This document shows, in pieces, positions 1 through 64,000 of a stretch of DNA of 64,000 nucleotides; the first letter of the stretch is position 1; each line of letters opens with the position of its first letter. This DNA comes from Thermoproteota archaeon (lineage in GTDB: Archaea; Korarchaeota; JAOZGF01; JAOZFZ01), in contig JAOZFT010000004.1 in the NCBI GenBank assembly GCA_027492035.1, positions 186,001 to 250,000 on the forward strand, read 5' to 3'. Made by a program: the position numbers and the translations under genes. A model generated the notes under the pieces. That model saw nothing but the letters and a program-made list of their open reading frames with translations. It ran no database searches and was not told where the DNA came from.

Positions 1-1332
1 TTCCCTTATTTTAGTGTTTAGTTTATCTATTTCTGACTTAGTTACTTTATGGCCGCAAACTAGGCATTCAGTTTCATTTGTTTTCTGTAACTCGTTTGTT
101 AGAGTAGATAGTATCTTATTTACTGCCTTAACTTCTTTTTCTTTTACTTCCAGAGTTGAAAGTTCTTGCTCTATTTTCTTAATTCTTTTCTCTATTTCGG
201 GGAGGGAACCATACTTCATTGATAATTTTTCAGCTTCCTTCCTTAGAGATTCAGCTATTACCCTTTTCTTGGTTAAGTTATCAATTTCTCCTCTCTTCTT
301 TTCAGCTTCTAAAGTTAATTCTTTTATGTTCCTTTCCAGTAACATCTTTTCCTCTTCAAATTCCCTTATTTTTTTATGTATTACTTCCAGTTGAAAGGGC
401 CCCGAAGAAAATGCGTTTTCATTTATTGGTGTTAAATTGATTTCATGAAACCCAGAACAAAGTTCTCTCGTTTCTTTTATCAAGTTATCTCTTTCAGAAA
501 CTAAGTTTTCAATGTTTTTCCCACCCAAGTGTAGCAGAATTTCTTCTTTCCTGACTTCAAGGTTGGTTTTTTCCCTTATTAGACTAAAGTACTCTCCTTT
601 ATCTTTTTCTATTTCTTCTTTCTTTTGCAGCAAAGTATTGCAAATTTTTTGCAGTTCCCTTTCTTCAGCCGCCAGCTCTTCTTCCTTTTTTAAGAGGTTT
701 TTTAATGTTTCTTTCTTTCCGGGTAAAGATTTTACTTCTGGATAGGTAGTAACCAATTCGTTTATTTTTTGTTTAAGCTTTTCAAGTTCGTTCTTCACCG
801 TTTTTACTGGAAAAGACTTGTAAAGGTTTTCTAATTCTGAAATCCCCATTAAGCGATCCATGATAATTGTCCGCTCAGAATCAGAACCGAAAATTAACGT
901 TTGCAGCTCATGGTTCCTCACCAGCACATGTTTTGAGAATTCATCTGGAGTTATTTGAACTATGGCGCCTATCTTTTTCTCCACGTTTTTCTTGATTTCT
1001 TTACCTTTAAGAATTAATTTTGTCCTTAATGGGTTCCTTAATTTTTTTGTTCTAAGGATTTCAAGAACTGTTCCCTCCTCGCTAAAAAGTTCAAGTTCTA
1101 CATCCATTTCCGTAGAGCCACTGAGCATCAGGTCATCCACCTTCATTTCTCTTAGTTTCCTGGTTTCGTATGTATCCCCGAAAAGGGCAAATTCAATAGC
1201 GTCAAAAATAGTTGTTTTTCCTGCACCTGTTCTACCGTACAATAGAATTAAGCCAGGGCTGAGATTAATTACAGTTTTATTTTTAAAAGATTTAAAGTTC
1301 CCGATTGCTATTTTCTTTATGGTGTAAGCCAT
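1..1332 (-). CDS. rad50: Rad50/SbcC-like ATPase, N-terminal half (cut by left edge)
   Basis: This open frame starts at ATG 1332 and runs off the left edge without a stop, about 444 codons. The N-terminus has an ABC/SMC Walker A (GRTGAGKTT, about residues 32-40) followed by FDAIEFALFGD. A long charged coiled coil follows and ends in a CLVCG motif near residue 420, which matches the Rad50 zinc hook (CxxC) at the expected mid-protein position. Rad50 with Mre11 resects double-strand breaks; Mre11, HerA and NurA usually sit in the same operon, and none is upstream here, so they may lie beyond the left edge. The hook favours Rad50 over SMC or SbcC without a hook. A 53-residue ORF lies 8 nt upstream. 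Confidence 0.85.
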   Translation of the reverse strand, partial: MAYTIKKIAIGNFKSFKNKTVINLSPGLILLYGRTGAGKTTIFDAIEFALFGDTYETRKLREMKVDDLMLSGSTEMDVELELFSEEGTVLEILRTKKLRNPLRTKLILKGKEIKKNVEKKIGAIVQITPDEFSKHVLVRNHELQTLIFGSDSERTIIMDRLMGISELENLYKSFPVKTVKNELEKLKQKINELVTTYPEVKSLPGKKETLKNLLKKEEELAAEERELQKICNTLLQKKEEIEKDKGEYFSLIREKTNLEVRKEEILLHLGGKNIENLVSERDNLIKETRELCSGFHEINLTPINENAFSSGPFQLEVIHKKIREFEEEKMLLERNIKELTLEAEKKRGEIDNLTKKRVIAESLRKEAEKLSMKYGSLPEIEKRIKKIEQELSTLEVKEKEVKAVNKILSTLTNELQKTNETECLVCGHKVTKSEIDKLNTKIRE

Positions 1333-1340
1333 GTAAACAC

Positions 1341-1502
1341 CTATTTTGAAAGCTTCGTTAATATTTCCTTTATTTCTTCCTCGACTCCACTAACTCCCTT
1401 ACGTAAGTAGATCTCGAAAAGTTTAAAAGCCAAGTCACGTGTATGCTTATTCTCCTTAAAATATTCGTTTAATAATTTTTTTACCTCCTCTTTTACACTC
1501 AT
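1341..1502 (-). CDS. Small helical protein, 53 aa, upstream of rad50
   Basis: ATG at 1502 reads 53 codons to TAG at 1341, then 8 nt separate it from the rad50-like start, so the two are almost certainly cotranscribed. The product is very charged (Lys/Glu rich: MSVKEEVKKLLNEY...) and predicted helical, with no cysteines and no signal peptide. I do not recognise a family. It diverges from the NMN adenylyltransferase gene at 1547, so the 44 nt between must hold both promoters. Function unknown; a small partner of the Mre11-Rad50 complex is only a guess from position. Confidence 0.55.
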   Translation of the reverse strand: MSVKEEVKKLLNEYFKENKHTRDLAFKLFEIYLRKGVSGVEEEIKEILTKLSK

Positions 1503-1546
1503 AACTTTCTTACCTGCAGAAAATTGTTTTTTGGTTTAAGTGAGAA

Positions 1547-2086
1547 GTGATGACTGAGAGAGGATTGTTTGTGGGAAGATTTCAACCTTTTCATTTAGGC
1601 CACAGTTTTGCCATTAAATATATTTTAGAGAAAGTTAATAATTTAATAGTTTTGGTGGGTAGCGCCCAGTTTAGCTATACATGGAGAAATCCTTTCACTG
1701 CTGGAGAAAGAATTGAAATGATTTACAGGTCTTTAGATAAACATGATTTAGAGAAAGTGTTAATTATTCCGGTTGACGATACCTATGAGAGAAATTATAT
1801 CTGGGTTAGACATGTAGAAAACTACACGCCTAAATTTAGTGTTGTGTTTTCAAACGATTTTTTAACAAGAAGACTTTTCTTGGACGCGGGGTATAGTGTT
1901 TTAAATGTACCTTTTTACAACAGGAAAGAAGTTTCAGGGACAAGGATAAGGCAACTTATGGCTGAGGAGAAAGAATGGAAAAATTTAGTTCCTAATGGAA
2001 GTAGAGAAGTTATTGAGGAAATAGGGGGAGAAAAGAGAGTAAGAATGATTTTTCAATCACGTAGAATTGAGAATTTTTCCTATTAA
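1547..2086 (+). CDS. Nicotinamide-nucleotide adenylyltransferase
   Basis: Transfers AMP from ATP to nicotinamide mononucleotide to make NAD in the cytosol. The 179-residue length is typical of archaeal NMNAT. The nucleotidyltransferase motif GRFQPFHLGH is at residues 10-19 and the second motif VSGTRIR at about 129-135. It starts with GTG directly followed by ATG (1547/1550); either could initiate. NAD kinase, the next enzyme towards NADP, is also in the window at 11486 but not linked. It diverges from the rad50 operon and ends 167 nt before the next gene. Confidence 0.93.
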   Translation: MMTERGLFVGRFQPFHLGHSFAIKYILEKVNNLIVLVGSAQFSYTWRNPFTAGERIEMIYRSLDKHDLEKVLIIPVDDTYERNYIWVRHVENYTPKFSVVFSNDFLTRRLFLDAGYSVLNVPFYNRKEVSGTRIRQLMAEEKEWKNLVPNGSREVIEEIGGEKRVRMIFQSRRIENFSY

Positions 2087-2253
2087 CAGATTTCCTTGTT
2101 TAGCAAAGAGTTTTCGCAGTAGAAAAGGAGAATAGTTGGTTTTAGGATGTAATACATTTTTTGCAACCTTATTTATAAAAGAAAGGAAACTTTAAAATGT
2201 CAATGGAGTTAATGAAATTTTCTTGCGAATTAAGGTTTTAACTGGGGATATAA

Positions 2254-2532
2254 TTGCTTTTGAAATGTCGAAAATGTAAAAAAATTTTTAAAGAGGAAGA
2301 ACTGAAACTAGAGGGGAATCAATATATTTGCCCTAATTGTGGCTATAATTTATTCAGTGTAGTGAGGCTGCTTGATACAGTTAAAAGGTTGCAAGGTACT
2401 GTGGAGGAGAGAGAACCCTTAGAAGAAGCATTCAAAGAATTCGAATTTGAAAACATTAAAGAAGATAAAGAATTAAGTGGTTCAAAGAGGGAAAAAGCTA
2501 AGGCTAGGGAAGAAGAACTTCCTTTACTTTAA
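2254..2532 (+). CDS. Zinc-ribbon protein, 92 aa, unknown function
   Basis: A short protein with one rubredoxin-like zinc ribbon: CRKC at residues 5-8 and CPNC at 26-29. The rest is a Lys/Glu-rich tail without recognisable domain. Start is TTG at 2254, preceded by GGGGAT at a normal distance; a TATA-like TTATTTATAAAAG lies near 2168-2180. Its 3' end is convergent with the next gene, only 5 nt away. Conserved small zinc-ribbon proteins of this kind are common in archaea and mostly uncharacterised; nucleic-acid binding is a guess. Confidence 0.7.
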   Translation: MLLKCRKCKKIFKEEELKLEGNQYICPNCGYNLFSVVRLLDTVKRLQGTVEEREPLEEAFKEFEFENIKEDKELSGSKREKAKAREEELPLL

Positions 2533-2537
2533 AAACT

Positions 2538-2819
2538 TTAATCCAGAAGCCCTGCTAAACCTTCTGTTTCCTTTTCTCTTTCTCTTTCGATTTTTTCTAT
2601 AACCAATTTAGCTGTTTCTTCATCAACACTCTTTAACTTAGGCATTTCTTTCTCTATTTCCTTCATTTTTTCTTCTGAAGCATCAACTAAAATAAAATAC
2701 CCTATTTCTTCAAAATCATTTTTCAAGTTGGTAGCAGGAATGAAGTCAAAGCCTATTCTTTTTAGTAAATCATTCCTTTCCAGATATTCTAAGTCTTTAA
2801 CAAAATAAATTTTTCTCAT
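2538..2819 (-). CDS. Conserved hypothetical protein, 93 aa
   Basis: I do not recognise this family. It is soluble, with an alternating pattern (YFVKDLEYLERNDLLKRIGFDFIPATNL) and a Lys/Glu-rich helical C-terminus; no cysteines, no membrane segment. ATG at 2819 is the natural start. It is convergent with the zinc-ribbon gene. Its upstream region holds a perfect 18-bp palindrome (2865-2882), which could act as an operator for this gene. Confidence 0.6.
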   Translation of the reverse strand: MRKIYFVKDLEYLERNDLLKRIGFDFIPATNLKNDFEEIGYFILVDASEEKMKEIEKEMPKLKSVDEETAKLVIEKIEREREKETEGLAGLLD

Positions 2820-2864
2820 TTTCTTCTTACCTTACTCCCTACTAATTTTATTCAGTGTTGCTTC

Positions 2865-2882
2865 AATTTGACGCGTCAAATT
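2865..2882. promoter_or_regulatory. 18-bp perfect palindrome, possible operator
   Basis: AATTTGACGCGTCAAATT is a perfect palindrome with a GACGCGTC core, GC-rich against a very AT-rich surround. It lies about 46 nt upstream of the minus-strand gene at 2538-2819 and 130 nt upstream of the plus-strand gene at 3014, in the only sizeable divergent intergenic region there. A dimeric repressor site is the simplest reading. No copy was noticed elsewhere in the window by eye. Confidence 0.4.
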
Positions 2883-3013
2883 TAAAGTGCAGTTAAGTAA
2901 TAGTGAGCATAGGATGATATAAAAGTATTTAAAAAAGGAAAGGTATTTAAAAAGTTAAAATTTTACCGCAAATTAAATATGGTGAAAGAGAAAATTTAAA
3001 CATTTAACAAGAA

Positions 3014-3355
3014 GTGGTTGAAGTGAGGAGGCGAAGACAGAGAACAACTGTGAGCTTTTTTTTAAGTGAAGCACTTTATGGAGTCGCTTTAAGCTTAATT
3101 ACGATAGCGACATCCTTTTTGATTTCTGAGTTCGGTGTATGGGTTTTTACTCAATGGTTATTTACAAGAGATGCTTTACTTTACATTTTCTTAATTTTGA
3201 ACTTTACAATTTCTGGGACGATAATTTTCGTCCCATTCTATAACAAAAGATTTGTACAAGCTATTGTTGCAGTACTATTTACTACATTTTTTTGGTTTTT
3301 GCTCTTTCAGTTTTACGGCTTTCACCCTGTGGACACCTTGCTAGGTTTAATATAG
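3014..3355 (+). CDS. Small membrane protein, 113 aa, unknown
   Basis: It has a basic N-terminus (VEVRRRRQRTT) followed by about three hydrophobic segments: roughly residues 16-40, 55-75 and 83-105. It could be an inner-membrane protein with a cytoplasmic basic tail. The start is GTG at 3014; an internal GTG (AGTGAGGAGG context) is an alternative. It lies just before tRNA-Glu and, past that, faces the membrane-anchored HerA/VirB4 ATPase. A role with that ATPase is possible from position only. No family recognised. Confidence 0.6.
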   Translation: MVEVRRRRQRTTVSFFLSEALYGVALSLITIATSFLISEFGVWVFTQWLFTRDALLYIFLILNFTISGTIIFVPFYNKRFVQAIVAVLFTTFFWFLLFQFYGFHPVDTLLGLI

Positions 3356-3364
3356 TCCCAGAAA

Positions 3365-3439
3365 GCCCCGGTGGTGTAGCCCGGTTAAGCATAATGGCCT
3401 CTCGAGCCATTGACGCGGGTTCAAATCCCGCCCGGGGCA
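3365..3439 (+). tRNA. tRNA-Glu (CTC)
   Basis: An intronless cloverleaf. Acceptor GCCCCGG pairs with CCGGGGC, the anticodon arm is ATGGC-CTCTCGA-GCCAT (anticodon CTC, U33 present), and the T-arm is GCGGG-TTCAAAT-CCCGC. Discriminator is A and CCA is not encoded. It follows the 113-aa membrane protein by 9 nt. Confidence 0.95.
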
Positions 3440-3518
3440 TTATTTCTTACTTATAGAAGGTTCAGCTTAATGACAATACTTAAAATAATTTGGTTTATGC
3501 ATGTTATAAAGTTTTTAC

Positions 3519-6191
3519 TTAGAGCTTTAAGGCTTGTTCAAGAAACTCTAGTATTTCTTTCCGTTGAGAAGCAAAGAATAGCACTGAATTATTAGTTTTG
3601 AACGGAATTTTGAGCAAGTTTTCTTTATATGGTGGCTGCGTTATCGAAAGATCCCTTAGTAATACCAGGATTTTTATCCTTGTTCCATCGTCAATTATCT
3701 CTTTTAGATTACTTTCACTTAGAGAAGCGTTGAGGGAAGTTGGTGCAATGAATTCAACCTCTACCTTCCCATCGATCAAGAGTCCGTTTCCCTTTAATTC
3801 AATTGGTACAGCGTTTTCAAAACAGAAATCAAAAAGGTAATCTGTGACCATTTGTTTCAACAACTTTCCCTTATTGAGCAAAGTGGCAACTTCCATTGTT
3901 GATCCGTCAACGCAGACTTTCCATATTTTAACGGCGCTATCGGTTTCAATTAATTGTGTTATTATGTTTAGGGGGAGGCCTATAATATCGCGTAACTCTT
4001 TTAAAGTAAAGTATTTATATCTTTGGATTATTTGGAGGATTTCTTTTTTCACTGCCTGCCTAAAACCATGTTTTCCTTTATTTTTCAACAAGTTTAAGTA
4101 TTTTCTCAGTTCTAAATTGGAGACGGGTTCCCAATTTTTATTTCCTATAGTTTTTATTAGGAAGGGCTCATTGTAAGTAGGAGAAAAAAGAACCGCTTCG
4201 AACTTACCTAATTTAGGAAATATTTCCTTTTGAGTTTCATCTAAACCCATATTGTTAGCCATTATTGCTTTGTCTTTGTTGTCTACTGTCCTGAAACAAA
4301 TTTTGGTAGAAGTGTTTCTAATTACGTAACTACTTAGTATTGTGGGGGAAGGAGAAATGAATAACATCCCCACCCCTACTTTACGCAAATAATCCACTGC
4401 CTTCAATACTGCACTAGATTCATTACCGTTCTCAGGAACAATTACCTGCGCCTCATCCATTACAACAAGAAGTTTGAAGTTGTTCGAGATTTCTTCTGGT
4501 TTGTAATAGTGTTCAAAAACCTTTTTAAGAATAATAGCGGCGATTACTTGTTTCGAATTTCTATTAACTAATTTAGAGAAATCGAAACTGACAAGTCCGT
4601 ATTCGTCAAGGTAGTTAAAGAGATCTATCTCCCTTTCTGTATTGAGCACTTCACCTAGTTCTCCCTTCACTAAGAGATGCAGTCTCCTTATTAAGGCGTT
4701 TTTAATTTGTACAGAGGCACTATCCTCTGGCTCATATTCTAAAAGGAGATTGAGAAGTTTTCTAAATGAAACTTCATGTTTATTTTCCCTATAAAGTTTT
4801 TCAAGTAGTATTCTTAAAAATTCAGAGGTGGGTTCCGATAACTTGAGCTCTTCCGAAAGGAAGGAATGAACCCAATTGATGTGTTCATTTAAGTTATTTC
4901 CCTTGAAATTTAGGATGTTCAGGGTTAAGGGAACTTCTTCATCATTTACAACAAAGATAAAACCTAAATTTTTCATTATGACTGACCTGTACTCGCCGCT
5001 TTGATCAAGCACGATCACTTTGATTTTTAATTCGTTAAAAAGATTGTTTATGATGTTTTTAGCCAACGTGCTTTTACCGAACCCTGTACAACCTGTAATT
5101 AAGCACCTGGCTAGTAAGTCATGAATTGATAAATAAATTGGAAAGTGCCCCCTTCCTTTATAAAGAGAATAACCTATCGATATACTATTTACGGGTTTTT
5201 TGGGTGTAGGAAGAGGAAAAACATCTTCTTCCATTATTTTTATCCCTGAGGAGCTAGGAGGTAAAGGAAATAGAAGAGATGCTTCAGGAAGGGTAAGGTT
5301 CAGTAACTTTTTTCTTGGTACACGAAAAAAAAGTTCTTTCCAGGCCAGTAAAAGCTCTTTACCTTTGAGTTCTTCGAGTTTGATGCCAGGCAGCATAGCT
5401 TCAAACACGCTCCTAACCACTTTAAGCTTTTTGTCCATTTCAATTAACTGTCTTGAAAGAGTTTGCTCCTCACAAATGTTTTGTAATACTATAAAGAGAG
5501 ATGTTTCAACGAACCCTTTTGATAGACCTGTTTTTAGTCTAATAGCTTCGGTTAATTCTTTGTCTTCAGGTGGAAGCTGCGAAGTTAGATCCTCCTTTTT
5601 AGATATGGCTATATGATTTTCTAAATTCTTTAACTCGCGTAGCGCCCTCCCTTTTAGTTCTTTTGCGTTAGTGACAGGTCTTGCAAATAGGGAATAGGTA
5701 CAAGGTATTTCTAGCTCTTGAATCCTTGAGAGAGCATCTTGCAATCTTGAGAAGAAATTTATGAAGTTCATTACCTTTTGAGTCAAGTATGCACCATTTT
5801 TTTCTTCTAAAAGAGGAAACTTTGGTCTTTCAACCATATTTAGTATAGAATAAATCACAATTTTATTGTTTATACGCATTAAAAGGAAAGTGTTTAATGT
5901 TCTGATGTTAAGATTCAAATTTTCGTTGTTTTTAGAATACTTTAGTAAAATATTTCTTTCGGTGGTTAAGGTTATTACTTTCCCTTTCTTAAAATAAAGA
6001 AGGAAAAAAATACCCGCTACCATACTTGAAAATAAGATACATAACTTATAGTTCCTTTGCATAAACAGGGCGATGGCGATAGCTAGGGTGGCTAGGTCGC
6101 TAAAGTTAGCTATTACAAGTATAAAGATGAGTAAAATGATTAAGAAGTTAATTAGCCGTTCAGAGGTTCCGTAACCAAGTACCTCTCTCAT
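3519..6191 (-). CDS. Membrane-anchored HerA/VirB4-type ATPase (CedB-like)
   Basis: An 890-residue protein. The N-terminus has two or three hydrophobic segments (about 13-30, 33-44, 50-67), then a mixed region, then a FtsK/HerA-superfamily ATPase: Walker A GCTGFGKST near residue 370, Walker B LLVVMDEAQ near 580, followed by a sensor-like LFISPSPTILS. A winged-helix-like segment follows (TLKELRDIIGLPLNIITQLI), then a C-terminal domain of unknown fold. Soluble HerA (about 500 aa, with NurA) lacks the membrane anchor. Membrane-bound VirB4/HerA proteins such as CedB import or transfer DNA in some archaea, so DNA translocation at the membrane is likely. No CedA-like partner was identified with confidence. 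Confidence 0.75.
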   Translation of the reverse strand: MREVLGYGTSERLINFLIILLIFILVIANFSDLATLAIAIALFMQRNYKLCILFSSMVAGIFFLLYFKKGKVITLTTERNILLKYSKNNENLNLNIRTLNTFLLMRINNKIVIYSILNMVERPKFPLLEEKNGAYLTQKVMNFINFFSRLQDALSRIQELEIPCTYSLFARPVTNAKELKGRALRELKNLENHIAISKKEDLTSQLPPEDKELTEAIRLKTGLSKGFVETSLFIVLQNICEEQTLSRQLIEMDKKLKVVRSVFEAMLPGIKLEELKGKELLLAWKELFFRVPRKKLLNLTLPEASLLFPLPPSSSGIKIMEEDVFPLPTPKKPVNSISIGYSLYKGRGHFPIYLSIHDLLARCLITGCTGFGKSTLAKNIINNLFNELKIKVIVLDQSGEYRSVIMKNLGFIFVVNDEEVPLTLNILNFKGNNLNEHINWVHSFLSEELKLSEPTSEFLRILLEKLYRENKHEVSFRKLLNLLLEYEPEDSASVQIKNALIRRLHLLVKGELGEVLNTEREIDLFNYLDEYGLVSFDFSKLVNRNSKQVIAAIILKKVFEHYYKPEEISNNFKLLVVMDEAQVIVPENGNESSAVLKAVDYLRKVGVGMLFISPSPTILSSYVIRNTSTKICFRTVDNKDKAIMANNMGLDETQKEIFPKLGKFEAVLFSPTYNEPFLIKTIGNKNWEPVSNLELRKYLNLLKNKGKHGFRQAVKKEILQIIQRYKYFTLKELRDIIGLPLNIITQLIETDSAVKIWKVCVDGSTMEVATLLNKGKLLKQMVTDYLFDFCFENAVPIELKGNGLLIDGKVEVEFIAPTSLNASLSESNLKEIIDDGTRIKILVLLRDLSITQPPYKENLLKIPFKTNNSVLFFASQRKEILEFLEQALKL

Positions 6192-6334
6192 TTCATGAAA
6201 ACCGTTAGAGGCTCTCTTTATGTTTTTAATGAAAGAAAAGTGCAGAAGCTTGGCTAGGTAAAATGTTTTGTAACATTAAAAAGTATTCTAAAAACTTTTT
6301 TACAGAGCTATGAAAAAAGGGGAGGGAGAGAGGC

Positions 6335-7180
6335 TTAAATATATTCAACAATTCGCTGTGTAATTTCCCTATACTCTTCAACAGAAACTTGAAATGGTCT
6401 TTTTTCCATCACTCCAAGTTGAGATAAAACATTTTCTAAAATTTCTTTTGAAATATTAAAGCTTCGAAGCTTTTCTTGTAAAGTGTTAACTGAATTCCTA
6501 ATTTTTTTATTTCGATTACTGAAAAAGGCAGAAGTAATAGCTGTTAAGGTTTTTTCCTCAAGGTGGGTAAGAATTTTAGGTTTAGGCTCTAGTTTAAGAA
6601 GCAAGGAATCCACCTTTGGAACCGGCCAGAAGCAGTTTTTCGGGACTTCCATAAGTTTTATGATACACGACTTCAAACGGGCATGAACCGTTAACCTACC
6701 ATATTTTTTATTACCTATCTCCGCAACCAATCTCTCACCGAATTCTTTTTGAAAAGTTAAAATGGCTAATTTAAACTCTTGATTGAGCAAGTGAAAGAGA
6801 AATTTGGAAGAAATAGAGTAAGGAACGTTAGAAATAACTTTGCAAGAAGACGGAAAATTGAAACGAAGCACATCCTTTTTAATTATTTTTACTTTGGAAT
6901 TGCTGGAAAAAATTTTTTTTAAAAGGTAGACAAATCTCTCATCCTTTTCAATTAGAATTACTTCTTTTGCTAGAGGTAAAATCTTGCGAGATAAAACTCC
7001 TAATCCAGCTCCTACATCCACTACTATATCAGATTCTTTTATTTCAGCTTCCTGAATCATTTTATCCATTAAAGAAGAACAAACCATAAAATGTTGAGAT
7101 AATCTTTTTAAAGGCTTGATGTGGTACGTAGCCATCGTATCTTTTATAAAATCGATTATAAGCCTGTCAGGATCGTCCAT
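6335..7180 (-). CDS. rsmA: 16S rRNA dimethyladenosine transferase RsmA/KsgA
   Basis: Dimethylates two adjacent adenosines near the 3' end of 16S rRNA during small-subunit maturation. It shows the SAM-binding motif VVDVGAGLGVLSRKI (about residues 51-65) and the catalytic NVPY (about 118, NLPY in most homologues). At 281 residues it has normal length. The start at 7180 overlaps the DUF655 gene by 14 nt, with GGGGGA just upstream; ATG 7135 (ATYHIKPLKRL...) is an alternative and fits family alignments as well. It is the last gene of a conserved archaeal cluster eL21-rpoF-DUF655-rsmA. Confidence 0.93.
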   Translation of the reverse strand: MDDPDRLIIDFIKDTMATYHIKPLKRLSQHFMVCSSLMDKMIQEAEIKESDIVVDVGAGLGVLSRKILPLAKEVILIEKDERFVYLLKKIFSSNSKVKIIKKDVLRFNFPSSCKVISNVPYSISSKFLFHLLNQEFKLAILTFQKEFGERLVAEIGNKKYGRLTVHARLKSCIIKLMEVPKNCFWPVPKVDSLLLKLEPKPKILTHLEEKTLTAITSAFFSNRNKKIRNSVNTLQEKLRSFNISKEILENVLSQLGVMEKRPFQVSVEEYREITQRIVEYI

Positions 7181-7775
7181 TAATCCCCCTTCTTAATCCA
7201 AACCCATGTGTGAACAAGTAATATTTGCAGTTTCCTTTGAGTTCATCCATTATCCTTTTAATTATTATCTTTTCAGGTTTCTTCAAACGTGTCCGTTGAG
7301 AAAGATCTAAAAAACTTACGAAGGGCTTCTTTTTCCTTTCCTCCAAAATACTCCACATAAGTTTCTTTCCTATCCCGGGGAGAAGTTCAAGTTCATTTAA
7401 TCTTTTGGTCAAGGGCTTTGCTGAGTTGAAAAAATCAACAAACCTACTTTCTTGCTCCTTAACTATCATCTCCAAGGCCTTCTCTAACTGATCCTTGGCT
7501 TGTGTCGTAAGTCTTTCGAAAGGAATAACACCTTTAACAAATTTTATCTTCGACCTCACCCCTTTCCCAATGAAGAGCCTTTCTCCAACAGAAATAGGTA
7601 ATCCCTCTATAGCAACCAGCTCTAAAAGCAGAAAATAATCAACACCTAATGCTTGGACAAGCGGCCTGAACCTTTTGGGTTTATTAAAATCTTCGGGATG
7701 GCCATCTGGTAAGTAATCTAGCGCATACGCTTCATTTTCATAAAGTTTCTTAGCAACACGCCTCATTCGGTTCAC
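7167..7775 (-). CDS. DUF655 protein (HhH-containing, RNA-linked)
   Basis: A 202-residue archaeal protein of the DUF655 family. It has an N-terminal OB-like part (YALDYLPDGHPED) and a C-terminal helix-hairpin-helix segment (LELLPGIGKKLMWSILEERKKKPF, about 125-150). The exact function is not known; the constant neighbourhood of eL21, RpoF and RsmA argues for a role in RNA or ribosome metabolism. It follows rpoF by one base and overlaps rsmA, so translational coupling is likely. Confidence 0.85.
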   Translation of the reverse strand: MNRMRRVAKKLYENEAYALDYLPDGHPEDFNKPKRFRPLVQALGVDYFLLLELVAIEGLPISVGERLFIGKGVRSKIKFVKGVIPFERLTTQAKDQLEKALEMIVKEQESRFVDFFNSAKPLTKRLNELELLPGIGKKLMWSILEERKKKPFVSFLDLSQRTRLKKPEKIIIKRIMDELKGNCKYYLFTHGFGLRRGINGRS

Positions 7776-7776
7776 T

Positions 7777-8106
7777 TTATTCCTTCACATAACTAGTTAG
7801 TAAGTCAAGAATCTCTTTTAGTTTATTTTCATCGAAAACAAAATCCACTTTTTGCAGAATATTAATCAGTTCCGTTTTAGATGACGGTTTTGTATTTACT
7901 ATTTGAACTGAGATATTCCTGGGTAAGGAGTATTTTTCAGTTAAAGTGGCAATTATTTTCTTTGCGTCCTCAGCTTCGAACATAGAGAAGATGTTACAGT
8001 ATTCTAGAGTCAATTTTTGGAAATGTTTATATTCCTTTACACCCAGGTTCAGTAATAATTGTTTAACTTCAGGAATTGATATATCTTCCTCCTCTAAAAT
8101 TTCCAT
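7777..8106 (-). CDS. rpoF: RNA polymerase subunit F (Rpo4)
   Basis: Archaeal counterpart of eukaryotic Rpb4; with Rpo7 it forms the stalk of RNA polymerase. The sequence EEEDISIPEVKQLLL and the C-terminal HRDC-like helices match the family. I chose ATG 8106 (MEILEEEDISIPEV) because AAGGAGGGATGAA precedes it; an upstream in-frame ATG at 8136 would overlap eL21 and adds ten poorly conserved residues. Length 109 residues from this start. Confidence 0.88.
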   Translation of the reverse strand: MEILEEEDISIPEVKQLLLNLGVKEYKHFQKLTLEYCNIFSMFEAEDAKKIIATLTEKYSLPRNISVQIVNTKPSSKTELINILQKVDFVFDENKLKEILDLLTSYVKE

Positions 8107-8119
8107 TTCATCCCTCCTT

Positions 8120-8416
8120 CTAATCAGGAAAAGCACGAAGATGCTCAGGTCTAACTATGATTATCTTGTTTTTTCCGCCATCTTTCACTCTAACTAAGTA
8201 AGAGGACCCCCTTTCAGAAATTACTGAACCTAGTTTCCCATGGAAACGCGGATGAGGCATTCCTTTATGTACGGAAGGATTAATTTTTATAACCACTTTA
8301 TCCTCTGGTTTATACTCATGCAGAACCACGGAAGCTGGTATTAACCCCCTTTCCCTAACTTTTTTACTTAATTTTTTACGAGTTTTTCGCCTAGGGCCTT
8401 TACTTTTCTTAGTCAA
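8120..8416 (-). CDS. rpl21e: Ribosomal protein eL21
   Basis: A 98-residue large-subunit protein, basic N-terminus (KKSKGPRRKTRKKLSKKVRERG) followed by the SH3-like barrel with VHKGMPHPRFHGKLG, a hallmark of eL21. It sits between pus10 (3 nt gap) and rpoF in the standard archaeal order. Confidence 0.96.
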   Translation of the reverse strand: MTKKSKGPRRKTRKKLSKKVRERGLIPASVVLHEYKPEDKVVIKINPSVHKGMPHPRFHGKLGSVISERGSSYLVRVKDGGKNKIIIVRPEHLRAFPD

Positions 8417-8419
8417 CTC

Positions 8420-9607
8420 TCAATAACCCCCCTTAAGCCTTTCAAGCCCAGAGCCTATATTCTCTGCAACATAAACAACGTCAAGCTCCAAAAATTTAAC
8501 CTTTTTCTTTAACACATCCAAAAGACTGGGCGTTGTTCTGCCCTCATCCCCGTTAACAAATTCCTTAATGTACAGTCCACCCTCACTTAAAATTATTAAC
8601 TCAAGTTCATTATTTGAAATTTTCTTAGCTCTTATGTCGTAAATCTTTTTAAATCTGACCTTATCTGTTCTATGGGAAAGAACTCTAGTCGGTGTTTTTT
8701 GTTTTATTACACAGTTTTTCAGTGTTCCCTCGATTTTTTCAAGGTCTTTACAGGAGACACCTTCCTCAACAGCCACAACGACACGATACACTTTTTTAAG
8801 TTTGGGGGATAAAGCTTTCAAGCGTCGCATTTCATCACGAGAGGAAAAAGTTAGATTCAGAACTTGAATTTTTCCTTTTCCATATTTATTAATTTCCTTT
8901 TCGATCTTGTCTAAATCAACCTTTCTTTTTTTTGGATCAAGCAACTCAACAACAAATGGACGGCCGTTACCTAACATTCTTGCATCAACGTCTTCCCTTC
9001 CTACACCATGAAATTTAGATTTCGAGGCGTTAAAGTGGTTTATCAAAGGGGTCGTTATCAATTCTTCAACTGAAGGAAGACTGGAACTGTTTCGAAAATT
9101 TTTAGTTTGTAAGAGTCCTCTAACTAGTTTAAGGTATCTTCCCTTAATGAAAAGCGGCGCTGCTTTAACTTCCACGTCCCTTTTAATAAAATTGACAGTT
9201 ATGTAAAGATCTGGTTTCCCATGAGTTGATTCTAAATTTGTTTTTTCTCTCAGTAAATTACTAATTTTTAGATTTAAAGCAGTTTTAATACTCATTTTTG
9301 GGTATAAGTTAAACCTTGAAATAAACTCTTCCTCGCGAAAAAGCATTATTTTCGGAATTATTGAGCTGATGTTGAAGCTATTACCTTCATAGTTCTCCAA
9401 TTTGGACATAATCATCTCAATAAACCCAGGAATTTCGGAAAAGTAGTTTAAACAAAAATAACATTCATTAGGTTTAGCATGGAAAGTTTTTAAACATGAA
9501 TAAGAAGGAACATGTTTCTCTAAATACAAAGAAAAACAATTTCGGCAAAGAAAATGCTTTTTCAAGAAATTTTCCATTGAAGGAGAAAGCCTGGCTAAGC
9601 AAGACAT
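8420..9607 (-). CDS. pus10: tRNA pseudouridine synthase Pus10
   Basis: Makes pseudouridine 54/55 in the T-arm of archaeal tRNAs. It is 395 residues. The N-terminal THUMP-type zinc domain has CRNC near residue 21 and a CYFC pair near 49. The catalytic region REDVDARMLGNGRPF (about 200-214) contains the conserved Asp. It is downstream of srp54 (13 nt) and upstream of eL21. All tRNAs in this window carry TTC at 54-56, so they are substrates. One T-loop here is interrupted by an intron (tRNA-Arg TCG), so splicing would have to precede or cope with this modification. Confidence 0.93.
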   Translation of the reverse strand: MSCLARLSPSMENFLKKHFLCRNCFSLYLEKHVPSYSCLKTFHAKPNECYFCLNYFSEIPGFIEMIMSKLENYEGNSFNISSIIPKIMLFREEEFISRFNLYPKMSIKTALNLKISNLLREKTNLESTHGKPDLYITVNFIKRDVEVKAAPLFIKGRYLKLVRGLLQTKNFRNSSSLPSVEELITTPLINHFNASKSKFHGVGREDVDARMLGNGRPFVVELLDPKKRKVDLDKIEKEINKYGKGKIQVLNLTFSSRDEMRRLKALSPKLKKVYRVVVAVEEGVSCKDLEKIEGTLKNCVIKQKTPTRVLSHRTDKVRFKKIYDIRAKKISNNELELIILSEGGLYIKEFVNGDEGRTTPSLLDVLKKKVKFLELDVVYVAENIGSGLERLKGGY

Positions 9608-9620
9608 AAAAAAACACTTT

Positions 9621-10967
9621 TTATAGACTCTGTAGGGGGAGGGAGGTGAAAGGAAGTTTACCCTTTTTCAAAGATTTCTGCTTCATAATTTTCCTGATCA
9701 TCTTTTTCGTCTCCTTGTAATATTTTAGGAGAGTTCTTACATCTTTAGGAGTAGTTCCAGAACCAAAAGCTATTCTTCTAATTCTGGATTTATCAATTAT
9801 GTCTGGATTAATAAGTTCTGCCTTAGTCATTGATTGCATTATAATCTTCCATTTCTCAATATTTGCCTGTATCTGTTTCTCGGTAGATCCTGGAAGAGAA
9901 TACTTAAAGCCTGGCAAATACTCGACTATTTTCTTAAAGGGACCTAACCTATACATAGCATTTATTTGCTCCATTAAATCATAAAGAGTAAACTTGCCCG
10001 AAATAATTCTCTCAATTTTTTCTTTACTAGGTTTCTCTTCCAGTTCCTCTATTTTCCTCAATAAGCCTTTAACGTCACCTAGCCCAAGCAGTCGAGAAAC
10101 AAAACTTTCAGCATTGAATTGTTCAATGTCCGAAACTTTTTCTCCAGTACCTATGAAAGCTATTGTAGCGTTTGTGGCGGCTACGGCTGATATAGCCCCT
10201 CCTCCTTTAGCTGTACCGTCTAATTTTGTTAAAAATATGTACCCGAGATCCGTGTGTTTTTTGAAGGCCTCTGCTTGCTTATAAGCCTGTTGACCAATAG
10301 TTGAATCTACCACGAGCATAGTCTTATCTGGTTTTATTTTTTCAACCATTTCCTGCATTTCAGAAAATAGCTTCTTTTCCTTTCTATGTCGTCCTGCAGT
10401 GTCAATTATAAAAACATTTGATCCTTGTTGTTTAAGCTCTTTAATTCCATTCTTTACTATTTTTAAAGCGTTTTTACTGGATAGATCCCCGTAAAAGTCC
10501 GCTCCCGCTTCTTCACTTAATTGTTTCAATTGTTCAAATGCACCAGGCCTATAAGTGTCAGCACAAATTACACCTGGTTTTCTCCCTCTAGATTTGAAGT
10601 AATACGCCAATTTAGCAGCAGAAGTAGTTTTACCAGAGCCTTGCAAACCTACAAGCAAAATAATTTTGCCATCAAAAGGTTTTCTTTCCTCCTTTTTACC
10701 AAGTAAATCAATAAGCTCTTGATATATTGTGGCGATTGTGTAAACTCTTCTATTCAAGGCTGGAGGTAACTTTCTATTTAAAACTTTATTTTTAACCCTT
10801 TCAGAGAGAGAAAAAACTAAATTGACATCTACATCTGCCTGTATAAGAGCCCTTTGAATATCTTTCAAAGCTTCATTGATTATTCTTTCATTTAGAGTAG
10901 GGTACTTCAAAAGTTTCCTAATGGCTAAGTTGAGTTGCTTACCTAGAGCATCCAGCATCCAAACCAA
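9621..10967 (-). CDS. srp54: Signal recognition particle GTPase SRP54
   Basis: The 448-residue Ffh/SRP54 protein binds SRP RNA and signal peptides and delivers ribosomes to the membrane. The N domain spans about residues 1-95. The G domain has GLQGSGKTTSAAKLA (about 107-121), DTAGRH, and TKLDGTAKGGGA. The M domain covers roughly 300-448. Sec61-beta, part of the receiving translocon, is at 31802. It ends 13 nt before pus10 and begins 9 nt after aIF5A. Confidence 0.97.
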   Translation of the reverse strand: MVWMLDALGKQLNLAIRKLLKYPTLNERIINEALKDIQRALIQADVDVNLVFSLSERVKNKVLNRKLPPALNRRVYTIATIYQELIDLLGKKEERKPFDGKIILLVGLQGSGKTTSAAKLAYYFKSRGRKPGVICADTYRPGAFEQLKQLSEEAGADFYGDLSSKNALKIVKNGIKELKQQGSNVFIIDTAGRHRKEKKLFSEMQEMVEKIKPDKTMLVVDSTIGQQAYKQAEAFKKHTDLGYIFLTKLDGTAKGGGAISAVAATNATIAFIGTGEKVSDIEQFNAESFVSRLLGLGDVKGLLRKIEELEEKPSKEKIERIISGKFTLYDLMEQINAMYRLGPFKKIVEYLPGFKYSLPGSTEKQIQANIEKWKIIMQSMTKAELINPDIIDKSRIRRIAFGSGTTPKDVRTLLKYYKETKKMIRKIMKQKSLKKGKLPFTSLPLQSL

Positions 10968-10975
10968 CTTATAAA

Positions 10976-11374
10976 CTACTTAACCTGCATTATTTTTTGA
11001 TAACCTAAAGAAGACCACACAGTCACTTCTTTGCCTATTTCTACTTGCGACTTTAACTCTTCATTATCTGGAAAAGGAACTTCAAAAACTTCATAAGTTT
11101 CTAAATCCATAACTTGAACAAATTCACCTGGAATCGCTATGACTTGACATGTCCTCTTTTTAATTATGGGAGTGTCTACAATGGCATCTACAGGGCTAAC
11201 TATACTTTTTCTTTTGTTTGTAAAAACACCTATAGCCGTTATGCGTGCTTTGGCGGCTCCATGTTTCCCTGGTTTAGATTTTTCAACCGAGACAACCCTA
11301 TAAGGTTCTGACTCAATTACTATATAGCTTCCCTTCTTTAATTTTCCTACTTCGGTAGGTCTTGTTTCACTCAA
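10976..11374 (-). CDS. eif5a: Translation factor aIF5A
   Basis: A 132-residue aIF5A that promotes peptide bond formation at difficult sequences. The hypusine loop SKPGKHGAAK is intact, with the modified lysine at residue 37. N-terminal SH3-like and C-terminal OB domains have normal length. It is the first gene of the minus-strand run to rsmA and diverges from NAD kinase; the roughly 110-nt gap has AT-rich promoter-like sequence on both sides. Confidence 0.96.
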   Translation of the reverse strand: MSETRPTEVGKLKKGSYIVIESEPYRVVSVEKSKPGKHGAAKARITAIGVFTNKRKSIVSPVDAIVDTPIIKKRTCQVIAIPGEFVQVMDLETYEVFEVPFPDNEELKSQVEIGKEVTVWSSLGYQKIMQVK

Positions 11375-11485
11375 TTTTTTCCCAACCCCTAAAAAATTTA
11401 GTTTTAAAAGAGAGGAAATAGGTGAGGTTATTTAAAAGCCTGAATTTTTATAACCTCTTTTTATTTTTAAAATCTACGTGCTTAA

Positions 11486-12388
11486 ATGATAAAGTGGTTA
11501 AGGTTAAAGGAGATGGAAGACCTGTTTGAGAAAGTTTTCATAGTTTCAAGAGTGGATAAACAAGAAGCTAAACAAGTTTTAACTTTAGCAATTAATCTCC
11601 TAAAAAATAAAACTACAGAATTATATGTAGTAAGTGATGCTGCTGGTTTGGTGGAAAAGCCGGAATTAAGCCGCCCATTAAATGAAGTGAGGAGCATAAA
11701 GCCGAGTTTATTGGTTTCAATCGGAGGCGATGGAACTATCCTATGGCTTCACAACAGAATACAGGAAGAAACTCCCCCAATTCTACCGGTTAAAGTTGGA
11801 ACCTTTGGCTTCCTAAGTGAGATAACCCCTGACCAACTGGGAAGGGCAATAGCTAAAATAGAGAAAAATTCCTTCTACATAGAAAGGAGAGCCAAGCTTA
11901 AGTTAAAAGTAAATAAAATAGAAAAGGATTTCCTCAATGAAGCAACTATAATAACGAAAACTTGTAAATGTTCCAATTTACAAATAAGTATAGAAAAAGA
12001 AAAGCTAATCCAAGGGTTAATGGATGGATGTTTAGTCTCGACACCAACAGGGTCTTTAGCATATAACTTAAGCGCAGGCGGCCCAGTTGTTGATCCAGAA
12101 ACCGAAGTATCAATTGTTACATTATTAAACCCTTGGCCGTTCGCAAGCTTCACCCCGATAAAAAGGATAGTAGTGCCAATGAACAAAAGAATTTCAGTTA
12201 CAAACATAGATAAGAAGGAGGTAGCAGTATTTGCTGACGGTGAGAAAGTGACTGAAATCAAGAAACTTGAAAAAGTGGAAGTGGAGAAATCTCCCAAAAA
12301 AATAAGTTTCGTAAGATTTGACAAAAACTTTTTCTATAAGAGGTTTAGAAATTGGAGGAAGAAAATTCCGAAACGATTTATGTTCTAG
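11486..12388 (+). CDS. nadK: NAD kinase
   Basis: Phosphorylates NAD to NADP. It has the GGDGT motif (SIGGDGTILWLHN, about residues 75-87), the NEA motif (FLNEATI), and the C-terminal TPTGSLAYNLSAGGPVVDP. The family length is usually 250-280; this one, 300 residues, carries a slightly longer N-terminus and a basic tail (RNWRKKIPKRFMF). The last 37 nt overlap nob1, so the two are translationally coupled. Confidence 0.94.
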   Translation: MIKWLRLKEMEDLFEKVFIVSRVDKQEAKQVLTLAINLLKNKTTELYVVSDAAGLVEKPELSRPLNEVRSIKPSLLVSIGGDGTILWLHNRIQEETPPILPVKVGTFGFLSEITPDQLGRAIAKIEKNSFYIERRAKLKLKVNKIEKDFLNEATIITKTCKCSNLQISIEKEKLIQGLMDGCLVSTPTGSLAYNLSAGGPVVDPETEVSIVTLLNPWPFASFTPIKRIVVPMNKRISVTNIDKKEVAVFADGEKVTEIKKLEKVEVEKSPKKISFVRFDKNFFYKRFRNWRKKIPKRFMF

Positions 12389-12891
12389 ACACTTCAGCAT
12401 TAGCTTTCATCAACTCATTAAAAGGATTTAGGAGGGGATACATAGCAGAAGAAACAAAAAAGGAGCTGCGGCACTTCAAAACAAAATTAGTTTTTGAAGC
12501 ACTAATTCATTCTCAAAGGCTTCAAGTGAAGCCTGTGAATAAAAAATTTTTGAAAGAAACAGTTAAAAAAGCAAATGAAACAGGGGAATATTTGAGACTG
12601 TCCAAAACAGACTTGTACACGGTTGCTCTCGCTCACCAAATCAAAAAAGAGGAAGGAAAGAAAGTAATCGTTCTAACAGATGATTACACAATTCAAAACT
12701 TATGCGAACACATGGAAATAGATTGGAAACCTGTAAAGGAGCGAGGAATAAGGAAAGTTGCCAAATGGGAGCTGAAATGTACATCTTGCGGCAAAATATG
12801 GAGAAATACAGAAATAGAAATATGCCCCATCTGTGGAGGTAAATTAAAAAAGAGAATGATCTTCCAAGACAATGGAGAGACAAAAAAATGA
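12352..12891 (+). CDS. nob1: Endoribonuclease Nob1
   Basis: The PIN-domain nuclease that cuts the 3' end of 16S rRNA precursor. The PIN domain begins at YVLDTSALAFI (about residues 10-20) with further acidic residues at VLTDDYT. The C-terminal zinc ribbon has CTSCGKIW and CPICGGKL. The start is TTG at 12352 with GAGGTTTAGAAA in front, inside the end of nadK. The stop overlaps the GPN GTPase start by 4 nt. Length 179, normal for archaeal Nob1. Confidence 0.94.
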   Translation: MEEENSETIYVLDTSALAFINSLKGFRRGYIAEETKKELRHFKTKLVFEALIHSQRLQVKPVNKKFLKETVKKANETGEYLRLSKTDLYTVALAHQIKKEEGKKVIVLTDDYTIQNLCEHMEIDWKPVKERGIRKVAKWELKCTSCGKIWRNTEIEICPICGGKLKKRMIFQDNGETKK

Positions 12892-13625
12892 TTATAACAT
12901 ATGTAATAGGGAGCGCTGGCTCCGGAAAAACCTTGTTCACTTTGGCACTAAAAACTCAGTTAACATACAGTGAAGAAAACATTATTTCAGTAAATTTGGA
13001 CCCGGCAGTTAAAAAAACACCTTACTCACCAGAAGTAGACATAAGAGACTATGTCAACATAGATAACATTGTTTTCGAAGAAGAAGTAGGGCCTAATGCC
13101 GCATTAATGCTGTCCTATGAGAAAGCCACCACAGTCATTGACCAAATAATTAGGGACATAAATTATTACTCCCCTGAAGTAGTGATAATAGACACCCCAG
13201 GCCAGTTAGAATTGTTCATACTTAAAAAAGTAGGTTTAGACGTGATAAACAGTTTAAGAATAGATAAACAACTTGCTTTTTATTTGATAGATTCACATGC
13301 AGCCCTAGATGCAGAGGATCTCATTACTCAACTCTTACTAGCCACTATTTGCCATTTTCGGTTGAAAATGCCCATATATCTAGTGCTTTCAAAAACAGAT
13401 TTGGTTACAGACAAGGAAGTAGATATACTTTGTGAAAGAATAAAAAAACCCAGTGAACTCCTAAAGGAGTTGAACAAAAAACACGAAGTAGGAGACATAG
13501 ATCTACATACAATTAGATATCTTGAAACATACGAAGGCTTCGGGGAAGTCTTACCTACTTCAGCATTAGCAATGAAAGGGTTCGACAATGTGTATTTAGT
13601 TATTGATTCATACAAAAATTTATAA
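12888..13625 (+). CDS. GPN-loop GTPase
   Basis: A 245-residue GPN-family GTPase. P-loop GSAGSGKTLF (about 8-17), the diagnostic GPN motif GPNAALMLSYE (about 69-79) and DTPGQLELF (about 100). Eukaryotic relatives assist RNA polymerase assembly; the archaeal role is not settled. It overlaps nob1 by 4 nt and precedes uL16 by 68 nt. Confidence 0.94.
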   Translation: MIITYVIGSAGSGKTLFTLALKTQLTYSEENIISVNLDPAVKKTPYSPEVDIRDYVNIDNIVFEEEVGPNAALMLSYEKATTVIDQIIRDINYYSPEVVIIDTPGQLELFILKKVGLDVINSLRIDKQLAFYLIDSHAALDAEDLITQLLLATICHFRLKMPIYLVLSKTDLVTDKEVDILCERIKKPSELLKELNKKHEVGDIDLHTIRYLETYEGFGEVLPTSALAMKGFDNVYLVIDSYKNL

Positions 13626-13693
13626 GGAAACTTAAAATGAATTAAGAAATAAGGAAAAGTAACGGTTGAGAAAGACAAAGGAGATGTAAAAGG

Positions 13694-14227
13694 ATGCCAT
13701 TAAGACCAGGTAGGAGTTACAGAAATTATAACGGCCCAGCATTTACCAGACTAGAATATATGAACGTGAAACCTAAATCCAAATTAATGAAGGTCACCAT
13801 GGGAAACCCGAACCGGGACTATGATTACAGAGTAAAATTAGTCGCCAAAGAACAATTACAAATAAGGCATAACGCACTTGAGGCTGCAAGGATGGCTGCA
13901 AACAGGTATTTAACAACAAAAGCAAGCAAGGAATCCTTTTATTTAGTTATGAAAACGATCCCCCACCAGATCCTAAGAGAAAACCCAATACTTAACACAA
14001 CCCATGCTGATAGGTGGCAGGAGGGAATGAGGAAAGCATTTGGGAAAAACATAGGGTTAGCTGCAAGGGTTAAACCCGGTTCAGTAGTGATGGAAGCCAT
14101 GATAAAGGAAGATGCACTGCCAATCGCTAAAGAAGCTCTAAGAAGAGCTGCAAGTAAACTACCTAAAAAATATAAAATAGTAATAGAGAAAATGAATGGA
14201 CAACAGAAAAATGAAAATAAATCTTAA
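13694..14227 (+). CDS. rpl10e: Ribosomal protein uL16 (L10e)
   Basis: A 177-residue large-subunit protein that helps shape the A-site/P-site region. The N-terminus MPLRPGRSYRNYNGPAFTR and the central AARMAANRY and MRKAFGK are characteristic. ATG follows GGAGATGTAAAAGG. Its C-terminus overlaps the dph2 start region by 32 nt, an unusually long overlap. Confidence 0.96.
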   Translation: MPLRPGRSYRNYNGPAFTRLEYMNVKPKSKLMKVTMGNPNRDYDYRVKLVAKEQLQIRHNALEAARMAANRYLTTKASKESFYLVMKTIPHQILRENPILNTTHADRWQEGMRKAFGKNIGLAARVKPGSVVMEAMIKEDALPIAKEALRRAASKLPKKYKIVIEKMNGQQKNENKS

Positions 14228-15185
14228 CATAGACAAAGTGATAGAAACAATAAAAGAAAAGAAATATAAGGTAATTGCTTTAGAGGGACCTGAAGGCTTA
14301 AAACCGAAAATAAAAGATGTTGCAGAAAAAATTGAGGAAGAAACGGGAGCAACAGTAATTACTGTAGGTGAACCTTGCAGAGGTGCCTGTGACTTAAAAA
14401 ATGAAATTCTACCAAAAAATGTAGAAGCTATTTTCCATTTCGGCCACAAAAAGATGTTAAATACCATTAAAAACGTTTACTACCTAGAAGCAACAATAGA
14501 TTGCCCTAATTGGACAAAGAAAATAGAAAGAGAAATCCAGAAACTTGATGAAACAAAAAGGATAGTTGTTGTAACAACTAGCCCTTACGAGGAGTTAGCT
14601 AAAAAGACAGCAAGATACATCTTAAAAAGAGGAATGAAAATACATACCACAGAAAAGGGGCATCCAACCGTGATAAATGTTTTAGGATGTCAAGTAAAGG
14701 AAATAGAAGGAGTTGATAAAGAAACTGACCTTTATTTATTCATTGGAGACGGAGTTTTCCATCCTTTAGGAGTTGCGCTTAACACAACAAAGAAAGTCTA
14801 CCAAATAGGCCCTGAGGCACCTATATTGAGAAACCTCAGCCAATACAGAAACAAAATACTGAAAAAAAGGCTTTTAGTTATAGAAAAGGCGAGAGAAAAA
14901 AAGAAATTTGGAGTGATACTGGGCCTAAAGCCTGGGCAAAGAAAACTAAAAGAAGCCATGCAAATAAAAGAAAAATTAAAGAAGGCAGGTTACAAAGCAG
15001 TAATTATAGCTTTAGATGAAATAAATCCAGAAAAAATAATTAATTTCCCGGACCTAGAAGCAATAGTTAACACAGCTTGTCCCAGAGTTTCAATTGACGA
15101 CCAACAAAACTTCCACGTACCTGTATTGACAACAAAAGAGGCTGAGTATATGTTAAAGCTCATAGGGAGGTATAAACCATTCTAA
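14196..15185 (+). CDS. dph2: Diphthamide synthase, 4Fe-4S radical subunit Dph2
   Basis: Carries out the first step of diphthamide formation on elongation factor 2. The three cysteines that hold the 4Fe-4S cluster are visible in GEPCRGACDL, INVLGCQV and VNTACPRVS. The length of 329 residues is normal. ATG at 14196 lies inside the end of uL16; a second ATG (14211, MKINLNI) is an alternative start that shortens the overlap. The stop codon overlaps the AUU start inferred for the methyltransferase downstream. Confidence 0.94.
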   Translation: MDNRKMKINLNIDKVIETIKEKKYKVIALEGPEGLKPKIKDVAEKIEEETGATVITVGEPCRGACDLKNEILPKNVEAIFHFGHKKMLNTIKNVYYLEATIDCPNWTKKIEREIQKLDETKRIVVVTTSPYEELAKKTARYILKRGMKIHTTEKGHPTVINVLGCQVKEIEGVDKETDLYLFIGDGVFHPLGVALNTTKKVYQIGPEAPILRNLSQYRNKILKKRLLVIEKAREKKKFGVILGLKPGQRKLKEAMQIKEKLKKAGYKAVIIALDEINPEKIINFPDLEAIVNTACPRVSIDDQQNFHVPVLTTKEAEYMLKLIGRYKPF

Positions 15186-15811
15186 GAATTAAACCCCTCA
15201 CCCAAAAAAATTTAGAAATAATATTAGAGAAACTGAAAAAACCTGAGAAATTAAACTACAAATTAGAACAATATGTTACGCCTTCAAAATTAGCAGCGGA
15301 CTTGCTTCATTTTGCTTACATGCAGGGGGACATAGAAGGCAGAAAGGTAATCGATTTAGGTTGCGGAAATGGCATATTAAGTATAGGGGCTTGGTTACTT
15401 GGAGCTAAAACAGTTACAGGCGTAGAAATAGATAATAAATTACTTCAATTAGCTATACAAAACAGTAAAGTATTTAAAGCCCAAATAAAATGGCTGAACT
15501 TAGATATAAGGGAGTTAAAAGGAGAGTATGACACAGTTCTCCAGAATCCCCCATTCGGAACAAAGAAAAGATCAACCGACATTTTATTCCTTAAAAAGGC
15601 TTTACAGTTAGGAAAAGTAGTTTATAGCATTCACAAGTCAGGCAATAGGTTATTTATAAGCAAAAAAGCTAGGGAAAACAGAGGAATTGTAACCCATGTT
15701 CTGCAACGTGAAATACAAATACCATGGTGTTATATCTTCCATATAAAACCAAAATACACAGTGGAAGTGGAAGTCTATCGCATAGTCCGGCAAAATCAAG
15801 TCAAATTATAA
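15179..15811 (+). CDS. METTL5-like RNA N6-adenine methyltransferase, apparent AUU start
   Basis: A Rossmann SAM-dependent methyltransferase with VIDLGCGNGILSIGAWLLGA and the N6-adenine motif NPPF (LQNPPFGTKK). METTL5-type enzymes methylate small-subunit rRNA. The conserved N-terminal block (NLEIILEKLKK...LEQYVTPSKLAADLL) lies upstream of the first ATG/GTG/TTG: the first such codon in frame is TTG 15302, which would delete it. The frame stays open up to ATT 15179, 7 nt after a strong GGGAGGT, with TAA immediately before in the same frame. I therefore place the start at AUU 15179, overlapping the dph2 stop. Confidence 0.85.
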   Translation: MLRIKPLTQKNLEIILEKLKKPEKLNYKLEQYVTPSKLAADLLHFAYMQGDIEGRKVIDLGCGNGILSIGAWLLGAKTVTGVEIDNKLLQLAIQNSKVFKAQIKWLNLDIRELKGEYDTVLQNPPFGTKKRSTDILFLKKALQLGKVVYSIHKSGNRLFISKKARENRGIVTHVLQREIQIPWCYIFHIKPKYTVEVEVYRIVRQNQVKL

Positions 15812-15860
15812 GGCCTAATTAAAAGATTTATGAAGACGATGAAGAAGAGGTGGTAACGCT

Positions 15861-16463
15861 GTGTTAAAAAAGTACCCAAAAACAGGGGAGTTAGTTATAC
15901 CAGGCGAAAAATTAAGCCCATTGGAAGTTTTCATGCCTGGGGAAAACGTGTACGTGGAAGACGGTTTTATTTATGCAGCCAAAATTGGCAATGTATTACA
16001 GGACTTGAAAAAAAGGAAGGTGTGGGTTTACTCCAGAACAGATAAACCTGCTTTACTCAAACCAGGGGAAATAGTACTAGGTCAAGTGACTCAAATAAAA
16101 GATAAATCCCTTACTGTCAAAATATTTGCTAAGTTAAAACCGAAGAAGACGTTGTTCAAAACCCCTTTCACCGGCGAGATTTACATTGCAAATGCAAAAA
16201 GGGAATTTCTTGAAACAATGAGCCAAGCGTTCACGGTAGGAGATATTATCAAATGCAAAGTGTCTAAAGTTACAGGTTACCTAATAGCTCTAGACACTAA
16301 AGATCCTGATTTAGGAATAGTTTACTCTAGATGCACAAAATGTTACATACCGTTAAAAGCAGTAACAATAAAAAGGAAGCAAATACTTCAATGCCCAAAA
16401 TGTAAGATAATATACCCAAACAAGAAAGTAGCTAGAGATTACGGAAAAATAATCTTGCACTGA
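15861..16463 (+). CDS. csl4: Exosome subunit Csl4
   Basis: RNA-binding cap subunit of the archaeal exosome. The N-terminal domain (VIPGEKLSPLEVFMPGENVY) is followed by an S1 domain (about 70-145) and a C-terminal zinc ribbon (CTKC about 155, CPKC about 178). The gene starts with GTG at 15861. It is the first of a csl4-rpoL-nudix-TFS run, consistent with the RNA processing and transcription operon common in archaea. Confidence 0.94.
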   Translation: MLKKYPKTGELVIPGEKLSPLEVFMPGENVYVEDGFIYAAKIGNVLQDLKKRKVWVYSRTDKPALLKPGEIVLGQVTQIKDKSLTVKIFAKLKPKKTLFKTPFTGEIYIANAKREFLETMSQAFTVGDIIKCKVSKVTGYLIALDTKDPDLGIVYSRCTKCYIPLKAVTIKRKQILQCPKCKIIYPNKKVARDYGKIILH

Positions 16464-16478
16464 AAGAAGGCGAAGGAA

Positions 16479-16787
16479 ATGGAAGTAAAAATATTAAACA
16501 AGGAAAAAAACAAATTGAGATTGTTAGTGAAAGGAGAAACTCACACTCTCCTCAATTTAATTGCTGACTATGGGAACAAAGACCCAAAAATAAAGTTCAT
16601 CGGCTACTCAATACCTCATCCATTAAAAACGGAAGCTGAACTAAACCTCCAAACTATAGACGAAGACCCTATCCAAGCGTTAAAAAGACAAGTCTCTAAA
16701 GCAACTATAGATCTAGAGCAACTCCAAAAAGTTTTTAATTCAGTTTTTACAAATAACAAAAGCAAAGAGAAGGGGCCTTCAAAGTGA
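16479..16787 (+). CDS. rpoL: RNA polymerase subunit L (Rpo11)
   Basis: Archaeal Rpb11 counterpart, 102 residues, which dimerises with Rpo3 in polymerase assembly. The segment EKNKLRLLVKGETHTLLNLI and KFIGYSIPHPLKTEAELNL match the family. It overlaps the Nudix gene by 4 nt. Confidence 0.96.
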   Translation: MEVKILNKEKNKLRLLVKGETHTLLNLIADYGNKDPKIKFIGYSIPHPLKTEAELNLQTIDEDPIQALKRQVSKATIDLEQLQKVFNSVFTNNKSKEKGPSK

Positions 16788-17176
16788 GACACCCAAGAAT
16801 AGCAGTAGATGCAGTAATAATTAACAAGAAAGGAGAGATACTGTTAATAAAAAGGAAAAATGAACCTTATAAAGGCTACTGGGCACTGCCTGGAGGATTT
16901 GTGGAATACGGCGAAAAAGTAGAAGAAGCGTTGAAAAGAGAGATAAAGGAAGAGACAGGCCTAAAAGCAAAGAAAATAGAACTTGTAGGAGTGTATTCCG
17001 ACCCTAAAAGAGACCCAAGGGGACATGTAATAAGTATCGCATATTTAGTGGAAGAAACTGAAGGAAAACCGAAACCAGCTACAGACGCTCAAGACCTAAA
17101 TTTCTTTTCAAAACTGCCGGAAAAAATAGCTTTTGACCATAGAAAAATACTTAAAGACACAATTAGAAAAATTTAA
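16784..17176 (+). CDS. Nudix hydrolase (ADP-ribose pyrophosphatase type)
   Basis: Hydrolyses a nucleoside diphosphate linked to another moiety. The complete Nudix box GFVEYGEKVEEALKREIKEE is at about residues 38-57, with TGL after it. The N-terminus RHPRIAVDAVIINKKGEILL and 130-residue size resemble archaeal ADP-ribose pyrophosphatases; substrate not proven. It begins inside the end of rpoL. Confidence 0.9.
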   Translation: MRHPRIAVDAVIINKKGEILLIKRKNEPYKGYWALPGGFVEYGEKVEEALKREIKEETGLKAKKIELVGVYSDPKRDPRGHVISIAYLVEETEGKPKPATDAQDLNFFSKLPEKIAFDHRKILKDTIRKI

Positions 17177-17235
17177 AAGCCACAAAATTCACCAATAGAG
17201 ACCTTAACAAACAAGTAGGAAAAGGGGGGAACTGA

Positions 17236-17556
17236 ATGTTTTGCCCTATTTGTGGAAACCTTTTAATAGCAAAAAGAAAGAACGGAAAAAAAGTTTATAT
17301 CTGTTCACAAGGCCACATAATAGAGAAACTTAACGCAAAAAATTCAGCAACAATTTACCAAGCTAAAGAAGCAGAAAAAAAGGGAACAGTTATAATTGAA
17401 GAAGAGCTTATTGCACAGCCAAAAATAGAAATAGAATGTCCAAGATGCGGAAATAAGGAAGCTTATTGGACATTAGAACAAACAAGGTCAGCTGATGAAG
17501 GAGAGACAAGAATATTTACCTGTACGCGATGCCACTATACTTGGAGGGAATATTAA
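17236..17556 (+). CDS. tfs: Transcript cleavage factor TFS
   Basis: A 106-residue TFIIS/Rpb9-like protein that rescues backtracked RNA polymerase. N-terminal ribbon CPICGNLL with CSQGH, and C-terminal ribbon CPRCGNKEAYW...CTRCHYTW. The acidic hairpin RSADEGET carries the DE pair needed to stimulate cleavage, so this is an active TFS rather than a TFS-like inhibitor. GGGGGGAACTGA precedes the ATG. Confidence 0.95.
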   Translation: MFCPICGNLLIAKRKNGKKVYICSQGHIIEKLNAKNSATIYQAKEAEKKGTVIIEEELIAQPKIEIECPRCGNKEAYWTLEQTRSADEGETRIFTCTRCHYTWREY

Positions 17557-17623
17557 AAAATTGTTAATATAATTTAACTTTCCCTATTGTTTTAAAGAAT
17601 AAAGATAATTTGTAAAAAAGCCT

Positions 17624-18052
17624 TTAAGGTTTCGGCTGAAGTGAAAGCACCTTTTCGTTAAGTCTGTACCTGTACCCAAGCTTATTTTCTCCCCATCTTC
17701 TAATTAATTTACCACTGCTAAAGAAACGGTATAGGTAAGTTGAAGCCACATTTTTTGGGAGTTTCTCCCCAAAAAAATCTAAATAGGCCTCTCTAAGTTC
17801 TCTACTCGTAAACCAAACTTTGCTAAACCTAGAGCAGATGATATACCAAACTCTGTCAGAAGTAGAATTAAATGAAGAAAAGCTGAAGGAAGAAAATTCA
17901 TTAAGTGAAGAATTATCAACACTTGACAATGAAAACTTTGTTAAGAAATCAAGAAGTATGGAAGGATCAACTTTCCCTTCAAGAGACATTTTAATTTCTC
18001 CATTTTCAAACAAATCAAAGATCAATCTAGCTTTCCTTTTCCTTAAATTCAT
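17624..18052 (-). CDS. Hypothetical protein with C-terminal winged-helix-like region, beside the putative origin
   Basis: A 142-residue protein I do not recognise. The middle is Ser-rich and low complexity (LSSVDNSSLNEFSSFSFSSFNS). The C-terminal half (SKVWFTSRELREAYLDFF ... ASTYLYRFFSSGKLIRRWGE) reads like a winged-helix DNA-binding fold. It transcribes away from the putative replication origin that begins at its 5' end, which makes an origin-linked DNA-binding role an attractive but unproven idea. Confidence 0.6.
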   Translation of the reverse strand: MNLRKRKARLIFDLFENGEIKMSLEGKVDPSILLDFLTKFSLSSVDNSSLNEFSSFSFSSFNSTSDRVWYIICSRFSKVWFTSRELREAYLDFFGEKLPKNVASTYLYRFFSSGKLIRRWGENKLGYRYRLNEKVLSLQPKP

Positions 18053-18076
18053 TGTTTAAAACCCTCGCCTGTATTA

Positions 18077-18486
18077 CATTTCCACTCTTTAATAAAATAT
18101 TAATAATCGGTTTACAAAGGTAAAAAATTTGTGAACTATAACAGAAAGGGAACCAATGTACAGAATAAAAATTTAGCTATTAAATCTTTCATTTCCACTG
18201 AAAAACGATAAGTCATCAACAAAAAGAACTAAAGGAATTAAATTCAAACAATACTGGCAAAACAGAAGAAAATAAAGGTATATGTAATACTTCCTGTATC
18301 CTCCCTCTAAACGCTTTTTAGGTGGAGTTTAGTGGAAATGAAGGGGGGACGTAATAGTAAACTTTCATTTAAATATGTGAATTTTAGTGAACTTTTAACA
18401 TACACACCCCTTTATTTCAGCTGAAATAAATCTTCAATAAATTTTCCGAAGTTCTATTTTCTGCTGGGGTAAAGTTGAGTGGAAAT
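18077..18486. other. Putative replication origin with four ORB-like boxes
   Basis: In this gene-free 560-nt segment the 9-mer AGTGGAAAT occurs four times: minus strand at 18078-18086 and 18191-18199, plus strand at 18329-18337 and 18478-18486. The inner two are extended: TTCAGTGGAAATGAAAG (minus) and TTTAGTGGAAATGAAGGGGG (plus), the latter with the G-string typical of archaeal origin recognition boxes bound by Orc1/Cdc6. The boxes form two pairs in inverted orientation around an AT-rich centre (about 18200-18325), the standard archaeal origin layout. No orc1/cdc6 gene is in the window; RPA, Lhr helicase and PolD DP2 lie within 14 kb. Confidence 0.7.
18411..18430. repeat. 20-bp perfect palindrome inside the putative origin
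   Basis: TTTATTTCAGCTGAAATAAA is a perfect palindrome between the third and fourth origin boxes, next to CACACCCC. It could be a dimeric protein site or a cruciform; alternatively an operator for the downstream prenyl synthase gene. Confidence 0.5.
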
Positions 18487-18558
18487 AGATGAAACATACG
18501 TGTGTGCAGGTTTTTCAAACATAAATTATTAAAACCTTTCTGTTTTAAGAGAAGGTAA

Positions 18559-18572
18559 AGTTTTTAAAAATA
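18559..18572 (+). promoter_or_regulatory. TATA-like promoter of the prenyl synthase gene
   Basis: AGTTTTTAAAAATA lies about 45 nt upstream of ATG 18613, a typical archaeal TATA box position for a short leader. GGTGG just before the ATG is the ribosome binding site. Confidence 0.4.
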
Positions 18573-18612
18573 AGAGTGAATTTCTCTGTACCTTCTTAAT
18601 TAAGGTGGTTTA

Positions 18613-19710
18613 ATGCGAGAGAAATCGTTGGGAGATCTTCTTGTCGAGATTGAAAAAAGAAGTAAACTCGTTTATGAAACTTATATACTCAGTAGTAAAT
18701 ATAAATCCATTTTTAAGCCGAAAGATATAATGGAAGGTATTCTTCTTTACCCCTCCTATAAGGGAAAGGGATTAAGGCCCGCTGTGCTTCTTTTTGCTTG
18801 TGGCGCAGTGGGAGGGGATGAAAATAAAGCTTTACCTGCAGCTGCTGCTGTAGAACTTTTCCATACTTGGACATTAGTTCATGATGACATAATTGATAGG
18901 GATAAGAAGCGGAGAGGAGGACCTACTGTTCATATATATTTAAGTGACAAAGCAAAAAGAGTTTATGGGTGGGACCCCGAAACTTCCTTACATTATGGAC
19001 TATCACTAGCCATACTAGTTGGAGATACCCAAAAAGGCTGGTCAATAGGGGAGTTAATGTATCTACTTTATAAGGAGAAAGGAGTTAACCCTGTTTTAGT
19101 GCTTGAATTGATCCACAAATTAGATTTTATTACTCTTAACACTTTAGTAGAGGGTGAATCCCTAGATGTTCTTTATTCTAGGAAACCAGTTAATAAACTC
19201 ACCGAAAAAGAAATAATAGACATGTTATGGAGAAAGACAGGGGCCCTTTATAGTTTTTGTGGTGAAGCAGGTGCCATGATAGGATTAAACACTATCTATG
19301 AAAACGAGTTTGTTAAGGCTTTAAGAGATTTCACTGCAAGTTGTGGAATTGCTTTTCAACTTCAGGATGACATTCTAGGGATTGTGGGAGATGAAAATAA
19401 GCTTGGTAAACCTGTTGGTTCTGACATCCGGGAAGGTAAAAGAACGGTTATTTTGTGGTATGCTTACAAGTCTGTGGGTCCATCTGAAAGGAAATTACTG
19501 GAAAAGGTTGTAGGTAACGCCTCAGCAGAGCCGGAGGAAATTCAGGAAGTTGTTGATTTGTTAAAAGAATCAGGAGCTATTGATTACGCCAAAAATTTAG
19601 CTGTGGATTATGTAGAAAATTCTTTACCGAAACTAAATATTCTCCCTGAGACCAAGTACAAGGATCTTTTAATTTCATGGGCTAACTTCTTAATCGAAAG
19701 GAAATTTTAA
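18613..19710 (+). CDS. Polyprenyl (geranylgeranyl) diphosphate synthase
   Basis: Builds the isoprenoid chain for membrane ether lipids. The first aspartate-rich motif is in LVHDDIIDRD (about residues 92-101) and the second in FQLQDDILGIVGDE (about 250-263), followed by KPVGSDIREGKRT. It is 365 residues, a little longer than the usual 320-340. The GGGP synthase and G1P dehydrogenase that use its product are at 40-42 kb. Its stop overlaps the convergent FAD dehydrogenase by 4 nt. Chain length cannot be read from sequence alone. Confidence 0.9.
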   Translation: MREKSLGDLLVEIEKRSKLVYETYILSSKYKSIFKPKDIMEGILLYPSYKGKGLRPAVLLFACGAVGGDENKALPAAAAVELFHTWTLVHDDIIDRDKKRRGGPTVHIYLSDKAKRVYGWDPETSLHYGLSLAILVGDTQKGWSIGELMYLLYKEKGVNPVLVLELIHKLDFITLNTLVEGESLDVLYSRKPVNKLTEKEIIDMLWRKTGALYSFCGEAGAMIGLNTIYENEFVKALRDFTASCGIAFQLQDDILGIVGDENKLGKPVGSDIREGKRTVILWYAYKSVGPSERKLLEKVVGNASAEPEEIQEVVDLLKESGAIDYAKNLAVDYVENSLPKLNILPETKYKDLLISWANFLIERKF

Positions 19711-21080
19711 CCTCTTCCTAATTTTTCAATTACTCCCTCTGCGGCTATCAACCCGGTTGCACCAGCAGTTACTATTCCTCTAGAAACTCCTGCACCATCC
19801 CCTGCAACAAAAAGGTTCTCAGCCGCCTCCAAATTTTTGTTTGTCACGATTCTATGGGCTGAAAATTTTACTTCGGGTGCATAAAGTAAAGTTGATGCAC
19901 TATTAATCCCGCTAATTACCTTATCTAACATGTTAAGTCCTTCCAGTATATCTGTTAATATTCTATGAGGAAGTACAAGCGCCAAGTCTCCCGGAGTTAC
20001 ATCTGTTAAGGTTGGTTTCACATGATTTGACTTTATTCTTTTCCATGTAGATCTTCTTCCCCTTTCCAAGTCACCAAGTTTCTGTATTATGGGTTTTCCA
20101 CCGCCTAAAATATTTGCTTGTTTAGCTATCTGTCTTCCAAAGGCTGTTGTGTTTTCTACAGGCTCTGTTAACTTAACTCTTACCAAAAAAGCGAAGTTTG
20201 TATTCTCTGATTTCTTCTCATACATTGCGTGTCCATTGACGAGTATAAGTTCATCATAGACTTCCTTAACTACAAAACCTCTTTCATTTACACAAAATGT
20301 CCTTGTAAAGTCGTCATAGGTTCTGGAGTAAATATGGAACTTCGGATCTAAACTTACTTCCGTCACAGGGTCCATTACTAAAGCTGGCACCTCTACACGA
20401 ACTCCTACATCTATAGGTTCAAATTTTTTTTCCAACCCCAGTTTCTCAGCTTGATGAGAAAGCCAATTAGCTCCATATCTCCCAGGGGCAATGACCAAAA
20501 ATTTTGTTTTTATTTTTCCATTAGTGGTTTCTAACAAGTACTGTTTATTTTGCTTTTTTATTTCTAAAACCTTCGTTTTCAGGAGAAACTTAACCCCCTT
20601 TTCTCTGAGATAATTATATATGTTAGAAATAACTTTCACTGAATTATCACTCCCTATGAACCTCTGCCTTATGGGTATAAACTTTATTCCTGCAGCTGCG
20701 GATTTCCTTTCTAAGAATTTTACTTCAGGTCGATCGCCATAAACTTTCCTTGAAGCTCCAAACTTCAAAAAGAAATTATCTACTTCTTTGATGAGGTTCC
20801 ATGCTTTCTTATTTGATCCTGTTAATGCTTCAAGATCCCCTCCTATATCAGGTCTAAGGTTCAATCTCCCAGCTGATATTAAACCCGCCCCACCCACCCC
20901 GGTGAGGATTTTACATGGGTTACATTTAGTGCAAACACTAGTAACTTCTAATGGACATTTACGTTTACTTGGTTCATTCCCATAATCTATCACTAACACT
21001 CCCTTAACTTTGTTTTTAACAAGTCTATAGGCAGCCATCAAACCTGCAGGCCCAGCTCCAATTATTGCCACCTGTTGCAT
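19707..21080 (-). CDS. FAD-dependent dehydrogenase (COG2509 type)
   Basis: A 457-residue flavoprotein. FAD-binding GxGxxG in AIIGAGPAGLMAAYRL (residues 5-20), an early cysteine cluster (CPLEVTSVCTKCNPC, about 42-56), and a C-terminal FAD motif LFVAGDGAGVSRGIV. The Cys-rich segment followed by GGAGLISAGRLNL is typical of the uncharacterised COG2509 dehydrogenases. The substrate is unknown; a role in isoprenoid or lipid reduction would be a guess from the neighbouring prenyl synthase. Confidence 0.85.
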   Translation of the reverse strand: MQQVAIIGAGPAGLMAAYRLVKNKVKGVLVIDYGNEPSKRKCPLEVTSVCTKCNPCKILTGVGGAGLISAGRLNLRPDIGGDLEALTGSNKKAWNLIKEVDNFFLKFGASRKVYGDRPEVKFLERKSAAAGIKFIPIRQRFIGSDNSVKVISNIYNYLREKGVKFLLKTKVLEIKKQNKQYLLETTNGKIKTKFLVIAPGRYGANWLSHQAEKLGLEKKFEPIDVGVRVEVPALVMDPVTEVSLDPKFHIYSRTYDDFTRTFCVNERGFVVKEVYDELILVNGHAMYEKKSENTNFAFLVRVKLTEPVENTTAFGRQIAKQANILGGGKPIIQKLGDLERGRRSTWKRIKSNHVKPTLTDVTPGDLALVLPHRILTDILEGLNMLDKVISGINSASTLLYAPEVKFSAHRIVTNKNLEAAENLFVAGDGAGVSRGIVTAGATGLIAAEGVIEKLGRG

Positions 21081-21339
21081 TTACTCTTCCCCATAGTAAA
21101 TAATAATAGAACCACATTATTTTTCAATCTTCAATTTCATGGCATTTCCAAAAACAAAAACCATGGTTCTTCTTTTTAAAAAAGAATATAAATTTGTTTT
21201 ATAGTTAATAAAGGTACAGAGTAACTTAAGAAACAAACCCTTTTAATATAAATTTCCTTTAAAATAATCTTTTTTAGCTTTAGTTTAGAAGTTGCAGTTT
21301 AGGAATTATTCCTTTTTACGTAACCAAGGGTGCTATTTT

Positions 21340-21750
21340 GTGCTGAGGTCAAAAAAACTTTACATCTATTTGCCAGAACTAAAAAAGAAACTTTATAAGG
21401 TTGGTAGATTGACTTCAAGTCTTAGGTCATCTTTCTTTCAAAGATACGGTTCACGTTTTCAGAAAGCTGTTGAAGCAGTAAGTGAAGGCAATGTTTACAA
21501 GTATATTTTTAAACCTAGTGGAAGAGTTGTTTGGGTGGTGGTGGGAAGAGAAAGGGACTACTTACTTACTTCAGAATCTTTTTGCGGCTGTCCAGACTTC
21601 TACCTTAACGTAATTGTAAGGAAGAGGGTTGATGCATGCTATCACATATTAGCCAAGGTCCTAGCTGAATTTTTAGGAGTTTATAATTTAGTCGAAGCGG
21701 ATGATGAAAGCTACTCCTCTCTAAGGGAAGAATGGAACCATGTAATCTGA
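21340..21750 (+). CDS. SWIM zinc-finger protein
   Basis: The SWIM motif is CGCPDF...DACYHILA, that is CxC then CxH, near the C-terminus, preceded by a typical beta region (VWVVVGRERDYLLTSESFCGC). SWIM domains bind DNA or proteins. I chose GTG 21340 because AGGGTG lies 7 nt upstream; a TTG at 21292 would add sixteen residues. It ends 30 nt before the Lhr-type helicase, so the two are likely cotranscribed and may act together. Confidence 0.8.
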   Translation: MLRSKKLYIYLPELKKKLYKVGRLTSSLRSSFFQRYGSRFQKAVEAVSEGNVYKYIFKPSGRVVWVVVGRERDYLLTSESFCGCPDFYLNVIVRKRVDACYHILAKVLAEFLGVYNLVEADDESYSSLREEWNHVI

Positions 21751-21780
21751 GGAATTTTAGAAAAAGTAGGAGTTTTTGAA

Positions 21781-24576
21781 TTGCTGACAATCGAAATACT
21801 TTCTTGTTTCGGAGATCAACTAGCTAATCTTGGTATAAAAGAGTTCACTAAGTTTCAAGTTTCAGTTTTTCGCTCTGTCTTTAAGGGCGAAAATTTACTA
21901 GTGGTTGCTCCACCAGGTGCCGGTAAGACCGAAGCTGCGATACTGCCCATATTTTATAAATTGTTCAAAGAACCAATTAATAACCAAAAAGGTATTAAAC
22001 TTCTCTACATCACTCCATTGCGGGCGTTAAATAGAGACATGGAAAGAAGACTAGTTTCTCTAGGCGAAAAAGTTAATTTGAAGGTACAAGTCAGACATGG
22101 TGATACAAGTAACGCTTTACGTCGATTGCAGGCCAGCCACCCACCTGACGTACTAATTACAACCCCTGAAACTTTGCAGGTGATCTTAGTCAGTCGAAAA
22201 ATGAGGAAACACCTATCCTGTGTTAAATTTGTCGTGGTTGATGAAATCCATGAACTTTTTTCAAGTAAGAGAGGAGTGCAGCTTTCTTTAGGGCTTGAAA
22301 GACTAAATAGATTAGTTAAAGGCTCATTTCAAAGGATAGGTTTATCAGCTACGGTTAAAAACCCATATAAATTAGGAGTCGCTCTTATGGGGACGAGTAG
22401 GCCGTTTAAGGTATTTATTGACAAAGGAAAGAAAAAGTTTTCATTCACAATAGATTTGTTCGAGGACTTTAACAAAGATTTACCAGCTCTTCTCAAGGAA
22501 CATATTGCTCACCATAACGCCGTGCTTGTTTTCGTTAATACTCGTGAACTGGCAGAAAGACTTTCTTCTTCTTTGCAGCGTAAATACCCCTCTCTAGGAG
22601 TAGAAGTTCACCATGGTTCTCTTTCTAAAGAACACAGAGAGTTAGTGGAAAAAAATTTTAAGGAGGGTAAGTTGAAAGCTTTAATTTGTACATCTTCACT
22701 TGAACTTGGGATAGATATAGGAAGTGTAGACTCTGTTGTTCAAGTTCTTTCCCCAAGATCAGTCTCTAGACTTGTTCAAAGAATTGGGAGGTCAGGCCAC
22801 AAATTTGGCAAGTTCCTTTATGGAGTATCTGAAGGTTTAATATTATCCAATAGCATGATTGATTTACTAGAGTCGCTGGCCATTGTTAAATTAATGTTTA
22901 AGAACGAATTAGAGACAGGGAATCATTATGCTGCACCCTTGGATGTTTTAGCCCATCAAATAGTGGGTCTTACACTTGAAAAACAAGAAATAAGTGTTAA
23001 AGAAATTTTTGAGGTTATCAGCAGATCTATTTTTTTCAAGAATTTCTCAACTGATAACCTGCTGAATGTGTTATTTTTTCTTAAAAAACTTGGGCTTTTG
23101 TTTTTTGATGGAGAGAAATTGAGAAGGGCGAAGAAAGGGCTGCTTTTCTACTTTCAACATGTTTCAACAATACCAGCCATTAGACACTTCCCAGTCATCG
23201 ATGTTTCTTCAAACAAAGTTCTGGGTTTTGTTGACGAGAAATTTATTGGCAGAATCGCTGATGGCACTACCTCATTCATAATTAAAGCTCAACCTTGGAA
23301 AGTTGTGAAAGTGGAAGAGGAGAAAGTTTTAGTAGAAAAGTGGAAGTGGGAAAATAATATAATACCATCTTGGATAGGGGAAATGCTTCCGGTATCATTT
23401 AAAGTGGCCCAAGAAGTAAGGTCTATCCTCAGCACTTTGATGAATGGGTCCTTGACCCAAAAGGAGGAAAAGAATTTGATAGACCTCTACTTAACTGATT
23501 ATTCGAAACAAAGAATCCAGCAATTAATTGCTGAAATTCGCAGAGAAAATTTACATGTTCCTACAAACGAAAACATTTCGGTTAAACTCTTTAAAAACCA
23601 TATTTTACTTTATACTTTCTTGGGAACTAAAGCTAACGAAACACTTAAAATTCTTCTTTCTTACTTCCTAGGGCAAAAGCTTGGTTTCTCCATTGTTGCT
23701 TTCTCCGACCAATATGGTGTATTACTTAAAGTCCCTGGACTAAACATAAACTACATCTATGAGTTTCTAGATGGTTTGAACCTTAAAAAATTACAAGCCA
23801 ACCTATTCAATGCCTCACTTTTACTGAATGACTTTATTTGGCATGTTTACCAAGTTTCAAAACGTTTCGGCGTGACTGAAGAAAATGTTACCTTCTTAGA
23901 GTTCAAAAAGTTTTATGAAAAGTTTCTGAAAATTTATAAAGAGACCCCTATCTTTCTCGAGGCCTATAATGAATTTTTAGTTGGAAATATGGACCTAAAA
24001 ATTGTCAAGGAATTCATTAAAAACTTCCAAGAAGGGAAAATACAGCTTCACCTCATAAAAGAAGATGAAAAAATGGCTTTTTATCCTCCTTTAATGAATT
24101 ATAAAAACTTCCTCAGCTGCACCTCCCACCAAATTCCCCTCTCGTTAATAATTGAAGAATTTAAGGAGAAAATAAAAAATAAACAGGTAAAACTCATTTG
24201 TGTTTTTTGCGGGAAATGGTTAGCAGTGCGTCGAATAAAATATATAGAAAAAGTTAAATGCCCACGTTGCAGATCAATTTTTATTGGAATAACTGATCCA
24301 AATGATGAATTAAGTTTTAAAGTCCTCAAAAAACATAAGCTGGGCCTCAGTTTACCTCAAAGGGAAAAGGAAGTCCTCAAAAAATTGATGGATTCTGCTG
24401 ATTTAGTCGCTAACTTCGGCTTAAAAGCAGTAATTGCCTTGTCAGTTTTTGGTGTTGGTGCAAGAACTGCTAAGAAAATACTTTCAACAAGGCCTCTCTC
24501 TGAGGAAGATTTTTTCAAAGAACTATTTACTGCAGAAAAAACATTTATAAGGACGAGAGAATTCTGGAAAAAATAA
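21781..24576 (+). CDS. lhr: Lhr-type superfamily 2 helicase
   Basis: A 931-residue DNA/RNA helicase of the Lhr family, involved in repair or RNA handling. Walker A APPGAGKTEAA (about 42-52), DEIH box VVDEIHELF (about 156-164), motif III LSATVK, motif VI QRIGRSGH (about 336-343). A zinc-finger-like pair follows late in the protein (CVFCGKW, CPRCRS, about 805-830), and a helix-hairpin-like end. TTG start at 21781. A SWIM protein gene precedes it and the RPA-like gene follows after 76 nt. Confidence 0.9.
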   Translation: MLTIEILSCFGDQLANLGIKEFTKFQVSVFRSVFKGENLLVVAPPGAGKTEAAILPIFYKLFKEPINNQKGIKLLYITPLRALNRDMERRLVSLGEKVNLKVQVRHGDTSNALRRLQASHPPDVLITTPETLQVILVSRKMRKHLSCVKFVVVDEIHELFSSKRGVQLSLGLERLNRLVKGSFQRIGLSATVKNPYKLGVALMGTSRPFKVFIDKGKKKFSFTIDLFEDFNKDLPALLKEHIAHHNAVLVFVNTRELAERLSSSLQRKYPSLGVEVHHGSLSKEHRELVEKNFKEGKLKALICTSSLELGIDIGSVDSVVQVLSPRSVSRLVQRIGRSGHKFGKFLYGVSEGLILSNSMIDLLESLAIVKLMFKNELETGNHYAAPLDVLAHQIVGLTLEKQEISVKEIFEVISRSIFFKNFSTDNLLNVLFFLKKLGLLFFDGEKLRRAKKGLLFYFQHVSTIPAIRHFPVIDVSSNKVLGFVDEKFIGRIADGTTSFIIKAQPWKVVKVEEEKVLVEKWKWENNIIPSWIGEMLPVSFKVAQEVRSILSTLMNGSLTQKEEKNLIDLYLTDYSKQRIQQLIAEIRRENLHVPTNENISVKLFKNHILLYTFLGTKANETLKILLSYFLGQKLGFSIVAFSDQYGVLLKVPGLNINYIYEFLDGLNLKKLQANLFNASLLLNDFIWHVYQVSKRFGVTEENVTFLEFKKFYEKFLKIYKETPIFLEAYNEFLVGNMDLKIVKEFIKNFQEGKIQLHLIKEDEKMAFYPPLMNYKNFLSCTSHQIPLSLIIEEFKEKIKNKQVKLICVFCGKWLAVRRIKYIEKVKCPRCRSIFIGITDPNDELSFKVLKKHKLGLSLPQREKEVLKKLMDSADLVANFGLKAVIALSVFGVGARTAKKILSTRPLSEEDFFKELFTAEKTFIRTREFWKK

Positions 24577-24652
24577 TTATAAGCTATTAAAAGAGAGGAG
24601 GAGTTTATAAAGAATGTTTAGAAGCACTAACGGACGCCACGGTTGAAACTAA

Positions 24653-26233
24653 ATGAGTGAAGAAATCAATTATTTAATGAATTTAATAAAAAAGAAAACT
24701 GGGTTAACAGAAGAGTTAATTTGGGAGAAAATTAGAAATGATCCTGTCCTTTCTGGTTCCTTGATCTCAAAGAAAGGTGCACTTATTCTATTGGCCTCCG
24801 AACTAGGAGTGCCACTGCCCAAGAAAAAAACTTCCTCTACCCCCTTTCTTAAACTAAAGGATCTTATTCCAGGGATGAGAAGAGTTAGAGTTGCTGGCCG
24901 TGTAAAAAGAATATTTCCTCTTCTGTCTTTCAAAAGGAAAAACGGGGCAAAGGGTGAAGTTAAAAAAATAATTATTTTTGACAGCTCTCAGGAAGCTGTT
25001 TTGACTTTATGGAATGAAGCTGCACGTAGCTCTTCAAAAATCAGGCCAGGGGATATCGTAAAGGTTTCTAACGCCAAAATTATTCAAGGTTTAAATAATA
25101 AATTAGAAATACATGTTAATTCAGCTTCAGATTTGGAAATTAACCCGGAAAATCTTGACACTAAACTTTTTCCCTGCGTAACGTTGAAATTCCAAAAAAT
25201 TCTAGATATAGAAAATGAAGCTAATGAAATAAGTGTAAGGGGGTTTATCTCAAACAAATTTGATGTTAAGACATTTATAAGGAAAAATGGTTCTACAGGA
25301 TCCGTTTCGTTCCTAGAATTAGCTGATAAAACCGGGAAAATACCTGTTATTTTTTGGAATAAAAAAAAGTTCTTTGAAAAAGTCAGAGAAGGGGATATGT
25401 TAGAATTAAGGTTTGCTAAAGTGAAATTTAACAGGGGTTACCAGCTGGAAATCCACGTGACAAATTCTACAAACATAATTCTTAACCCTTCCCAACTAAT
25501 TGGGAACAAACCATTCCTTAATTTGAAAAACCTAAATCCTGGGTTTATTAGAGAAAAAGTATTCGTTAGAGTTTTCGGTGGAGCTGGTTTACTTCCTCCT
25601 GAACTTTTCTGTGCTTACGATTTACTAGGCTTTGCTCAATTACAGGGTGATAAAGAAGTTATGGAAAAGATCTCTAGTTTAAGCTTTGACACCTGCATAA
25701 GTATTTCAAATTTCCAAGTTGAATCAAATAATCATCCCCTACTTAAAATTTTTTTGGATAAAAGATCAATTATTCAGAAAGAACACTTCCTAGATAAACT
25801 TTTTCCAACCCTGTCTGTGCTTCATAACAGAAGATCGTTAAACGAATTAGCTGAGTCTTTTTATGAGGTGAAAGGAACATTGGTTGAGTTTAGAAAATTT
25901 AAATTTACTGGAAACAGTTTAATTCTGAACTGTTTAATAGATGATGGTTCAGGTGTACTGATTGTTAATTTAACAGGGGTTGTTGCTGAAAAACTGCTCG
26001 GTAAAACCTTGAAACAAATAAAATCAGAGATGAATTCGATGGGGGTTGATGAGTACTCTGTAAGTGAAATTAACAAAGGTCTGCTTGGTCAAGAATTTAT
26101 CTTTTCAGGGTTCGTTAAATATAACTCCCTTACGGGCTTTTTAGAAATGAACTGTGCTAAGGTAGAGAAGGCTAACCCGATTTCTGAAGCATTAATTGAG
26201 GCTTACAACTTTCTTAAAACTAGAAGATATTAA
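24653..26233 (+). CDS. RPA-like single-stranded DNA-binding protein with several OB folds
   Basis: A 526-residue replication protein A homologue. The N-terminal helical part (INYLMNLIKKKTGLTEELIWEKI) is followed by repeated OB-fold units: FLKLKDLIPGMRRVRVAGRVKRIFP (about 65-90), a second starting FPCVTLKFQKILDI (about 175), and later domains. The repeated phrase VKKIIIFDSSQEAVLTLWNE / ADKTGKIPVIFWNKKKF marks OB strands. No zinc finger was seen. It protects single-stranded DNA in replication and repair; the neighbouring helicase and the putative origin fit this. Confidence 0.87.
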   Translation: MSEEINYLMNLIKKKTGLTEELIWEKIRNDPVLSGSLISKKGALILLASELGVPLPKKKTSSTPFLKLKDLIPGMRRVRVAGRVKRIFPLLSFKRKNGAKGEVKKIIIFDSSQEAVLTLWNEAARSSSKIRPGDIVKVSNAKIIQGLNNKLEIHVNSASDLEINPENLDTKLFPCVTLKFQKILDIENEANEISVRGFISNKFDVKTFIRKNGSTGSVSFLELADKTGKIPVIFWNKKKFFEKVREGDMLELRFAKVKFNRGYQLEIHVTNSTNIILNPSQLIGNKPFLNLKNLNPGFIREKVFVRVFGGAGLLPPELFCAYDLLGFAQLQGDKEVMEKISSLSFDTCISISNFQVESNNHPLLKIFLDKRSIIQKEHFLDKLFPTLSVLHNRRSLNELAESFYEVKGTLVEFRKFKFTGNSLILNCLIDDGSGVLIVNLTGVVAEKLLGKTLKQIKSEMNSMGVDEYSVSEINKGLLGQEFIFSGFVKYNSLTGFLEMNCAKVEKANPISEALIEAYNFLKTRRY

Positions 26234-26251
26234 TTTATTATTTAGACTGTA

Positions 26252-27193
26252 TCACTTAAGTTTTAAGTCTTCATACGCTGACAAAGCAGCTACGGCTCCT
26301 TGTGCTGCTGCAACAATTATTTGGGCGGTTTTACCAGTAACATCTCCAGCTGCATAAATTCTAGGTAAGTTTGTTCTTTGGTTTTCATCTGTATAAATAT
26401 AGCCCTTGTCGTTAATTTTAACCCCTATTTGTTTTGCTAATTTACTCTGAGGTTTTAAACCGACATAGATGAAAACACCATCCACTTCTAAATTAAAGGA
26501 TTGATTGTTCTCCTTGTTTTTTATTTTTAGGCCCTTTACCGAATTTCCACCATAAATCTCTGTTACTTGATGATTTGTCAAATAATTTATTCCCAGTTCA
26601 TTTATTTTTTTCCAGTAGGCTGCTTCACACATTACTCTTGGCATAAACTCTACTACTGTTACCTCTTTACAAATATTGTTGAGATAAATAGCTGCTATCG
26701 CTCCTGAGTTTCCCCCACCTATTACGGCTACTTTCTTATTTTTGAAAAAGAAACCGTCGCAGGTTACACAGTAAGACACTCCCTTGCCTAAAAAATTCTT
26801 TTCCCCTTTTACATTTAATCTTTTATGGGTTGTACCAGTTGCAAAAATAACCGCCTGAGTTACATATTTCCCATTAATTGTTTTAACCACGTACTTTTTG
26901 TTTCCCTTAATCACTTGCTTAGCTTCCTCCATTTCCCTTATTTCTACGTAATTTAAAGCATGGGACTTAAACTTCTCTGCCAGTTTATTTCCTTCAATTT
27001 GTTCAATTCCCAAATAGTTCTCGATGAGTGGTGCTTCAAGGCTTAGGCCACCAGCTAGCCCCTTTTCCACAATTATTGTTTTTAATCCAGCTCTGGAGGC
27101 ATATATGCCTGCTGACAAACCTGCAGGTCCGCTACCAATTATAACAACGTCATAACCACTGTTTATAGAATCTGTAGATTTTATTCTGTTCAT
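26252..27193 (-). CDS. trxB: Thioredoxin reductase
   Basis: NAD(P)H-dependent FAD disulfide reductase, about 313 residues from ATG 27193 (MNRIKSTDS), which has GGAGGTTAAATAAA in front; an upstream ATG at 27232 is less likely. FAD motif VVIIGSGPAGLSAGIYASRAG, redox-active CVTC (SYCVTCDGFF), NADPH motif VIGGGNSGAIAA, and C-terminal AAGDVTGKTAQIIVAAAQG. No thioredoxin gene is adjacent. Confidence 0.93.
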   Translation of the reverse strand: MNRIKSTDSINSGYDVVIIGSGPAGLSAGIYASRAGLKTIIVEKGLAGGLSLEAPLIENYLGIEQIEGNKLAEKFKSHALNYVEIREMEEAKQVIKGNKKYVVKTINGKYVTQAVIFATGTTHKRLNVKGEKNFLGKGVSYCVTCDGFFFKNKKVAVIGGGNSGAIAAIYLNNICKEVTVVEFMPRVMCEAAYWKKINELGINYLTNHQVTEIYGGNSVKGLKIKNKENNQSFNLEVDGVFIYVGLKPQSKLAKQIGVKINDKGYIYTDENQRTNLPRIYAAGDVTGKTAQIIVAAAQGAVAALSAYEDLKLK

Positions 27194-27290
27194 TTTATTT
27201 AACCTCCAAAAACATAAGTCATTTTTATACAAACTTAATTTTTAATTAAAACATATTCCCTCATCTTTCACTTTCGAAGAGGTTATTTCA

Positions 27291-27521
27291 ATGGGTAGGA
27301 AAAAGAAAAGAGTTGTTATTAAGAGGGTTAAGCCAAAGTTACCTGAATTTTTTCTTTGTCCGCGTTGCGGTTCTCAAACTATCCAGGTAGAACTAAACAG
27401 AAAGGAGTTATTTGCAGTAATAAAGTGCGGCTCCTGCGGCTTAAAGGAAGAAATCAAAATAAGTAGGGGAAGCCAACCAGTTGATGCTTATGCTAAGTTT
27501 ATAGATGAATACTCCTCTTAA
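27291..27521 (+). CDS. Elf1-like transcription elongation factor
   Basis: A 76-residue zinc-ribbon protein: basic N-terminus (GRKKKRVVIKRVKPKLP), then CPRCGSQTIQVEL and CGSCGLKEE. This layout is that of Elf1, a factor associated with elongating RNA polymerase II. Elf1-like genes are known mainly in TACK/Asgard archaea, which supports that placement. Its last codons overlap the convergent glycosyltransferase by 23 nt. Confidence 0.82.
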   Translation: MGRKKKRVVIKRVKPKLPEFFLCPRCGSQTIQVELNRKELFAVIKCGSCGLKEEIKISRGSQPVDAYAKFIDEYSS

Positions 27522-28236
27522 TTAGGGTAATGACCTTTATGATCTTGTGGAATGCTTCTTTAAATCCTTGGATTAGTAAAATGCAGTAAATAAATTTTAG
27601 GGTGTGTTTTACAGGTTTTATTTTTGATTTTTCTCTTCCATACTTGACTGGGATCCGAACTTCTCTTATTCTAAATCCCCTTCTTATAGCCTCTATTAAG
27701 GCTTCACTTTCGGCAATGTAGTCATTTGATTTAGTACTTACTTCCTCTATGACTTCCCTCCGATAAGCTCTGAAGCCTGACTGCGAATCCGTAGTGTTAA
27801 CTCCAAAAAAGAGTTTAAGTATATTTGTGGTGATTTTGTTAGATAAAATTCTTTGCAGCGGCATATCCCCTGTCAGTTTCAATTTTCTATTTAAAAAACG
27901 TGAACCTATCACTATAGAAGTACCTTTTTCTTTGAGCCGTTCTATTAATAGAGGAATTAAGTTCGGGTCATGTTGGCCGTCTCCATCCAAGGTGACTATT
28001 GCTTCTGCCCCTAGTTCTAAAGCTTTTCTAAACCCTGTTCTTAAAGCAGCCCCCTTTCCCATATTTTTAGGATGCTTTAGAACTATGGCCCCTGTTTCTT
28101 TCGCTTTATCGAATGTGTCATCATAGGATCCGTCATCAACTACTATAACTTCGTTGCAAAACCTCCTAGCCGACGTAACAACTATAGAAATGTTATTTCC
28201 TTCATTGTAAGCTGGAATTACGCAAATTACCTTCAT
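27499..28236 (-). CDS. Family 2 glycosyltransferase (dolichyl-phosphate sugar synthase type)
   Basis: A 245-residue GT2 enzyme. VIPAYNEGNNI (5-15) and VDDGSYDDT (about 34-42) bind the nucleotide sugar; TLDGDGQHDP (about 88-97) is the DxD-type metal site; a QSGFRAYRR segment follows. There is no C-terminal transmembrane domain, so it resembles the soluble DPM1-like enzymes that make dolichyl-phosphate-mannose or -glucose at the membrane surface. The exact donor is not readable. Confidence 0.88.
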   Translation of the reverse strand: MKVICVIPAYNEGNNISIVVTSARRFCNEVIVVDDGSYDDTFDKAKETGAIVLKHPKNMGKGAALRTGFRKALELGAEAIVTLDGDGQHDPNLIPLLIERLKEKGTSIVIGSRFLNRKLKLTGDMPLQRILSNKITTNILKLFFGVNTTDSQSGFRAYRREVIEEVSTKSNDYIAESEALIEAIRRGFRIREVRIPVKYGREKSKIKPVKHTLKFIYCILLIQGFKEAFHKIIKVITLIKRSIHL

Positions 28237-28340
28237 TATATTTTGACCTTCTGCTTAAAAGAATAAATTATTAAGTTACTTCTTTCTTATAATAATTCCT
28301 CTTTTTTAAAAAAAGAATTTTTACGTTAGGTGTATCTCCT

Positions 28341-31300
28341 GTGGAACTTAGCAAATATCAAACCCTTCTTTCGGAAGAAGTAGATAAACTATATAAAATA
28401 GCTAGTGAAGCAAGAAAGAAAGGTTATGATCCTACAGAGACGGTTGAAGTAATAAAAGCGGAAGACACGCCCGAAAGAGTGGAGAAAATCCTAAACTTGA
28501 AAGGTTTAGAGCAGGAAATACGGAGTTTATTTGAGAAAGGTAAAGATAAGATAGAGTCAGGGTTTGTTGTAGCTAAAAAGATATTGTCAGGTGAATTCGG
28601 TAATTTTCCACTTGAAAAAGGTTTGGAACTCGCTTTAAGGGCCGGTTTAGCGGTAATGACCGACTGTGTCACCGCTTCACCTCTTGAAGGAATTTCAGGG
28701 GTGAAAGTGAAAAATAATTTTGATAATTCAAAGTATTTAGCAGTTTACTATTTAGGACCTATAAGAACAGCTGGAGGCACAGAGGCAGGTTTATCAGTTA
28801 TCTTAGCAGATTACTTAAGGAATTTAGCTCACTTGGATAGATATAAACCAACCGAGGATGAAGTTTTCCGTTATATGGAAGAAATGGTTCTTTACCAGAG
28901 AGGAAAGGGTAAATTACAGCAGTACGTAACTGGTGACGAATTAAAGAAGCTTCTAGATTACTTACCTGTTGAAGTAACAGGCCCTGCTTCTGAAGAAAAC
29001 GTGGAAGTAACTTTTTACCGTGACCTAAAAAGAGTTGAGACAAATGGTATAAGGGGGGGTGCTCTTATAGTTCTTGGTGAAGGTTTGCTTCTTAAAGCAA
29101 AAAAACTACTTCCGATAGTTAAAAAATTAAAAATGGAAGTTTCACTGAAAGGATGGGACTGGCTTAGTGAATTCATTAAAAAAGAAGAGCAGGGTAATTC
29201 TGTTTTCTCACTAAACAACGTCAAATATCTTGACAAATTAGCTGGTGGCCGGCCTATCTTCTCAATGCCTAATTCCAAATGGGGATTCCGCTTACGTTAT
29301 GGAAGGGCTAGAAACACCGGCTTCGCAGGGGTTGGCCTCAATCCCGCTACTATGTATCTATTAGATCAATACCTCGCAATTGGCACACAAATAAAAACTG
29401 AAAAACCGGGAAAAGCTGCTATAGTCACTCCTGTGTCCTCTATCGAAGGCCCCTTTGTACTGCTTAAAAACAACTCCCTTTTACAAGTTAATACACTTGA
29501 AGAAGCTAAACTTTTAGAACCTGAAGTTAAAGAAATAATCTCACTTGGTGATATACTTATTTCAATTGGTGACTTTTTAGAAAACAATTCTCCTCTACTT
29601 CCTTGTGGATTGAATGAGGAGTGGTGGGTTCAAGAATTAGAGGAAGCCTTGAAATCGAAGGTTAGTATTTCTCTTTCCATAACCAAAGAGAGGATTTTTT
29701 CATTTATAAATAACCCCTACACTGCCAAACCCTCCCCGGAGGAGGCTTGGGAGATATCGACAAGCTACAAAATACCGCTTCACCCGAAATACCTTTTTAA
29801 CTGGCAAAATTTAACTTTGGCAGAATTAAAGGAACTTAAGGAAATTATCAAAGTGGCTAGCACCGAAAAAGATAGCGTAGTCCTTAGTTATTCCAAAAAA
29901 CTTATTGATATCTTTCAAAAACTCTTGATTCCTTACTCATTTAAAAATGGCCAAATAAAAATTCAGCATTCACTCGCATATATTCTTTTCCGTATCTTAA
30001 ACTCTTTTACTGAAACAGACATTGACCAAGTATTGAAAGAAATAAAGATTAACCCCCCTGAAAAACTTTTTTCTGATACCTTAAACTTCCTTTCACAGAA
30101 AGTGAAGTTTCCATTTTATCCTAAAGGAGTTACCTTTATCGGTGCAAGAATGGGTAGGCCCGAAAAATCCAAAAGCAGGGTACTAAAACCACCCGTGCAT
30201 ATATTGTTTCCTGTAGGTGAATGTGGAGGCAGAGAAAGAAGCTTAAATAAAGCCTTCATTAAGGGTTACTGTAAAATAAAAATTAAGTCTAATTATTGTC
30301 CCTCATGCAAATTAGTGACACCCTACAATAAATGTGACTTTTGTGGTTCCCCTACATTACCTGCTAGATACTGCCTAAAATGTAAATCAATAGTTCCAAA
30401 TGAAACATGTCCTAATTGTGACTCTAAAACAATCCCTTACAGTTTTGCAGTTGTGAATTTACGGGAATTAATAGAGTTATCTTTAAAAAAGCTTGGTTTA
30501 TTAAGTTTAGAATCTGTAGGTGAAGTTAAGGGAGTAAAGGGCCTCATGAATAAAAGTTTAACTCCTGAATACTTAGCAAAGGGCATTTTAAGAGCTAAAT
30601 ATAAAATCTTTGTAAATAAAGATGGTACGTGCCGCTTCGATGCGGTAAATGCTCCATTAACTCATTTCAAACCCAAAGAGATAGGTTTACCTATTGAAAA
30701 AGCGCATAAACTTGGATACCTTACAGATTACAAGGGAAAACCTTTGGTTTCAGAAAACCAACTTTGCGAATTATTCGTTCAGGACGTGATTTTGCCCAGG
30801 GAAGCTGCAGCCTACTTTGTCAACGTAGCAAATTTCATAGATGAACTACTTGAAAAAATTTATGGGATGGAACCCTACTACAATATAAGTAAGGATGAAG
30901 ATCTGATAGGACATATAGTGTTCGGTATTTCACCTCACACCTTCGTTGCCATAACAGGTAGGGTTATAGGATTTACTGATTCCAAGGTTCAGTATGCTCA
31001 CCCTGTCTTCCATGCTGCTAAGAGAAGAAATTGTGACGGTGACGAGGATTCCTTCATACTTGGCCTAGACGCTTTCATAAATTTCTCTAGGGAATATATT
31101 CCTTCAAAGGTTGGGGGTAAGGAAGATGTACCCCTTCTTTTTCTCGTTAAAATAGACATGAAAAATGTCGACGATGAAGTATACAGTATGGAAATATCAA
31201 ACCGCCTCCCGTTAAAGTTTTATAGGTCAATTCATTCAAGGGAAGCGTTACAGGCTTCTTTAGATGGTTTAAGGAAAGTTGGTGACATATTGGATTCTGA

Positions 31301-31793
31301 GTTTATTCATTTCCCCTTTACACATGAAACTTCATCTATTCAGGGTGCACCACTTGTTTCTCGCTACAAAAACCTAGGTTTAGAGAGTTCAATGTTTAAC
31401 AAAATTATAGCTCAGCTTGAATTAGCTAAAAAATTGAAAGGCGTTTCAGTCGATACCGTTGCTTCTCTTCTTATTGAAAGCCATTTCCTTCCGGACATAA
31501 TTGGGAACCTAAGGAACTTTACTCAACAGAGCTTCAGATGCGTTGTATGCAATAGAAAATATAGAAGGCCTCCCCTATCAGGTAAATGTGTTTGCGGAGG
31601 CAAGTTAATTCTTAACACCCCAAAGGGTGGTGTGTTAAAATATGTTGAAGTTGTTCAATACTTAATTGACAATTACAAAGTTCCATCTTACTTAAAAGAA
31701 AGATTTAGGTTACTTAAAGAAGAAATAAATCAACTCTTCGCTGTTGAATTTAAAAATAAAGAGTCTAAGGGGCTACTAGAGGAATTCCTTTAA
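28341..31793 (+). CDS. polC: DNA polymerase D large subunit DP2
   Basis: Catalytic subunit of the archaeal replicative polymerase PolD, 1150 residues. The double-psi-barrel active site is RRNCDGDEDSF (about 893-903). Zinc modules are visible at CPSCKLVTPYNKCDFCGS and CLKCKSIVPNETCPNCDS (about 653-700) and at the C-terminus CVVCNRK...CVCGGK. The N-terminus has YYLGPIRTAGGTEAGLSV. No intein is present although this gene is a frequent intein host. GTG or TTG-type start with GGTGTATCTCCT upstream. PolD is absent from classical Crenarchaeota. The DP1 subunit is not in the window. Confidence 0.96.
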   Translation: MELSKYQTLLSEEVDKLYKIASEARKKGYDPTETVEVIKAEDTPERVEKILNLKGLEQEIRSLFEKGKDKIESGFVVAKKILSGEFGNFPLEKGLELALRAGLAVMTDCVTASPLEGISGVKVKNNFDNSKYLAVYYLGPIRTAGGTEAGLSVILADYLRNLAHLDRYKPTEDEVFRYMEEMVLYQRGKGKLQQYVTGDELKKLLDYLPVEVTGPASEENVEVTFYRDLKRVETNGIRGGALIVLGEGLLLKAKKLLPIVKKLKMEVSLKGWDWLSEFIKKEEQGNSVFSLNNVKYLDKLAGGRPIFSMPNSKWGFRLRYGRARNTGFAGVGLNPATMYLLDQYLAIGTQIKTEKPGKAAIVTPVSSIEGPFVLLKNNSLLQVNTLEEAKLLEPEVKEIISLGDILISIGDFLENNSPLLPCGLNEEWWVQELEEALKSKVSISLSITKERIFSFINNPYTAKPSPEEAWEISTSYKIPLHPKYLFNWQNLTLAELKELKEIIKVASTEKDSVVLSYSKKLIDIFQKLLIPYSFKNGQIKIQHSLAYILFRILNSFTETDIDQVLKEIKINPPEKLFSDTLNFLSQKVKFPFYPKGVTFIGARMGRPEKSKSRVLKPPVHILFPVGECGGRERSLNKAFIKGYCKIKIKSNYCPSCKLVTPYNKCDFCGSPTLPARYCLKCKSIVPNETCPNCDSKTIPYSFAVVNLRELIELSLKKLGLLSLESVGEVKGVKGLMNKSLTPEYLAKGILRAKYKIFVNKDGTCRFDAVNAPLTHFKPKEIGLPIEKAHKLGYLTDYKGKPLVSENQLCELFVQDVILPREAAAYFVNVANFIDELLEKIYGMEPYYNISKDEDLIGHIVFGISPHTFVAITGRVIGFTDSKVQYAHPVFHAAKRRNCDGDEDSFILGLDAFINFSREYIPSKVGGKEDVPLLFLVKIDMKNVDDEVYSMEISNRLPLKFYRSIHSREALQASLDGLRKVGDILDSEFIHFPFTHETSSIQGAPLVSRYKNLGLESSMFNKIIAQLELAKKLKGVSVDTVASLLIESHFLPDIIGNLRNFTQQSFRCVVCNRKYRRPPLSGKCVCGGKLILNTPKGGVLKYVEVVQYLIDNYKVPSYLKERFRLLKEEINQLFAVEFKNKESKGLLEEFL

Positions 31794-31801
31794 AACCTTT
31801 T

Positions 31802-31969
31802 TTACAGAAAGATTCTCGCAACTATTTCAGTTATCACTACTCCTACACAGAAGAGAATAACAAATTCCGGCCTTATTTTCACTCCTTCCTTCTCTTCCTG
31901 ATAGAAACTCATCAAACCAGCCATGGATGTGGGCATGTAGGTCTTGTCCTTCTTCCTTTTCTTGGGCAT
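31802..31969 (-). CDS. secG: Preprotein translocase subunit Sec61-beta
   Basis: A 55-residue tail-anchored protein. The N-terminus MPKKRKKDKTYMPTSMAGLMSFYQEEKEGVKI has the typical basic start and the conserved Met-Ser-Ala/Gly-Gly-Leu-Met-type motif; one hydrophobic helix ends the protein (EFVILFCVGVVITEIVARIF). It is the small subunit of the SecYE-beta translocon. ATG at 31969 and TAA at 31802; convergent with polC. SRP54 in the window serves the same pathway. Confidence 0.92.
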   Translation of the reverse strand: MPKKRKKDKTYMPTSMAGLMSFYQEEKEGVKIRPEFVILFCVGVVITEIVARIFL

Positions 31970-32277
31970 TTTCTATCCCCTCAACAACATTCTCTGTTTT
32001 GAAATAAACAAATTTACTTTTATATTTTTTTTCTTTCTGATCATGTTAACTTATTGTTGGTATCACGTTTCGTGGATAAAAGAAGTTGAAGGCAATTTGA
32101 GCGAAGTGTAGTGAAGCCTTTTATCCACTGTTGTACGACCTGTAAGGGCAACTCCGCCCTCTAAGCAGCTTAAATTGTTCTCAATAATCTCAAATTTTTT
32201 TAATTCAGTTTTAATAACGAGTAATTCTGGTAGTATAGAGGGCGAGGGTTGAGTTGCGAGCCCGCTAAATTTTAACA
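31970..32277. other. Left edge of the accessory island, no gene recognised
   Basis: About 300 nt without a credible gene. It contains an 11-bp inverted repeat GTGGATAAAAG (32072-32082) and CTTTTATCCAC (32118-32128), with GAGCGAAGTGTAGTGAAGCC between, and GC-richer patches (AAGGGCAACTCCGCCC; GAGTTGCGAGCCCGC) unlike the surrounding chromosome. The composition suggests imported DNA. A 72-codon minus-strand frame here has no recognisable product. Confidence 0.45.
32072..32128. repeat. 11-bp inverted repeat with 35-nt spacer
   Basis: Arms GTGGATAAAAG and CTTTTATCCAC are exact complements. Could be a hairpin terminator remnant or the end of a small mobile element. The spacer shares GCGAAGTG...GAAGCC with the segment at about 33702-33722 in the same island. 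Confidence 0.5.
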
Positions 32278-33604
32278 TCATTTTTTACTTTGGGCAAGCT
32301 CTTTTATAGTATCATAAGTATCAAATTCGGGGGCAAGAGCGTCATACCAATTATATTTTTCGTAAGATAATTTGGTTATTTTTCCTTGAGGTCCCATACA
32401 ACCTCCATGAATTGGGTATATGAAAATTATCCCTTTGAGGAAAAGAAATTATCCGCTCTTTTCAAAAATTCATTTGTTTCCTTTATACTTAACTCCTGAC
32501 TAAAAACACCTAATGGGCTTCTCTCCTTTCCTCCATAATCAATGCGAGCAAAGATTGGGATATTGTATTTTTATTAATGATGGTTACAATTTCGTTCCAT
32601 TCTGCTTCATTAAACTGCCCTACCTCTCCTGTTTTTTGATTAAGAATTTCATCAGGAAGCGGACTAGTCATTGCTGCATCCACATTAGATTTTTCCGGGG
32701 CACTAATTCAATAATTTTGCCATCTCTATGTACAACAACCCATGTTATAACAAGAATATATCTCTTCTTATATATTTATGAATCCTCTCCACAAGATTCC
32801 ATATCGCTGTATAACTTTCTTGAACTGCTGGGTGATTTTCATCTTTTGTTATCTCCTTAAGCAAAAATGGTTGCACATATAACATTATCAATCCAGATTG
32901 CATCAACGCCAGCGTCAATTTGTTTGTATATTTTATTTAGAAGAATTTTTTGAAAATCAGGATTGGTAATATCAGGGAAATATGCTTTATAATATCCATG
33001 ATGCGCCATCATCCATTTCAATTCTTCTTCTGAGGGGCAAGGTTCTTTTTTTGATATTACACCCCATCTTTTTGCCCAATAGCATTGCATATCTCTTTTG
33101 CTTACATTTATTCCCCATTTTGGAGGGTCCAATGCCATTTTCCATGCTTTATTTATGCGTTCTGTTTCATTTTTTCCCGAAACATCTTCAATGAAAAGAA
33201 ATTCAGCTTGCACACCTCCGCTAAATATAATATCTGGCATCTCTTTCTTTATCTTAGAAATAGCATTCCTGAGATGTTCATAACTATAGCCATTTTCTTC
33301 GCATTGTCGTCAGTGTTTCTGAGGATAAATCTGAACAATTTTCAGGACAAGGCCACTGGGTTAGCCATCCCTGGAATATAAAATCCGTTTTTGTTTCCTT
33401 GAATATCTTTATGACTTCATCTAACCCTCTGCTTTGAGATATCCTGTCTGTCACCCATCTGTATTGAGAAGCTACCTTAATTTGAGAAAGTTCTGTTGGC
33501 TTGAGCATCTCTTTTGACTCTTTCTGGAATCTAAAACCAATTAACCCAGATGCCAAAATTAAGACCAGAATAACCGCTATTAAAGTTTTATTTTTCATCT
33601 CCAT
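32278..33604 (-). pseudogene. Broken secreted TIM-barrel glycosidase-like gene
   Basis: The gene starts at ATG 33604 with a signal peptide (KNKTLIAVILVLILASGLIG) and reads in pieces in different frames down to TGA 32278. Frame changes occur near 33300 (after ETLTT, resuming ENGYSYEHLRNAISK), near 32890 (after DAGVDAIWIDN, resuming LLKEITKDENHPAV), and at least twice more between about 32760 and 32420. The last piece reads SPLGVFSQEL...IFIYPIHGG...LAPEFDTYDTIKELA. The pieces align end to end as one protein of about 430 residues resembling archaeal secreted putative glycoside hydrolases. Decay is the simplest reading; sequencing error cannot explain so many shifts easily. Confidence 0.8.
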
Positions 33605-33797
33605 AATTTATACCTCCTTTTTTAAAGTCTTTCCAAACGTGCTCGCAATTTCGGACAACGTCCCGAGCGTATCTGAGGTCCTGTGAAGGAGGATTTGGGC
33701 GAAGTGCCGGAGGCACGAAGCCAGATATTGAAGAAACAAACGGGAGGTAAACCTGTGCAACTAAAATTTAATCCAGAAGTTCGATACACAACTTCGC
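33605..33797. other. GC-richer intergenic segment of foreign character
   Basis: This 193-nt gap contains TTCGGACAACGTCCCGAGCG, a small hairpin GTGCCGGAGGCAC (33700-33712 region) flanked by GGGCGAAG and GAAGCC, and at its right end ACTTCGCCTAACAGAGCG. Its base composition differs from the chromosome. It separates the broken glycosidase from the 145-aa gene and may be a recombination scar; no gene is seen. Confidence 0.4.
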
Positions 33798-34235
33798 CTA
33801 ACAGAGCGTTTTTGCAGCCTCATCCATAAATTGTACGAAGCCTGTGTAATAGTCTTCTTCGTTACGAACTTTTTGCCAAGCCTCTCTAAACGCTGGTTTG
33901 CTCATATAATATTTAATTCCTCTTTCCCATTCTCCCCATAATTCCTTTTCAATCCATTTTTTCTTTTCTTTCAAATAAAATTCCTCAGAACAAAGATCAA
34001 AGTATCGCCGCATAAGTTTCATCAAATCTTCACTTTCTAATCTGTTAACATCGAATTTATCAGATAGTATGTCGTTAGGGAACTGCCAACGAATTTCTGC
34101 ATATCTCCTATTAAATTCAAAATACAGGGTAATCCAGTGCTCTTTTCTGATAAAACGAAAATTTATTATAGCAGTAACCACTGTTCCCAAAAATAGCATA
34201 AAATTGATGACGTTTGAAATATCTAAAGTAACCAT
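33798..34235 (-). CDS. Hypothetical protein with N-terminal membrane segment, 145 aa
   Basis: One hydrophobic segment at the N-terminus (VINFMLFLGTVVTAIINFRFI, about 9-29) anchors a soluble, aromatic-rich helical domain (WITLYFEFNRRYAEIRWQF ... KKKWIEKELWGEWERGIKYYM). I do not recognise the family. It is intact, lies in the accessory island between a pseudogene and a transposon-like element, and its style resembles small bacterial stress or defence-island proteins, so lateral origin is likely. Confidence 0.65.
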   Translation of the reverse strand: MVTLDISNVINFMLFLGTVVTAIINFRFIRKEHWITLYFEFNRRYAEIRWQFPNDILSDKFDVNRLESEDLMKLMRRYFDLCSEEFYLKEKKKWIEKELWGEWERGIKYYMSKPAFREAWQKVRNEEDYYTGFVQFMDEAAKTLC

Positions 34236-34366
34236 ACTATCACCTGTGTAACTAAATTTCGGTTTTCTTAAATAGATAAAAAATTATTACCCCACTAGTA
34301 AAACCTATTGCTGTGTTTGTTATTATAGAGAGTACAGCAGTTACGTGCATTATAAAATATTTTTTT

Positions 34367-34406
34367 GGCTCTGTTAAGTCTTAGTATGTTAAAAAAAGTT
34401 TGTTAA
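34367..34406 (+). repeat. Left 40-bp terminal inverted repeat
   Basis: Begins GGCTCTGTTAAGTCTTAGTA and is an exact reverse complement of 34895-34934 over all 40 bp. Ends starting GGCTCTGTT resemble those of the IS6 family, offered tentatively. No clear target-site duplication is visible in the T-rich flanks. Confidence 0.9.
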
Positions 34407-34482
34407 GATTTGTTTGTTAGGGCTTTCTTGATTAGCCCTAGCTACTTGTTTCTTCCCAGCTCAAATCCTATGTTTAATGCTT

Positions 34483-34920
34483 ATGCTGGTGTCAGCCCTT
34501 TCAGGGAAGAAAGATTGGAAAGAAATAGAAAGAACAAGACACAAATATAGCGATTGGCACCGCAGAGCCTTACCTCGCTGGTGCTACATGACCAATGGAG
34601 ACTAGTTCGAGCAGAGAATAATAGATGGGGAAGTTAGAGTGGTTGCCTACATCGAGACCATAGGAGTTCTAAGGAAGACCGTGGAAAACGCTGACAAGGA
34701 CTACCAGCCTTGAGGGCTTAAACCACACCTCTGTCGTGAAATCGAAGAGAAGATGAACATCCCAGCCTACATAGTCTGGCATAACGAAGATTGCACAGAT
34801 TTCCTAGTTCTAAGGATAACAGAAACAAAACCTAAAAGAATGAATGAAAAACAGTATGTCGAGTTCCTCAAAAAACCTGAAAACCAAACCAAATTTAACA
34901 AACTTTTTTTAACATACTAA
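34483..34920 (+). pseudogene. Passenger gene of the MITE-like element, two in-frame stops
   Basis: From ATG 34483 one frame reads through TAG 34603-34605 and TGA 34711-34713 to TAA 34918-34920, which lies in the right terminal repeat. The product would be about 145 residues: DWKEIERTRHKYSDWHRRAL, then GEVRVVAYIETIGVL, then CREIEEKMNIPAYIVWHN and CTDFLVLRI. The spaced acidic residues, an AYIE strand and an IPAYIVWHN strand look like a PD-(D/E)xK nuclease-like fold, which is inference only. The first stop replaces what is probably a Trp codon (TGG to TAG). Confidence 0.7.
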
Positions 34921-34934
34921 GACTTAACAGAGCC
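34895..34934 (-). repeat. Right 40-bp terminal inverted repeat
   Basis: Exact reverse complement of 34367-34406, ending in ACTTAACAGAGCC. It also supplies the last codons and stop of the passenger frame. Confidence 0.9.
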
Positions 34935-34945
34935 TTCTTTCTAAA

Positions 34946-35527
34946 CTAGGTTTCTCCATTAAAAATTTGACTTAATCCCTCGGGATCTTCCAAAATAACC
35001 GTAAATTTTTCATTTCCGTCAATAGCCTTAATTATTCTCTTTAGTATTTTCTCAGCTTTTTCCTTTTTTTCCTTGTCCTCATTTAAAACAAGGAAACTCT
35101 CAACGGCTTTTTTCATCCTTAACAAGACCCCCTCGATGTTGGTTAGAAACCATTTGGCTGAAGGGCCTGGAGAAACCTCTATTTCCAATTCAGGGATCTT
35201 AATAGCTGCAAAAGGAGACCTTAATACTTTCACATATAAATCTCTTTGAGAAGTAACTACAAATTTCTGTTTCCTTCTTTCTATCCCCCTACCTGAAGGA
35301 GTTATCAAGTTGGTTTTATAACCGCAATCGCTACACCTAAACGAAACAATTAGGATTCTATCTACGAAAGGGACCATATAGAAAACTTCAAAGAGAATAG
35401 TGTTTTTAGAGCCACAAACTGGACATCTTAGACCCTTTACTTCTTCTTTCCTTTCAACATACTTATTTTCTTCACTAAAACCCAAATTTTTACACCCTTT
35501 CCCCTTGTCAATTTTAGTAAGGAACAA
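34946..35527 (-). CDS. ZPR1-type zinc-finger protein
   Basis: A 193-residue archaeal ZPR1-like protein. The C4 zinc finger is CPVCGSKNTILFEVF...CSDCGYKTN (about 35-70), followed by the beta-rich ZPR1 domain (SQRDLYVKVLRSPFAAIKIPELEIEVSPGPSAKWFLTNIEG). Eukaryotic ZPR1 binds elongation factor 1A; the archaeal role is not established. An internal ATG could be the true start since the first 29 residues are poorly conserved. The mobile element ends 12 nt from its stop. Confidence 0.85.
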   Translation of the reverse strand: MFLTKIDKGKGCKNLGFSEENKYVERKEEVKGLRCPVCGSKNTILFEVFYMVPFVDRILIVSFRCSDCGYKTNLITPSGRGIERRKQKFVVTSQRDLYVKVLRSPFAAIKIPELEIEVSPGPSAKWFLTNIEGVLLRMKKAVESFLVLNEDKEKKEKAEKILKRIIKAIDGNEKFTVILEDPEGLSQIFNGET

Positions 35528-35689
35528 CCTTTAAAAAGGGAATCTCATATAACTCTAAAGGGAAACCTATCCCTCTCCTCTGTTGAATGGAAATTTTTCG
35601 ATTTATGAAGATTGAAAAAGATTTACTTTTTAAAGAATGGTTTAAGTAATCTTGAATTTATCGATTATTAGAAAGAAGGGGGTTCAACT

Positions 35690-35875
35690 TTGGGCAGAAT
35701 AAAGCCTCGGCACATAAAAACATTAGGGAAGAAATTAAGTGAGAAATATGGTGAATTGTTCGTCGCTGATTTTGAAACAAATAAGGAAATACTTGAGAAA
35801 ATAGCTGAATTTCCCGGAAAAAAATTTAAGAACAAATTAGCAGGGTACTTGACAAGAATAAAAAAGAAGAGGTAA
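35690..35875 (+). CDS. rps17e: Ribosomal protein eS17
   Basis: A 61-residue small-subunit protein, MGRIKPRHIKTLGKKLSEKYGELF, the recognised N-terminus of archaeal eS17, which lacks the eukaryotic C-terminal extension. TTG start with AAGGGGG upstream. The convergent tRNA-Arg begins 4 nt after its stop. Confidence 0.96.
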   Translation: MGRIKPRHIKTLGKKLSEKYGELFVADFETNKEILEKIAEFPGKKFKNKLAGYLTRIKKKR

Positions 35876-35878
35876 GAA

Positions 35879-36001
35879 TGGGCCGGGCGGGAGATCCAGA
35901 AAGGGTATGTACCCTCCTCACTTGAACCCGCGACCTAGGGCTTTCTACTCATTAAACAAAACCGAAGGCCCCCGCTCTATTCCTAACTGAGCCACCGGCC
36001 C
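35879..36001 (-). tRNA. tRNA-Arg (TCG) with two introns, one in the T-loop
   Basis: Acceptor GGGCCGG/CCGGCCC, D-arm GCTC...GAGC, anticodon stem GGGGC/GCCCT, anticodon TCG. Intron 1 is 19 nt at 37/38 (35943-35961); its bulges read GGT and AAA with a 3-of-4 paired central helix. Intron 2 is 28 nt in the T-loop at 59/60 (35893-35920): outer helix GCGGG/CCCGC, central TTCA/TGGA, bulges AGT and TCT, inner AGGGT/ACCCT. Cutting after the second base of each bulge leaves the 7-nt loop TTCAAGT. Discriminator A. Confidence 0.92.
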
Positions 36002-36115
36002 ATTAGATGCAGCATCTCACGGAAGAAATTCTCAATTTTTTATTTTCTAGGAAAAAAATTTAAATTTTTACATTTTGTAGGGAACCTATACTTTAGCAGA
36101 GTAAGGTAAAGGGAT

Positions 36116-36754
36116 ATGAATGAGCTTCCTTCTCAAAAAGGCATTTTTGTAACTGTAGATGGGATAGACGGTGCAGGTAGCACTACCATAGCAAAATATA
36201 TAGTTAAATCCCTTAAAAAAAAGGGTTTCAAAGCTATTTACACAAAGGAACCCACAAACACACATATAGGCAAAATTTTAAGGAAAGACCTAGAACTTAA
36301 CTTTTTCTCTCCACAGGTTGAAGCATTACTTTTTGCAGCTGATAGACTGGTTCACCTGAACAAGGAAATAATCCCAGCACTTAAAGACAATTTTATTGTG
36401 GTTTCAGACAGATATGTTGAGTCAAGCATTTGTTACCAATCAGCTCAAGGGATAGACATAAATTGGGTAAAGGAAGTCAACAAATTCGCTTTCAAGCCAC
36501 ATCTAACCCTAATCCTAGATATCTCTCCATCTACTGCAAAAAAAAGAAAGAAAGGGTTTGGGAAAGCGAAATTTGAAAAATTAAAATTTTTAGAGAAGGT
36601 ACGTAAAAACTTCAAAACCAGGGCTTTAAAAGAGGGCTACCTTCTAATAGACGCTGAACAGCCTTTAGAAGAAGTTAAGAAACAAGTAAAAATTCATGTA
36701 CTTACAAAGATTTGGGAGCTAAAAGGACGAAAACCCTCCGCTGGATCATTGTGA
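36116..36754 (+). CDS. tmk: Thymidylate kinase with altered P-loop
   Basis: Phosphorylates dTMP to dTDP. It is 212 residues with the DR(Y/H) motif (VVSDRYVESSICYQS, about 98-112) and the N-terminal VDGIDGAGSTTIAKY (about 14-28). The usual P-loop is GxxGxGK[ST]; here the lysine position is Ser (GAGSTT). Such Lys-less variants (for example GAGLTT) exist in some TACK archaeal homologues, as far as I recall, so the gene need not be dead. The rest of the protein looks intact. Confidence 0.88.
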   Translation: MNELPSQKGIFVTVDGIDGAGSTTIAKYIVKSLKKKGFKAIYTKEPTNTHIGKILRKDLELNFFSPQVEALLFAADRLVHLNKEIIPALKDNFIVVSDRYVESSICYQSAQGIDINWVKEVNKFAFKPHLTLILDISPSTAKKRKKGFGKAKFEKLKFLEKVRKNFKTRALKEGYLLIDAEQPLEEVKKQVKIHVLTKIWELKGRKPSAGSL

Positions 36755-36771
36755 AACAGTTCAGGGAGGGA

Positions 36772-36899
36772 TGGGGTCGGAGGGATTTGAACCCTCGATC
36801 TACGGGTGCCTTCGAAACAACAGAAACTAATCATCCCTTTTTAGGTCATCGCACCAGTTCTCTGGAGCCCGGCGCCCTACCTGGCTAGGCCACGACCCC
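36772..36899 (-). tRNA. tRNA-Trp (CCA) with 54-nt intron
   Basis: Acceptor GGGGTCG/CGACCCC, D-arm GCCT...GGGC, anticodon stem CCGGG/CCCGT (first pair mismatched), anticodon CCA, T-arm GAGGG-TTCAAAT-CCCTC, discriminator A. The intron (36808-36861) sits at 37/38 with 3-nt bulges AGA and GCA around a mostly paired central helix. It contains TGCGATGA (box C-like) and GGATGAT (box C'-like). In euryarchaea the tRNA-Trp intron acts as a C/D box guide for 2'-O-methylation of C34 and U39; here the D boxes are weak, so that role is only possible. Confidence 0.92.
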
Positions 36900-36915
36900 T
36901 ATACTCTCCCAACCC

Positions 36916-36932
36916 TGCAAAACTTTAAAGTG
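36916..36932 (-). promoter_or_regulatory. TATA box of tRNA-Trp
   Basis: On the minus strand CACTTTAAAGTTTT lies about 20-30 nt upstream of the tRNA 5' end, the normal distance for an archaeal TATA element. Confidence 0.45.
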
Positions 36933-36958
36933 AATATTCATTTTTAAAAATTACTCTT

Positions 36959-38266
36959 TCATGTTTTCTGTTTAATTGTCCCAGCAGCTTCATCTAAAGT
37001 CATATATCTCTCCTCTCTTGTCTGTAAATCCTTTAACCTTATTACTCCCTCTCTAATTTCTTTTTCACCCAGGAAAACAGCGAATTTGACCCCCATCTTT
37101 AAACATCTTTCTAACTGGGTTGAAAATGATCTCTCCTGCAAATCAAAATCTGCACTTATCCCCTTTCTCCTCAATTTATAGGTCACCTTCCTTGCAAACT
37201 TTCTGAATTCTTTAGCTACAGGTATTACCAAAACCGAAACGCCAGTTTTAGGTAAAGAAATTATCCGCTTCTGTATTAAAAGGGAAGCTAATCTGGAGAC
37301 ACCGATGGAAATTCCTGTTGCAGGTGTAGGTCTCCCTCCAATAGCTTCAACTAAATTATCATACCTTCCTCCGCCGGCAAAACTACTCCCTCCCTTCTCC
37401 AACCTAAACTCAAAAATCAAGCTTGTGTAGTAATCAAGTCCCCGTGCAAGCGTCAAGTCAAACTTGATTTTCCCATTCATTCCCTCATCCAGCAATATTT
37501 TCAGAAACTCCTTTGTTTCTGAAAATCCTGAATCAATACTTCTCTCCTTTTCCTCAAAATGCCTTTCTAAAATATCTATTTTTTCCTCCTCCTCTTCAAC
37601 TTTCCTAAGGTTGTCTGTCAATCTAAAGAAATCTTTCACGGTTTTATGTGATAATCCTGCTTCCAACATTTCTTTTTCAACTTCAACTAAAGGCTTCTTT
37701 TCAATTTTATCCACAGCCCTGCAAGCTGCCAAAAACCTTTCTTCAGATTCGGTTTCTTCACCGAAAAAGGCCTTCAAAATTTTCCTGTTGTTCACCTTCA
37801 CAACGAAGCTTTTCAAACCTAACTCTTCCAAAACAGTTGAAACAGCTAAAACACATTCGGCGTCAGCCTCAACCGATTTAATACCCAAAATATCAACATC
37901 AGCTTGCCAAAACTCCCTCCACCTTTCTCTCGACTTGACTTCCTCATATCTCCAAACAGGGCCAAACGTAAATCTTTTAAAGGGAAGCTTCAAATTCTTC
38001 TTTGACGCTGCAAAACGGGCTAAACCCAAAGTATGGTCGAAACGTAAACCTAACCATCTTCCAGACTTGTCCTGGAAATAATAAATCTCCTCCCTAACTC
38101 CACCTCCTCCCTTACTCTCAAGCAACTCTAAAGCTTCAAAAGAGGGGCTAAACATAGGTTCAAAACCAAATCTCGCAAAAACCTTCCATGCAATACTTAA
38201 AACTTTACTAAAAACAAAACTGTCAGGAGGAACTATATCCCTAGTACCTCGAGGAGGCCTAAACAT
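36959..38266 (-). CDS. hisS: Histidyl-tRNA synthetase
   Basis: Class II synthetase, 435 residues from ATG 38266 (MFRPPRGTRDIVPPD), which matches the family start; an upstream ATG 38299 adds eleven non-conserved residues. Motif 2 region FGPVWRYEEVKSRERWREFWQ, histidine-A motif LARGLDYYTSLIFEF, motif 3 ATGISIGVSRL. The C-terminal anticodon-binding domain starts near residue 335 (VSVLVIPVAKEF). It diverges from the three-tRNA cluster. Confidence 0.95.
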   Translation of the reverse strand: MFRPPRGTRDIVPPDSFVFSKVLSIAWKVFARFGFEPMFSPSFEALELLESKGGGGVREEIYYFQDKSGRWLGLRFDHTLGLARFAASKKNLKLPFKRFTFGPVWRYEEVKSRERWREFWQADVDILGIKSVEADAECVLAVSTVLEELGLKSFVVKVNNRKILKAFFGEETESEERFLAACRAVDKIEKKPLVEVEKEMLEAGLSHKTVKDFFRLTDNLRKVEEEEEKIDILERHFEEKERSIDSGFSETKEFLKILLDEGMNGKIKFDLTLARGLDYYTSLIFEFRLEKGGSSFAGGGRYDNLVEAIGGRPTPATGISIGVSRLASLLIQKRIISLPKTGVSVLVIPVAKEFRKFARKVTYKLRRKGISADFDLQERSFSTQLERCLKMGVKFAVFLGEKEIREGVIRLKDLQTREERYMTLDEAAGTIKQKT

Positions 38267-38409
38267 AACTAGCACACCTTCAAAAACAAATATGTACAAC
38301 CTAACATTGAAAACTAAATAAATTTAAAAATTAACCACATAAAAAATATCCTTTGACCCTTAAAAATACTCTAAGAAAAAAGATAAAGGTGCATGAGTCT
38401 CTCAAAAAA

Positions 38410-38495
38410 GGGCCCGTAGCGTAGAAAGGAAAACGCACCGGCCTCCTAAAAACAGAGAAAGCCGGAGAACGCGGGTTCAAATCCCGCCGGGCCCG
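38410..38495 (+). tRNA. tRNA-Arg (CCT) with 11-nt intron
   Basis: Acceptor GGGCCCG/CGGGCCC, D-arm GCGT...ACGC, anticodon stem CCGGC/GCCGG, anticodon CCT, T-arm GCGGG-TTCAAAT-CCCGC, discriminator G. Between the anticodon stem halves are 18 nt instead of 7, so an 11-nt intron (38449-38459) lies at 37/38. This is close to the smallest intron size known in archaeal tRNAs. First of a three-tRNA cluster. Confidence 0.92.
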
Positions 38496-38511
38496 TTTTT
38501 GAAAGGAAAAA

Positions 38512-38619
38512 GCGGGGGTTGCCGAGCCAGGTCAAAGGCGCCAGTGAAGGGTGAGACTTAAGATCTTTTAAAGAAATCTGGTGAGAAGCTCTTCGTGGGT
38601 TCGAATCCCACCCCCCGCA
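38512..38619 (+). tRNA. tRNA-Leu (TAA) with two micro-introns
   Basis: Acceptor GCGGGGG/CCCCCGC, D-arm GCCG...AGGC, long variable arm TGAGAAGCTCTTC and T-arm GTGGG-TTCGAAT-CCCAC define a Leu tRNA. The anticodon arm closes only if two segments are removed: 11 nt (38545-38555) inside the 5' strand of the anticodon stem, about 30/31, and 13 nt (38563-38575) at 37/38. The result is CCAGA-CTTAAGA-TCTGG, a normal Leu UAA arm. The first junction can slide by one or two bases (AG repeated). Confidence 0.88.
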
Positions 38620-38641
38620 CTTTTATTTTTTAGCTAGTAAA

Positions 38642-38762
38642 GCCCCGGTAGCTCAAGATTAGGAGATAGAAAACCTCCAATCGGCAAGGCCTGGTGGAGC
38701 GCTGGCTTGGTATTGCAAAATCAAAAAGCCAGTGGTCGCGGGTTCAAATCCCGCCCGGGGCT
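38642..38762 (+). tRNA. tRNA-Thr (GGT) with D-loop and anticodon introns
   Basis: Acceptor GCCCCGG/CCGGGGC, T-arm GCGGG-TTCAAAT-CCCGC, anticodon stem CTGGC/GCCAG with anticodon GGT. A 14-nt intron (38713-38726) is at 37/38. The D-arm spans 50 nt, against 17-19 normally; removing about 31 nt (38657-38687) leaves GCTC-AAGGCCTGGTG-GAGC. The D-loop intron is bordered by AAG on both sides and folds on itself (GGAG/CTCC). Its exact ends are uncertain by a base or two. Discriminator T. Confidence 0.87.
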
Positions 38763-39607
38763 TTAAACTTTTTACTCCAATAGCGAAAAACCTTTTAGAA
38801 ATTACAGCTTTGTGTCCTTTTTTATACAAGTAATGACATCTATTTTCAAGGATCATTCAGATCATGTAATTCAGGGAATTAAGCATTAAATATTGTGAAG
38901 AGGAGTAAGGAATTAACCTCAAATTTTTTTACTATACCTTCACCGGTGTTTGTCCAGATTCAGGACTGGGAAATATATTATAAGCTTATTAAAATTGTAA
39001 AGATTCTAGGGAACGGTTTCAGTAAAGAAGAAGGATATACAACGTTATTGCCGAGATAGGGGGAAAAATGATTATTCTTCATATGAGGCATTGCGGAAGG
39101 TTTGTAAGCATACACAAACTAAGAAGATTAGAAGTAGGGATAGGTAAGTTGTTGTATTCACTCAATATATTGTTTGAGATATTTGTTAGGGTCATGCGGC
39201 AATTCTATAAAAGAATTTTCTAACGCAACGATAGCTTAAGTGAATCTAGAAAGAAGAGGGAAATAAAAAAATTTATGCTGCCAAAAAATGCTGGAAAATT
39301 TCGCTTGAAAGCTAAGGAAATTTTTCACCGAGTGTAAGTCTAGAAAGAAGTTAGATGCACTAAATGAGTGACAATGCCTCCATTCACGAACCTTCTATAG
39401 TTTGGAGTGTCACTTGACGAAGTTTTGTAAAACTATTTTTGCATTCCACCTAAGGTTTTTCATTTACTGAATTCTCTGTTAAATAGATGTGTACAACTAT
39501 CTAAGCTTAGTCTAGGTGTTGACCACATAACTTTACTGGGATTTTTTTGGGAACAATAACGGTAGAAAATTGCGTTGCAGCTCAAAACTGGGCTATGGAA
39601 AAAACAA
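38763..39607. other. 845-nt gene-free stretch between tRNA-Thr and tRNA-Ala
   Basis: No credible gene on either strand. Short frames (for example FVQIQDWEIYYKLIKIVKIL near 38950 and ESRKKREIKKFML near 39245, both plus strand) are stop-interrupted and may be remnants of a dead gene. A short direct repeat TCTAGAAAGAAG occurs near 39243 and 39347. The consensus elements of RNase P or SRP RNA were not seen. Confidence 0.4.
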
Positions 39608-39680
39608 TGGACCGGGCGGGATTTGAACCCGCGACCACCTGGGTGCAAGCCAGGCATTCTCCCATCTGAACTACCGGCCC
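39608..39680 (-). tRNA. tRNA-Ala (TGC)
   Basis: Intronless. Acceptor GGGCCGG/CCGGTCC contains the G3:U70 wobble pair that identifies alanine tRNAs. Anticodon arm CCTGG-CTTGCAC-CCAGG, anticodon TGC, T-arm GCGGG-TTCAAAT-CCCGC, discriminator A. A TATA-like AAGTTTTAAGG lies about 15-25 nt upstream on the minus strand. Confidence 0.95.
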
Positions 39681-39856
39681 AAAGTTCTTACGCCACCTTA
39701 AAACTTAGCTTTGGCAAAAACAATTGAAAAATCAGTTGTTACAATCCTCCCAAGTTAAATTCAGTTTTTCCTTTTCAACTTCCTAGTTGCCCCTTTAGTG
39801 TGGTGAGTATTTAAACTTTATCTCTATCCTGGATGCTGAAAATTGATCAGAATTGA

Positions 39857-39912
39857 TCAGCACTCAAGATCTTAATCATTGATTGTTTTCTCATCTGGGT
39901 TCGATTCATCAT
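39857..39912 (-). ncRNA. Candidate C/D box sRNA guiding tRNA C56 methylation
   Basis: On the minus strand a perfect box C (ATGATGA, 39906-39912) is followed by ATCGAACC, then a D'-like CAGA, a C'-like ATGATTA (39873-39879), a 12-nt spacer and a perfect box D CTGA (39857-39860); total 56 nt, typical for archaeal C/D sRNAs. ATCGAACC pairs with the T-arm GGTTCGA; by the N+5 rule the methylated base would be C56, a position 2'-O-methylated in archaeal tRNAs. Weaknesses: the D' box differs at one base, the D' guide is only 8 nt, and the D'-C' spacing is long. Another CTGA lies 10 nt further. Confidence 0.4.
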
Positions 39913-40032
39913 GTTAAAAAAAGTCTAGACATACTCTCAATTTTACTGATTTTCATTCCTTTCAACTGTTAAATTTAAATTTTTATCTTTTTTAAAAGAG
40001 AAATGTTGAAGTTTTTAATCGGGGTCTCAATC

Positions 40033-40221
40033 ATGGAAGAGAAGTGTGACGTTGTTGGTTGCAGTGAACCAGCCTTTAAATCTGTTCCGTCATCCTATTT
40101 ACCCCTGTTTGAACAATTAAAAATCAGGGTTGAGGCGAAAAAGAAAAGAATTAAGCTATGCAGGAACCATTATAAAGAAATTAAAAAAATAAGGAGAAAA
40201 GTCCGTAAAACCTTTTTTTAA
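40033..40221 (+). CDS. Small putative zinc-binding basic protein, 62 aa
   Basis: Short basic protein with CDVVGC near residues 5-10 and LCRNHY near 43-48, a possible Cys/Cys...Cys/His zinc site, and a Lys/Arg-rich tail (KKIRRKVRKTFF). I do not recognise the family; RNA binding is plausible. I prefer ATG 40033 (MEEKCDVVGC) with GGGGT upstream over ATG 40003. It precedes the G1P dehydrogenase by 24 nt and is probably cotranscribed. Confidence 0.65.
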   Translation: MEEKCDVVGCSEPAFKSVPSSYLPLFEQLKIRVEAKKKRIKLCRNHYKEIKKIRRKVRKTFF

Positions 40222-40245
40222 TGCACCCAATTAAGAAGGGTTGAG

Positions 40246-41319
40246 TTGGTTGTGGAAATAACTACAAATTTACACAAGATGCAAATTCCTCGGGAAGTTT
40301 GGGTAGGAGATAACATTTTAACAAAAATCAGTGAACTTTGTCTAAGTGTAGGTTTCAAGAAAGGGGCAGTTACGGTTCTTGTTGAAGGAGAGAAAACTAA
40401 GCATGTAGCCGGAAATACAGTAGCTGAATCCTTAAAAAGTTATGGTTTCGAAGTGCACAGGGTTTCAATTAACAAAGCAGATTCGGAAAACATGGAAAAA
40501 ACCTCTAACTTGATACAGGAAGTAAAAGCCACTTTCGCTATAGGAGTAGGGGGAGGTAAAAACATAGATGTAGCAAAAGTTGCTTCTGTCAAAAACAAAA
40601 TTCCGTTCATAAGTGTACCAACAATAGCCTCCCATGACGGAATAACCTCACCAAGAGCCTCAATCAAAAACAACGGCAAACCATACTCCATCCAAGCCCA
40701 AGCTCCAATGGCTATATTAGCAGACATAGAAACAATAAGTAAATCACCTTTTCGCTTCACTGCCGCAGGTTGCGGCGACCTTTTATCAAATTTCACAGCA
40801 ATAAAAGACTGGATCCTCTCCCATAAACTAAGAGGAGAATATTACGGCGCTTACGCTGCATCTCTCTCACTAACGTCAGCTTCGCATATAGTAGAAAATG
40901 CAGAGTTAATCGGGAGCAAAAACAAAGAAGGGGTCAGAATAGTAGTGGAAGGACTCATTGGAAGCGGGGTAGCTATGGCCATAGCTGGTAACAGCAGGCC
41001 AGCAAGTGGATCTGAACATTTATTCAGCCATGCACTAGACACTATAGCCAAAAAACCAGCACTACACGGGGAACAATGCGGCATCGGAACAATAATGATG
41101 ATGTACCTCCACGGAGGAGACTGGAAAAAGATCAGGCAAACACTAACAAAAATAGGGGCACCTACCACGGCAAAACAACTTGGGATAGACGAAGACACAA
41201 TAATAGAGGCGTTATGTCAAGCCCACAAAATAAGACCTGAGAGATACACAATCCTAGGAGAAAAAGGACTAACTAAAACTGCCGCTAAAGAACTCGCAGA
41301 AAAAACGCTCATAATATAA
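40246..41319 (+). CDS. egsA: sn-Glycerol-1-phosphate dehydrogenase
   Basis: Reduces dihydroxyacetone phosphate to sn-glycerol-1-phosphate, which sets the archaeal lipid stereochemistry. It is 357 residues with the NAD site GVGGGKNIDVAK (about 100-111), HDGITSPRAS (about 129-138) and zinc-binding histidines in EHLFSHALDTIA and LHGEQCGIGT. The next gene, 15 nt downstream, uses its product. GTG start at 40246 after GGGTTGAGTTG. Confidence 0.96.
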   Translation: MVVEITTNLHKMQIPREVWVGDNILTKISELCLSVGFKKGAVTVLVEGEKTKHVAGNTVAESLKSYGFEVHRVSINKADSENMEKTSNLIQEVKATFAIGVGGGKNIDVAKVASVKNKIPFISVPTIASHDGITSPRASIKNNGKPYSIQAQAPMAILADIETISKSPFRFTAAGCGDLLSNFTAIKDWILSHKLRGEYYGAYAASLSLTSASHIVENAELIGSKNKEGVRIVVEGLIGSGVAMAIAGNSRPASGSEHLFSHALDTIAKKPALHGEQCGIGTIMMMYLHGGDWKKIRQTLTKIGAPTTAKQLGIDEDTIIEALCQAHKIRPERYTILGEKGLTKTAAKELAEKTLII

Positions 41320-41334
41320 AGAAGGGAGGGGGAA

Positions 41335-42120
41335 GTGAAAGGGAAAATCGAAAGATACCTAGTGGAAGAAATAAAAGAAAAAGGGATTATTCACTTCACA
41401 CTCATAGATCCTGTAAAAACAACCTTGAAAGAATCAGTTAAAATAGCAAAAAATGCAGATAAAGCAGGATCAACAGCTATAATGATAGGGGGAAGCCTAG
41501 GTGTAGAACAAACAATACTGGACCAAACAATAAAAAAAATAAAGGAGAACTGTAAAAAACCAATAATTCTCTTCCCAGGAGGAGTATCAGGGCTCTCCAA
41601 ACATGCAGACGCAATATGGTTCATGTCTTTACTCAACTCAACCAATCCCTACTTTATCATTCATGCCCAAATGAGCGCAGCCCCCATTATCAAATCATTC
41701 AAAATAGAACCAATCCCACTGGCCTACATAATTTTTGAGCCAGGAGAGGCAGCGGGCTACATGGGAATGGCGCACCCTATCCCAAGAAAAAAACCTGAAA
41801 TAGCAGCAGCGTATGCCTTAGCAGCACAATATCTAGGAATAAGATTCTTATATCTAGAAGCAGGCTCAGGGGCATCCCAAACAGTCCCCGAAAAAGCTGT
41901 TAAATTAATAAGAAAAACAGTTAACATACCAATAATAGTAGGAGGAGGAATAAAAACTGAGCAAGACTTTAGGAAATTAGCAAAGGCTGGGGCAGATGCA
42001 ATAGTAACAGGAACCCTAGGAGAAGAAAAAATAAACGAAAATAAACTTGCAAAATACATAAAAATAGCCCAGCTAACAGCTAAAACAACAAAAAACAAAA
42101 CAAACCATAGTAAACTTTAA
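41335..42120 (+). CDS. Geranylgeranylglyceryl phosphate synthase
   Basis: Joins G1P to geranylgeranyl diphosphate, the first ether bond of archaeal lipids. A 261-residue TIM barrel of the PcrB family: HFTLIDPVK (about 20-28), IMIGGSLGV, LEAGSGAS (phosphate binding) and VGGGIKTEQDF. The start is GTG with GGGAGGGGGAA in front. It forms an operon with egsA; its prenyl donor is made by an enzyme such as that at 18613. Confidence 0.95.
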   Translation: MKGKIERYLVEEIKEKGIIHFTLIDPVKTTLKESVKIAKNADKAGSTAIMIGGSLGVEQTILDQTIKKIKENCKKPIILFPGGVSGLSKHADAIWFMSLLNSTNPYFIIHAQMSAAPIIKSFKIEPIPLAYIIFEPGEAAGYMGMAHPIPRKKPEIAAAYALAAQYLGIRFLYLEAGSGASQTVPEKAVKLIRKTVNIPIIVGGGIKTEQDFRKLAKAGADAIVTGTLGEEKINENKLAKYIKIAQLTAKTTKNKTNHSKL

Positions 42121-42129
42121 ATACTTTAT
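42112..42129 (+). promoter_or_regulatory. Promoter of the tRNA-Gln/tRNA-Phe pair
   Basis: AACTTTAAATACTTTATG, a BRE/TATA-like element, lies about 25-35 nt upstream of tRNA-Gln, overlapping the stop codon of the GGGP synthase gene. tRNA-Phe follows 22 nt after tRNA-Gln without its own clear TATA, so both are probably one transcript. Confidence 0.5.
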
Positions 42130-42150
42130 GTTTACAAAGAAAAAAATGAA

Positions 42151-42235
42151 AGCCCCGTGGTGTAGTGGTCAAGCATGACGGACTCTGGACCAGGGGAGAA
42201 ATCCGTTGACCTCGGTTCGAATCCGAGCGGGGCTA
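42151..42235 (+). tRNA. tRNA-Gln (CTG) with 12-nt intron
   Basis: Acceptor AGCCCCG/CGGGGCT, D-arm GTGT...GCAT, anticodon stem ACGGA/TCCGT with anticodon CTG, T-arm CTCGG-TTCGAAT-CCGAG, discriminator A. The anticodon loop has 19 nt instead of 7, giving a 12-nt intron at 37/38 (42189-42200). Confidence 0.92.
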
Positions 42236-42257
42236 TACATCCTTCTTTTGCTTAATA

Positions 42258-42331
42258 GCCAGGGTAGCTCAGACTGGGAGAGCGCACGGCTGAAGACCGT
42301 GATGTCGCAGGTTCAAATCCTGCCCCTGGCA
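42258..42331 (+). tRNA. tRNA-Phe (GAA)
   Basis: Intronless: acceptor GCCAGGG/CCCTGGC, D-arm GCTC...GAGC, anticodon arm CACGG-CTGAAGA-CCGTG with G37, T-arm GCAGG-TTCAAAT-CCTGC, discriminator A. G37 is the substrate of wyosine synthesis, and a Taw3 methyltransferase is encoded at 51429. Confidence 0.96.
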
Positions 42332-42855
42332 TTTCCTTTTTTAAAATAGTTGTTCTTTGTTATAATTGTTACATTGCTTAAAAGACTGCTTTCAGAAGAT
42401 GCGTCAATAGGAAGCTGAAAAACTACAGAAATGGTTAAGAACTGGTTAATATATAACTCAAAGAGTTGTTACTTCTCTGAAAAGGTTCATGAAAAAAGGT
42501 GTTACGTTTGAAAAATTGAGGTCTGTTTTAAGAGTATTGTTTCTGGATACTATTACTCATTGTTTTGGTGATTAAGGGGTTAGAGAGAAGGGCAACTTAA
42601 GGGTTTTTCAAAAAAGTTTAGGTTTTTAAGTGTTAATAATGTCTTTTTGTTTGTTAAGCCATCTTAAAACTACCCTTATGGGTAAAGAAAATCAGAAACA
42701 AAGTTGGGGAAATGTCGCTGTATTTTTCACCCTGTAACCATGTTTAGGCTCTAAGAGGGGTTGGTGTTAATGAAAATGTCAACTATTTTAAATACACTGA
42801 TAATCCTGTAGTGGTTACTTATTGTAAATTGTTTCGCTGCTCAAGGTGTTCAGCA
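42332..42855. other. 524-nt gene-free stretch before the sugar kinase
   Basis: AT-rich with scattered short frames on both strands; nothing recognisable. TTTTAAATACACTG at about 42787-42800 could be the promoter of the kinase gene. Confidence 0.35.
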
Positions 42856-43797
42856 TTGGGAAAAGTTCTTGTTGCTTCTCTTGGGGATTGCTGCATAGAT
42901 TTAGTTTTTAAGGTTGCTAAATACCCCCATGAAGGAGAAGAAAGCCAAGTTTTGAGTTTTCAGGAGTCTCTTGGCGGCTCTGCTGCTAATGTCGCTGTAG
43001 CTTTAGCTAGGTTAGGTATTAAATCAGGTTTTCTGGGCAAAATAGGGAAAGATTATTTCGGTGATTTGTTGTTTAAAGCCTTTTTAAGAGAGGGTGTGGA
43101 TACTTCTCAGGTGTATTTTTCGAACAGTAAAAGAACCAACGTAATGGTTATTGTAGTGGGTTCGACGGGTGAAAGGACAATTTTTGCCTATCGGGGAGCT
43201 GCTGTTGAACATAAACCTGAAGAAATAAGCAAGGGTTATATTAGGAAATTAAAACTCCTGCACATTTCTGGTTACTCTTTCCTTGAAAAACCCCAAAGTG
43301 AAGCGGCTAAGAAAGCTGTTTATGTAGCTAAGGAAGAAAGTATCCCCGTTTCACTTGATCTAGGTTACTTTTTAGCTGAAAAAGGCCCTTGTGAAACTAA
43401 GAAAATCCTTAAACTTGTTGACATACTTTTCCCTAACAAAGAAGAGTTGGAACTTATTTCCGGGGAAAGTAGAGTTAGAAAAGCTGCAGAGAAAGTTTTA
43501 GATTGGGGAGTTAAAGTGGTTGTGGTGAAGTTAGGTGGAGAAGGAGCTTTCCTTTCAACTAAAAAAGAACATTTTTATTTACCAAGTTTAAAGGTTAAGG
43601 TTAAGGATACAACTGGGGCTGGTGACGCATTCGATGCCGGTTTCATTTTCGGTTACCTAGAAGGCTACACTTTAAAGGAAAGTCTGAAAATAGCTAATTG
43701 GTGCGCTGCACAGAATGTTCAGAGCATTGGTGCAAGAACAGGGTTACCTTTCAGGGATCAACTAAATGACTTTATTAGGGAGAATTTTAAGCAATAA
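42856..43797 (+). CDS. PfkB-family carbohydrate/nucleoside kinase
   Basis: Ribokinase-fold kinase, 313 residues from TTG 42856. The N-terminal substrate part has GGSAANVAVALARLG (about 39-53); the C-terminal signature DTTGAGDAFDAGFIFG (about 254-269) carries the catalytic Asp. TTG is preferred because AAGGTG lies 7 nt upstream; an earlier GTG (42811) would add fifteen Cys-rich residues. The sugar substrate cannot be assigned. Confidence 0.88.
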   Translation: MGKVLVASLGDCCIDLVFKVAKYPHEGEESQVLSFQESLGGSAANVAVALARLGIKSGFLGKIGKDYFGDLLFKAFLREGVDTSQVYFSNSKRTNVMVIVVGSTGERTIFAYRGAAVEHKPEEISKGYIRKLKLLHISGYSFLEKPQSEAAKKAVYVAKEESIPVSLDLGYFLAEKGPCETKKILKLVDILFPNKEELELISGESRVRKAAEKVLDWGVKVVVVKLGGEGAFLSTKKEHFYLPSLKVKVKDTTGAGDAFDAGFIFGYLEGYTLKESLKIANWCAAQNVQSIGARTGLPFRDQLNDFIRENFKQ

Positions 43798-43811
43798 AAA
43801 GGGTTTGGTTT

Positions 43812-44897
43812 CTAAATGGTTTTTATGGGTATAGGTGAACTGTAACTAAATATTGCGCTTACATTCATATGAGGACGTAACTTTTTCTCAAAAATTTTTA
43901 TTGCAGGAACTAATGAAACAACGTTCCCTATTTCAGTTTCCACTATGACTTCAAAAAGTGGGTCTACGTACGATATACTTACTATCTTTCCTTCAAGAAT
44001 ATTCTGACCAGTTATTGTTGGGGCGATTTCTGCGATATCTACATCCTCTGAAGGTAAACCTATCAATATCTCTTCTCCTTCCCTTAAAGGAAAATTTTCT
44101 GCAACTGTTTCACCTAAGTTAACCTTTATTCTACATCCCCCACATTTCAGCATTAAAGAATTGGTTTTAACTTGATTAATTTCACACTTAAACAAGTTCT
44201 TTATTCCCAATATTTCAGCTATTTCTTCATTTTTAGGTTTCCTTTTAACTAGAAACGGAGGACCCTCTAAAATTATTTCTCCTTTATAAAGAATCGCTAT
44301 ATTACTAGCTAAGTAAGCAACTTCCTCGAAATCAGTTGTGGCGTAAACTACTGGTTTTTTAAGCCATGAAAACAATTTCTTCATTTTTAACAAGTAGGTC
44401 CTCTTTAAATAGGCAGGAAACCCCTTCAATGGTTCATCTAGTAAAATGGCGGATGGGTTTGCTGCTACTGCACGTGCAAGTGCTACTTTTAATTTGTTAA
44501 CTCTATTAATGTCTCTGATCTTCTTTCCTTCTAGTCCTTTCAAATTGAATGACCCTATTAACTTCTTCAGAAGTTCTTCCTTAACATTTTTCTTTTCTTT
44601 AATAAGGCTGCTATTTAAAGCGAAGGTTATGTTCTCTCTAACTGTTAAATCTTCAAATAAGCCGTAATTATGTGGTATAAAAACTATTCTTTGCCTTTGG
44701 TGGTTGGGACCTGAGGATCCCTCACTTTCAAATATTACTTCCCCCTTAGATGGCTTAATTAAGCCAGCGATAATCTTCAATAAGGTAGTTTTGCCTGATT
44801 TTTCTTTGCCAAGTAAGCCATAAATCAAATTTGGAATCGACACATTAATCTTCTTTAGCACGTGCTTATGAGAAACTTCAACTAATTTTATTACCAT
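43812..44897 (-). CDS. ABC transporter ATPase with TOBE-like domain, degenerate signature
   Basis: A 361-residue importer-type ATPase. Walker A GKEKSGKTT (about 31-39), Q-loop region near FIPHNYGLFEDL, Walker B AILLDEPLKG (about 149-158), and a C-terminal regulatory region (about 235-361). The ABC signature, normally LSGGQ, reads INRVNKLKVALARA, so the motif is degenerate. It overlaps the permease gene by 20 nt. No substrate-binding protein is in the neighbourhood. The layout resembles molybdate/tungstate or sulfate uptake systems, but the cargo is unknown. Confidence 0.82.
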   Translation of the reverse strand: MVIKLVEVSHKHVLKKINVSIPNLIYGLLGKEKSGKTTLLKIIAGLIKPSKGEVIFESEGSSGPNHQRQRIVFIPHNYGLFEDLTVRENITFALNSSLIKEKKNVKEELLKKLIGSFNLKGLEGKKIRDINRVNKLKVALARAVAANPSAILLDEPLKGFPAYLKRTYLLKMKKLFSWLKKPVVYATTDFEEVAYLASNIAILYKGEIILEGPPFLVKRKPKNEEIAEILGIKNLFKCEINQVKTNSLMLKCGGCRIKVNLGETVAENFPLREGEEILIGLPSEDVDIAEIAPTITGQNILEGKIVSISYVDPLFEVIVETEIGNVVSLVPAIKIFEKKLRPHMNVSAIFSYSSPIPIKTI

Positions 44898-45609
44898 GGA
44901 AGAAACCTCCTCTTCCCTCTTTCAAAGGAAGGAGCTTCATTCTTTTAAATGAGTAAAATGAAATGACAACTATAAGCAGAAAATAAGATACTTCCAGGTA
45001 TAAAATGTAAATAAACACGGTGTTGGATGGTTCAACACAGAAAGGTTGAGAAGAAAACCCACTAACGATGTCCATAACTACCCTTATTAAGGGGAGAAGT
45101 GACAAGAGCACTATCTCCTTTATAAAGGGCTTAAGTACCCCCTCTAAAAGAACTAATTTTCCAGAAGAGGAAACAGTTAATCCCGACTCCATGCTTTCCC
45201 TAGAAATAGAGCAATATCTTTTGTATAAAAAGAAAACAAAGTATGGGTGAGAGATATAGAATGAAGAAAAGAAAGAAAGGATTAAAAGGTTTACAGTAAG
45301 CCCCCCTCTAAGCAATGAAGAGTAAAAAAGGAAGGAAGGGACAAAAAAAGAATGGAACAGAATTGTTAAAAAAATAATTTTTCCTCTCTCAATCTTTAAC
45401 AAGAACATACCTGAAAGAAAACTTAACATTAGGGAAAAAAGGAAACCTAACAAAGCTGCAGTTATCTCTAAGCTTTTGCTTGGTAACAATTCAAGTAGGG
45501 GTAAGGATAAACCCCCCTTCCCGCACAACATAACAACTAAATATATAATGCAGGAATACAGCAATAAGGAGAATGGCAAGATATACATGTCACCCTTTAA
45601 GCTAGACAA
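44878..45609 (-). CDS. ABC transporter permease, 243 aa
   Basis: Six or so hydrophobic segments (about 8-28, 47-72, 80-100, 103-125, 165-182, 200-222). An EAA-like loop may lie at SSSGKLVLLEGVLKPFIKEIVLLSLLPLI. It is shorter and more divergent than typical ModB/CysT permeases. It overlaps the ATPase gene, so the pair forms one transporter. ATG at 45609 or an internal ATG at 45588 may be the start. Confidence 0.75.
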   Translation of the reverse strand: MSSLKGDMYILPFSLLLYSCIIYLVVMLCGKGGLSLPLLELLPSKSLEITAALLGFLFSLMLSFLSGMFLLKIERGKIIFLTILFHSFFVPSFLFYSSLLRGGLTVNLLILSFFSSFYISHPYFVFFLYKRYCSISRESMESGLTVSSSGKLVLLEGVLKPFIKEIVLLSLLPLIRVVMDIVSGFSSQPFCVEPSNTVFIYILYLEVSYFLLIVVISFYSFKRMKLLPLKEGRGGFFHGNKIS

Positions 45610-45763
45610 AATAAAACCTCCCTCTAAATGTATCCCAGCTTAACCTTTAGCAGGTAATAATTTAAAGAAAGAGTTATTCTTTTAAAAATTATTTAAAGAA
45701 AGGGATGCCAGTTCTAAAGATGAATTTTTCCCTCTTTAAAAAAATAAGAAAAAGAGGGAGGGT

Positions 45764-46087
45764 CTAAGACGTCCTTTTTAAAGTTATTTCAATTAATGAA
45801 ACGTTCCTTTCTCCTCCCTCCCCACCTGTTAAAGTTTCTGTTCCTATTGTCACATTTGACACTTCTACGGCGTCCTGCAGAAACCTATTTTTTGTTATTT
45901 CTGCTACATCCACTGCTTTGCTTATTGATTTGCCTCTAGCCTTTATAATTACTGAATTTTTCCCTTGGTTAAATTGCAGAACAGTTGCTAATACATAATT
46001 CATAGTTGGTGTGCGCCCGTGTCTTTTAAAAACTATAGATCACGGATTACGCCCAATATAGATTTCTCCAGCTTCTTCACTAGTCAC
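45764..46087 (-). CDS. alba: Chromatin protein Alba, gene interrupted by a 36-nt BHB intron
   Basis: Alba is a small dimeric DNA/RNA-binding chromatin protein. Exon 1 is 46047-46087 (GTG start, GGAGG nine nt upstream; ATG 46093 is an alternative) and encodes MTSEEAGEIYIGR plus two bases. Exon 2 is 45764-46010 and encodes the remainder. Joining them gives IGRKPTMNYVLATVLQFNQG, the conserved Alba N-terminus including the DNA-contacting lysine; the product is 95 residues, normal for the family. Without splicing, exon 1 meets TGA after three more codons, and a product from ATG 46003 would lack the first strand and the lysine. Confidence 0.9.
46011..46046 (-). other. Bulge-helix-bulge intron in the alba mRNA
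   Basis: Minus-strand pairing: outer helix TTGG (46053-46056) with CCAA (46006-46009); central helix GCGT (46049-46052) with GCGC (46013-46016), one G-U pair; bulges AAT (46046-46048) and ACA (46010-46012), each exactly 3 nt; inner helix CCGTG (46041-46045) with CACGG (46017-46021). Cutting after the second base of each bulge, as tRNA splicing endonuclease does, removes 36 nt and joins CGT AA to A CCA, making a Lys codon. The intron has an in-frame TGA. Confidence 0.9.
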
Positions 46088-46157
46088 GTGCATACACCTC
46101 CATCTTTTTTCCTGTTCCTTTGAATGCTCTGACAATGTTTTGAAATACCTATTTATT

Positions 46158-46169
46158 CCTTTATAAAGG
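46158..46169 (-). promoter_or_regulatory. TATA-like element upstream of alba
   Basis: CCTTTATAAAGG lies about 70 nt upstream of the alba start on the minus strand; it is itself palindromic. A transcript from here would have a leader of roughly 45 nt and would include both BHB halves. Confidence 0.4.
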
Positions 46170-46314
46170 TTTCCTTTATGTTAAAAAGGTTTTATTTTCT
46201 TTTAAAAGATGAAAGATGTTATTGCCTTACTTTCAAAATGAGCCTTTCTTCAGCAAGAAAGTAGGATATCCCTTTATGGCTTCATTAATAAAAACGTTTT
46301 GGAAGGATCTTTTC

Positions 46315-46605
46315 TTAGGCAGTGACTTGTTCCTTCTTTCTATCTTTTTCTGCCCTTATCTTTATTATACCTCTATGGACAGCACACCTTATACAAACAT
46401 ACTTAGTAACCTTATATCTAGGTACCCTCGACCCTTGCTTTATCAACTCTTTCTTTAACTGGTAATCAATTGGAGAGTACCAGAAAGTAACTTTCTTGAT
46501 CTTGTCAGCAGGCATCCTTCTTCCGCAAAAATCGCAAGTAAGATAGCCTGATCTACCTGTTCCGTGACCTTTAGATCTTCCGCCGCTTTTTCTTTTCTTA
46601 GGCAT
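46315..46605 (-). CDS. rps26e: Ribosomal protein eS26
   Basis: A 96-residue small-subunit protein: MPKKRKSGGRSKGHGTGRSG, then zinc ligands CDFC (about 24-27) and CIRC (about 74-77) followed by AVHRGIIKIRA, as in eukaryotic eS26. In archaea eS26 is known from TACK and Asgard groups rather than Euryarchaeota, which helps place this genome. It follows proS by 15 nt and alba lies downstream on the same strand. Confidence 0.92.
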   Translation of the reverse strand: MPKKRKSGGRSKGHGTGRSGYLTCDFCGRRMPADKIKKVTFWYSPIDYQLKKELIKQGSRVPRYKVTKYVCIRCAVHRGIIKIRAEKDRKKEQVTA

Positions 46606-46620
46606 TTTTTTCCCTCGAAG

Positions 46621-48060
46621 TTAGTAAGATTTACCCAGGAAAATATTAAACTTTGCTTTTTTCCCGCACAGAATACATTTTTTAGATGAGGTTTCTTTTT
46701 GTTTTTCTTCCCAGGGAAAGGGGAACCCAAACACTTTAGCGTTAGTTTTATCTTCTATATCTCTTCCACATTTCTCTTCTCCACACCACCAGGTCTTAAC
46801 TACGAATCCCCTACCAATCTTTTCAACAGCATCTCTCAAATCATGAACTTCAACGATCTTCTCTTGCATCCACTTATCAGCTTTTTCTTTTAATCCCTTT
46901 TGAATCTTATCAAGCAACTCCCTTATTTTTGTAACCAATATGTTTTCCTCAACTCTTACTTTCTGTCTATTATCTCTCCTCACCACCGTTACGCTTTGGT
47001 TGTTCACCTCCTCCATTCCGACTTCAATCCTTAAAGGTATCCCCTTCATTTCCCAAAAGTAAAACTTTGAACCTGGTGTTTCTTCTTCCCTAAAATCTTC
47101 TTTCACCCTGAAGCCTGACTTTAAAAGCTTGTTTTTAATTTTTAGTGAATAACCAAGAACCTTCTCTTTCCCTTCTTTGTAATAAATGGGTATTATCACG
47201 GCATGGTAAGGAGAGATGGAAGGAGGAAGTATTAAGCCGCGTTCATCGGAATGTATAGCAATTACAGCTGCTAAAGGCCGACTAGATATTCCATAACATG
47301 TTTGATAAACATACTCATGTGAACCGTCAGGCTTTAAATACTTAATTTCAAAAACTTTAGAAAAGTTTTGCCCTAAAAAATGTACAGTTCCTATTTGTAG
47401 CCTTTTTCCATTCGGCATAATTGTATCAAAGGCTACTGAGTATTCTGAACCAGCAAATTTATCCCATGCAGGCCTTTTCAAAACAAGGTAAGGTAAAGCT
47501 AACTCATCAAAAATCTTACTATAAACCTGGACAGCTTCCTTTATTTGCTCCTCTGTCTCTTGCCTTGTGGCATGAACAGTGTGAGCTTCTTTAAATGTCG
47601 TAACTTCTCTTACTCGGATAAGAGGACGTGTTGTTTTTGTTTCATACCTAAAAATGTTTACTACCTGGTAATATTTTATTGGTAAATCTTTGTAAGATCT
47701 AATCCATAAAGCATACATTGGGTAAATAGCTGTTTCGCTTGTAGGCCTTAATGCATACTTTATTTTCAATTTATCTTTCCCTCCATGGGTTACCCAGTAC
47801 ACTTCCTCCTCAAAAGCTGTAATATGTTCTGATTCCTTTCTTAGGTTCGTTTCAGGTATTAAAAGTGGGAAAAGAACTTCTTGATGCCCTGTTTCATTTA
47901 AGTATTTACGAATTATTTTTAACATGTTTTCTCGCATAAGGAAACCATAGGGTCTCCAAACCCCCATCCCTTTAATAGGATACCGGTAATCATATATCTC
48001 AGCTGTTTGCAGTATTTCATTAAACCACTCCATAAATTTGCTTTCCTTCTCAATAGCCAA
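46621..48060 (-). CDS. proS: Prolyl-tRNA synthetase, archaeal type
   Basis: Class II synthetase of 479 residues. Motif 2 region [26 protein letters not shown] and [24 protein letters not shown], anticodon-binding domain from about residue 285, and a C-terminal zinc-binding extension ([16 protein letters not shown]) ending in Tyr, which is typical of the archaeal/eukaryotic form. It lies between the zinc-ribbon gene (16 nt upstream) and eS26. Confidence 0.96.
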
Positions 48061-48076
48061 GGCTACCTACCCTCTC

Positions 48077-48229
48077 CTATTCCCTCCCTAAAAGAATTTT
48101 TTCGGAACAAACAGGACAGAAAACTTTTTTTCTTCTCTTCCTGGGGTTAATGTAAAAAACTGAGTTACATTTTGGGCATTTCATTTCTTTTAATTCACCT
48201 TTCGACCTAACTTTTACAGTTATTAACAT
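48077..48229 (-). CDS. Small zinc-ribbon protein, 50 aa
   Basis: Zinc ribbon CPKC (about 18-21) and CPVC (about 39-42): MKCPKCNSVFYINPRKRRKKVFCPVCSEK. I prefer ATG 48229 (MLITVKVRSK), preceded by GAGGCGAAG, to the upstream ATG 48274, which would overlap the AIR-synthase-like gene. The family is not recognised; it is linked to proS and eS26. Confidence 0.65.
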   Translation of the reverse strand: MLITVKVRSKGELKEMKCPKCNSVFYINPRKRRKKVFCPVCSEKILLGRE

Positions 48230-48240
48230 GTTACTTCGCC

Positions 48241-49251
48241 TCAAGAAAGACCTCTTTTTCCAACAATTTTCCACAGTTCATCTTGAACAGGGGAAATCTC
48301 CATCCATCCATTGTTTCGCAGAATTTTTCTTCCTCTTTCTTTTTCTAACACTTCACCTATCACGGAACAAGGTATATTCATCGATAAAAATTCTTCTGTG
48401 ACTGTTTCAATTTTATTTTTAGGAATGGAAGCTATTACTACCCCTGAACTTATTAATTTTAATGGGTCAAGTTTTAGAGCTCGACATATTTCGCGTGTTT
48501 CTTCCAAAACCCTTATTTTATCCTCGTAAACCCTCAAACCAACGTTTGAAGCTTCAGCCATTTCCCACAAACCATTCAGTACTCCGCCTTCAGTGGGGTC
48601 ATGCAATGCATGACTATAATGAACTAGAACCCCTGCTTCCTTTAATACTGAAGTGTACCTTATTAAGTTTTTTGCTTTCTCAACAGTTTGAGGTGAAACC
48701 TTATTCATTAATAATTTGCTGTAGTCTCTTGCTAAAATAGCGGTTCCTTCTATTCCTGCATATTTCGTCATTAGAATGTAATCTCCAGTTTTGCAGTTTG
48801 AGGAAGGGGTTAGTTTGCTTGTTGTGGTAACCCCAACTACAGTAGCTACAATTGTCGGCTGGGTAACTGCAGAGGTTACCTCAGTGTGTCCTCCAATAAC
48901 TTTAACATTTATTTTTTCAGCATTTTCATGTATTTGCCTCATTACTTCACCTATTTCTTCAAGTTTTGAGTTTGGTGGAAACAAAAGAGTTACTAGAAGC
49001 CACTTCGGCACAGCCCCCATTACTGCTACGTCGTTAGCGTTTACATGTACCGCAAGACGACCTAGATCTTGTTTACTACCTGTTATAGGGTCCGTACTTA
49101 ATACTAGTACCTGGTTTTTCTCCTTTATTGCTGAAGCATCTAACCCTATACCTGGTGGTACCATTATCTCTTCTCCTTTTTTTGCAGCGTATTTCAGCAC
49201 TGCTTTCTTTAACTCTTGTGGTGACAGTTTCCCTCTTCTACCTTGTATCAT
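48241..49251 (-). CDS. AIR synthase/HypE-related protein
   Basis: A 336-residue PurM-fold ATP-binding protein. Features: GIGLDASAIK (about 34-43), DPITGSKQDLGRLAVHVNANDVAVMGAVP (about 54-83), HDPTEGGVLNGLWEMAEASNVG (about 217-238). These match the archaeal HypE-like group, not the purine enzyme PurM. HypE matures hydrogenases, but no hydrogenase gene is in the window, and such proteins occur in organisms without one. The reaction is therefore open. Confidence 0.85.
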   Translation of the reverse strand: MIQGRRGKLSPQELKKAVLKYAAKKGEEIMVPPGIGLDASAIKEKNQVLVLSTDPITGSKQDLGRLAVHVNANDVAVMGAVPKWLLVTLLFPPNSKLEEIGEVMRQIHENAEKINVKVIGGHTEVTSAVTQPTIVATVVGVTTTSKLTPSSNCKTGDYILMTKYAGIEGTAILARDYSKLLMNKVSPQTVEKAKNLIRYTSVLKEAGVLVHYSHALHDPTEGGVLNGLWEMAEASNVGLRVYEDKIRVLEETREICRALKLDPLKLISSGVVIASIPKNKIETVTEEFLSMNIPCSVIGEVLEKERGRKILRNNGWMEISPVQDELWKIVGKRGLS

Positions 49252-49266
49252 TTTTAATCCTTCACT

Positions 49267-51249
49267 TCATCTTGAAAACTTCTCAACCAAAAAAAGCAAC
49301 AAAATTGTTGCTGTGGCATCATAAAGAAGTATTGAAAGATAGAAAAGTGTAGTATTTACTCTCTCTCTTTTTAACTGTTTCGAGATGTTTTCTGCTAATG
49401 GCGTCTTTGTCGCATTTATTTGAGGTAAATAGATTCTTTTCCCCAAGAATTTTTTTGTTTCAAGCAATACATTACTTAAAATAAGGGATCTTGTTAAGAA
49501 AATAAATGAATTCGTTGCATCCTCACATTTGTTCATAGACAAATAATTCTTGTAATAATTATTGCCGAATTCAAAATAAAGGATGGGTAATAAGGAATTT
49601 ACTCTGTTTTTAAGAGTTAACATGAACCATGCCACTGACTCATCCCTCAAATTCCCTAAGATATTCCGGGCATAGCTTTTATTCAGGCAAAGCGGATAAA
49701 AAATTTCTATTATCAACATGTTTGCATAAACAACTGCGTTCGCAGCTTCAATTAATGCAGTTGAGTACAACTTTTTATTTAGGGCAGTTTCAATTTCTTT
49801 GTTTCTGATGGCAATTTCCTCTCGGACAGAAACAGGCGGTTTTTGCCGTTTATATTCCTGAAGATATTCGTTCAATGTATTCAACGCGTAATCTAGCATC
49901 GTCCTGGCATATTTAACTTTTTGATTTATATATTCCTCCACTCTTTGTGGTTTATTTAATACAGGCAACACATACTTGCCACCTGTTTCGTTTACAAGTT
50001 GGGCAGCGAAATCAGCCCACCAAATAGCTGTCCTAGCCCTTTCTTTCACAAAAACTAATTGCCCAATAGCCTTTCCTATAGATTGGTTCATCAAGTCTAA
50101 TATTGTCGAGTTGTAAATTTCTGCTGCTTCAATTGCCCTCTCAAACGCTGTTGCGGAAGCTTGACCTGGTGTTGTTAGAAACATTTCTAACCCCTTTATC
50201 TTACTTGTTTTTTCCTCGATGTAACTCCACATATAACCAAGGAACTCCTTGTCTTCTTTAACTAGTTCAGAAAGGAATTTATCTTTATTTCCTGCATAGT
50301 AGTAGTTTATTAACATAGATAAGTTTTCAGCATCCAAAATAACTTGAAAGGAGTAACTTAGGGAAGTGTAGTACATACCTTCACATATGAACTGTGAGAT
50401 CTCTTGTATTTTCTTTGAAAGCGCATTTCTTTCCTTTTCAAGTTCCGTTAAATTTATTGGGAATCCATGTAGTTTCCTTTGCAGGTGTTCCAGTTTAAAA
50501 GATAAATTGTTAAATGCTTTTCGAGCCCTTGCTTCCATTTTTTCAGCTTCCTGTTTTAATAGGCATATAGGAATTTGATTCCCTGTTTTCCGGTATAAAA
50601 CAGTAGGTCTATGGATAATGTATCCTGTTAAGTGATAAAAAGCACTCAAAACATTTTTAACTGGGACAATGTCTAAACCTATTTCTTTTGATATTTTCTC
50701 TCCTTCTGCAGAATTAAGGAATGGAATGATAAGTTCTTTGAAACCATGCTCCTCCACTCCCTCAGCTTTATATTTTAGGAAACCGACAGGCCCTATGCTA
50801 CCGTCAGGATTTATACTTCCAGTTATAGCTGCATCATTCCTTATGGGAACTTTAAGTATTGCTGAAATTATTCCCACAGCTAATCCAGCCCCGCCACTTC
50901 CACCTTTTATAGATTCAGCCTTAGCTAAAATATTTATTTCAATGTCATACATGGACATATCTGCTTCCAAAACAAAACCTACAGCTTCTATTGCGGTGTA
51001 AATACTTGCATTCACGCTGGAAAAAATTTTTGATTCACTGTTTACCTTAACTTTACCGATGCCCGGTTTACGGACCTGAATAATAAATTTTGCAATATCT
51101 CCCCTCTTATGTTCCACGTCCACAGAAGGAACTGAAACTTCAACCCAGTAATTCTCACTATAACCTTGCAAATTTGAGAAGTAAAAAAGAGATAACATAA
51201 GGATAAAAAGCAGCAACAAAACTTGTGCTTTCTTTCCTTTGTAAAACAT
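49267..51249 (-). CDS. Membrane-anchored Lon-type (S16) serine protease
   Basis: About 660 residues from ATG 51249, preceded by AAGGTGAAACC. Signal/anchor helix at the N-terminus (AQVLLLLFILMLSLFYFS), then an extracytoplasmic S16 protease domain: GGSGGAGLAVGIISAIL with the catalytic Ser, and GPVGFLKYKAEG with the catalytic Lys. A long helical region follows (about 240-600) and a C-terminal hydrophobic helix (FYLSILLYDATATILLLFLV). No AAA+ module is present, so it acts without the ATPase of standard Lon. Substrates unknown; surface protein quality control is a guess. Confidence 0.85.
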   Translation of the reverse strand: MFYKGKKAQVLLLLFILMLSLFYFSNLQGYSENYWVEVSVPSVDVEHKRGDIAKFIIQVRKPGIGKVKVNSESKIFSSVNASIYTAIEAVGFVLEADMSMYDIEINILAKAESIKGGSGGAGLAVGIISAILKVPIRNDAAITGSINPDGSIGPVGFLKYKAEGVEEHGFKELIIPFLNSAEGEKISKEIGLDIVPVKNVLSAFYHLTGYIIHRPTVLYRKTGNQIPICLLKQEAEKMEARARKAFNNLSFKLEHLQRKLHGFPINLTELEKERNALSKKIQEISQFICEGMYYTSLSYSFQVILDAENLSMLINYYYAGNKDKFLSELVKEDKEFLGYMWSYIEEKTSKIKGLEMFLTTPGQASATAFERAIEAAEIYNSTILDLMNQSIGKAIGQLVFVKERARTAIWWADFAAQLVNETGGKYVLPVLNKPQRVEEYINQKVKYARTMLDYALNTLNEYLQEYKRQKPPVSVREEIAIRNKEIETALNKKLYSTALIEAANAVVYANMLIIEIFYPLCLNKSYARNILGNLRDESVAWFMLTLKNRVNSLLPILYFEFGNNYYKNYLSMNKCEDATNSFIFLTRSLILSNVLLETKKFLGKRIYLPQINATKTPLAENISKQLKRERVNTTLFYLSILLYDATATILLLFLVEKFSR

Positions 51250-51428
51250 GGTTTCACCTTTCCTTGCGGTTACGCGTTTTTTCTCTAGATACAAAGAGAA
51301 AATGTACTCTAATTTATTTAAAATAAGTCTAAACAATACCATTATAATTGTTTTTTAAACAGTTTAGGAACGCTACCGGCCTTCCCCTTCAGCTTTTCCA
51401 GACCTGAAAGAGAGGAAAGGTTTTTTAC

Positions 51429-52013
51429 ATGTTAATAGATGAAAAATTCTCTTCAAGAAAGAAAAACATACTTAAACAGCTTAAACATGTAATAAATAAT
51501 CAGGAAACAGATTCTGACATAACCCCTTTATTAACTGAACTGAATAAAAAGGAAGGATACGTAACAACTTCCTCTTGCTCTGGAAGAACGATTCTGATCG
51601 AAATACCTCCTAAAAGCAAGAAAAAAGAGGCAAGAATTATTTGGAAGAAACATACATTAATCACCTTCTCAGAATTAAAGGAAGCAATTACGGGAATCAA
51701 AAGCGAGAAACCAATCTGGTTCATGACACAGCCCGTTATTCTTCATGTCCTTGTTAAAGATTTGGAACATGCCAAAAAAATAATTTTAGCTGCAAGAAAA
51801 GCAGGATTCAAGAAAGTAGGTGTGTTGAGTTTATCAGGGAAAATAGTGGTTCAAATAGAGGGGCATCACTTTATAAGTTTAAAAATAATGGATAAGGGCA
51901 ACTTGCTTGTAACTGACTACTACTTGAAGGATTTAGTGAAAGAAGCTAATAATAAACTCCATGAGATAAAAAGGTTTCTCGAAAGATTAATTGAGGAAAT
52001 TAAAAAGTTATAG
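51429..52013 (+). CDS. taw3: tRNA-Phe wyosine methyltransferase Taw3
   Basis: A 194-residue TYW3-family protein that methylates N4 of the wyosine intermediate at position 37 of tRNA-Phe. Motifs YVTTSSCSGRTILIE (about 44-58), KPIWFMTQPVILHV, and FKKVGVLSLSGKIVVQIEG. Its substrate tRNA-Phe is at 42258. It precedes adenine deaminase by 19 nt. Confidence 0.93.
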   Translation: MLIDEKFSSRKKNILKQLKHVINNQETDSDITPLLTELNKKEGYVTTSSCSGRTILIEIPPKSKKKEARIIWKKHTLITFSELKEAITGIKSEKPIWFMTQPVILHVLVKDLEHAKKIILAARKAGFKKVGVLSLSGKIVVQIEGHHFISLKIMDKGNLLVTDYYLKDLVKEANNKLHEIKRFLERLIEEIKKL

Positions 52014-52032
52014 TGTAAGGTGACTCAGGGTA

Positions 52033-53757
52033 TTGAAAGAAATATTTGACTTAGTCATAGAGAACGCTTCTTTGGTTAACGTCCTTACAAGCGAAATCCA
52101 GGAAAACGTTTCATTAGCTATTAAAAAAGGCATTATACAACACCTATATTTTGGAAATGAATATGGAAAACTAAAAACTAAAAAGACGATTTCAGCTAAG
52201 AGCTCTTTTATAGCACCTGGTTTCATGGACGGCCATATACATATAGAAAGTTCAATGCTCTCACTGGTACGTTTCGCCCAAGTAGCTGTACCCCATGGAA
52301 CAACAGCAGTCTTTATCGACCCTCATGAAATAGCTAATGTTTTAGGTATGGGGGGGATTATGCTTTTCATAAGAGAAAGCCATGCTTTGCCACTAAAAGT
52401 TTTTGTTGAGGCTCCTTCCTGTGTGCCTGCAACTAAAGGATTAGAAACCTCAGGGGCAACTATTTCAGAGAAAGAAATTGAGGATTTACTTGATAGAAAA
52501 GAAATTATCGGGTTAGGAGAGGTTATGGACTTCCTTTCAGTAATTTCAAGGAACCCTGAAATAATGACGAAAATTTCTTCAGCTTTGGAAAGGAATAAAC
52601 CAGTGGAAGGCCATGCTCCAGGATTAATAGGTGAAGAACTTGACAAATACCTCTCCGCAGGGATTCAAAGTGACCATGAATCTACCTCAGGAAAAGAAGC
52701 ATTAGAGAAAATAAGGAAGGGGATGTGGTTAGAAATAAGGGAAGGAACAGTAATGAAGAACCTCCAAGAAATACTTCCGTATTTACTTAAAAAAGGGATT
52801 AGTTTGGAGAGGTGTTTACTGGTTTCAGATGACCGAGATGTAAATGACTTACTGGATAATGGACATTTGGATTACACCTTAAGAAAGGCAGTAAATGAAG
52901 GGTTAGATCCTGTGAAAGCAATAAAAATGGTTACAATAAACACAGCTTCAAGATTTCATCTTGAAAACAAGTTTGGCAGCGTCTCTCCAGGTAAAGTAGC
53001 CGATCTAGTTCTACTTAATGATTTGGAAAATTTCAGGGTTCTTAAAGTCATTGTGAACGGGGAAGTAGTAGCTGAGAATTATCAGTTAAGGAAGGAAGTG
53101 AAGGAAATCTATTACCCAGAATTCGCTTTAAAAACCATAAAAGCACCTGAAATAAAGGAGCAAGACCTGTACCTGAGGAAATCCAGTCTAGGAAAAAGAA
53201 CTAAAATTGTAGCTATACAAGTTAAAGAAGGAGAGGCTTATACTCGTAAATCTGTACAAGAAATAACGCTGGAAAACGGTGTAGCTCAGCCTTCAATTAA
53301 AAATGACGTTTTACCTATAGCTGTAGTTGAAAGGCATCATTACACTGGGAATATAGGCAAAGGGTTTATTAAAGGGTTACATTTGAAAGAAGGAGCATTA
53401 GCCACAAGCATAGGCCATGACGCCCACAACATCACTGTTACAGGTTGTTCATACAAAGAAATGGCTGAAGCAGTTGATGTTCTTAAGAAAATTTCGGGAG
53501 GTCTGGTGGCAGTTGGAAATGGGAAAGTTAAAAGTGTACCTTTACCACTAGCAGGTTTAATGAGTATAAAGGATCCTGTTGAAACAGGTAAAAAAATAGG
53601 TGAGATACTAAACTTTGTCAGGGGTCTAGGTTCTCCGTTGAAGAACCCCTTTACAGTTTTAAGCTTCATACCCCTCTCCGTTATACCCGAAATAAGATTG
53701 ACGGACAAGGGTTTAGTAGATGTGGCTGCCCGTAAAATTGTCAGTCCTTTCCTGTAA
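52033..53757 (+). CDS. ade: Adenine deaminase
   Basis: Converts adenine to hypoxanthine for purine salvage. It is 574 residues, the standard length. Metal site GFMDGHIHIESSML (about 62-75), VEAPSCVPAT, the GLGEVMDF segment, and the C-terminal domain with VERHHYTGNIGKGFI and SIGHDAHNITVTG. TTG start. The downstream convergent gene encodes another amidohydrolase of purine salvage. Confidence 0.94.
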   Translation: MKEIFDLVIENASLVNVLTSEIQENVSLAIKKGIIQHLYFGNEYGKLKTKKTISAKSSFIAPGFMDGHIHIESSMLSLVRFAQVAVPHGTTAVFIDPHEIANVLGMGGIMLFIRESHALPLKVFVEAPSCVPATKGLETSGATISEKEIEDLLDRKEIIGLGEVMDFLSVISRNPEIMTKISSALERNKPVEGHAPGLIGEELDKYLSAGIQSDHESTSGKEALEKIRKGMWLEIREGTVMKNLQEILPYLLKKGISLERCLLVSDDRDVNDLLDNGHLDYTLRKAVNEGLDPVKAIKMVTINTASRFHLENKFGSVSPGKVADLVLLNDLENFRVLKVIVNGEVVAENYQLRKEVKEIYYPEFALKTIKAPEIKEQDLYLRKSSLGKRTKIVAIQVKEGEAYTRKSVQEITLENGVAQPSIKNDVLPIAVVERHHYTGNIGKGFIKGLHLKEGALATSIGHDAHNITVTGCSYKEMAEAVDVLKKISGGLVAVGNGKVKSVPLPLAGLMSIKDPVETGKKIGEILNFVRGLGSPLKNPFTVLSFIPLSVIPEIRLTDKGLVDVAARKIVSPFL

Positions 53758-53775
53758 AAGCAGCATCTTTACAAG

Positions 53776-55143
53776 TTAGAAACAATTAATTATTGATTTT
53801 GGCAAAGCTTCCTTTAAACCTGGCTGCATCTCTAAAGCCTTAGAAATGAGGTTTCTCGCTTCCTTGTCAGCTTTCTCAATAATTTTTGTTTCATTCATTT
53901 TTGTGAGTTTCCCTTCCTCAACTACGATTTCCCCGTCGACAAATACAGTGTCTACGTCGTTTCCGTTTGCGGAATAAACAATAGATGCCTCTTCATTGAA
54001 ATGAGGCGTTAAATGTGATTTTTTAATGTCTATAATTGTAATATCTGCTTTTTTCCCTTTCTCTATAGACCCTATCGAATTACTTAACCCTAGCCTTTCA
54101 GCAGCTAAAGAAGTAACCATTTCTAAGGCTTGAGAAGCAGGAAATACGGTTTCAGAAGAATAAATTGTCCTTTGAGTCATAATTAATGTTCTTAACTCCT
54201 CAATTAAGTCTATATTGTCGTTAGTACATGGGGCATCTGTCCCTATTATTACAGGAACCCCTCTCCTCACTAACTCCGAAGAATTATATTTTAAACCGTT
54301 AAGGGCATATGTAGAGGGACAATGCACCACTGTAGCATTGCCTTTAACTAATAACTCAATGTCTTCCTTGTCTATAAAAGTGCAATGTACAGCTAACAAT
54401 CTTGAATTTAGAACACCTAACTTGTTAAGCAGGTCTATTGGGCTCCTAGCTCCTCCACCCCAGGGTCCTTTAACTTTATCTTCCTCTCTTTTTGTTTGAT
54501 GAACATGCATGTGAATCAATGTATCCTTTTCTTCAGCTAAATCCCTTATTTCTCGGAGCCATTCAGGGTACACTGTGTCAGGAGCATGAGGGGCAAAACA
54601 TGGAATCACTAAGTTGCTTTTTCCTTTCCATTTCTCGACGAAGGATACTCCTCTCCTGAATTCCTTCTCCCCAATCCAGGGACCATCTACACTCATGATC
54701 GTATGTCCTAAAACCCCTCTCAAACCTATTTTTGTTAAAGCTTCAGCTATTTTTTCCATAAAGAAGTAATGATCAACAACTGTGGTTACGCCAAATTTTA
54801 ATGCTTCGCTTCCACCAAGTAAGGCTGCGGCGTGAATGCCCTCAGGCGTCCAAGCTTTTTCAATGGGCCAATAAACATTATAAAGCACGTTGCTTAGGTC
54901 TGATGTGATCCCCCTTAAAAAGCACATAGCTATATGTGTATGCGAATCAATTAAACCAGGAATTGCTAGTTTCCCCTTTCCCTCTATCACCGAATCTACT
55001 GAACCTGGATTTTTAAATCTCGCCATTCTGTCGACATCAGTTATCTCATTGCCTTCCACCAAAATATAACCCTTCTCAATTTTTTTCTTTCCTTTATCCA
55101 TAGTTAAGATTCTTATGTTTCTAATGAGCTTTGTTTCACCCAA
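53776..55143 (-). CDS. 5'-deoxyadenosine/MTA/SAH deaminase-type amidohydrolase
   Basis: A 455-residue metal-dependent amidohydrolase. Zinc ligands GLIDSHTHIAM (about 59-69), HVHQTK (about 205), HC (about 240), and GTDAPCTN (about 302) with the catalytic Asp. The set matches the TRZ/ATZ group that deaminates methylthioadenosine, S-adenosylhomocysteine and 5'-deoxyadenosine. Exact substrate preference is not readable. With the adjacent adenine deaminase it would recycle purines from SAM chemistry. Confidence 0.88.
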   Translation of the reverse strand: MGETKLIRNIRILTMDKGKKKIEKGYILVEGNEITDVDRMARFKNPGSVDSVIEGKGKLAIPGLIDSHTHIAMCFLRGITSDLSNVLYNVYWPIEKAWTPEGIHAAALLGGSEALKFGVTTVVDHYFFMEKIAEALTKIGLRGVLGHTIMSVDGPWIGEKEFRRGVSFVEKWKGKSNLVIPCFAPHAPDTVYPEWLREIRDLAEEKDTLIHMHVHQTKREEDKVKGPWGGGARSPIDLLNKLGVLNSRLLAVHCTFIDKEDIELLVKGNATVVHCPSTYALNGLKYNSSELVRRGVPVIIGTDAPCTNDNIDLIEELRTLIMTQRTIYSSETVFPASQALEMVTSLAAERLGLSNSIGSIEKGKKADITIIDIKKSHLTPHFNEEASIVYSANGNDVDTVFVDGEIVVEEGKLTKMNETKIIEKADKEARNLISKALEMQPGLKEALPKSIINCF

Positions 55144-55267
55144 TTTTTTCCACTTCCTTCTTTCTCAAAAAAAGAATTTTTAAAAAGTAATTAAAGGAGA
55201 ATAGGTTGCTATTAAAGTTAATGTTTCTCGGTTTTAGGGAGAAGTAGAAAAAAAATTATAAGAAAGG

Positions 55268-56140
55268 TTGAGGGGAGTGAATCCTGTTTTGTTTTTGTTA
55301 GCTTTATTACAAGGGTTTTTAGAGTGGTTGCCTGTAAGTAGTGAAGGTCAAAGTATGCTTTTCCTTATCCAGCTTTTCCACATCCCTCCTGAAACAGCGT
55401 TTTCTCTTTCTATTTATTTCCATGCTGGAACTTTGCTGTCTGTCATCATTTATTTCAGGAGAATGATACTTAACCTCTTACATGCTTTCCTCCACTTAGT
55501 TCGTTCCTTGATTAAAGGAAAAATTTCCTTAAAGGAAGCTGGAACAGAAATTAATAGATTAGAAAGCAGAATGTTGCTTTTTCTGGCCGTAGGATCCTTT
55601 TCTACAGGTGCAACAGGTGTACCTTTGTTTTTTTTAATTAATGAGGGGATGTTGAATCTGAAAAGTGACATCATCTCCATCCTAATAGGGGGTCTCTTGA
55701 TTTTCAGTGGTTTATTGTTGCTTTTAACAAATAAGAAATATGGTTTAAGAAATTGTGAGGATGTAAGTGCTTTTCACGGCTTTATAGTTGGTTTACTTCA
55801 AGGAATAGCTATTTTACCTGGTATAAGCCGTTCAGGAATAACTATAAGCTCTTTGCTGTTTCTAAACTTTAATGAAGAAGCGTCACTTAAATTATCTTTT
55901 ATGCTCTCCATACCTGCAGTTATTGGGGCTATAGTTTCTGAATTTCTTTTCGGGGCTAAGGGTTTATTTGTTGAATTTCCTTTCCGAGAAATTTTGTTAA
56001 GCATCATATTAACTTGTTTAATAGGGCTGCTCTCTATATTTTTATTGCTTAAGATTTCCAGGAAAATAGGGTTCGTTTATTTTACTCTATTTATAGGTTT
56101 CTTAGCGGTTTTACTTAACCTACCTGCCATTTTCAAATGA
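55268..56140 (+). CDS. uppP: Undecaprenyl-diphosphatase family protein UppP/BacA
   Basis: Polytopic membrane phosphatase, 290 residues. Conserved LLQGFLEWLPVSSEGQSML (about 13-31) and LPGISRSGITISSLLFL (about 180-196) hold the catalytic residues. In archaea it presumably recycles polyprenyl (dolichyl) diphosphate used in glycosylation. TTG 55268 or GTG 55277 (VNPVLFLLALL) may start; AGGTTGAGG favours the GTG by spacing. Confidence 0.88.
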   Translation: MRGVNPVLFLLALLQGFLEWLPVSSEGQSMLFLIQLFHIPPETAFSLSIYFHAGTLLSVIIYFRRMILNLLHAFLHLVRSLIKGKISLKEAGTEINRLESRMLLFLAVGSFSTGATGVPLFFLINEGMLNLKSDIISILIGGLLIFSGLLLLLTNKKYGLRNCEDVSAFHGFIVGLLQGIAILPGISRSGITISSLLFLNFNEEASLKLSFMLSIPAVIGAIVSEFLFGAKGLFVEFPFREILLSIILTCLIGLLSIFLLLKISRKIGFVYFTLFIGFLAVLLNLPAIFK

Positions 56141-56168
56141 GTACTAGTTGCAATAAATATATTACTCA

Positions 56169-57407
56169 TTAAATTGATTCAATCGCCTTTTTTATTTGGA
56201 AGTAGGGTAAATCATATTTTTCTCTTTTCCTTTCAAAGTAGATGATCGGTAAGTTGAATTTTTCAAAGAAGGACTTGAGTTTCTTGTCGATAAGGAAGAG
56301 CATCTTCAAATTTTGTTTTTTAGAGATTTCCTTAAGAACTTCGATTTTCTTTTCAATATATTCTTTCCTCCAATACCCAATTACTTCGAGATAGACCTCC
56401 TTGCCTTTATATTTTATTTTGAAGTCTGGAAGAAACACTTTATCGCCCACAGGTATGAGCCCTGGTTCTCTAATCAAAATTAGATCTTGAAGCGTTGAAA
56501 GGTTCCAGAAAAGCTGTTTCTCGACTTTGCTGTTGAAATCAAGAAACGTAAGTTGAGGCTGCCATAGAAGTGGTGGTGACGCACTATCAATTTTTAAAAC
56601 ATAATCCTTTCTGTTCAAATGAATGTGTGCTTTCAAAAGCCAAGGCTTGAAACTCTTCATTAAAGGGAATATCCCAACTAGTACCGAACCTATTTTCTCC
56701 CCATATTTCGTTGGTTTACTAAACAATTCATATGGCCCAGAAATTCTTAAAGTAACTGAGTTATGTTTGAGGAAGGTGTTGAACAGCAACCCCTTCCTTT
56801 TCACTCGGTAAATAACCTCTTTTAAAAGATGTCCTGAGCCCAAGTAACTTTTAGATTCTGTTGAAAAATTTAGTGTTATGGAAGAGCTGTGCCTGAGTAA
56901 CGAATTAAGAAGCATGAAATTGTAATACCCTATTACCTCTTCTGGTTTCGGCTCCTTTTTTTTCACTAGTTTTTCTTCATCTTTTTCAGTTGACCAAAGG
57001 AAATCCTCAAGTTCTTTTACGTTTAGGTCTAGATTCATTTCTTCAATGAATTGTTTTAGAAAGGAAAATCTCTCCTCTCTTCTAATAAAGCCTTTCTTTT
57101 CCAACGAGACTTTTCTGAAAAGCTTTTCTCTTAACAAAGAAGGGGACAGAAGATTTTGTTTATCCCTTGAAGCAGTGAATTCGAAAAAGTACATGGTTAA
57201 AGTTTTGAATAATCCAAGAGCTAATTTTTCGTCGCCTACTAAGCAACTGATCGCTGAAAAGTCAATGTTCTTTCTTTTTTTCCCTTCTTGAGAATTAAGA
57301 AAATCAATTAATAACTTCACAAGTTGTGAATGTGTTTTTAGAGATAGCCAAAGCGGGTAAATACCTCCTTTTCTTAATCTATATCTGACTAAGCCGCTTC
57401 CCAACAT
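56169..57407 (-). CDS. Bax1-like nuclease (DUF790)
   Basis: A 412-residue protein of the DUF790 family, whose characterised member Bax1 partners the XPB helicase in DNA repair. The N-terminus LVRYRLRKGGIYPLWL is typical; the C-terminal nuclease region has LPDFKIKYKGKEVYLEVIGYW (about 325-345), a PD-(D/E)xK-like D...ExI pattern. The usual neighbour XPB is not in the window. Confidence 0.82.
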   Translation of the reverse strand: MLGSGLVRYRLRKGGIYPLWLSLKTHSQLVKLLIDFLNSQEGKKRKNIDFSAISCLVGDEKLALGLFKTLTMYFFEFTASRDKQNLLSPSLLREKLFRKVSLEKKGFIRREERFSFLKQFIEEMNLDLNVKELEDFLWSTEKDEEKLVKKKEPKPEEVIGYYNFMLLNSLLRHSSSITLNFSTESKSYLGSGHLLKEVIYRVKRKGLLFNTFLKHNSVTLRISGPYELFSKPTKYGEKIGSVLVGIFPLMKSFKPWLLKAHIHLNRKDYVLKIDSASPPLLWQPQLTFLDFNSKVEKQLFWNLSTLQDLILIREPGLIPVGDKVFLPDFKIKYKGKEVYLEVIGYWRKEYIEKKIEVLKEISKKQNLKMLFLIDKKLKSFFEKFNLPIIYFERKREKYDLPYFQIKKAIESI

Positions 57408-57464
57408 CGCAGGTACTTCTTTTTTGCCTTTTTAACTTTTAAAGGGGGTGAAAGCGTTTTTCCT

Positions 57465-58097
57465 TTATAAAAGGGTTAATGCTGCCGAAAGGGCGCCATA
57501 TTTGACAGATACTAACTTTTCACCACCAGCTATTATTATCACATCTAAGTCTTTAGGCTTAAAGATGGAAATTATTTTCTTTGCAATATTGGGGTACTCC
57601 TCTGAAAGATTTGAAAGCGTAGGCATAATTAAGTTTCCGTCCTCAAAAATTAAGGTAATGGCTCCTGAAGCTCCAGCCTTAATTGCAGCATCACGTTGCT
57701 CAACTCCTCTTGAAACTTTCCTTGTATCTACATGGTGAAGAAGAACCCCTACTTGATATTTTCCCATTCCAAGCTCCTTTATTTCTATAGGTATAATTTC
57801 TTTAATTTTAGACTCTATACTATTAAAAAGGACTAAACCTTTCTCTGTAAGTGTGCAACCAGATTTGCTTGTTGTTATTATGTTTTCGGCTTTAAGTTTT
57901 TTTATTAGTGTCCTAACTGCTCCCTCCCCTAAACTTAATTCTTCAGCTAATTTTTTTCTTCCAATGTTTCTTTTTTTGCCTATCAACCTAATGGCTTGAA
58001 CTAAATGAGAAACATTAAAACTTAAAGAGGGCCCTATATTCTCCTTTTTCAAGATTTTGTAGAGGGAATCAAAGGTCTTTTTTGGATATAAAGTCAT
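57465..58097 (-). CDS. Winged-helix transcriptional regulator with C-terminal sensor domain
   Basis: A 210-residue protein. The N-terminal winged helix is GRKKLAEELSLGEGAVRTLIKKLKAENII (about 42-70). The C-terminal domain (about 100-210: VGVLLHHVDTRKVSRGVEQRDAAIKAGASGAITLIFEDG) resembles the DUF4443-type ligand domain of archaeal regulators; ligand unknown. It is preceded by a 137-nt AT-rich intergenic region. Confidence 0.75.
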   Translation of the reverse strand: MTLYPKKTFDSLYKILKKENIGPSLSFNVSHLVQAIRLIGKKRNIGRKKLAEELSLGEGAVRTLIKKLKAENIITTSKSGCTLTEKGLVLFNSIESKIKEIIPIEIKELGMGKYQVGVLLHHVDTRKVSRGVEQRDAAIKAGASGAITLIFEDGNLIMPTLSNLSEEYPNIAKKIISIFKPKDLDVIIIAGGEKLVSVKYGALSAALTLL

Positions 58098-58234
58098 TAT
58101 TGCCCTCCAATAAATTAAAAGTAAGTCTTCTAGAGTAGAGATAATGAAAATTTTGTTTTTAAATTTAAGTTAATTATGGAATAAACTTTTTAATTTTTTT
58201 ACAATATAATTTTTTTATTGAAATGTTTTGATTT

Positions 58235-58585
58235 TCAGTTTATTATTAACCTGTAAATCACATATTTTCCCTTTACTTCTAATTCTTTAAGCTCTAAGAA
58301 GTAGGGGTCTCCTCTTGATCGAATAGCATATCCTTTCTTTACTGCCTCCAGGAAAAAGTGTTTGTCTATTGCTATACTTGGCCCTATGGATGGGTCTCTT
58401 AAGAAGATTTTTTTGTCACCGGAGGAGAAGTAATCAAGAAGTTTCTTTTTACTGAAAAAGTATGCTTTAGCTGATAGAAGGCCGGAATATGCTAGAGATT
58501 CGCAAGTTAAGTTTTTCATTTTCACTATTTTAGGGGAATTCTTCTCTTCACTTTTTAATATGGCACTTTTAATTAACTGTTTCAA
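58235..58585 (-). CDS. Hypothetical protein, 116 aa
   Basis: Soluble, basic, mixed alpha/beta protein (LTCESLAYSGLLSAKAYFFSKKKLLDYFSS ... GPSIAIDKHFFLEAVKKGYAIRSRGDPYFLE). I do not recognise the family. It stands alone between a regulator and a beta-CASP ribonuclease, with 137-142 nt gaps on both sides. Confidence 0.6.
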   Translation of the reverse strand: MKQLIKSAILKSEEKNSPKIVKMKNLTCESLAYSGLLSAKAYFFSKKKLLDYFSSGDKKIFLRDPSIGPSIAIDKHFFLEAVKKGYAIRSRGDPYFLELKELEVKGKYVIYRLIIN

Positions 58586-58727
58586 ATACAGATACCTCCA
58601 CTACTTGAAAGAGATGAAACTGCAAAAACAAACTGGATATATATGCGTCAATTGTTTATTTAAGGCTTTCGAATTTCTAGACGAAGTATAAAACAGCAAA
58701 AAACGAAAAAATAGTATATAAAAGATG

Positions 58728-60248
58728 TCACTGCTTCTTCCCACAACGTCCTTCCTTGAGGAGCTTTATAAGTTCCTCTAAAGTAACCAATTTAATTTCT
58801 TGCCCCTTTTTTATGACCACCCCCTCTAAGAGACCTGCTTCAATTTCACCGAGTTTTAAATACTGTATTTTCTCTAGAATCGAGGAGTTTACTTTCAATT
58901 GTCTATGTGTTTCTTTAAAGGAATATTCGTGAATTATTCCATCCTCAGCAAGTTTCACATCAGTAAACTTCTTTATTTTTTCCTTTAATGCTTCCTTAGC
59001 GGGTCTGTTTCCATGAACTAGACACGTTATTTTCGGTTTCATTTTCTTCAAAGTAGTTATTAATCCTCTTTGGTCAGCGTGAGCCGATAAATTTATCTGC
59101 TTAATACCGCACTTAACCTTTACTTTTTTCCTCCTTTTTTCCAGGAAGTCATAAAGTTCTACTTCTTTTGAGCCGTTCAGGATTTCATATGCTGGTGTGT
59201 TGTCTGCGCAGTACCCTGGAAATATTAAGAGATTCCTTTTATCCGGAATTAACTCAATTGCAAGAAATGAACTGAACCCGCCAGTCAACATGCCACTTGC
59301 TGCTAAATAAACGGCTGGTTCAGATAAATCTATTTGATTAGGTGACTCTATCAACTTTATATTTTTGAAGTCAAAGGGGTTCTTTCTAGTTGTTGTAACT
59401 ATGTTTTGTATGCTTTTATTCATCCATGCGGTGTAGTTTTTGTAAATTTGTAAAGCTTTCCGTGATAAACCGGCGCAAAAGTAAATTGGGCAGTTGCCTT
59501 GGAATTTAGTGTAGTTTCTCTCAAAAATAAGCATTAGTTCCTGTATCCTACCTACTGCAAAGCTTGGGATGAGTACAGACCCACCTTCTTTTATAATTTG
59601 AAGTGATGAATCAATTATTTCCTTTTCTCTTTCTTTACGGCTTTTGAAGTTTTTATCTCCATAAGTAGATTCGCTTACAACTATTTCAGGCTTCTTCACC
59701 CCCGAAATGTCCACTTTGTTGAGGTGGTTATCTTTAACATCTGAAAAATCACTCATGTAAATCATTTCGAAACTGTCTAGCTTAAGTTGCACTATAGCGC
59801 TTCCTAGTATATGTCCGGCATCCAAAAACCTAAAAGTTAGAGGCCCAACTTCTTTAGCTTCTTTATAGAATAAAGGCGTCATAAGGTTGAGGGATGAGTT
59901 TATTTCTTTCAATCCAAACATGCTTTTTTTACCTGCACCTAGTTTGTAAGCATCCAAAAGCAAAATCCTTGTGAGATCTCTTGTGGGGTGAGTTGAATAA
60001 ATGGGCCCCTCAAAACCTAGTTTAGCCAGAAGGGGGATGTTGCCAGTGTGGTCCAGGTGTGCATGAGTCAAAATAACCGCATCTAATTCCCTAATTATTT
60101 TTTCGTTAAGTGGTAGAATTTGGCTGTTTGGGGAGGAGTAACTTGATCCACAATCTAACAGTATTTTAGCGCCTTTGTACTCTATTAAATGGCAACTGTT
60201 CCCTATTCTGCTTGCTCCTCCCAAATGGGTTATTTTCAGTTTCGTCAT
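58728..60248 (-). CDS. Beta-CASP metallo-beta-lactamase ribonuclease (aCPSF2-like)
   Basis: A 506-residue RNA nuclease. Metal motif HAHLDHTGN (about 60-68), DAGHILGSAIV (about 143-153), SESTYGD, the beta-CASP insert (about 215-370) and the C-terminal LSAHADQRGL and CLVHGN motifs. It lacks an N-terminal KH domain, so it is not the large aCPSF1/FttA termination factor. About 80 extra residues follow the catalytic core. It likely processes or degrades RNA in the cytosol. Confidence 0.9.
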   Translation of the reverse strand: MTKLKITHLGGASRIGNSCHLIEYKGAKILLDCGSSYSSPNSQILPLNEKIIRELDAVILTHAHLDHTGNIPLLAKLGFEGPIYSTHPTRDLTRILLLDAYKLGAGKKSMFGLKEINSSLNLMTPLFYKEAKEVGPLTFRFLDAGHILGSAIVQLKLDSFEMIYMSDFSDVKDNHLNKVDISGVKKPEIVVSESTYGDKNFKSRKEREKEIIDSSLQIIKEGGSVLIPSFAVGRIQELMLIFERNYTKFQGNCPIYFCAGLSRKALQIYKNYTAWMNKSIQNIVTTTRKNPFDFKNIKLIESPNQIDLSEPAVYLAASGMLTGGFSSFLAIELIPDKRNLLIFPGYCADNTPAYEILNGSKEVELYDFLEKRRKKVKVKCGIKQINLSAHADQRGLITTLKKMKPKITCLVHGNRPAKEALKEKIKKFTDVKLAEDGIIHEYSFKETHRQLKVNSSILEKIQYLKLGEIEAGLLEGVVIKKGQEIKLVTLEELIKLLKEGRCGKKQ

Positions 60249-60476
60249 TTATATTTTCCCTCTCTAAAAGCTCTTTTGTAATAAAAGACTTTTTATTTAT
60301 GAAATAGTACACCTGTTTGAACTGTGTTTATTCTTTTTAAAAGGGAAAACTACATCTTCAGTCCCGTGTAAATTTAAAATTTCAGAAAAGGTTTTTAAGT
60401 AATGGTTCACAATGAGTGTGTAACCAAGGAAGTCACACTTTAAAAGAGTCCCTCTCGTGTTTAAGTGGTGTGTAGT

Positions 60477-61055
60477 TTGGGGTTAGAGGAAGAAGAAGCT
60501 GCTTTTTTAATAAAGATGAAAAAGAACTACATGAAACAATTGGAAGAGAAGGAGGAAGAAATAAAGGGGTTAAAGTTTCTAATTAAAATTATTGACTATT
60601 ACCTCAGCAGTAAATCATTTGTAACGGCTAAAGAGAAACTAAAAACCGGTGAAGGATTGCGAGGAGGTGAAAAGTTAGTCAAGAAGGGAATCGGTAAGAA
60701 AAGAGAAGTTATTGATTTGGTTTCCAGTGATGGATCACATTTGGGCGTTGTGACAGTTGATGAAGGATCTATAGAAATAGTGCCTGATAAAGATTATGAA
60801 TTTGGCGTTAACACCTCTCCCTTCTCTGTTTTCTTTGTAAGGAAAGTTTTGCTGGGAATGAAACTTATGGACGAGAATGCAAGGGTAAGAGGTGAATTAA
60901 ATAAAAAGGATGTCCTTGACTTCAAAATAGAGGAAATAGATAATAAACTGAAAAGAGTATTGATAACGAATTATAGAGATCCTAAAAGAATTAATCAAAT
61001 AGTTAGGGCAGCAAAATGGACATTAGAAACCATGTTGAAGAAGAGGGAACGATAG
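60477..61055 (+). CDS. Conserved hypothetical, coiled-coil N-terminus
   Basis: About 192 residues. An N-terminal coiled coil (EEEEAAFLIKMKKNYMKQLEEKEEEIKGLKFLI) is followed by a beta-rich domain (VIDLVSSDGSHLGVVTVDEGSIEIVPDKDYEFGVNTSPFSVFF). I do not recognise it. TTG 60477 has GGTG six nt upstream; an earlier GTG at 60465 is possible. It overlaps the next gene by 40 nt in another frame, so they are cotranscribed. Confidence 0.65.
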   Translation: MGLEEEEAAFLIKMKKNYMKQLEEKEEEIKGLKFLIKIIDYYLSSKSFVTAKEKLKTGEGLRGGEKLVKKGIGKKREVIDLVSSDGSHLGVVTVDEGSIEIVPDKDYEFGVNTSPFSVFFVRKVLLGMKLMDENARVRGELNKKDVLDFKIEEIDNKLKRVLITNYRDPKRINQIVRAAKWTLETMLKKRER

Positions 61056-61708
61056 CTGGAAAGGTGCAGCATTACTATTTAACATTTCTGGATTTAATTA
61101 AAAATAGCCCCAATTTATCTGTTAGAATGAAAACAATAATTATGGAAAGAAGGATGCAAATTTTTGATTTACTTCTCTTGTTTATGGAGAAAAATAAAGG
61201 GTTTAAAGTCAGAGATAAAACTTCTTTTCTTTGCGGATTAATTTATGTTGTTTTAAAAATGTTAGAAAATTACCCTAAAACTAAGGAAGTAACTAAAACT
61301 TTAATATCAAAAAATTTTGATGTGAATTTTACCACCTTGAAAAAAAGCATTGAAATGATAGAGTCCAAACTTAATTTGATCAAAATCTACTCCAAAGATA
61401 ATGTGCCAGCTTACCTTAACCCTCAAACTTCGCTTTTCCAACTCGTACAACACCTAATTAAGAAATCGGTAAGGAGAAAGTTTCTTATTTACCTTTTTGA
61501 TGAATCTATGATAGGATACAATGACTTAGACAATCTTTCAGGCGAGAAAGATAAAATAAAAAAGTTTGTATCCAGCGTGGTTAACTCAGAAATTTCTTCT
61601 ACCGTAAGTTCATTTGTTCATGAGGACTTCAAAGAGAACATAAAACTAATACTTCCTGAACTTGTGGAGAGGGAAGTTACTGTAACCATACGTAAATTAA
61701 TCAGTTAA
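61016..61708 (+). CDS. Conserved hypothetical, all-helical, 230 aa
   Basis: An all-alpha protein with a cyclin-like feel (KTSFLCGLIYVVLKMLENYPKTKEVTKTLISKNFDVNFTTLKKSIEMIESKL), reminiscent of the repeat in transcription factor B, but without its zinc ribbon; this resemblance is weak. A second helical domain ends the protein. Its 5' end overlaps the upstream unknown gene, and its last 8 nt overlap the convergent glycosyltransferase. Confidence 0.6.
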   Translation: MDIRNHVEEEGTIAGKVQHYYLTFLDLIKNSPNLSVRMKTIIMERRMQIFDLLLLFMEKNKGFKVRDKTSFLCGLIYVVLKMLENYPKTKEVTKTLISKNFDVNFTTLKKSIEMIESKLNLIKIYSKDNVPAYLNPQTSLFQLVQHLIKKSVRRKFLIYLFDESMIGYNDLDNLSGEKDKIKKFVSSVVNSEISSTVSSFVHEDFKENIKLILPELVEREVTVTIRKLIS

Positions 61709-62942
61709 AAATCCTTACCGGGAAGACCCGTACTTCTCGATCTAATATCCCTGTAATTAATTTTGTTGCTTCCTTTACTGCATCATACCTCTTGACTTCA
61801 CTTGCTACATATTTAGCCCTCTTTTTGTATTCATCGCTTGATACTAAAGTAATCAATGCATTTATGAGGGTTCTATCATCTTCATTTTGCTGCACAACTC
61901 TTGCAATGCCTAATTTTTCCGCGTTTGAAGCTATCTCTTGGTGTTCAGGATGGTTTGGGGTTGGAATTATCAACATAGGCTTACCGTAGTATATAGCTTC
62001 AGAAACTGTGTTGTGGCCTCCTCTAGTTACTAATACGTCGCATGCCTTTAAATAAGGGAATCGATCAGCAACCCAACTATGAATGGATAACCTTTCTGAT
62101 CTCCAAGAATAGTTAGAGGAAGGATCTCCCTTGGTTACAATAAAATGAAACCTTTTGTTGAAAGATTTAAAATATTTAATTAGAGGTTTTACTCTTTCAA
62201 ACAAGGACTTTCTTTCTCTAGGGGTGCCGGAAATGCTAATATAAATCAAGTTTTTACCTGGCAGTTTTAGTTTCTTTTTTATTTCCTCTTGAGGAGGGTA
62301 CTCCTCTGGTTTTCGTAGAAGTATGGGGCCTATGAAGCTAAGTCTTTTCTTGTATTTCTCTAAAACGTTTAAGTGAGACTTGGCAAGAGTGTATGGTGGT
62401 TTAAAATCTGGGACGAGAATTTTTTCTCCTTTAGACCAAAAAATATTCAATATATGACTTACAGCTTTCTCTATTCTGGTATGTAAGAATTTGTCGTTTT
62501 TATTTTTTACCGTAAATAAGGGTGGGAGTAAAAGCTTTATTTGGTGCACTATGGTTACAATTGGTTTCTGTAATAAAGTGGCAGCTAAAATTGTTGAAAT
62601 CCTTGAGTCAGATACTATAACATCTGGGGTCTCTTTCCTTATTAACAAGGCCTCGTTTTGAAGATGGTTAAATAGCGTTTTGAAATATAATGGTCCCTGT
62701 TTAAGTGTAGTTTTTGCGTCAACCTCACCTTTTTCGTTTTCGGACCAAACCATAGGGAGTGTTTCATAAACTTTGAAACCTTTGTTCTTTATAATCTTTA
62801 CAGCATCTCCGTAACTTGAAAAAACAAGCTTAACATTCCTCTGTTGTATTAAACATTGTGCAACGGCTAAGCATCTACTTGCGTGTCCTAGTCCCATTCC
62901 ATTTACGCCAAAATATATCTTTGCTTCTCTTTTCATTTTCAA
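61701..62942 (-). CDS. MurG/GT28-like glycosyltransferase
   Basis: A 413-residue GT-B enzyme. N-terminal FGVNGMGLGHASRCLAVAQCL (about 12-32) and C-terminal donor site CDVLVTRGGHNTVSEAIYYG (about 307-326) followed by IPTPNHPEHQEIASNAEKLG. These match archaeal UDP-GlcNAc:polyprenyl-type glycosyltransferases. Acceptor and donor not assignable. It overlaps the AMMECR1 gene by 4 nt. Confidence 0.87.
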   Translation of the reverse strand: MKMKREAKIYFGVNGMGLGHASRCLAVAQCLIQQRNVKLVFSSYGDAVKIIKNKGFKVYETLPMVWSENEKGEVDAKTTLKQGPLYFKTLFNHLQNEALLIRKETPDVIVSDSRISTILAATLLQKPIVTIVHQIKLLLPPLFTVKNKNDKFLHTRIEKAVSHILNIFWSKGEKILVPDFKPPYTLAKSHLNVLEKYKKRLSFIGPILLRKPEEYPPQEEIKKKLKLPGKNLIYISISGTPRERKSLFERVKPLIKYFKSFNKRFHFIVTKGDPSSNYSWRSERLSIHSWVADRFPYLKACDVLVTRGGHNTVSEAIYYGKPMLIIPTPNHPEHQEIASNAEKLGIARVVQQNEDDRTLINALITLVSSDEYKKRAKYVASEVKRYDAVKEATKLITGILDREVRVFPVRIFN

Positions 62943-63541
62943 TGTTCCCCTAAAACCTTTTCTACTACCTCCCCTCCAGGTTGAGTTTCACTGAATATTT
63001 GTGCTTGGAATTTATAGATCTCAGTTTCAGGATCCAACCAGGCTTCACTGTTTAAGCCTGCCTTTAAACAAGTGTAAGAAAGGAATTCCTTGGTACTCCA
63101 ATTCTCTTCAACAGGAACTTGGGGCAAGAGTAAACCGGAAAAAGGGCCCTTTTTGATGATAAGGCCGTCTCTCCCTATTTTTATTTGTCTAAAAACTTGT
63201 TTTTTATCTATTGGCTGAGGTGGAGTCAATACACTTACTTCAATGATTATTTCTTTCATTTCTTTCCATGTAACAGCGTGAAATCTAGGGTCTTCCGTTG
63301 CTGCAGCTATGGCTGCGTTTGTCAAGGCTTGGATTAAAGGATAAATTGGCAAAGGAAAACCTATACATCCACGCAGTTCATTGTTTCTGGATCTTTTAAG
63401 AGTTACGAATACCCCTCTCTTCTGTAAAAGTTCCTTGGTGGGCACCCTTTCCGGAACCTTTTTTATTCCCCTTTGTAAATACACCTCAATAACTTCTCTA
63501 GCTGTTTTGACTAAGTACTTCCCTATTTCTAGGTTGAACAT
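62939..63541 (-). CDS. AMMECR1-domain protein
   Basis: A 200-residue AMMECR1 family member with the signature ELRGCIGFPLPIYPLI (about 55-70) and LLLPQVPVEENWSTKEFLSY. The family is universal in archaea and eukaryotes; its reaction is not established with certainty. It is between the CBS protein (29 nt) and the glycosyltransferase in one apparent transcript. Confidence 0.92.
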   Translation of the reverse strand: MFNLEIGKYLVKTAREVIEVYLQRGIKKVPERVPTKELLQKRGVFVTLKRSRNNELRGCIGFPLPIYPLIQALTNAAIAAATEDPRFHAVTWKEMKEIIIEVSVLTPPQPIDKKQVFRQIKIGRDGLIIKKGPFSGLLLPQVPVEENWSTKEFLSYTCLKAGLNSEAWLDPETEIYKFQAQIFSETQPGGEVVEKVLGEH

Positions 63542-63570
63542 TTTCTTATAGCCTCTAGTATGTCATTAAT

Positions 63571-64000
63571 TTATGAGGTTTGGGAAGGGCTTAGGTAACA
63601 TTCTTCGCAAACAAATAAGCCATTTTTCAATTTGAGAGAATCACTCCATTTTCCGCATACTTCACATATCCCCACCAGTTGGCTTTCATAACTTGCTATT
63701 AATTCCTCCCCTCTTTCGGCATGCAGCCTCTCTGTTAATATTTCTATAAGATAAGGTGCATACTGCAGAATATCTCTTGAGGAAATTACGCCGACCATTT
63801 TTCCCTTATCCATGACAATTAATCTTCTAATGTTGTTTTTAGCCATTAATTTTGAAGCATCTAACAAACTTTTGTTTGGAGAAATAGTTATTACTGGAGA
63901 TTTATAGATTTGTTTTGCTTTGACTTTTTTTGGATCTAGCTCCTTAGACAAAACTTCTCTTATTAAATCTCCCTCACTCATTACCCCAACTGGTTTACCG
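63571..64000 (-). CDS. CBS-domain protein with C-terminal zinc ribbon (cut by right edge)
   Basis: The frame is open to the right edge; upstream of the internal ATG 63981 it reads GKPVGV, the end of a first CBS unit (GKPVGVMSEGDLIREV), so the true start lies outside the window. A second CBS unit follows (SPVITISPNKSLLDASKLMAKNNIRRLIVMDKGKMVGVISSRDIL). The end is a zinc ribbon (CEVCGKW and CEEC). CBS pairs sense adenine nucleotides; zinc-ribbon versions are common in archaea. Confidence 0.88.
   Translation of the reverse strand, partial: GKPVGVMSEGDLIREVLSKELDPKKVKAKQIYKSPVITISPNKSLLDASKLMAKNNIRRLIVMDKGKMVGVISSRDILQYAPYLIEILTERLHAERGEELIASYESQLVGICEVCGKWSDSLKLKNGLFVCEECYLSPSQTS

Follow-up and report, generated by a model that had tools for sequence, protein, structure and literature searches.

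Archaeal origins of replication are usually predicted beside orc1/cdc6 genes, and the control of initiation in archaea is poorly understood. The proposed origin described here departs from that rule. The window, i.e., the whole stretch of 64,000 nucleotides that was analysed, is carried by contig C9 of an assembly comprising 42 contigs and 1,868,193 bases (1.87 Mb), and window position ~18.3 kb corresponds to C9:204.3 kb. An original prediction, made from sequence alone, had placed a chromosomal origin with ORB-like boxes at 18053-18612. We regard this region as likely to be a chromosomal origin of the Orc1/Cdc6-ORB type, because the ORB motif, an independent switch in strand composition with calibrated polarity, and the anatomy of comparable loci in other archaea all support it. 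Its activity is inferred, without marker-frequency, footprint or genetic data.

Boxes in the intergenic region

The proposed origin (18053..18612, no strand assigned) is an intergenic region of 560 nt with a G+C content of 29.6%, compared to 36.0% for the window. It is bounded by two divergent genes. The gene on the left (17624..18052, minus strand) encodes a winged-helix (WH) protein of 142 aa from an uncharacterised archaeal family, while the other flank is a polyprenyl synthetase gene (GGPP synthase-like; 18613..19710, plus strand), which is not thought to be part of the mechanism. In relatives, no conserved origin was found at the GGPPS gene.

Exact copies of the 9-mer AGTGGAAAT occur four times in the 64-kb window, all of them within 18078-18486: at 18078-18086 and 18191-18199 on the minus strand, and at 18331-18339 and 18478-18486 on the plus strand. 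The claim of four boxes in two inverted pairs (- - + +) held. So did the claim that such a cluster is unexpected by chance, since a simple Poisson estimate gave ~6e-6 as the chance that any copy of AGTGGAAAT has three more within 410 nt; no second cluster of such kind was found genome-wide (1.87 Mb). The 43 copies present in the 1,868,193 bases are scattered as chance predicts. With one mismatch, the 9-mer was found 31 times against 28 expected, i.e., at background frequency, and therefore it is the cluster and the longer motif that count, not the 9-mer.

As the longer motif we used the common ORB motif, TCCA[CG]T[TG]GAAA[TC][GA]AAGGGGT, from the Ori-Finder 2 publication (PMC4164010). The best match, TTCAGCTGAAATAAAGGGGT at 18406-18425 on the minus strand (C9 204406(-)), has 2 mismatches of 20 positions. 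The ORB TTTAGTGGAAATGAAGGGGG at 18328-18347 on the plus strand (C9 204328(+)) has 3 mismatches, encloses the third copy of the 9-mer and bears the canonical G-string claimed for one of the boxes, which was verified at 18343-18348. A weaker ORB without G-string, TTCAGTGGAAATGAAAGATT at 18183-18202 on the minus strand, has 4 mismatches and encloses the second copy. The two outer copies, at 18078 and 18478, are without the G-string half and fall short of the full motif even when 5 mismatches are allowed; they are mini-ORB-like at best. The original list of boxes was thus only partly correct: it overlooked the best ORB, and its outer two members fail the full motif.

Genome-wide, the motif was matched at up to 3 mismatches in five places. 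Two lie in this intergenic region, and the remaining three have no full G-string; a backwards control motif gave 3 matches at the same threshold. Matches of this quality bearing the G-string are limited, in 1.87 Mb, to 18406-18425 and 18328-18347. In the 660 kb of contig C9 that were scanned, the only other place was 307872(-), with 3 mismatches and no G-string. Here, two boxes at up to 3 mismatches, and three at up to 4, fit in 243 nt of the intergenic region. According to the original prediction, boxes scattered throughout the genome would have refuted the origin. Such scatter is seen for the 9-mer alone and not for the full ORB, whose near-uniqueness, like the boxes themselves, is shown computationally.

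The ORBs form two kinds of pairs. The inner pair, 18183(-) and 18328(+), diverges with a start-to-start spacing of 145 nt, and ORB pairs spaced 141-150 nt in the same orientation were found at the WH loci of family f42. The 125 nt within this pair (18203..18327; 32% G+C) is a candidate unwinding region, a role inferred from the geometry. The ORBs 18328(+) and 18406(-) have their G-strings facing each other across an AT-rich core of 58 nt (18348..18405; 24% G+C), whose role is also inferred. The claim of an AT-rich core held both for the intergenic region as a whole and for the 24-32% G+C between the ORBs. In the closest relative (G001), a facing ORB-like pair precedes the WH gene at the corresponding position. 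The best ORB lies about -376 from the WH start in the window and its counterpart about -370 in G001; 18328-18347 has an aligned counterpart too, and these ORBs of the relative are degenerate, with 4 or more mismatches. The sequence aligned with the first 9-mer copy, AGTGGAA, adjoins the WH start in G001. No ORB at up to 4 mismatches was found at the WH locus of an order-level relative (G002).

Initiator genes and strand composition

The original prediction had noted the lack of an adjacent orc1/cdc6 gene, which held: no orc1 was found next to 18053-18612 or anywhere in the window. The three orc1/cdc6 genes are located at C9:160.5 kb, at C9:324.2 kb, where the gene adjoins the PolD small subunit, and on contig C12. 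A search for the box near these genes had been proposed as a check. It showed that the ~4-kb loci around all three (L001-L003) contain no ORB at up to 4 mismatches. In G001, two orc1 loci were examined and had no ORBs at up to 3 mismatches. Only a lone dyad, TTCCAGTGGAAC / GTTCCACTGGAAC, was observed at L001:880-895 (about C9:323,619), ~0.7 kb upstream of orc1-1 and without G-string. Two tRNA-like stretches separate it from orc1-1, and it may represent either a vestigial ORB or an additional site.

Cumulative GC skew had also been proposed as a check. In its raw form the signal was dominated by gene orientation, and it was dropped as evidence and replaced by a strand-corrected analysis. For this, 587 long ORFs were called on C9, and skew at fourfold-degenerate sites was corrected for gene orientation over 660 of the 666 kb of the contig. 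The maximum of the cumulative A-T residual, at 203,837, falls in the WH gene itself, and the A-T changepoint at this gene (z 5.18) is the highest over 660 kb, the permutation 95% limit being about 3.5. A joint fit of orientation and breakpoint placed the A-T break between the WH and GGPPS genes, i.e., in this intergenic region, with all third positions and fourfold sites alike. The G-C skew switch is less sharp than the A-T switch at the site. Its changepoint z is 4.82 here and reaches a maximum of 5.04 at 270 kb, while in the joint fit G-C broke best at 192.8 kb when all third positions were used and at 270.8 kb with fourfold sites, the site following closely.

The polarity of the switch was calibrated in other lineages, at loci combining ORBs, orc1 and WH in G271 (f8, Nitrosopumilales) and G038. 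The skew sign at the window is the same as in G271 (z 5.0 and 10.3) and in G038 (7.3 and 2.9), and we therefore read it as the polarity of an origin, not of a terminus. Both the switch and its polarity are shown computationally. As a separate observation, positions 11000-19000 of the window have a strong A-over-T excess on the plus strand (AT skew up to 0.30) together with a run of plus-strand genes, ending near 19 kb.

The winged-helix family and an upstream DNA box

The WH protein has no Pfam or NCBIfam assignment, and a partial search of the literature gave no description of the family, which other catalogues may list by a number. The structural model predicts a confident winged helix in residues 61-130 (pLDDT blocks about 84-95), with Fur and PadR types as the best fold matches (Z 9-11), and a beta-hairpin plus helix of low model confidence in the N-terminal part. 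In the alignments (A1, A2) the window's protein fulfils the criteria of the family, i.e., an N-terminal beta segment, a C-terminal wHTH and the motif S-T-Y-L-x-R. Cdt1 identity was rejected for the family, as the Pfam CDT1 models were unmatched at E<=0.1 by 6 members and at E<=0.01 by 18 members. Two of 18 members gave a match (best E 2.7e-4) to Pfam's MCM C-terminal winged-helix model, which we take as no more than a lead.

A profile search recovered the family from 63 of 394 archaeal genomes, 60 of which were true after inspection, with one copy each. The low-scoring matches in G193, G377 and G324 were dismissed, two of them being the C-terminal domain of Orc1/Cdc6 and the third a short HTH protein. 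The weak match of the profile to the C-terminal winged helix of Orc1/Cdc6-type proteins was seen at L196 and L197 (G193, G377).

In Nitrosopumilales the WH gene is divergent from orc1-DP1, with 1-3 ORB matches between them in most genomes. We also fetched 21 relatives by name, G001 and 20 thaumarchaeal genomes; in all 20 of the latter the homolog lies opposite orc1, and ORBs at up to 4 mismatches were present between the two in 17. Families f15 and f65 have orc1, DP1 and ORBs near the WH gene. In f42, an ORB at up to 2 mismatches precedes the WH gene by 190-325 bp in all eight genomes; neither orc1 locus carries one at up to 3 mismatches in the three genomes whose orc1 loci were examined. Most genomes of f31 have an ORB ~310-360 bp from the WH gene. 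In about 18 genomes from several families the WH gene is divergent from ftsZ, with no ORB there, and in this set ORBs were present at most of the main orc1 loci examined. Overall, ORBs were denser near the WH gene (0.19 per kb) than in the remainder of these loci (0.045 per kb). The linkage of the family to ORBs or orc1 is shown computationally. A protein tree, in which several branches are long, joins the ftsZ-linked copies with weak support and a single change of label, and places the copy from the window with f42 (88/83).

The original prediction that a winged-helix-like gene (17624) borders the region was correct, and this position is not incidental, as the family flanks origins elsewhere. 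Family f42 repeats the pattern of ORBs at the WH gene with none at the orc1 loci examined. Since ORBs are found at the WH gene and not at orc1 both here and in f42, the WH gene is a new landmark for finding origins.

Two further elements were observed near WH genes or ORBs. In two unrelated archaeal families (L111:8352-8648 in G038; L178:9648-10040 in G277, f42), the immediate neighbour of the ORB pair is a second small protein of about 95-130 aa with the motif LYVYD...F.KELFG..YKW, which may represent another origin-associated family. In nearly all genomes of f31 (L180, L182, L185-L189, L192, L193) the element TCTGAGGGGATGAATGG is present, usually in 2 copies, in the last ~100 nt before the WH start; it might be an RNA or regulatory element.

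Enrichment of 6-mers in the 450 bp preceding the WH gene was assessed against dinucleotide shuffles, with weighting over 19 families. The top word was TGTGAA, with 52 observed against 7.5 expected, and ATTCAC, GTGAAC and GTTAAC were enriched besides. Tandem GTKAA words 8 bp apart scored 9.8 against 0.09 expected. This enrichment is shown computationally. Since the TGTGAAY/GTTAAC box precedes the WH gene whether this is linked to ORBs or to ftsZ, it is most simply read as the WH protein's own site. We find this probable, as an inference from genome context and box enrichment only, with no binding data. In many archaeal families (L158-L170), tandem TGTGAAY boxes occupy the intergenic region of the divergent ftsZ and WH genes, which suggests a common regulator of both.

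In the window, the WH gene is immediately preceded by a conserved block common to G001, CGGTTTACAAAGGTAAAAAATTTGTGAACTA (18109..18139, plus strand). This block has no second copy in the genome and contains a TGTGAAC box at 18130 and the inverted repeat TTTACCTTTGTAAA (TTTAC-N4-GTAAA). It could be an operator of the WH protein, although this too is inferred without binding data. Two more GTGAAY words, GTGAAT (18377) and GTGAAC (18387), are found between the facing ORBs. The boxes are few here and there is no 8-bp tandem, and the box evidence is therefore weaker than in other families. With its linkage to ORBs, orc1 or ftsZ and with the shared DNA box, the WH gene is a candidate link between archaeal replication and division that can be tested.

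Proposed function, rival explanations and known systems

In the proposed mechanism, Orc1 encoded elsewhere (C9:160.5 kb, C9:324.2 kb, C12) would act in trans and bind the ORBs 18406-18425, 18328-18347 and 18183-18202 with polarity. The bound initiators would melt the AT-rich DNA between the ORBs, MCM would be loaded between opposing ORBs, and forks would leave both ways. Polar binding of Orc1, DNA opening and MCM loading between opposing ORBs have been described for other archaea (PMC6742236); for this site the binding, melting and loading are inferred from motif, skew and comparison. The WH protein may bind TGTGAAY/GTTAAC boxes at the origin and at its own promoter, and would then either autoregulate and time initiation or directly assist it. 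Its role is inferred from genome context and box enrichment only. Other origins may exist in the 42-contig genome.

The boxes might instead be transcription-control sites, at which an Orc1/Cdc6 paralog or the WH protein controls the WH and GGPPS genes that diverge from here, with replication starting elsewhere. In favour of this, the boxes lie in a divergent promoter, conservation is strongest in the block at the WH start, and the ftsZ-linked members have TGTGAA boxes without ORB, suggesting autoregulation. However, it predicts neither a skew switch with origin polarity at this intergenic region nor the rarity of full ORBs elsewhere, the orc1 genes included, and we consider it unlikely. Still less likely is an ancestral or dormant origin, of which signature and boxes remain while an orc1-linked site, e.g., near C9:323.6 kb, is now used. 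The degenerate outer boxes, the dyad upstream of orc1-1 and the second G-C skew break near 270 kb speak for it. Against it, that dyad lacks a G-string, L001-L003 are devoid of ORBs at the threshold given above, and the A-T skew break sits at 204 kb. It could finally be argued that replication ends at the skew switch and that the boxes have nothing to do with it. The leading strand of bacteria is usually G-rich, and a G-rich leading strand here would make the cumulative G-C maximum a terminus. We consider this very unlikely, as the skew sign equals that at the orc1-ORB-WH loci of two other archaea, and ORBs mark origins. A horizontally captured extrachromosomal origin was also rejected, the WH protein of Nitrosopumilales having no homolog in phage or plasmid collections.

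A bolder reading would be that the WH family constitutes a widespread, so far unrecognised origin factor of archaea apart from Orc1/Cdc6 and WhiP, binding TGTGAAY/GTTAAC at origins and coupling initiation to division where it is ftsZ-adjacent, and that here the WH gene, and not orc1, has remained at the origin. We consider this less likely than not. The preferred reading remains an Orc1/Cdc6-ORB origin, and it can be compared with several known systems.

Sulfolobus oriC3 with WhiP is similar to the window in that the origin adjoins a winged-helix protein gene; oriC3 has no ORB or mini-ORB according to PMC4010727, and ORB-like sites according to PMC3718332. The WH family profile gave a best E of 0.01 over 38 residues in two Sulfolobaceae genomes, recognised by their 7-kD DNA-binding family. 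This was not convincing and no WhiP sequence was compared, and the relation to WhiP is therefore not shown. WhiP identity had been suspected when f31 resembled Sulfolobaceae, and was countered by the gene content of f31, with proteasome-activating nucleotidase and UvrB as neighbours. The Sulfolobus ucm-binding protein, UBP, is likewise a small DNA-binding protein at archaeal origins (PMC12141716), but it is a saddle-shaped dimer binding DNA via beta-hairpins (PMC12141716), whereas the window's protein is a predicted winged helix; UBP identity was ruled out on fold.

The Nitrosopumilus-type origin (orc1 - ORBs - WH) shares with the window the ORBs beside a homologous WH gene, recurrent GTKAAY/GTTAAC boxes and an equal sign of strand-corrected skew. 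It differs in having orc1-DP1 across the ORBs, where the window has the polyprenyl synthetase gene, and in that its ORBs are mostly tandem, about 62 bp apart, whereas those of the window are inverted. In this latter respect the window is like the canonical Orc1-ORB origins of Sulfolobus (oriC1), Pyrococcus and Methanomicrobia, which have inverted G-string ORBs around AT-rich DNA (PMC4010727, PMC4164010, PMC12141716), but unlike these it is unlinked to an initiator gene. Such origins are recognised by several ORBs, some with G-string, by AT-rich DNA between inverted ORBs and by a strand-composition switch, all of which are found here; an adjacent orc1/cdc6, which is typical and not strictly required, is missing. 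The proposed origin is thus most probably a new variant of the Orc1-ORB type, with a neighbour from the WH family in place of the initiator gene.

Follow-up and report, generated by a model that had tools for sequence, protein, structure and literature searches.

The source genome is that of a heat-loving archaeon. Its single alba gene, which lies in the 64-kb window (the whole stretch of DNA that was analysed), is split by a 36-nt insert that is very probably a bulge-helix-bulge (BHB) intron removed by EndA/RtcB splicing. An earlier note on this DNA had proposed such a protein-coding intron, removed by the tRNA splicing endonuclease, and the proposal is strongly supported by structure, protein restoration and comparative genomics. 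Alba binds DNA and RNA generally, so that production of a major chromatin protein would depend on splicing. As predicted from the sequence, the intron is one of the very few known cases in archaeal mRNA.

In the interrupted gene (Table 1), a 79-codon open reading frame (ORF) at 46003-45764 on the minus strand encodes Alba without its first strand. The upstream segment from 46093/46087 reads (MHV)TSEEAGEIYIGR, ends with IYIGR and continues with AAT CCG TGA. The truncated ORF, its upstream part and the 36 nt between them all match what the earlier note had described, with two corrections. First, the missing part had been placed in another reading context; the insert is a multiple of three (3 x 12), the two exons share the same frame, and the break is made by the in-frame TGA. 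Second, the gene range had been started at ATG 46093, whereas GTG 46087 is the likelier start, given the GGAGGTG 7 nt before it. Inspection of the sequence before the internal ATG 46003 revealed no Shine-Dalgarno motif. As to the inactive protein that the earlier note had expected from unspliced mRNA, translation from the GTG gives a 15-residue peptide, and translation restart at 46003 on such mRNA is conceivable. The TATA-box-like CTTTATAAAGG is a plausible promoter of the intron-containing transcript.

Excision of 46046-46011 joins AA to A in a lysine codon, yielding a protein of 95 residues from the GTG that begins V(M)TSEEAGEIYIGRKPTMNYVLATVLQ. The standard BHB cuts give IGRKPTMNYVLA at the junction, which is the family consensus that the earlier note had expected. 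The functional lysine it had named is indeed restored by rejoining the codon; more precisely, it is the second residue of the usual KK/RK pair. Against the AlbA profile NF003088 (curated cut-off 90), the spliced protein scores 123.5 bits over profile positions 3-91 of 92, a gain of 20 bits over the downstream ORF alone, which scores 103.3 bits from position 16 and is still above the Alba cut-off. Spliced Alba thus matches its family (PF01918/NF003088) along the whole length, and solved Alba structures align with it along its length. The peptides IYIGRKPTMNYVLA, IYIGRKPTMNYVLATVLQFNQGK and IGRKPTMNY belong to this spliced form. A second intact alba, which would have spoken against an intron according to the earlier note, was not found in the 93%-complete source genome.

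Structural analysis of the junctions revealed a canonical hBHBh' motif, with an outer helix of 4, a central helix of 4 and an inner helix of 5 base pairs and two 3-nt bulges, as expected of archaeal EndA-type substrates. The helices and bulges listed in the earlier note proved exact in the sequence, and a cut between nucleotides 2 and 3 of each bulge restores Alba. The motif is the minimum-free-energy structure predicted by RNAfold (-14.5 kcal/mol); its z-score of -2.3, with 5 of 200 shuffles equally good, is modest when taken alone. The alba motif ranks first among the strict BHBs on both strands of the window, and no second site of its strength (4+4+5 pairs, at most one GU, pair score of at least 34) occurs on either strand of contig C9 (666,448 bp). 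In 20 first-order Markov shuffles of the contig only one such site appeared altogether (a mean of 0.05 per contig), and the chance of a BHB of this strength is about 3e-10 per candidate junction pair. Among the junction pairs in alba that restore G[KR][KR]PxM[NS]Y, this one alone carries a BHB.

These features enable us to propose a putative splicing pathway. The alba pre-mRNA would fold such that TTGG/CCAA, GCGT/GCGC and CCGTG/CACGG pair and the two 3-nt bulges are exposed. In each bulge, EndA would then cut behind nucleotide 2, and RtcB would ligate the exons into a mature mRNA encoding full-length Alba of 95 residues, while the excised 36 nt would probably circularise. A regulatory role for splicing in setting the level of Alba, as raised in the earlier note, is speculation.

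Table 1. Features of the interrupted alba gene (window positions) and related loci on contig C9 (positions prefixed C9)
Feature	Position	Strand	Description	Basis
alba gene, interrupted	46087-45764	-		
alba exon 1	46047..46087	-	V(M)TSEEAGEIYIGR from GTG, plus bases 1-2 (AA) of the Lys codon	sequence, translation
Predicted alba intron	46011..46046	-	BHB, 36 nt, TCCGTGATCTATAGTTTTTAAAAGACACGGGCGCAC	coordinates, protein restoration, fold
alba exon 2	45764..46010	-	Lys codon base 3 through stop codon	
In-frame TGA	46042-46040	-	within the 36-nt insert	
Shine-Dalgarno-like GGAGGTG	46095..46101	-	7 nt before GTG 46087	read from sequence
TATA-box-like CTTTATAAAGG	46158..46168	-		read from sequence
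Outer helix	46056-46053 / 46009-46006	-	TTGG / CCAA	
Central helix	46052-46049 / 46016-46013	-	GCGT / GCGC, one GU	
Bulges	46048-46046 / 46012-46010	-	AAT / ACA, cut AA^T, AC^A	
Inner helix	46045-46041 / 46021-46017	-	CCGTG / CACGG	
BHB 5' half, exon 1 side	46046..46056	-	outer TTGG, central GCGT, bulge AA^T	
BHB 3' half	46006..46021	-	inner CACGG, central GCGC, bulge AC^A, outer CCAA	
cbf5 locus, source genome	C9:309500-311100		BHB intron	
Predicted glyA intron	C9:442602-442569	-	serine hydroxymethyltransferase; 34 nt, frame-shifting	
EndA ORF	C9:443178-444005		one copy, both PF01974 units in a single ORF	
RtcB	C9:453481-454788		one copy	

Our sample of the phylum (Korarchaeota) comprised 29 genomes, in which the family of the source genome (G000) has one other genus, represented by G001 (Thermoproteota archaeon Flange_M5_B4, contig JAOZFL010000110.1). 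Its single alba is also interrupted, at nearly the same place: ...EIGEIYIGKKPT is followed by a 62-nt insert with a TGA and then by MNYVLATVLQFNQGK.... This insert does not evidently resemble its G000 counterpart, and its length is no multiple of three; its removal in silico restores IGKKPTMNYV. The junction favoured by folding splits the Met codon and is displaced by 8 nt downstream relative to that of G000, with a central helix CCAC/GTGG and bulges AA^A and TA^T. An alternative central helix, ACCC/GGGT, would give the identical protein and was rejected, as CCAC/GTGG folds better. The search of relatives suggested by the earlier note did find an interrupted alba in the sister genus, but the predicted intron is a different one (62 nt, at a shifted site). 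In our reading, a different predicted intron in the sister genus is the decisive support for an intron in alba. Over the 59 codons of exon 2 compared between the two genera, pN is 0.10 and pS 0.80 (saturated), indicating that alba of both is under strong purifying selection. Above-cut-off Alba matches are present in 26 of the 29 genomes; in the 24 besides these two, the match starts at profile position 2, that is, alba is uninterrupted. In G002, of the same order and 71% complete, no convincing alba was found. In a larger archaeal phylum (299 genomes), all of the best matches listed start at profile positions 1-3, which argues against common alba introns there.

Three other explanations were weighed against these data. 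In the first, exon 1 is a leader peptide only, the 79-residue Alba lacking strand 1 is made from ATG 46003, and the hairpin is regulatory or arises by chance. That this ATG coincides with the MNYV motif and that the short ORF scores above the cut-off would fit such an arrangement, yet it remains very improbable, given that the Shine-Dalgarno-like motif precedes exon 1 and none precedes 46003, that exon 1 codes the conserved strand-1 IYIGR/K in both genera despite their differing inserts, that the spliced form scores higher, and that a chance BHB at this place would be so rare. Slightly less probable still is translation through the insert, by TGA readthrough (recoded or suppressed) or ribosome hopping, whose product would be an Alba that may or may not contain 12 inserted residues. 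An in-frame insert with one TGA in G000 would permit it; however, in G001 stop readthrough is excluded because an insert of 62 nt leaves a frame that reading through does not restore, and in the other aligned Alba proteins strand 1 leads to MNYV with nothing inserted. A degenerate gene or assembly error, for which both assemblies are fragmented enough (42 and 220 contigs), is just as improbable as readthrough: two separately assembled genera have inserts that differ from each other yet occupy almost the same site, their exons are under strong purifying selection, and neither genome has a second alba in a phylum where the gene is nearly always found.

Splicing thus remains the preferred explanation, against which the following points can be raised. 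The outer helix is weak both in G001 alba and in G000 glyA (see below), so that these junctions would require relaxed recognition; the two assemblies are of metagenome type and consist of many contigs; and published cbf5 splicing is tied to hetero-oligomeric EndA (PMC2738675), whereas the source genome encodes a fused chain rather than an (alpha-beta)2 enzyme. The genome does possess both EndA and the tRNA ligase RtcB. A single ORF encodes EndA with its two PF01974 units, both here and in all four further genomes of the sample that gave a match. The C unit comes nearest to the catalytic alpha chains of crenarchaea, with which it aligns (2cv8, 3p1z), and its YGVDF, EHS and RKK stretches would fit the Tyr-His-Lys triad; the N unit is similar to 2zyz_A, a non-catalytic beta chain. 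A lysine of the C unit, within GIRKPKS, aligns with the KP at K44 in the crenarchaea-specific loop of the Aeropyrum enzyme, and this loop lysine of crenarchaeal EndA was reported to give a broad substrate range (PMC6379350). Korarchaeal EndA has been described as alpha4- or alpha2-type (PMC4090602). Judged by its sequence, the korarchaeal arrangement appears to stand midway from the alpha'2 to the (alpha-beta)2 type, and a fused EndA that bears a loop of the crenarchaeal type might explain how the korarchaeal enzyme type and cbf5 introns can go together. Messenger RNA introns in a lineage with a single fused EndA chain would test the idea that a hetero-oligomeric enzyme is required.

The same lineage offers a positive control in cbf5, which the earlier note had cited from Crenarchaeota as the established precedent, correctly so: splicing there at the catalytic Asp site was confirmed by cDNA in several species (PMC2738675). 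We found cbf5 interrupted in nine genomes of our sample (G000, G001, G002, G017, G024, G008, G009, G011 and G023). The introns are 15-33 nt long, always have a 4/4 central helix and always lie between bases 1 and 2 of the catalytic Asp codon (GTL-G|AY-P), exactly the crenarchaeal site (PMC2738675). The gene is intact in Korarchaeum-like loci, G004 included, and in the other intact genus checked; Korarchaeum cryptofilum cbf5 was published as intronless (PMC2738675). No report of korarchaeal cbf5 introns was found in open-access PubMed Central text. These introns show that mRNA introns exist in the lineage and that our method finds the right junctions; their occurrence at the crenarchaeal site points to a cbf5 intron that arose earlier, or was gained more than once.

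The BHB scans covered contig C9, or 36% of the genome. Ignoring coding information, the scan gave 16,559 weak hits, many of them by chance; candidates were therefore kept only if excision rejoined two coding-like frames and the protein was recognisable. Of the 88 candidates in the scan that included coding frames, alba and glyA tied for first and no other stood out. The predicted glyA intron combines a central helix of 4 bp with an inner helix of 8 bp or more and a weak outer helix, and its removal gives GHRYAEGWPGERVYAGCKY within a 441-residue open frame. Literature in open-access PubMed Central text yielded no glyA intron. The serine hydroxymethyltransferase profile match begins at position 50 in G000 and at 5-20 in the other matching genomes of the phylum, G001 included, and the intron is likely private to G000. 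Taken together with alba and cbf5, contig C9 alone holds three likely intron-bearing protein genes, and other contigs may hold further mRNA introns.

To our knowledge, cbf5 has for two decades been essentially the sole archaeal coding sequence known to contain a spliced intron. A 2020 paper called it the only other BHB intron reported in archaeal mRNA (PMC7714728), and the statement in the earlier note that no alba intron is known agrees with the open-access PubMed Central text found, this paper included. The cbf5 introns of Desulfurococcales and Sulfolobales (16-44 bp) and the 36-nt alba intron are both short BHB introns in a housekeeping coding sequence, with cuts predicted to fall between the second and third nucleotides of the bulges (PMC2738675) and a host protein that is broken unless spliced. 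They differ in that alba is a different gene in a different phylum, and its intron does not sit at a position homologous to the catalytic Asp codon of cbf5; in that its BHB is canonical, whereas those of cbf5 are mostly unconventional; and in that its intron is confined to one family, where the sister genus carries another at a shifted site. The 46-nt mRNA BHB intron of Haloferax volcanii HVO_1309 is cut by EndA in vitro and was seen as circular RNA (PMC7714728); it lies in the 5' UTR and leaves the reading frame uninterrupted, in contrast to alba, whose coding sequence is split. Archaeal tRNA and rRNA introns share the identical splice motif, a 4-bp central helix with two 3-nt bulges (PMC6379350), but the alba host is an mRNA with no tRNA body to aid recognition. 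Putative 12-bp introns of an archaeal virus genome (cited in PMC2738675) were likewise proposed as small introns in protein genes; splicing was not demonstrated for them and they may be translated, whereas the stop codon in alba makes removal necessary.

On balance, we lean slightly towards the view that this family actively gains or relocates BHB introns in housekeeping mRNAs, given two different alba introns in two genera, a glyA intron confined to G000 and introns retained in cbf5 in much of the phylum. On this view it would be the first lineage of archaea in which several protein genes bear introns, with splicing by an EndA fused into a single chain. Such introns in alba, glyA and cbf5 of one phylum would show that EndA-mediated mRNA splicing reaches more widely and is still evolving, and the alba introns would offer a young case for the study of archaeal intron gain. 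Automatic annotation conceals such introns by calling truncated genes.

Suspected introns in tRNA genes were also encountered on contig C9. At 355520, 420133 and 310892, ARAGORN found no tRNA, spliced or unspliced, and the candidate at 348047 was rejected, as ARAGORN gives an unspliced tRNA-Ser on the opposite strand. Near G001 alba, ARAGORN with introns allowed found no tRNA; a tRNA-like sequence upstream of that gene (G001:C27, about 600-800), GGGGCCGTAGTCGAG...GTGGGTTCAAA...CCCACCGGCCCC, appears intron-bearing. On the plus strand of C9, ARAGORN recognised a tRNA-Thr at 323915 and a tRNA of undetermined type at 458557 solely after in-silico intron removal, and both introns likely sit in the T-loop.
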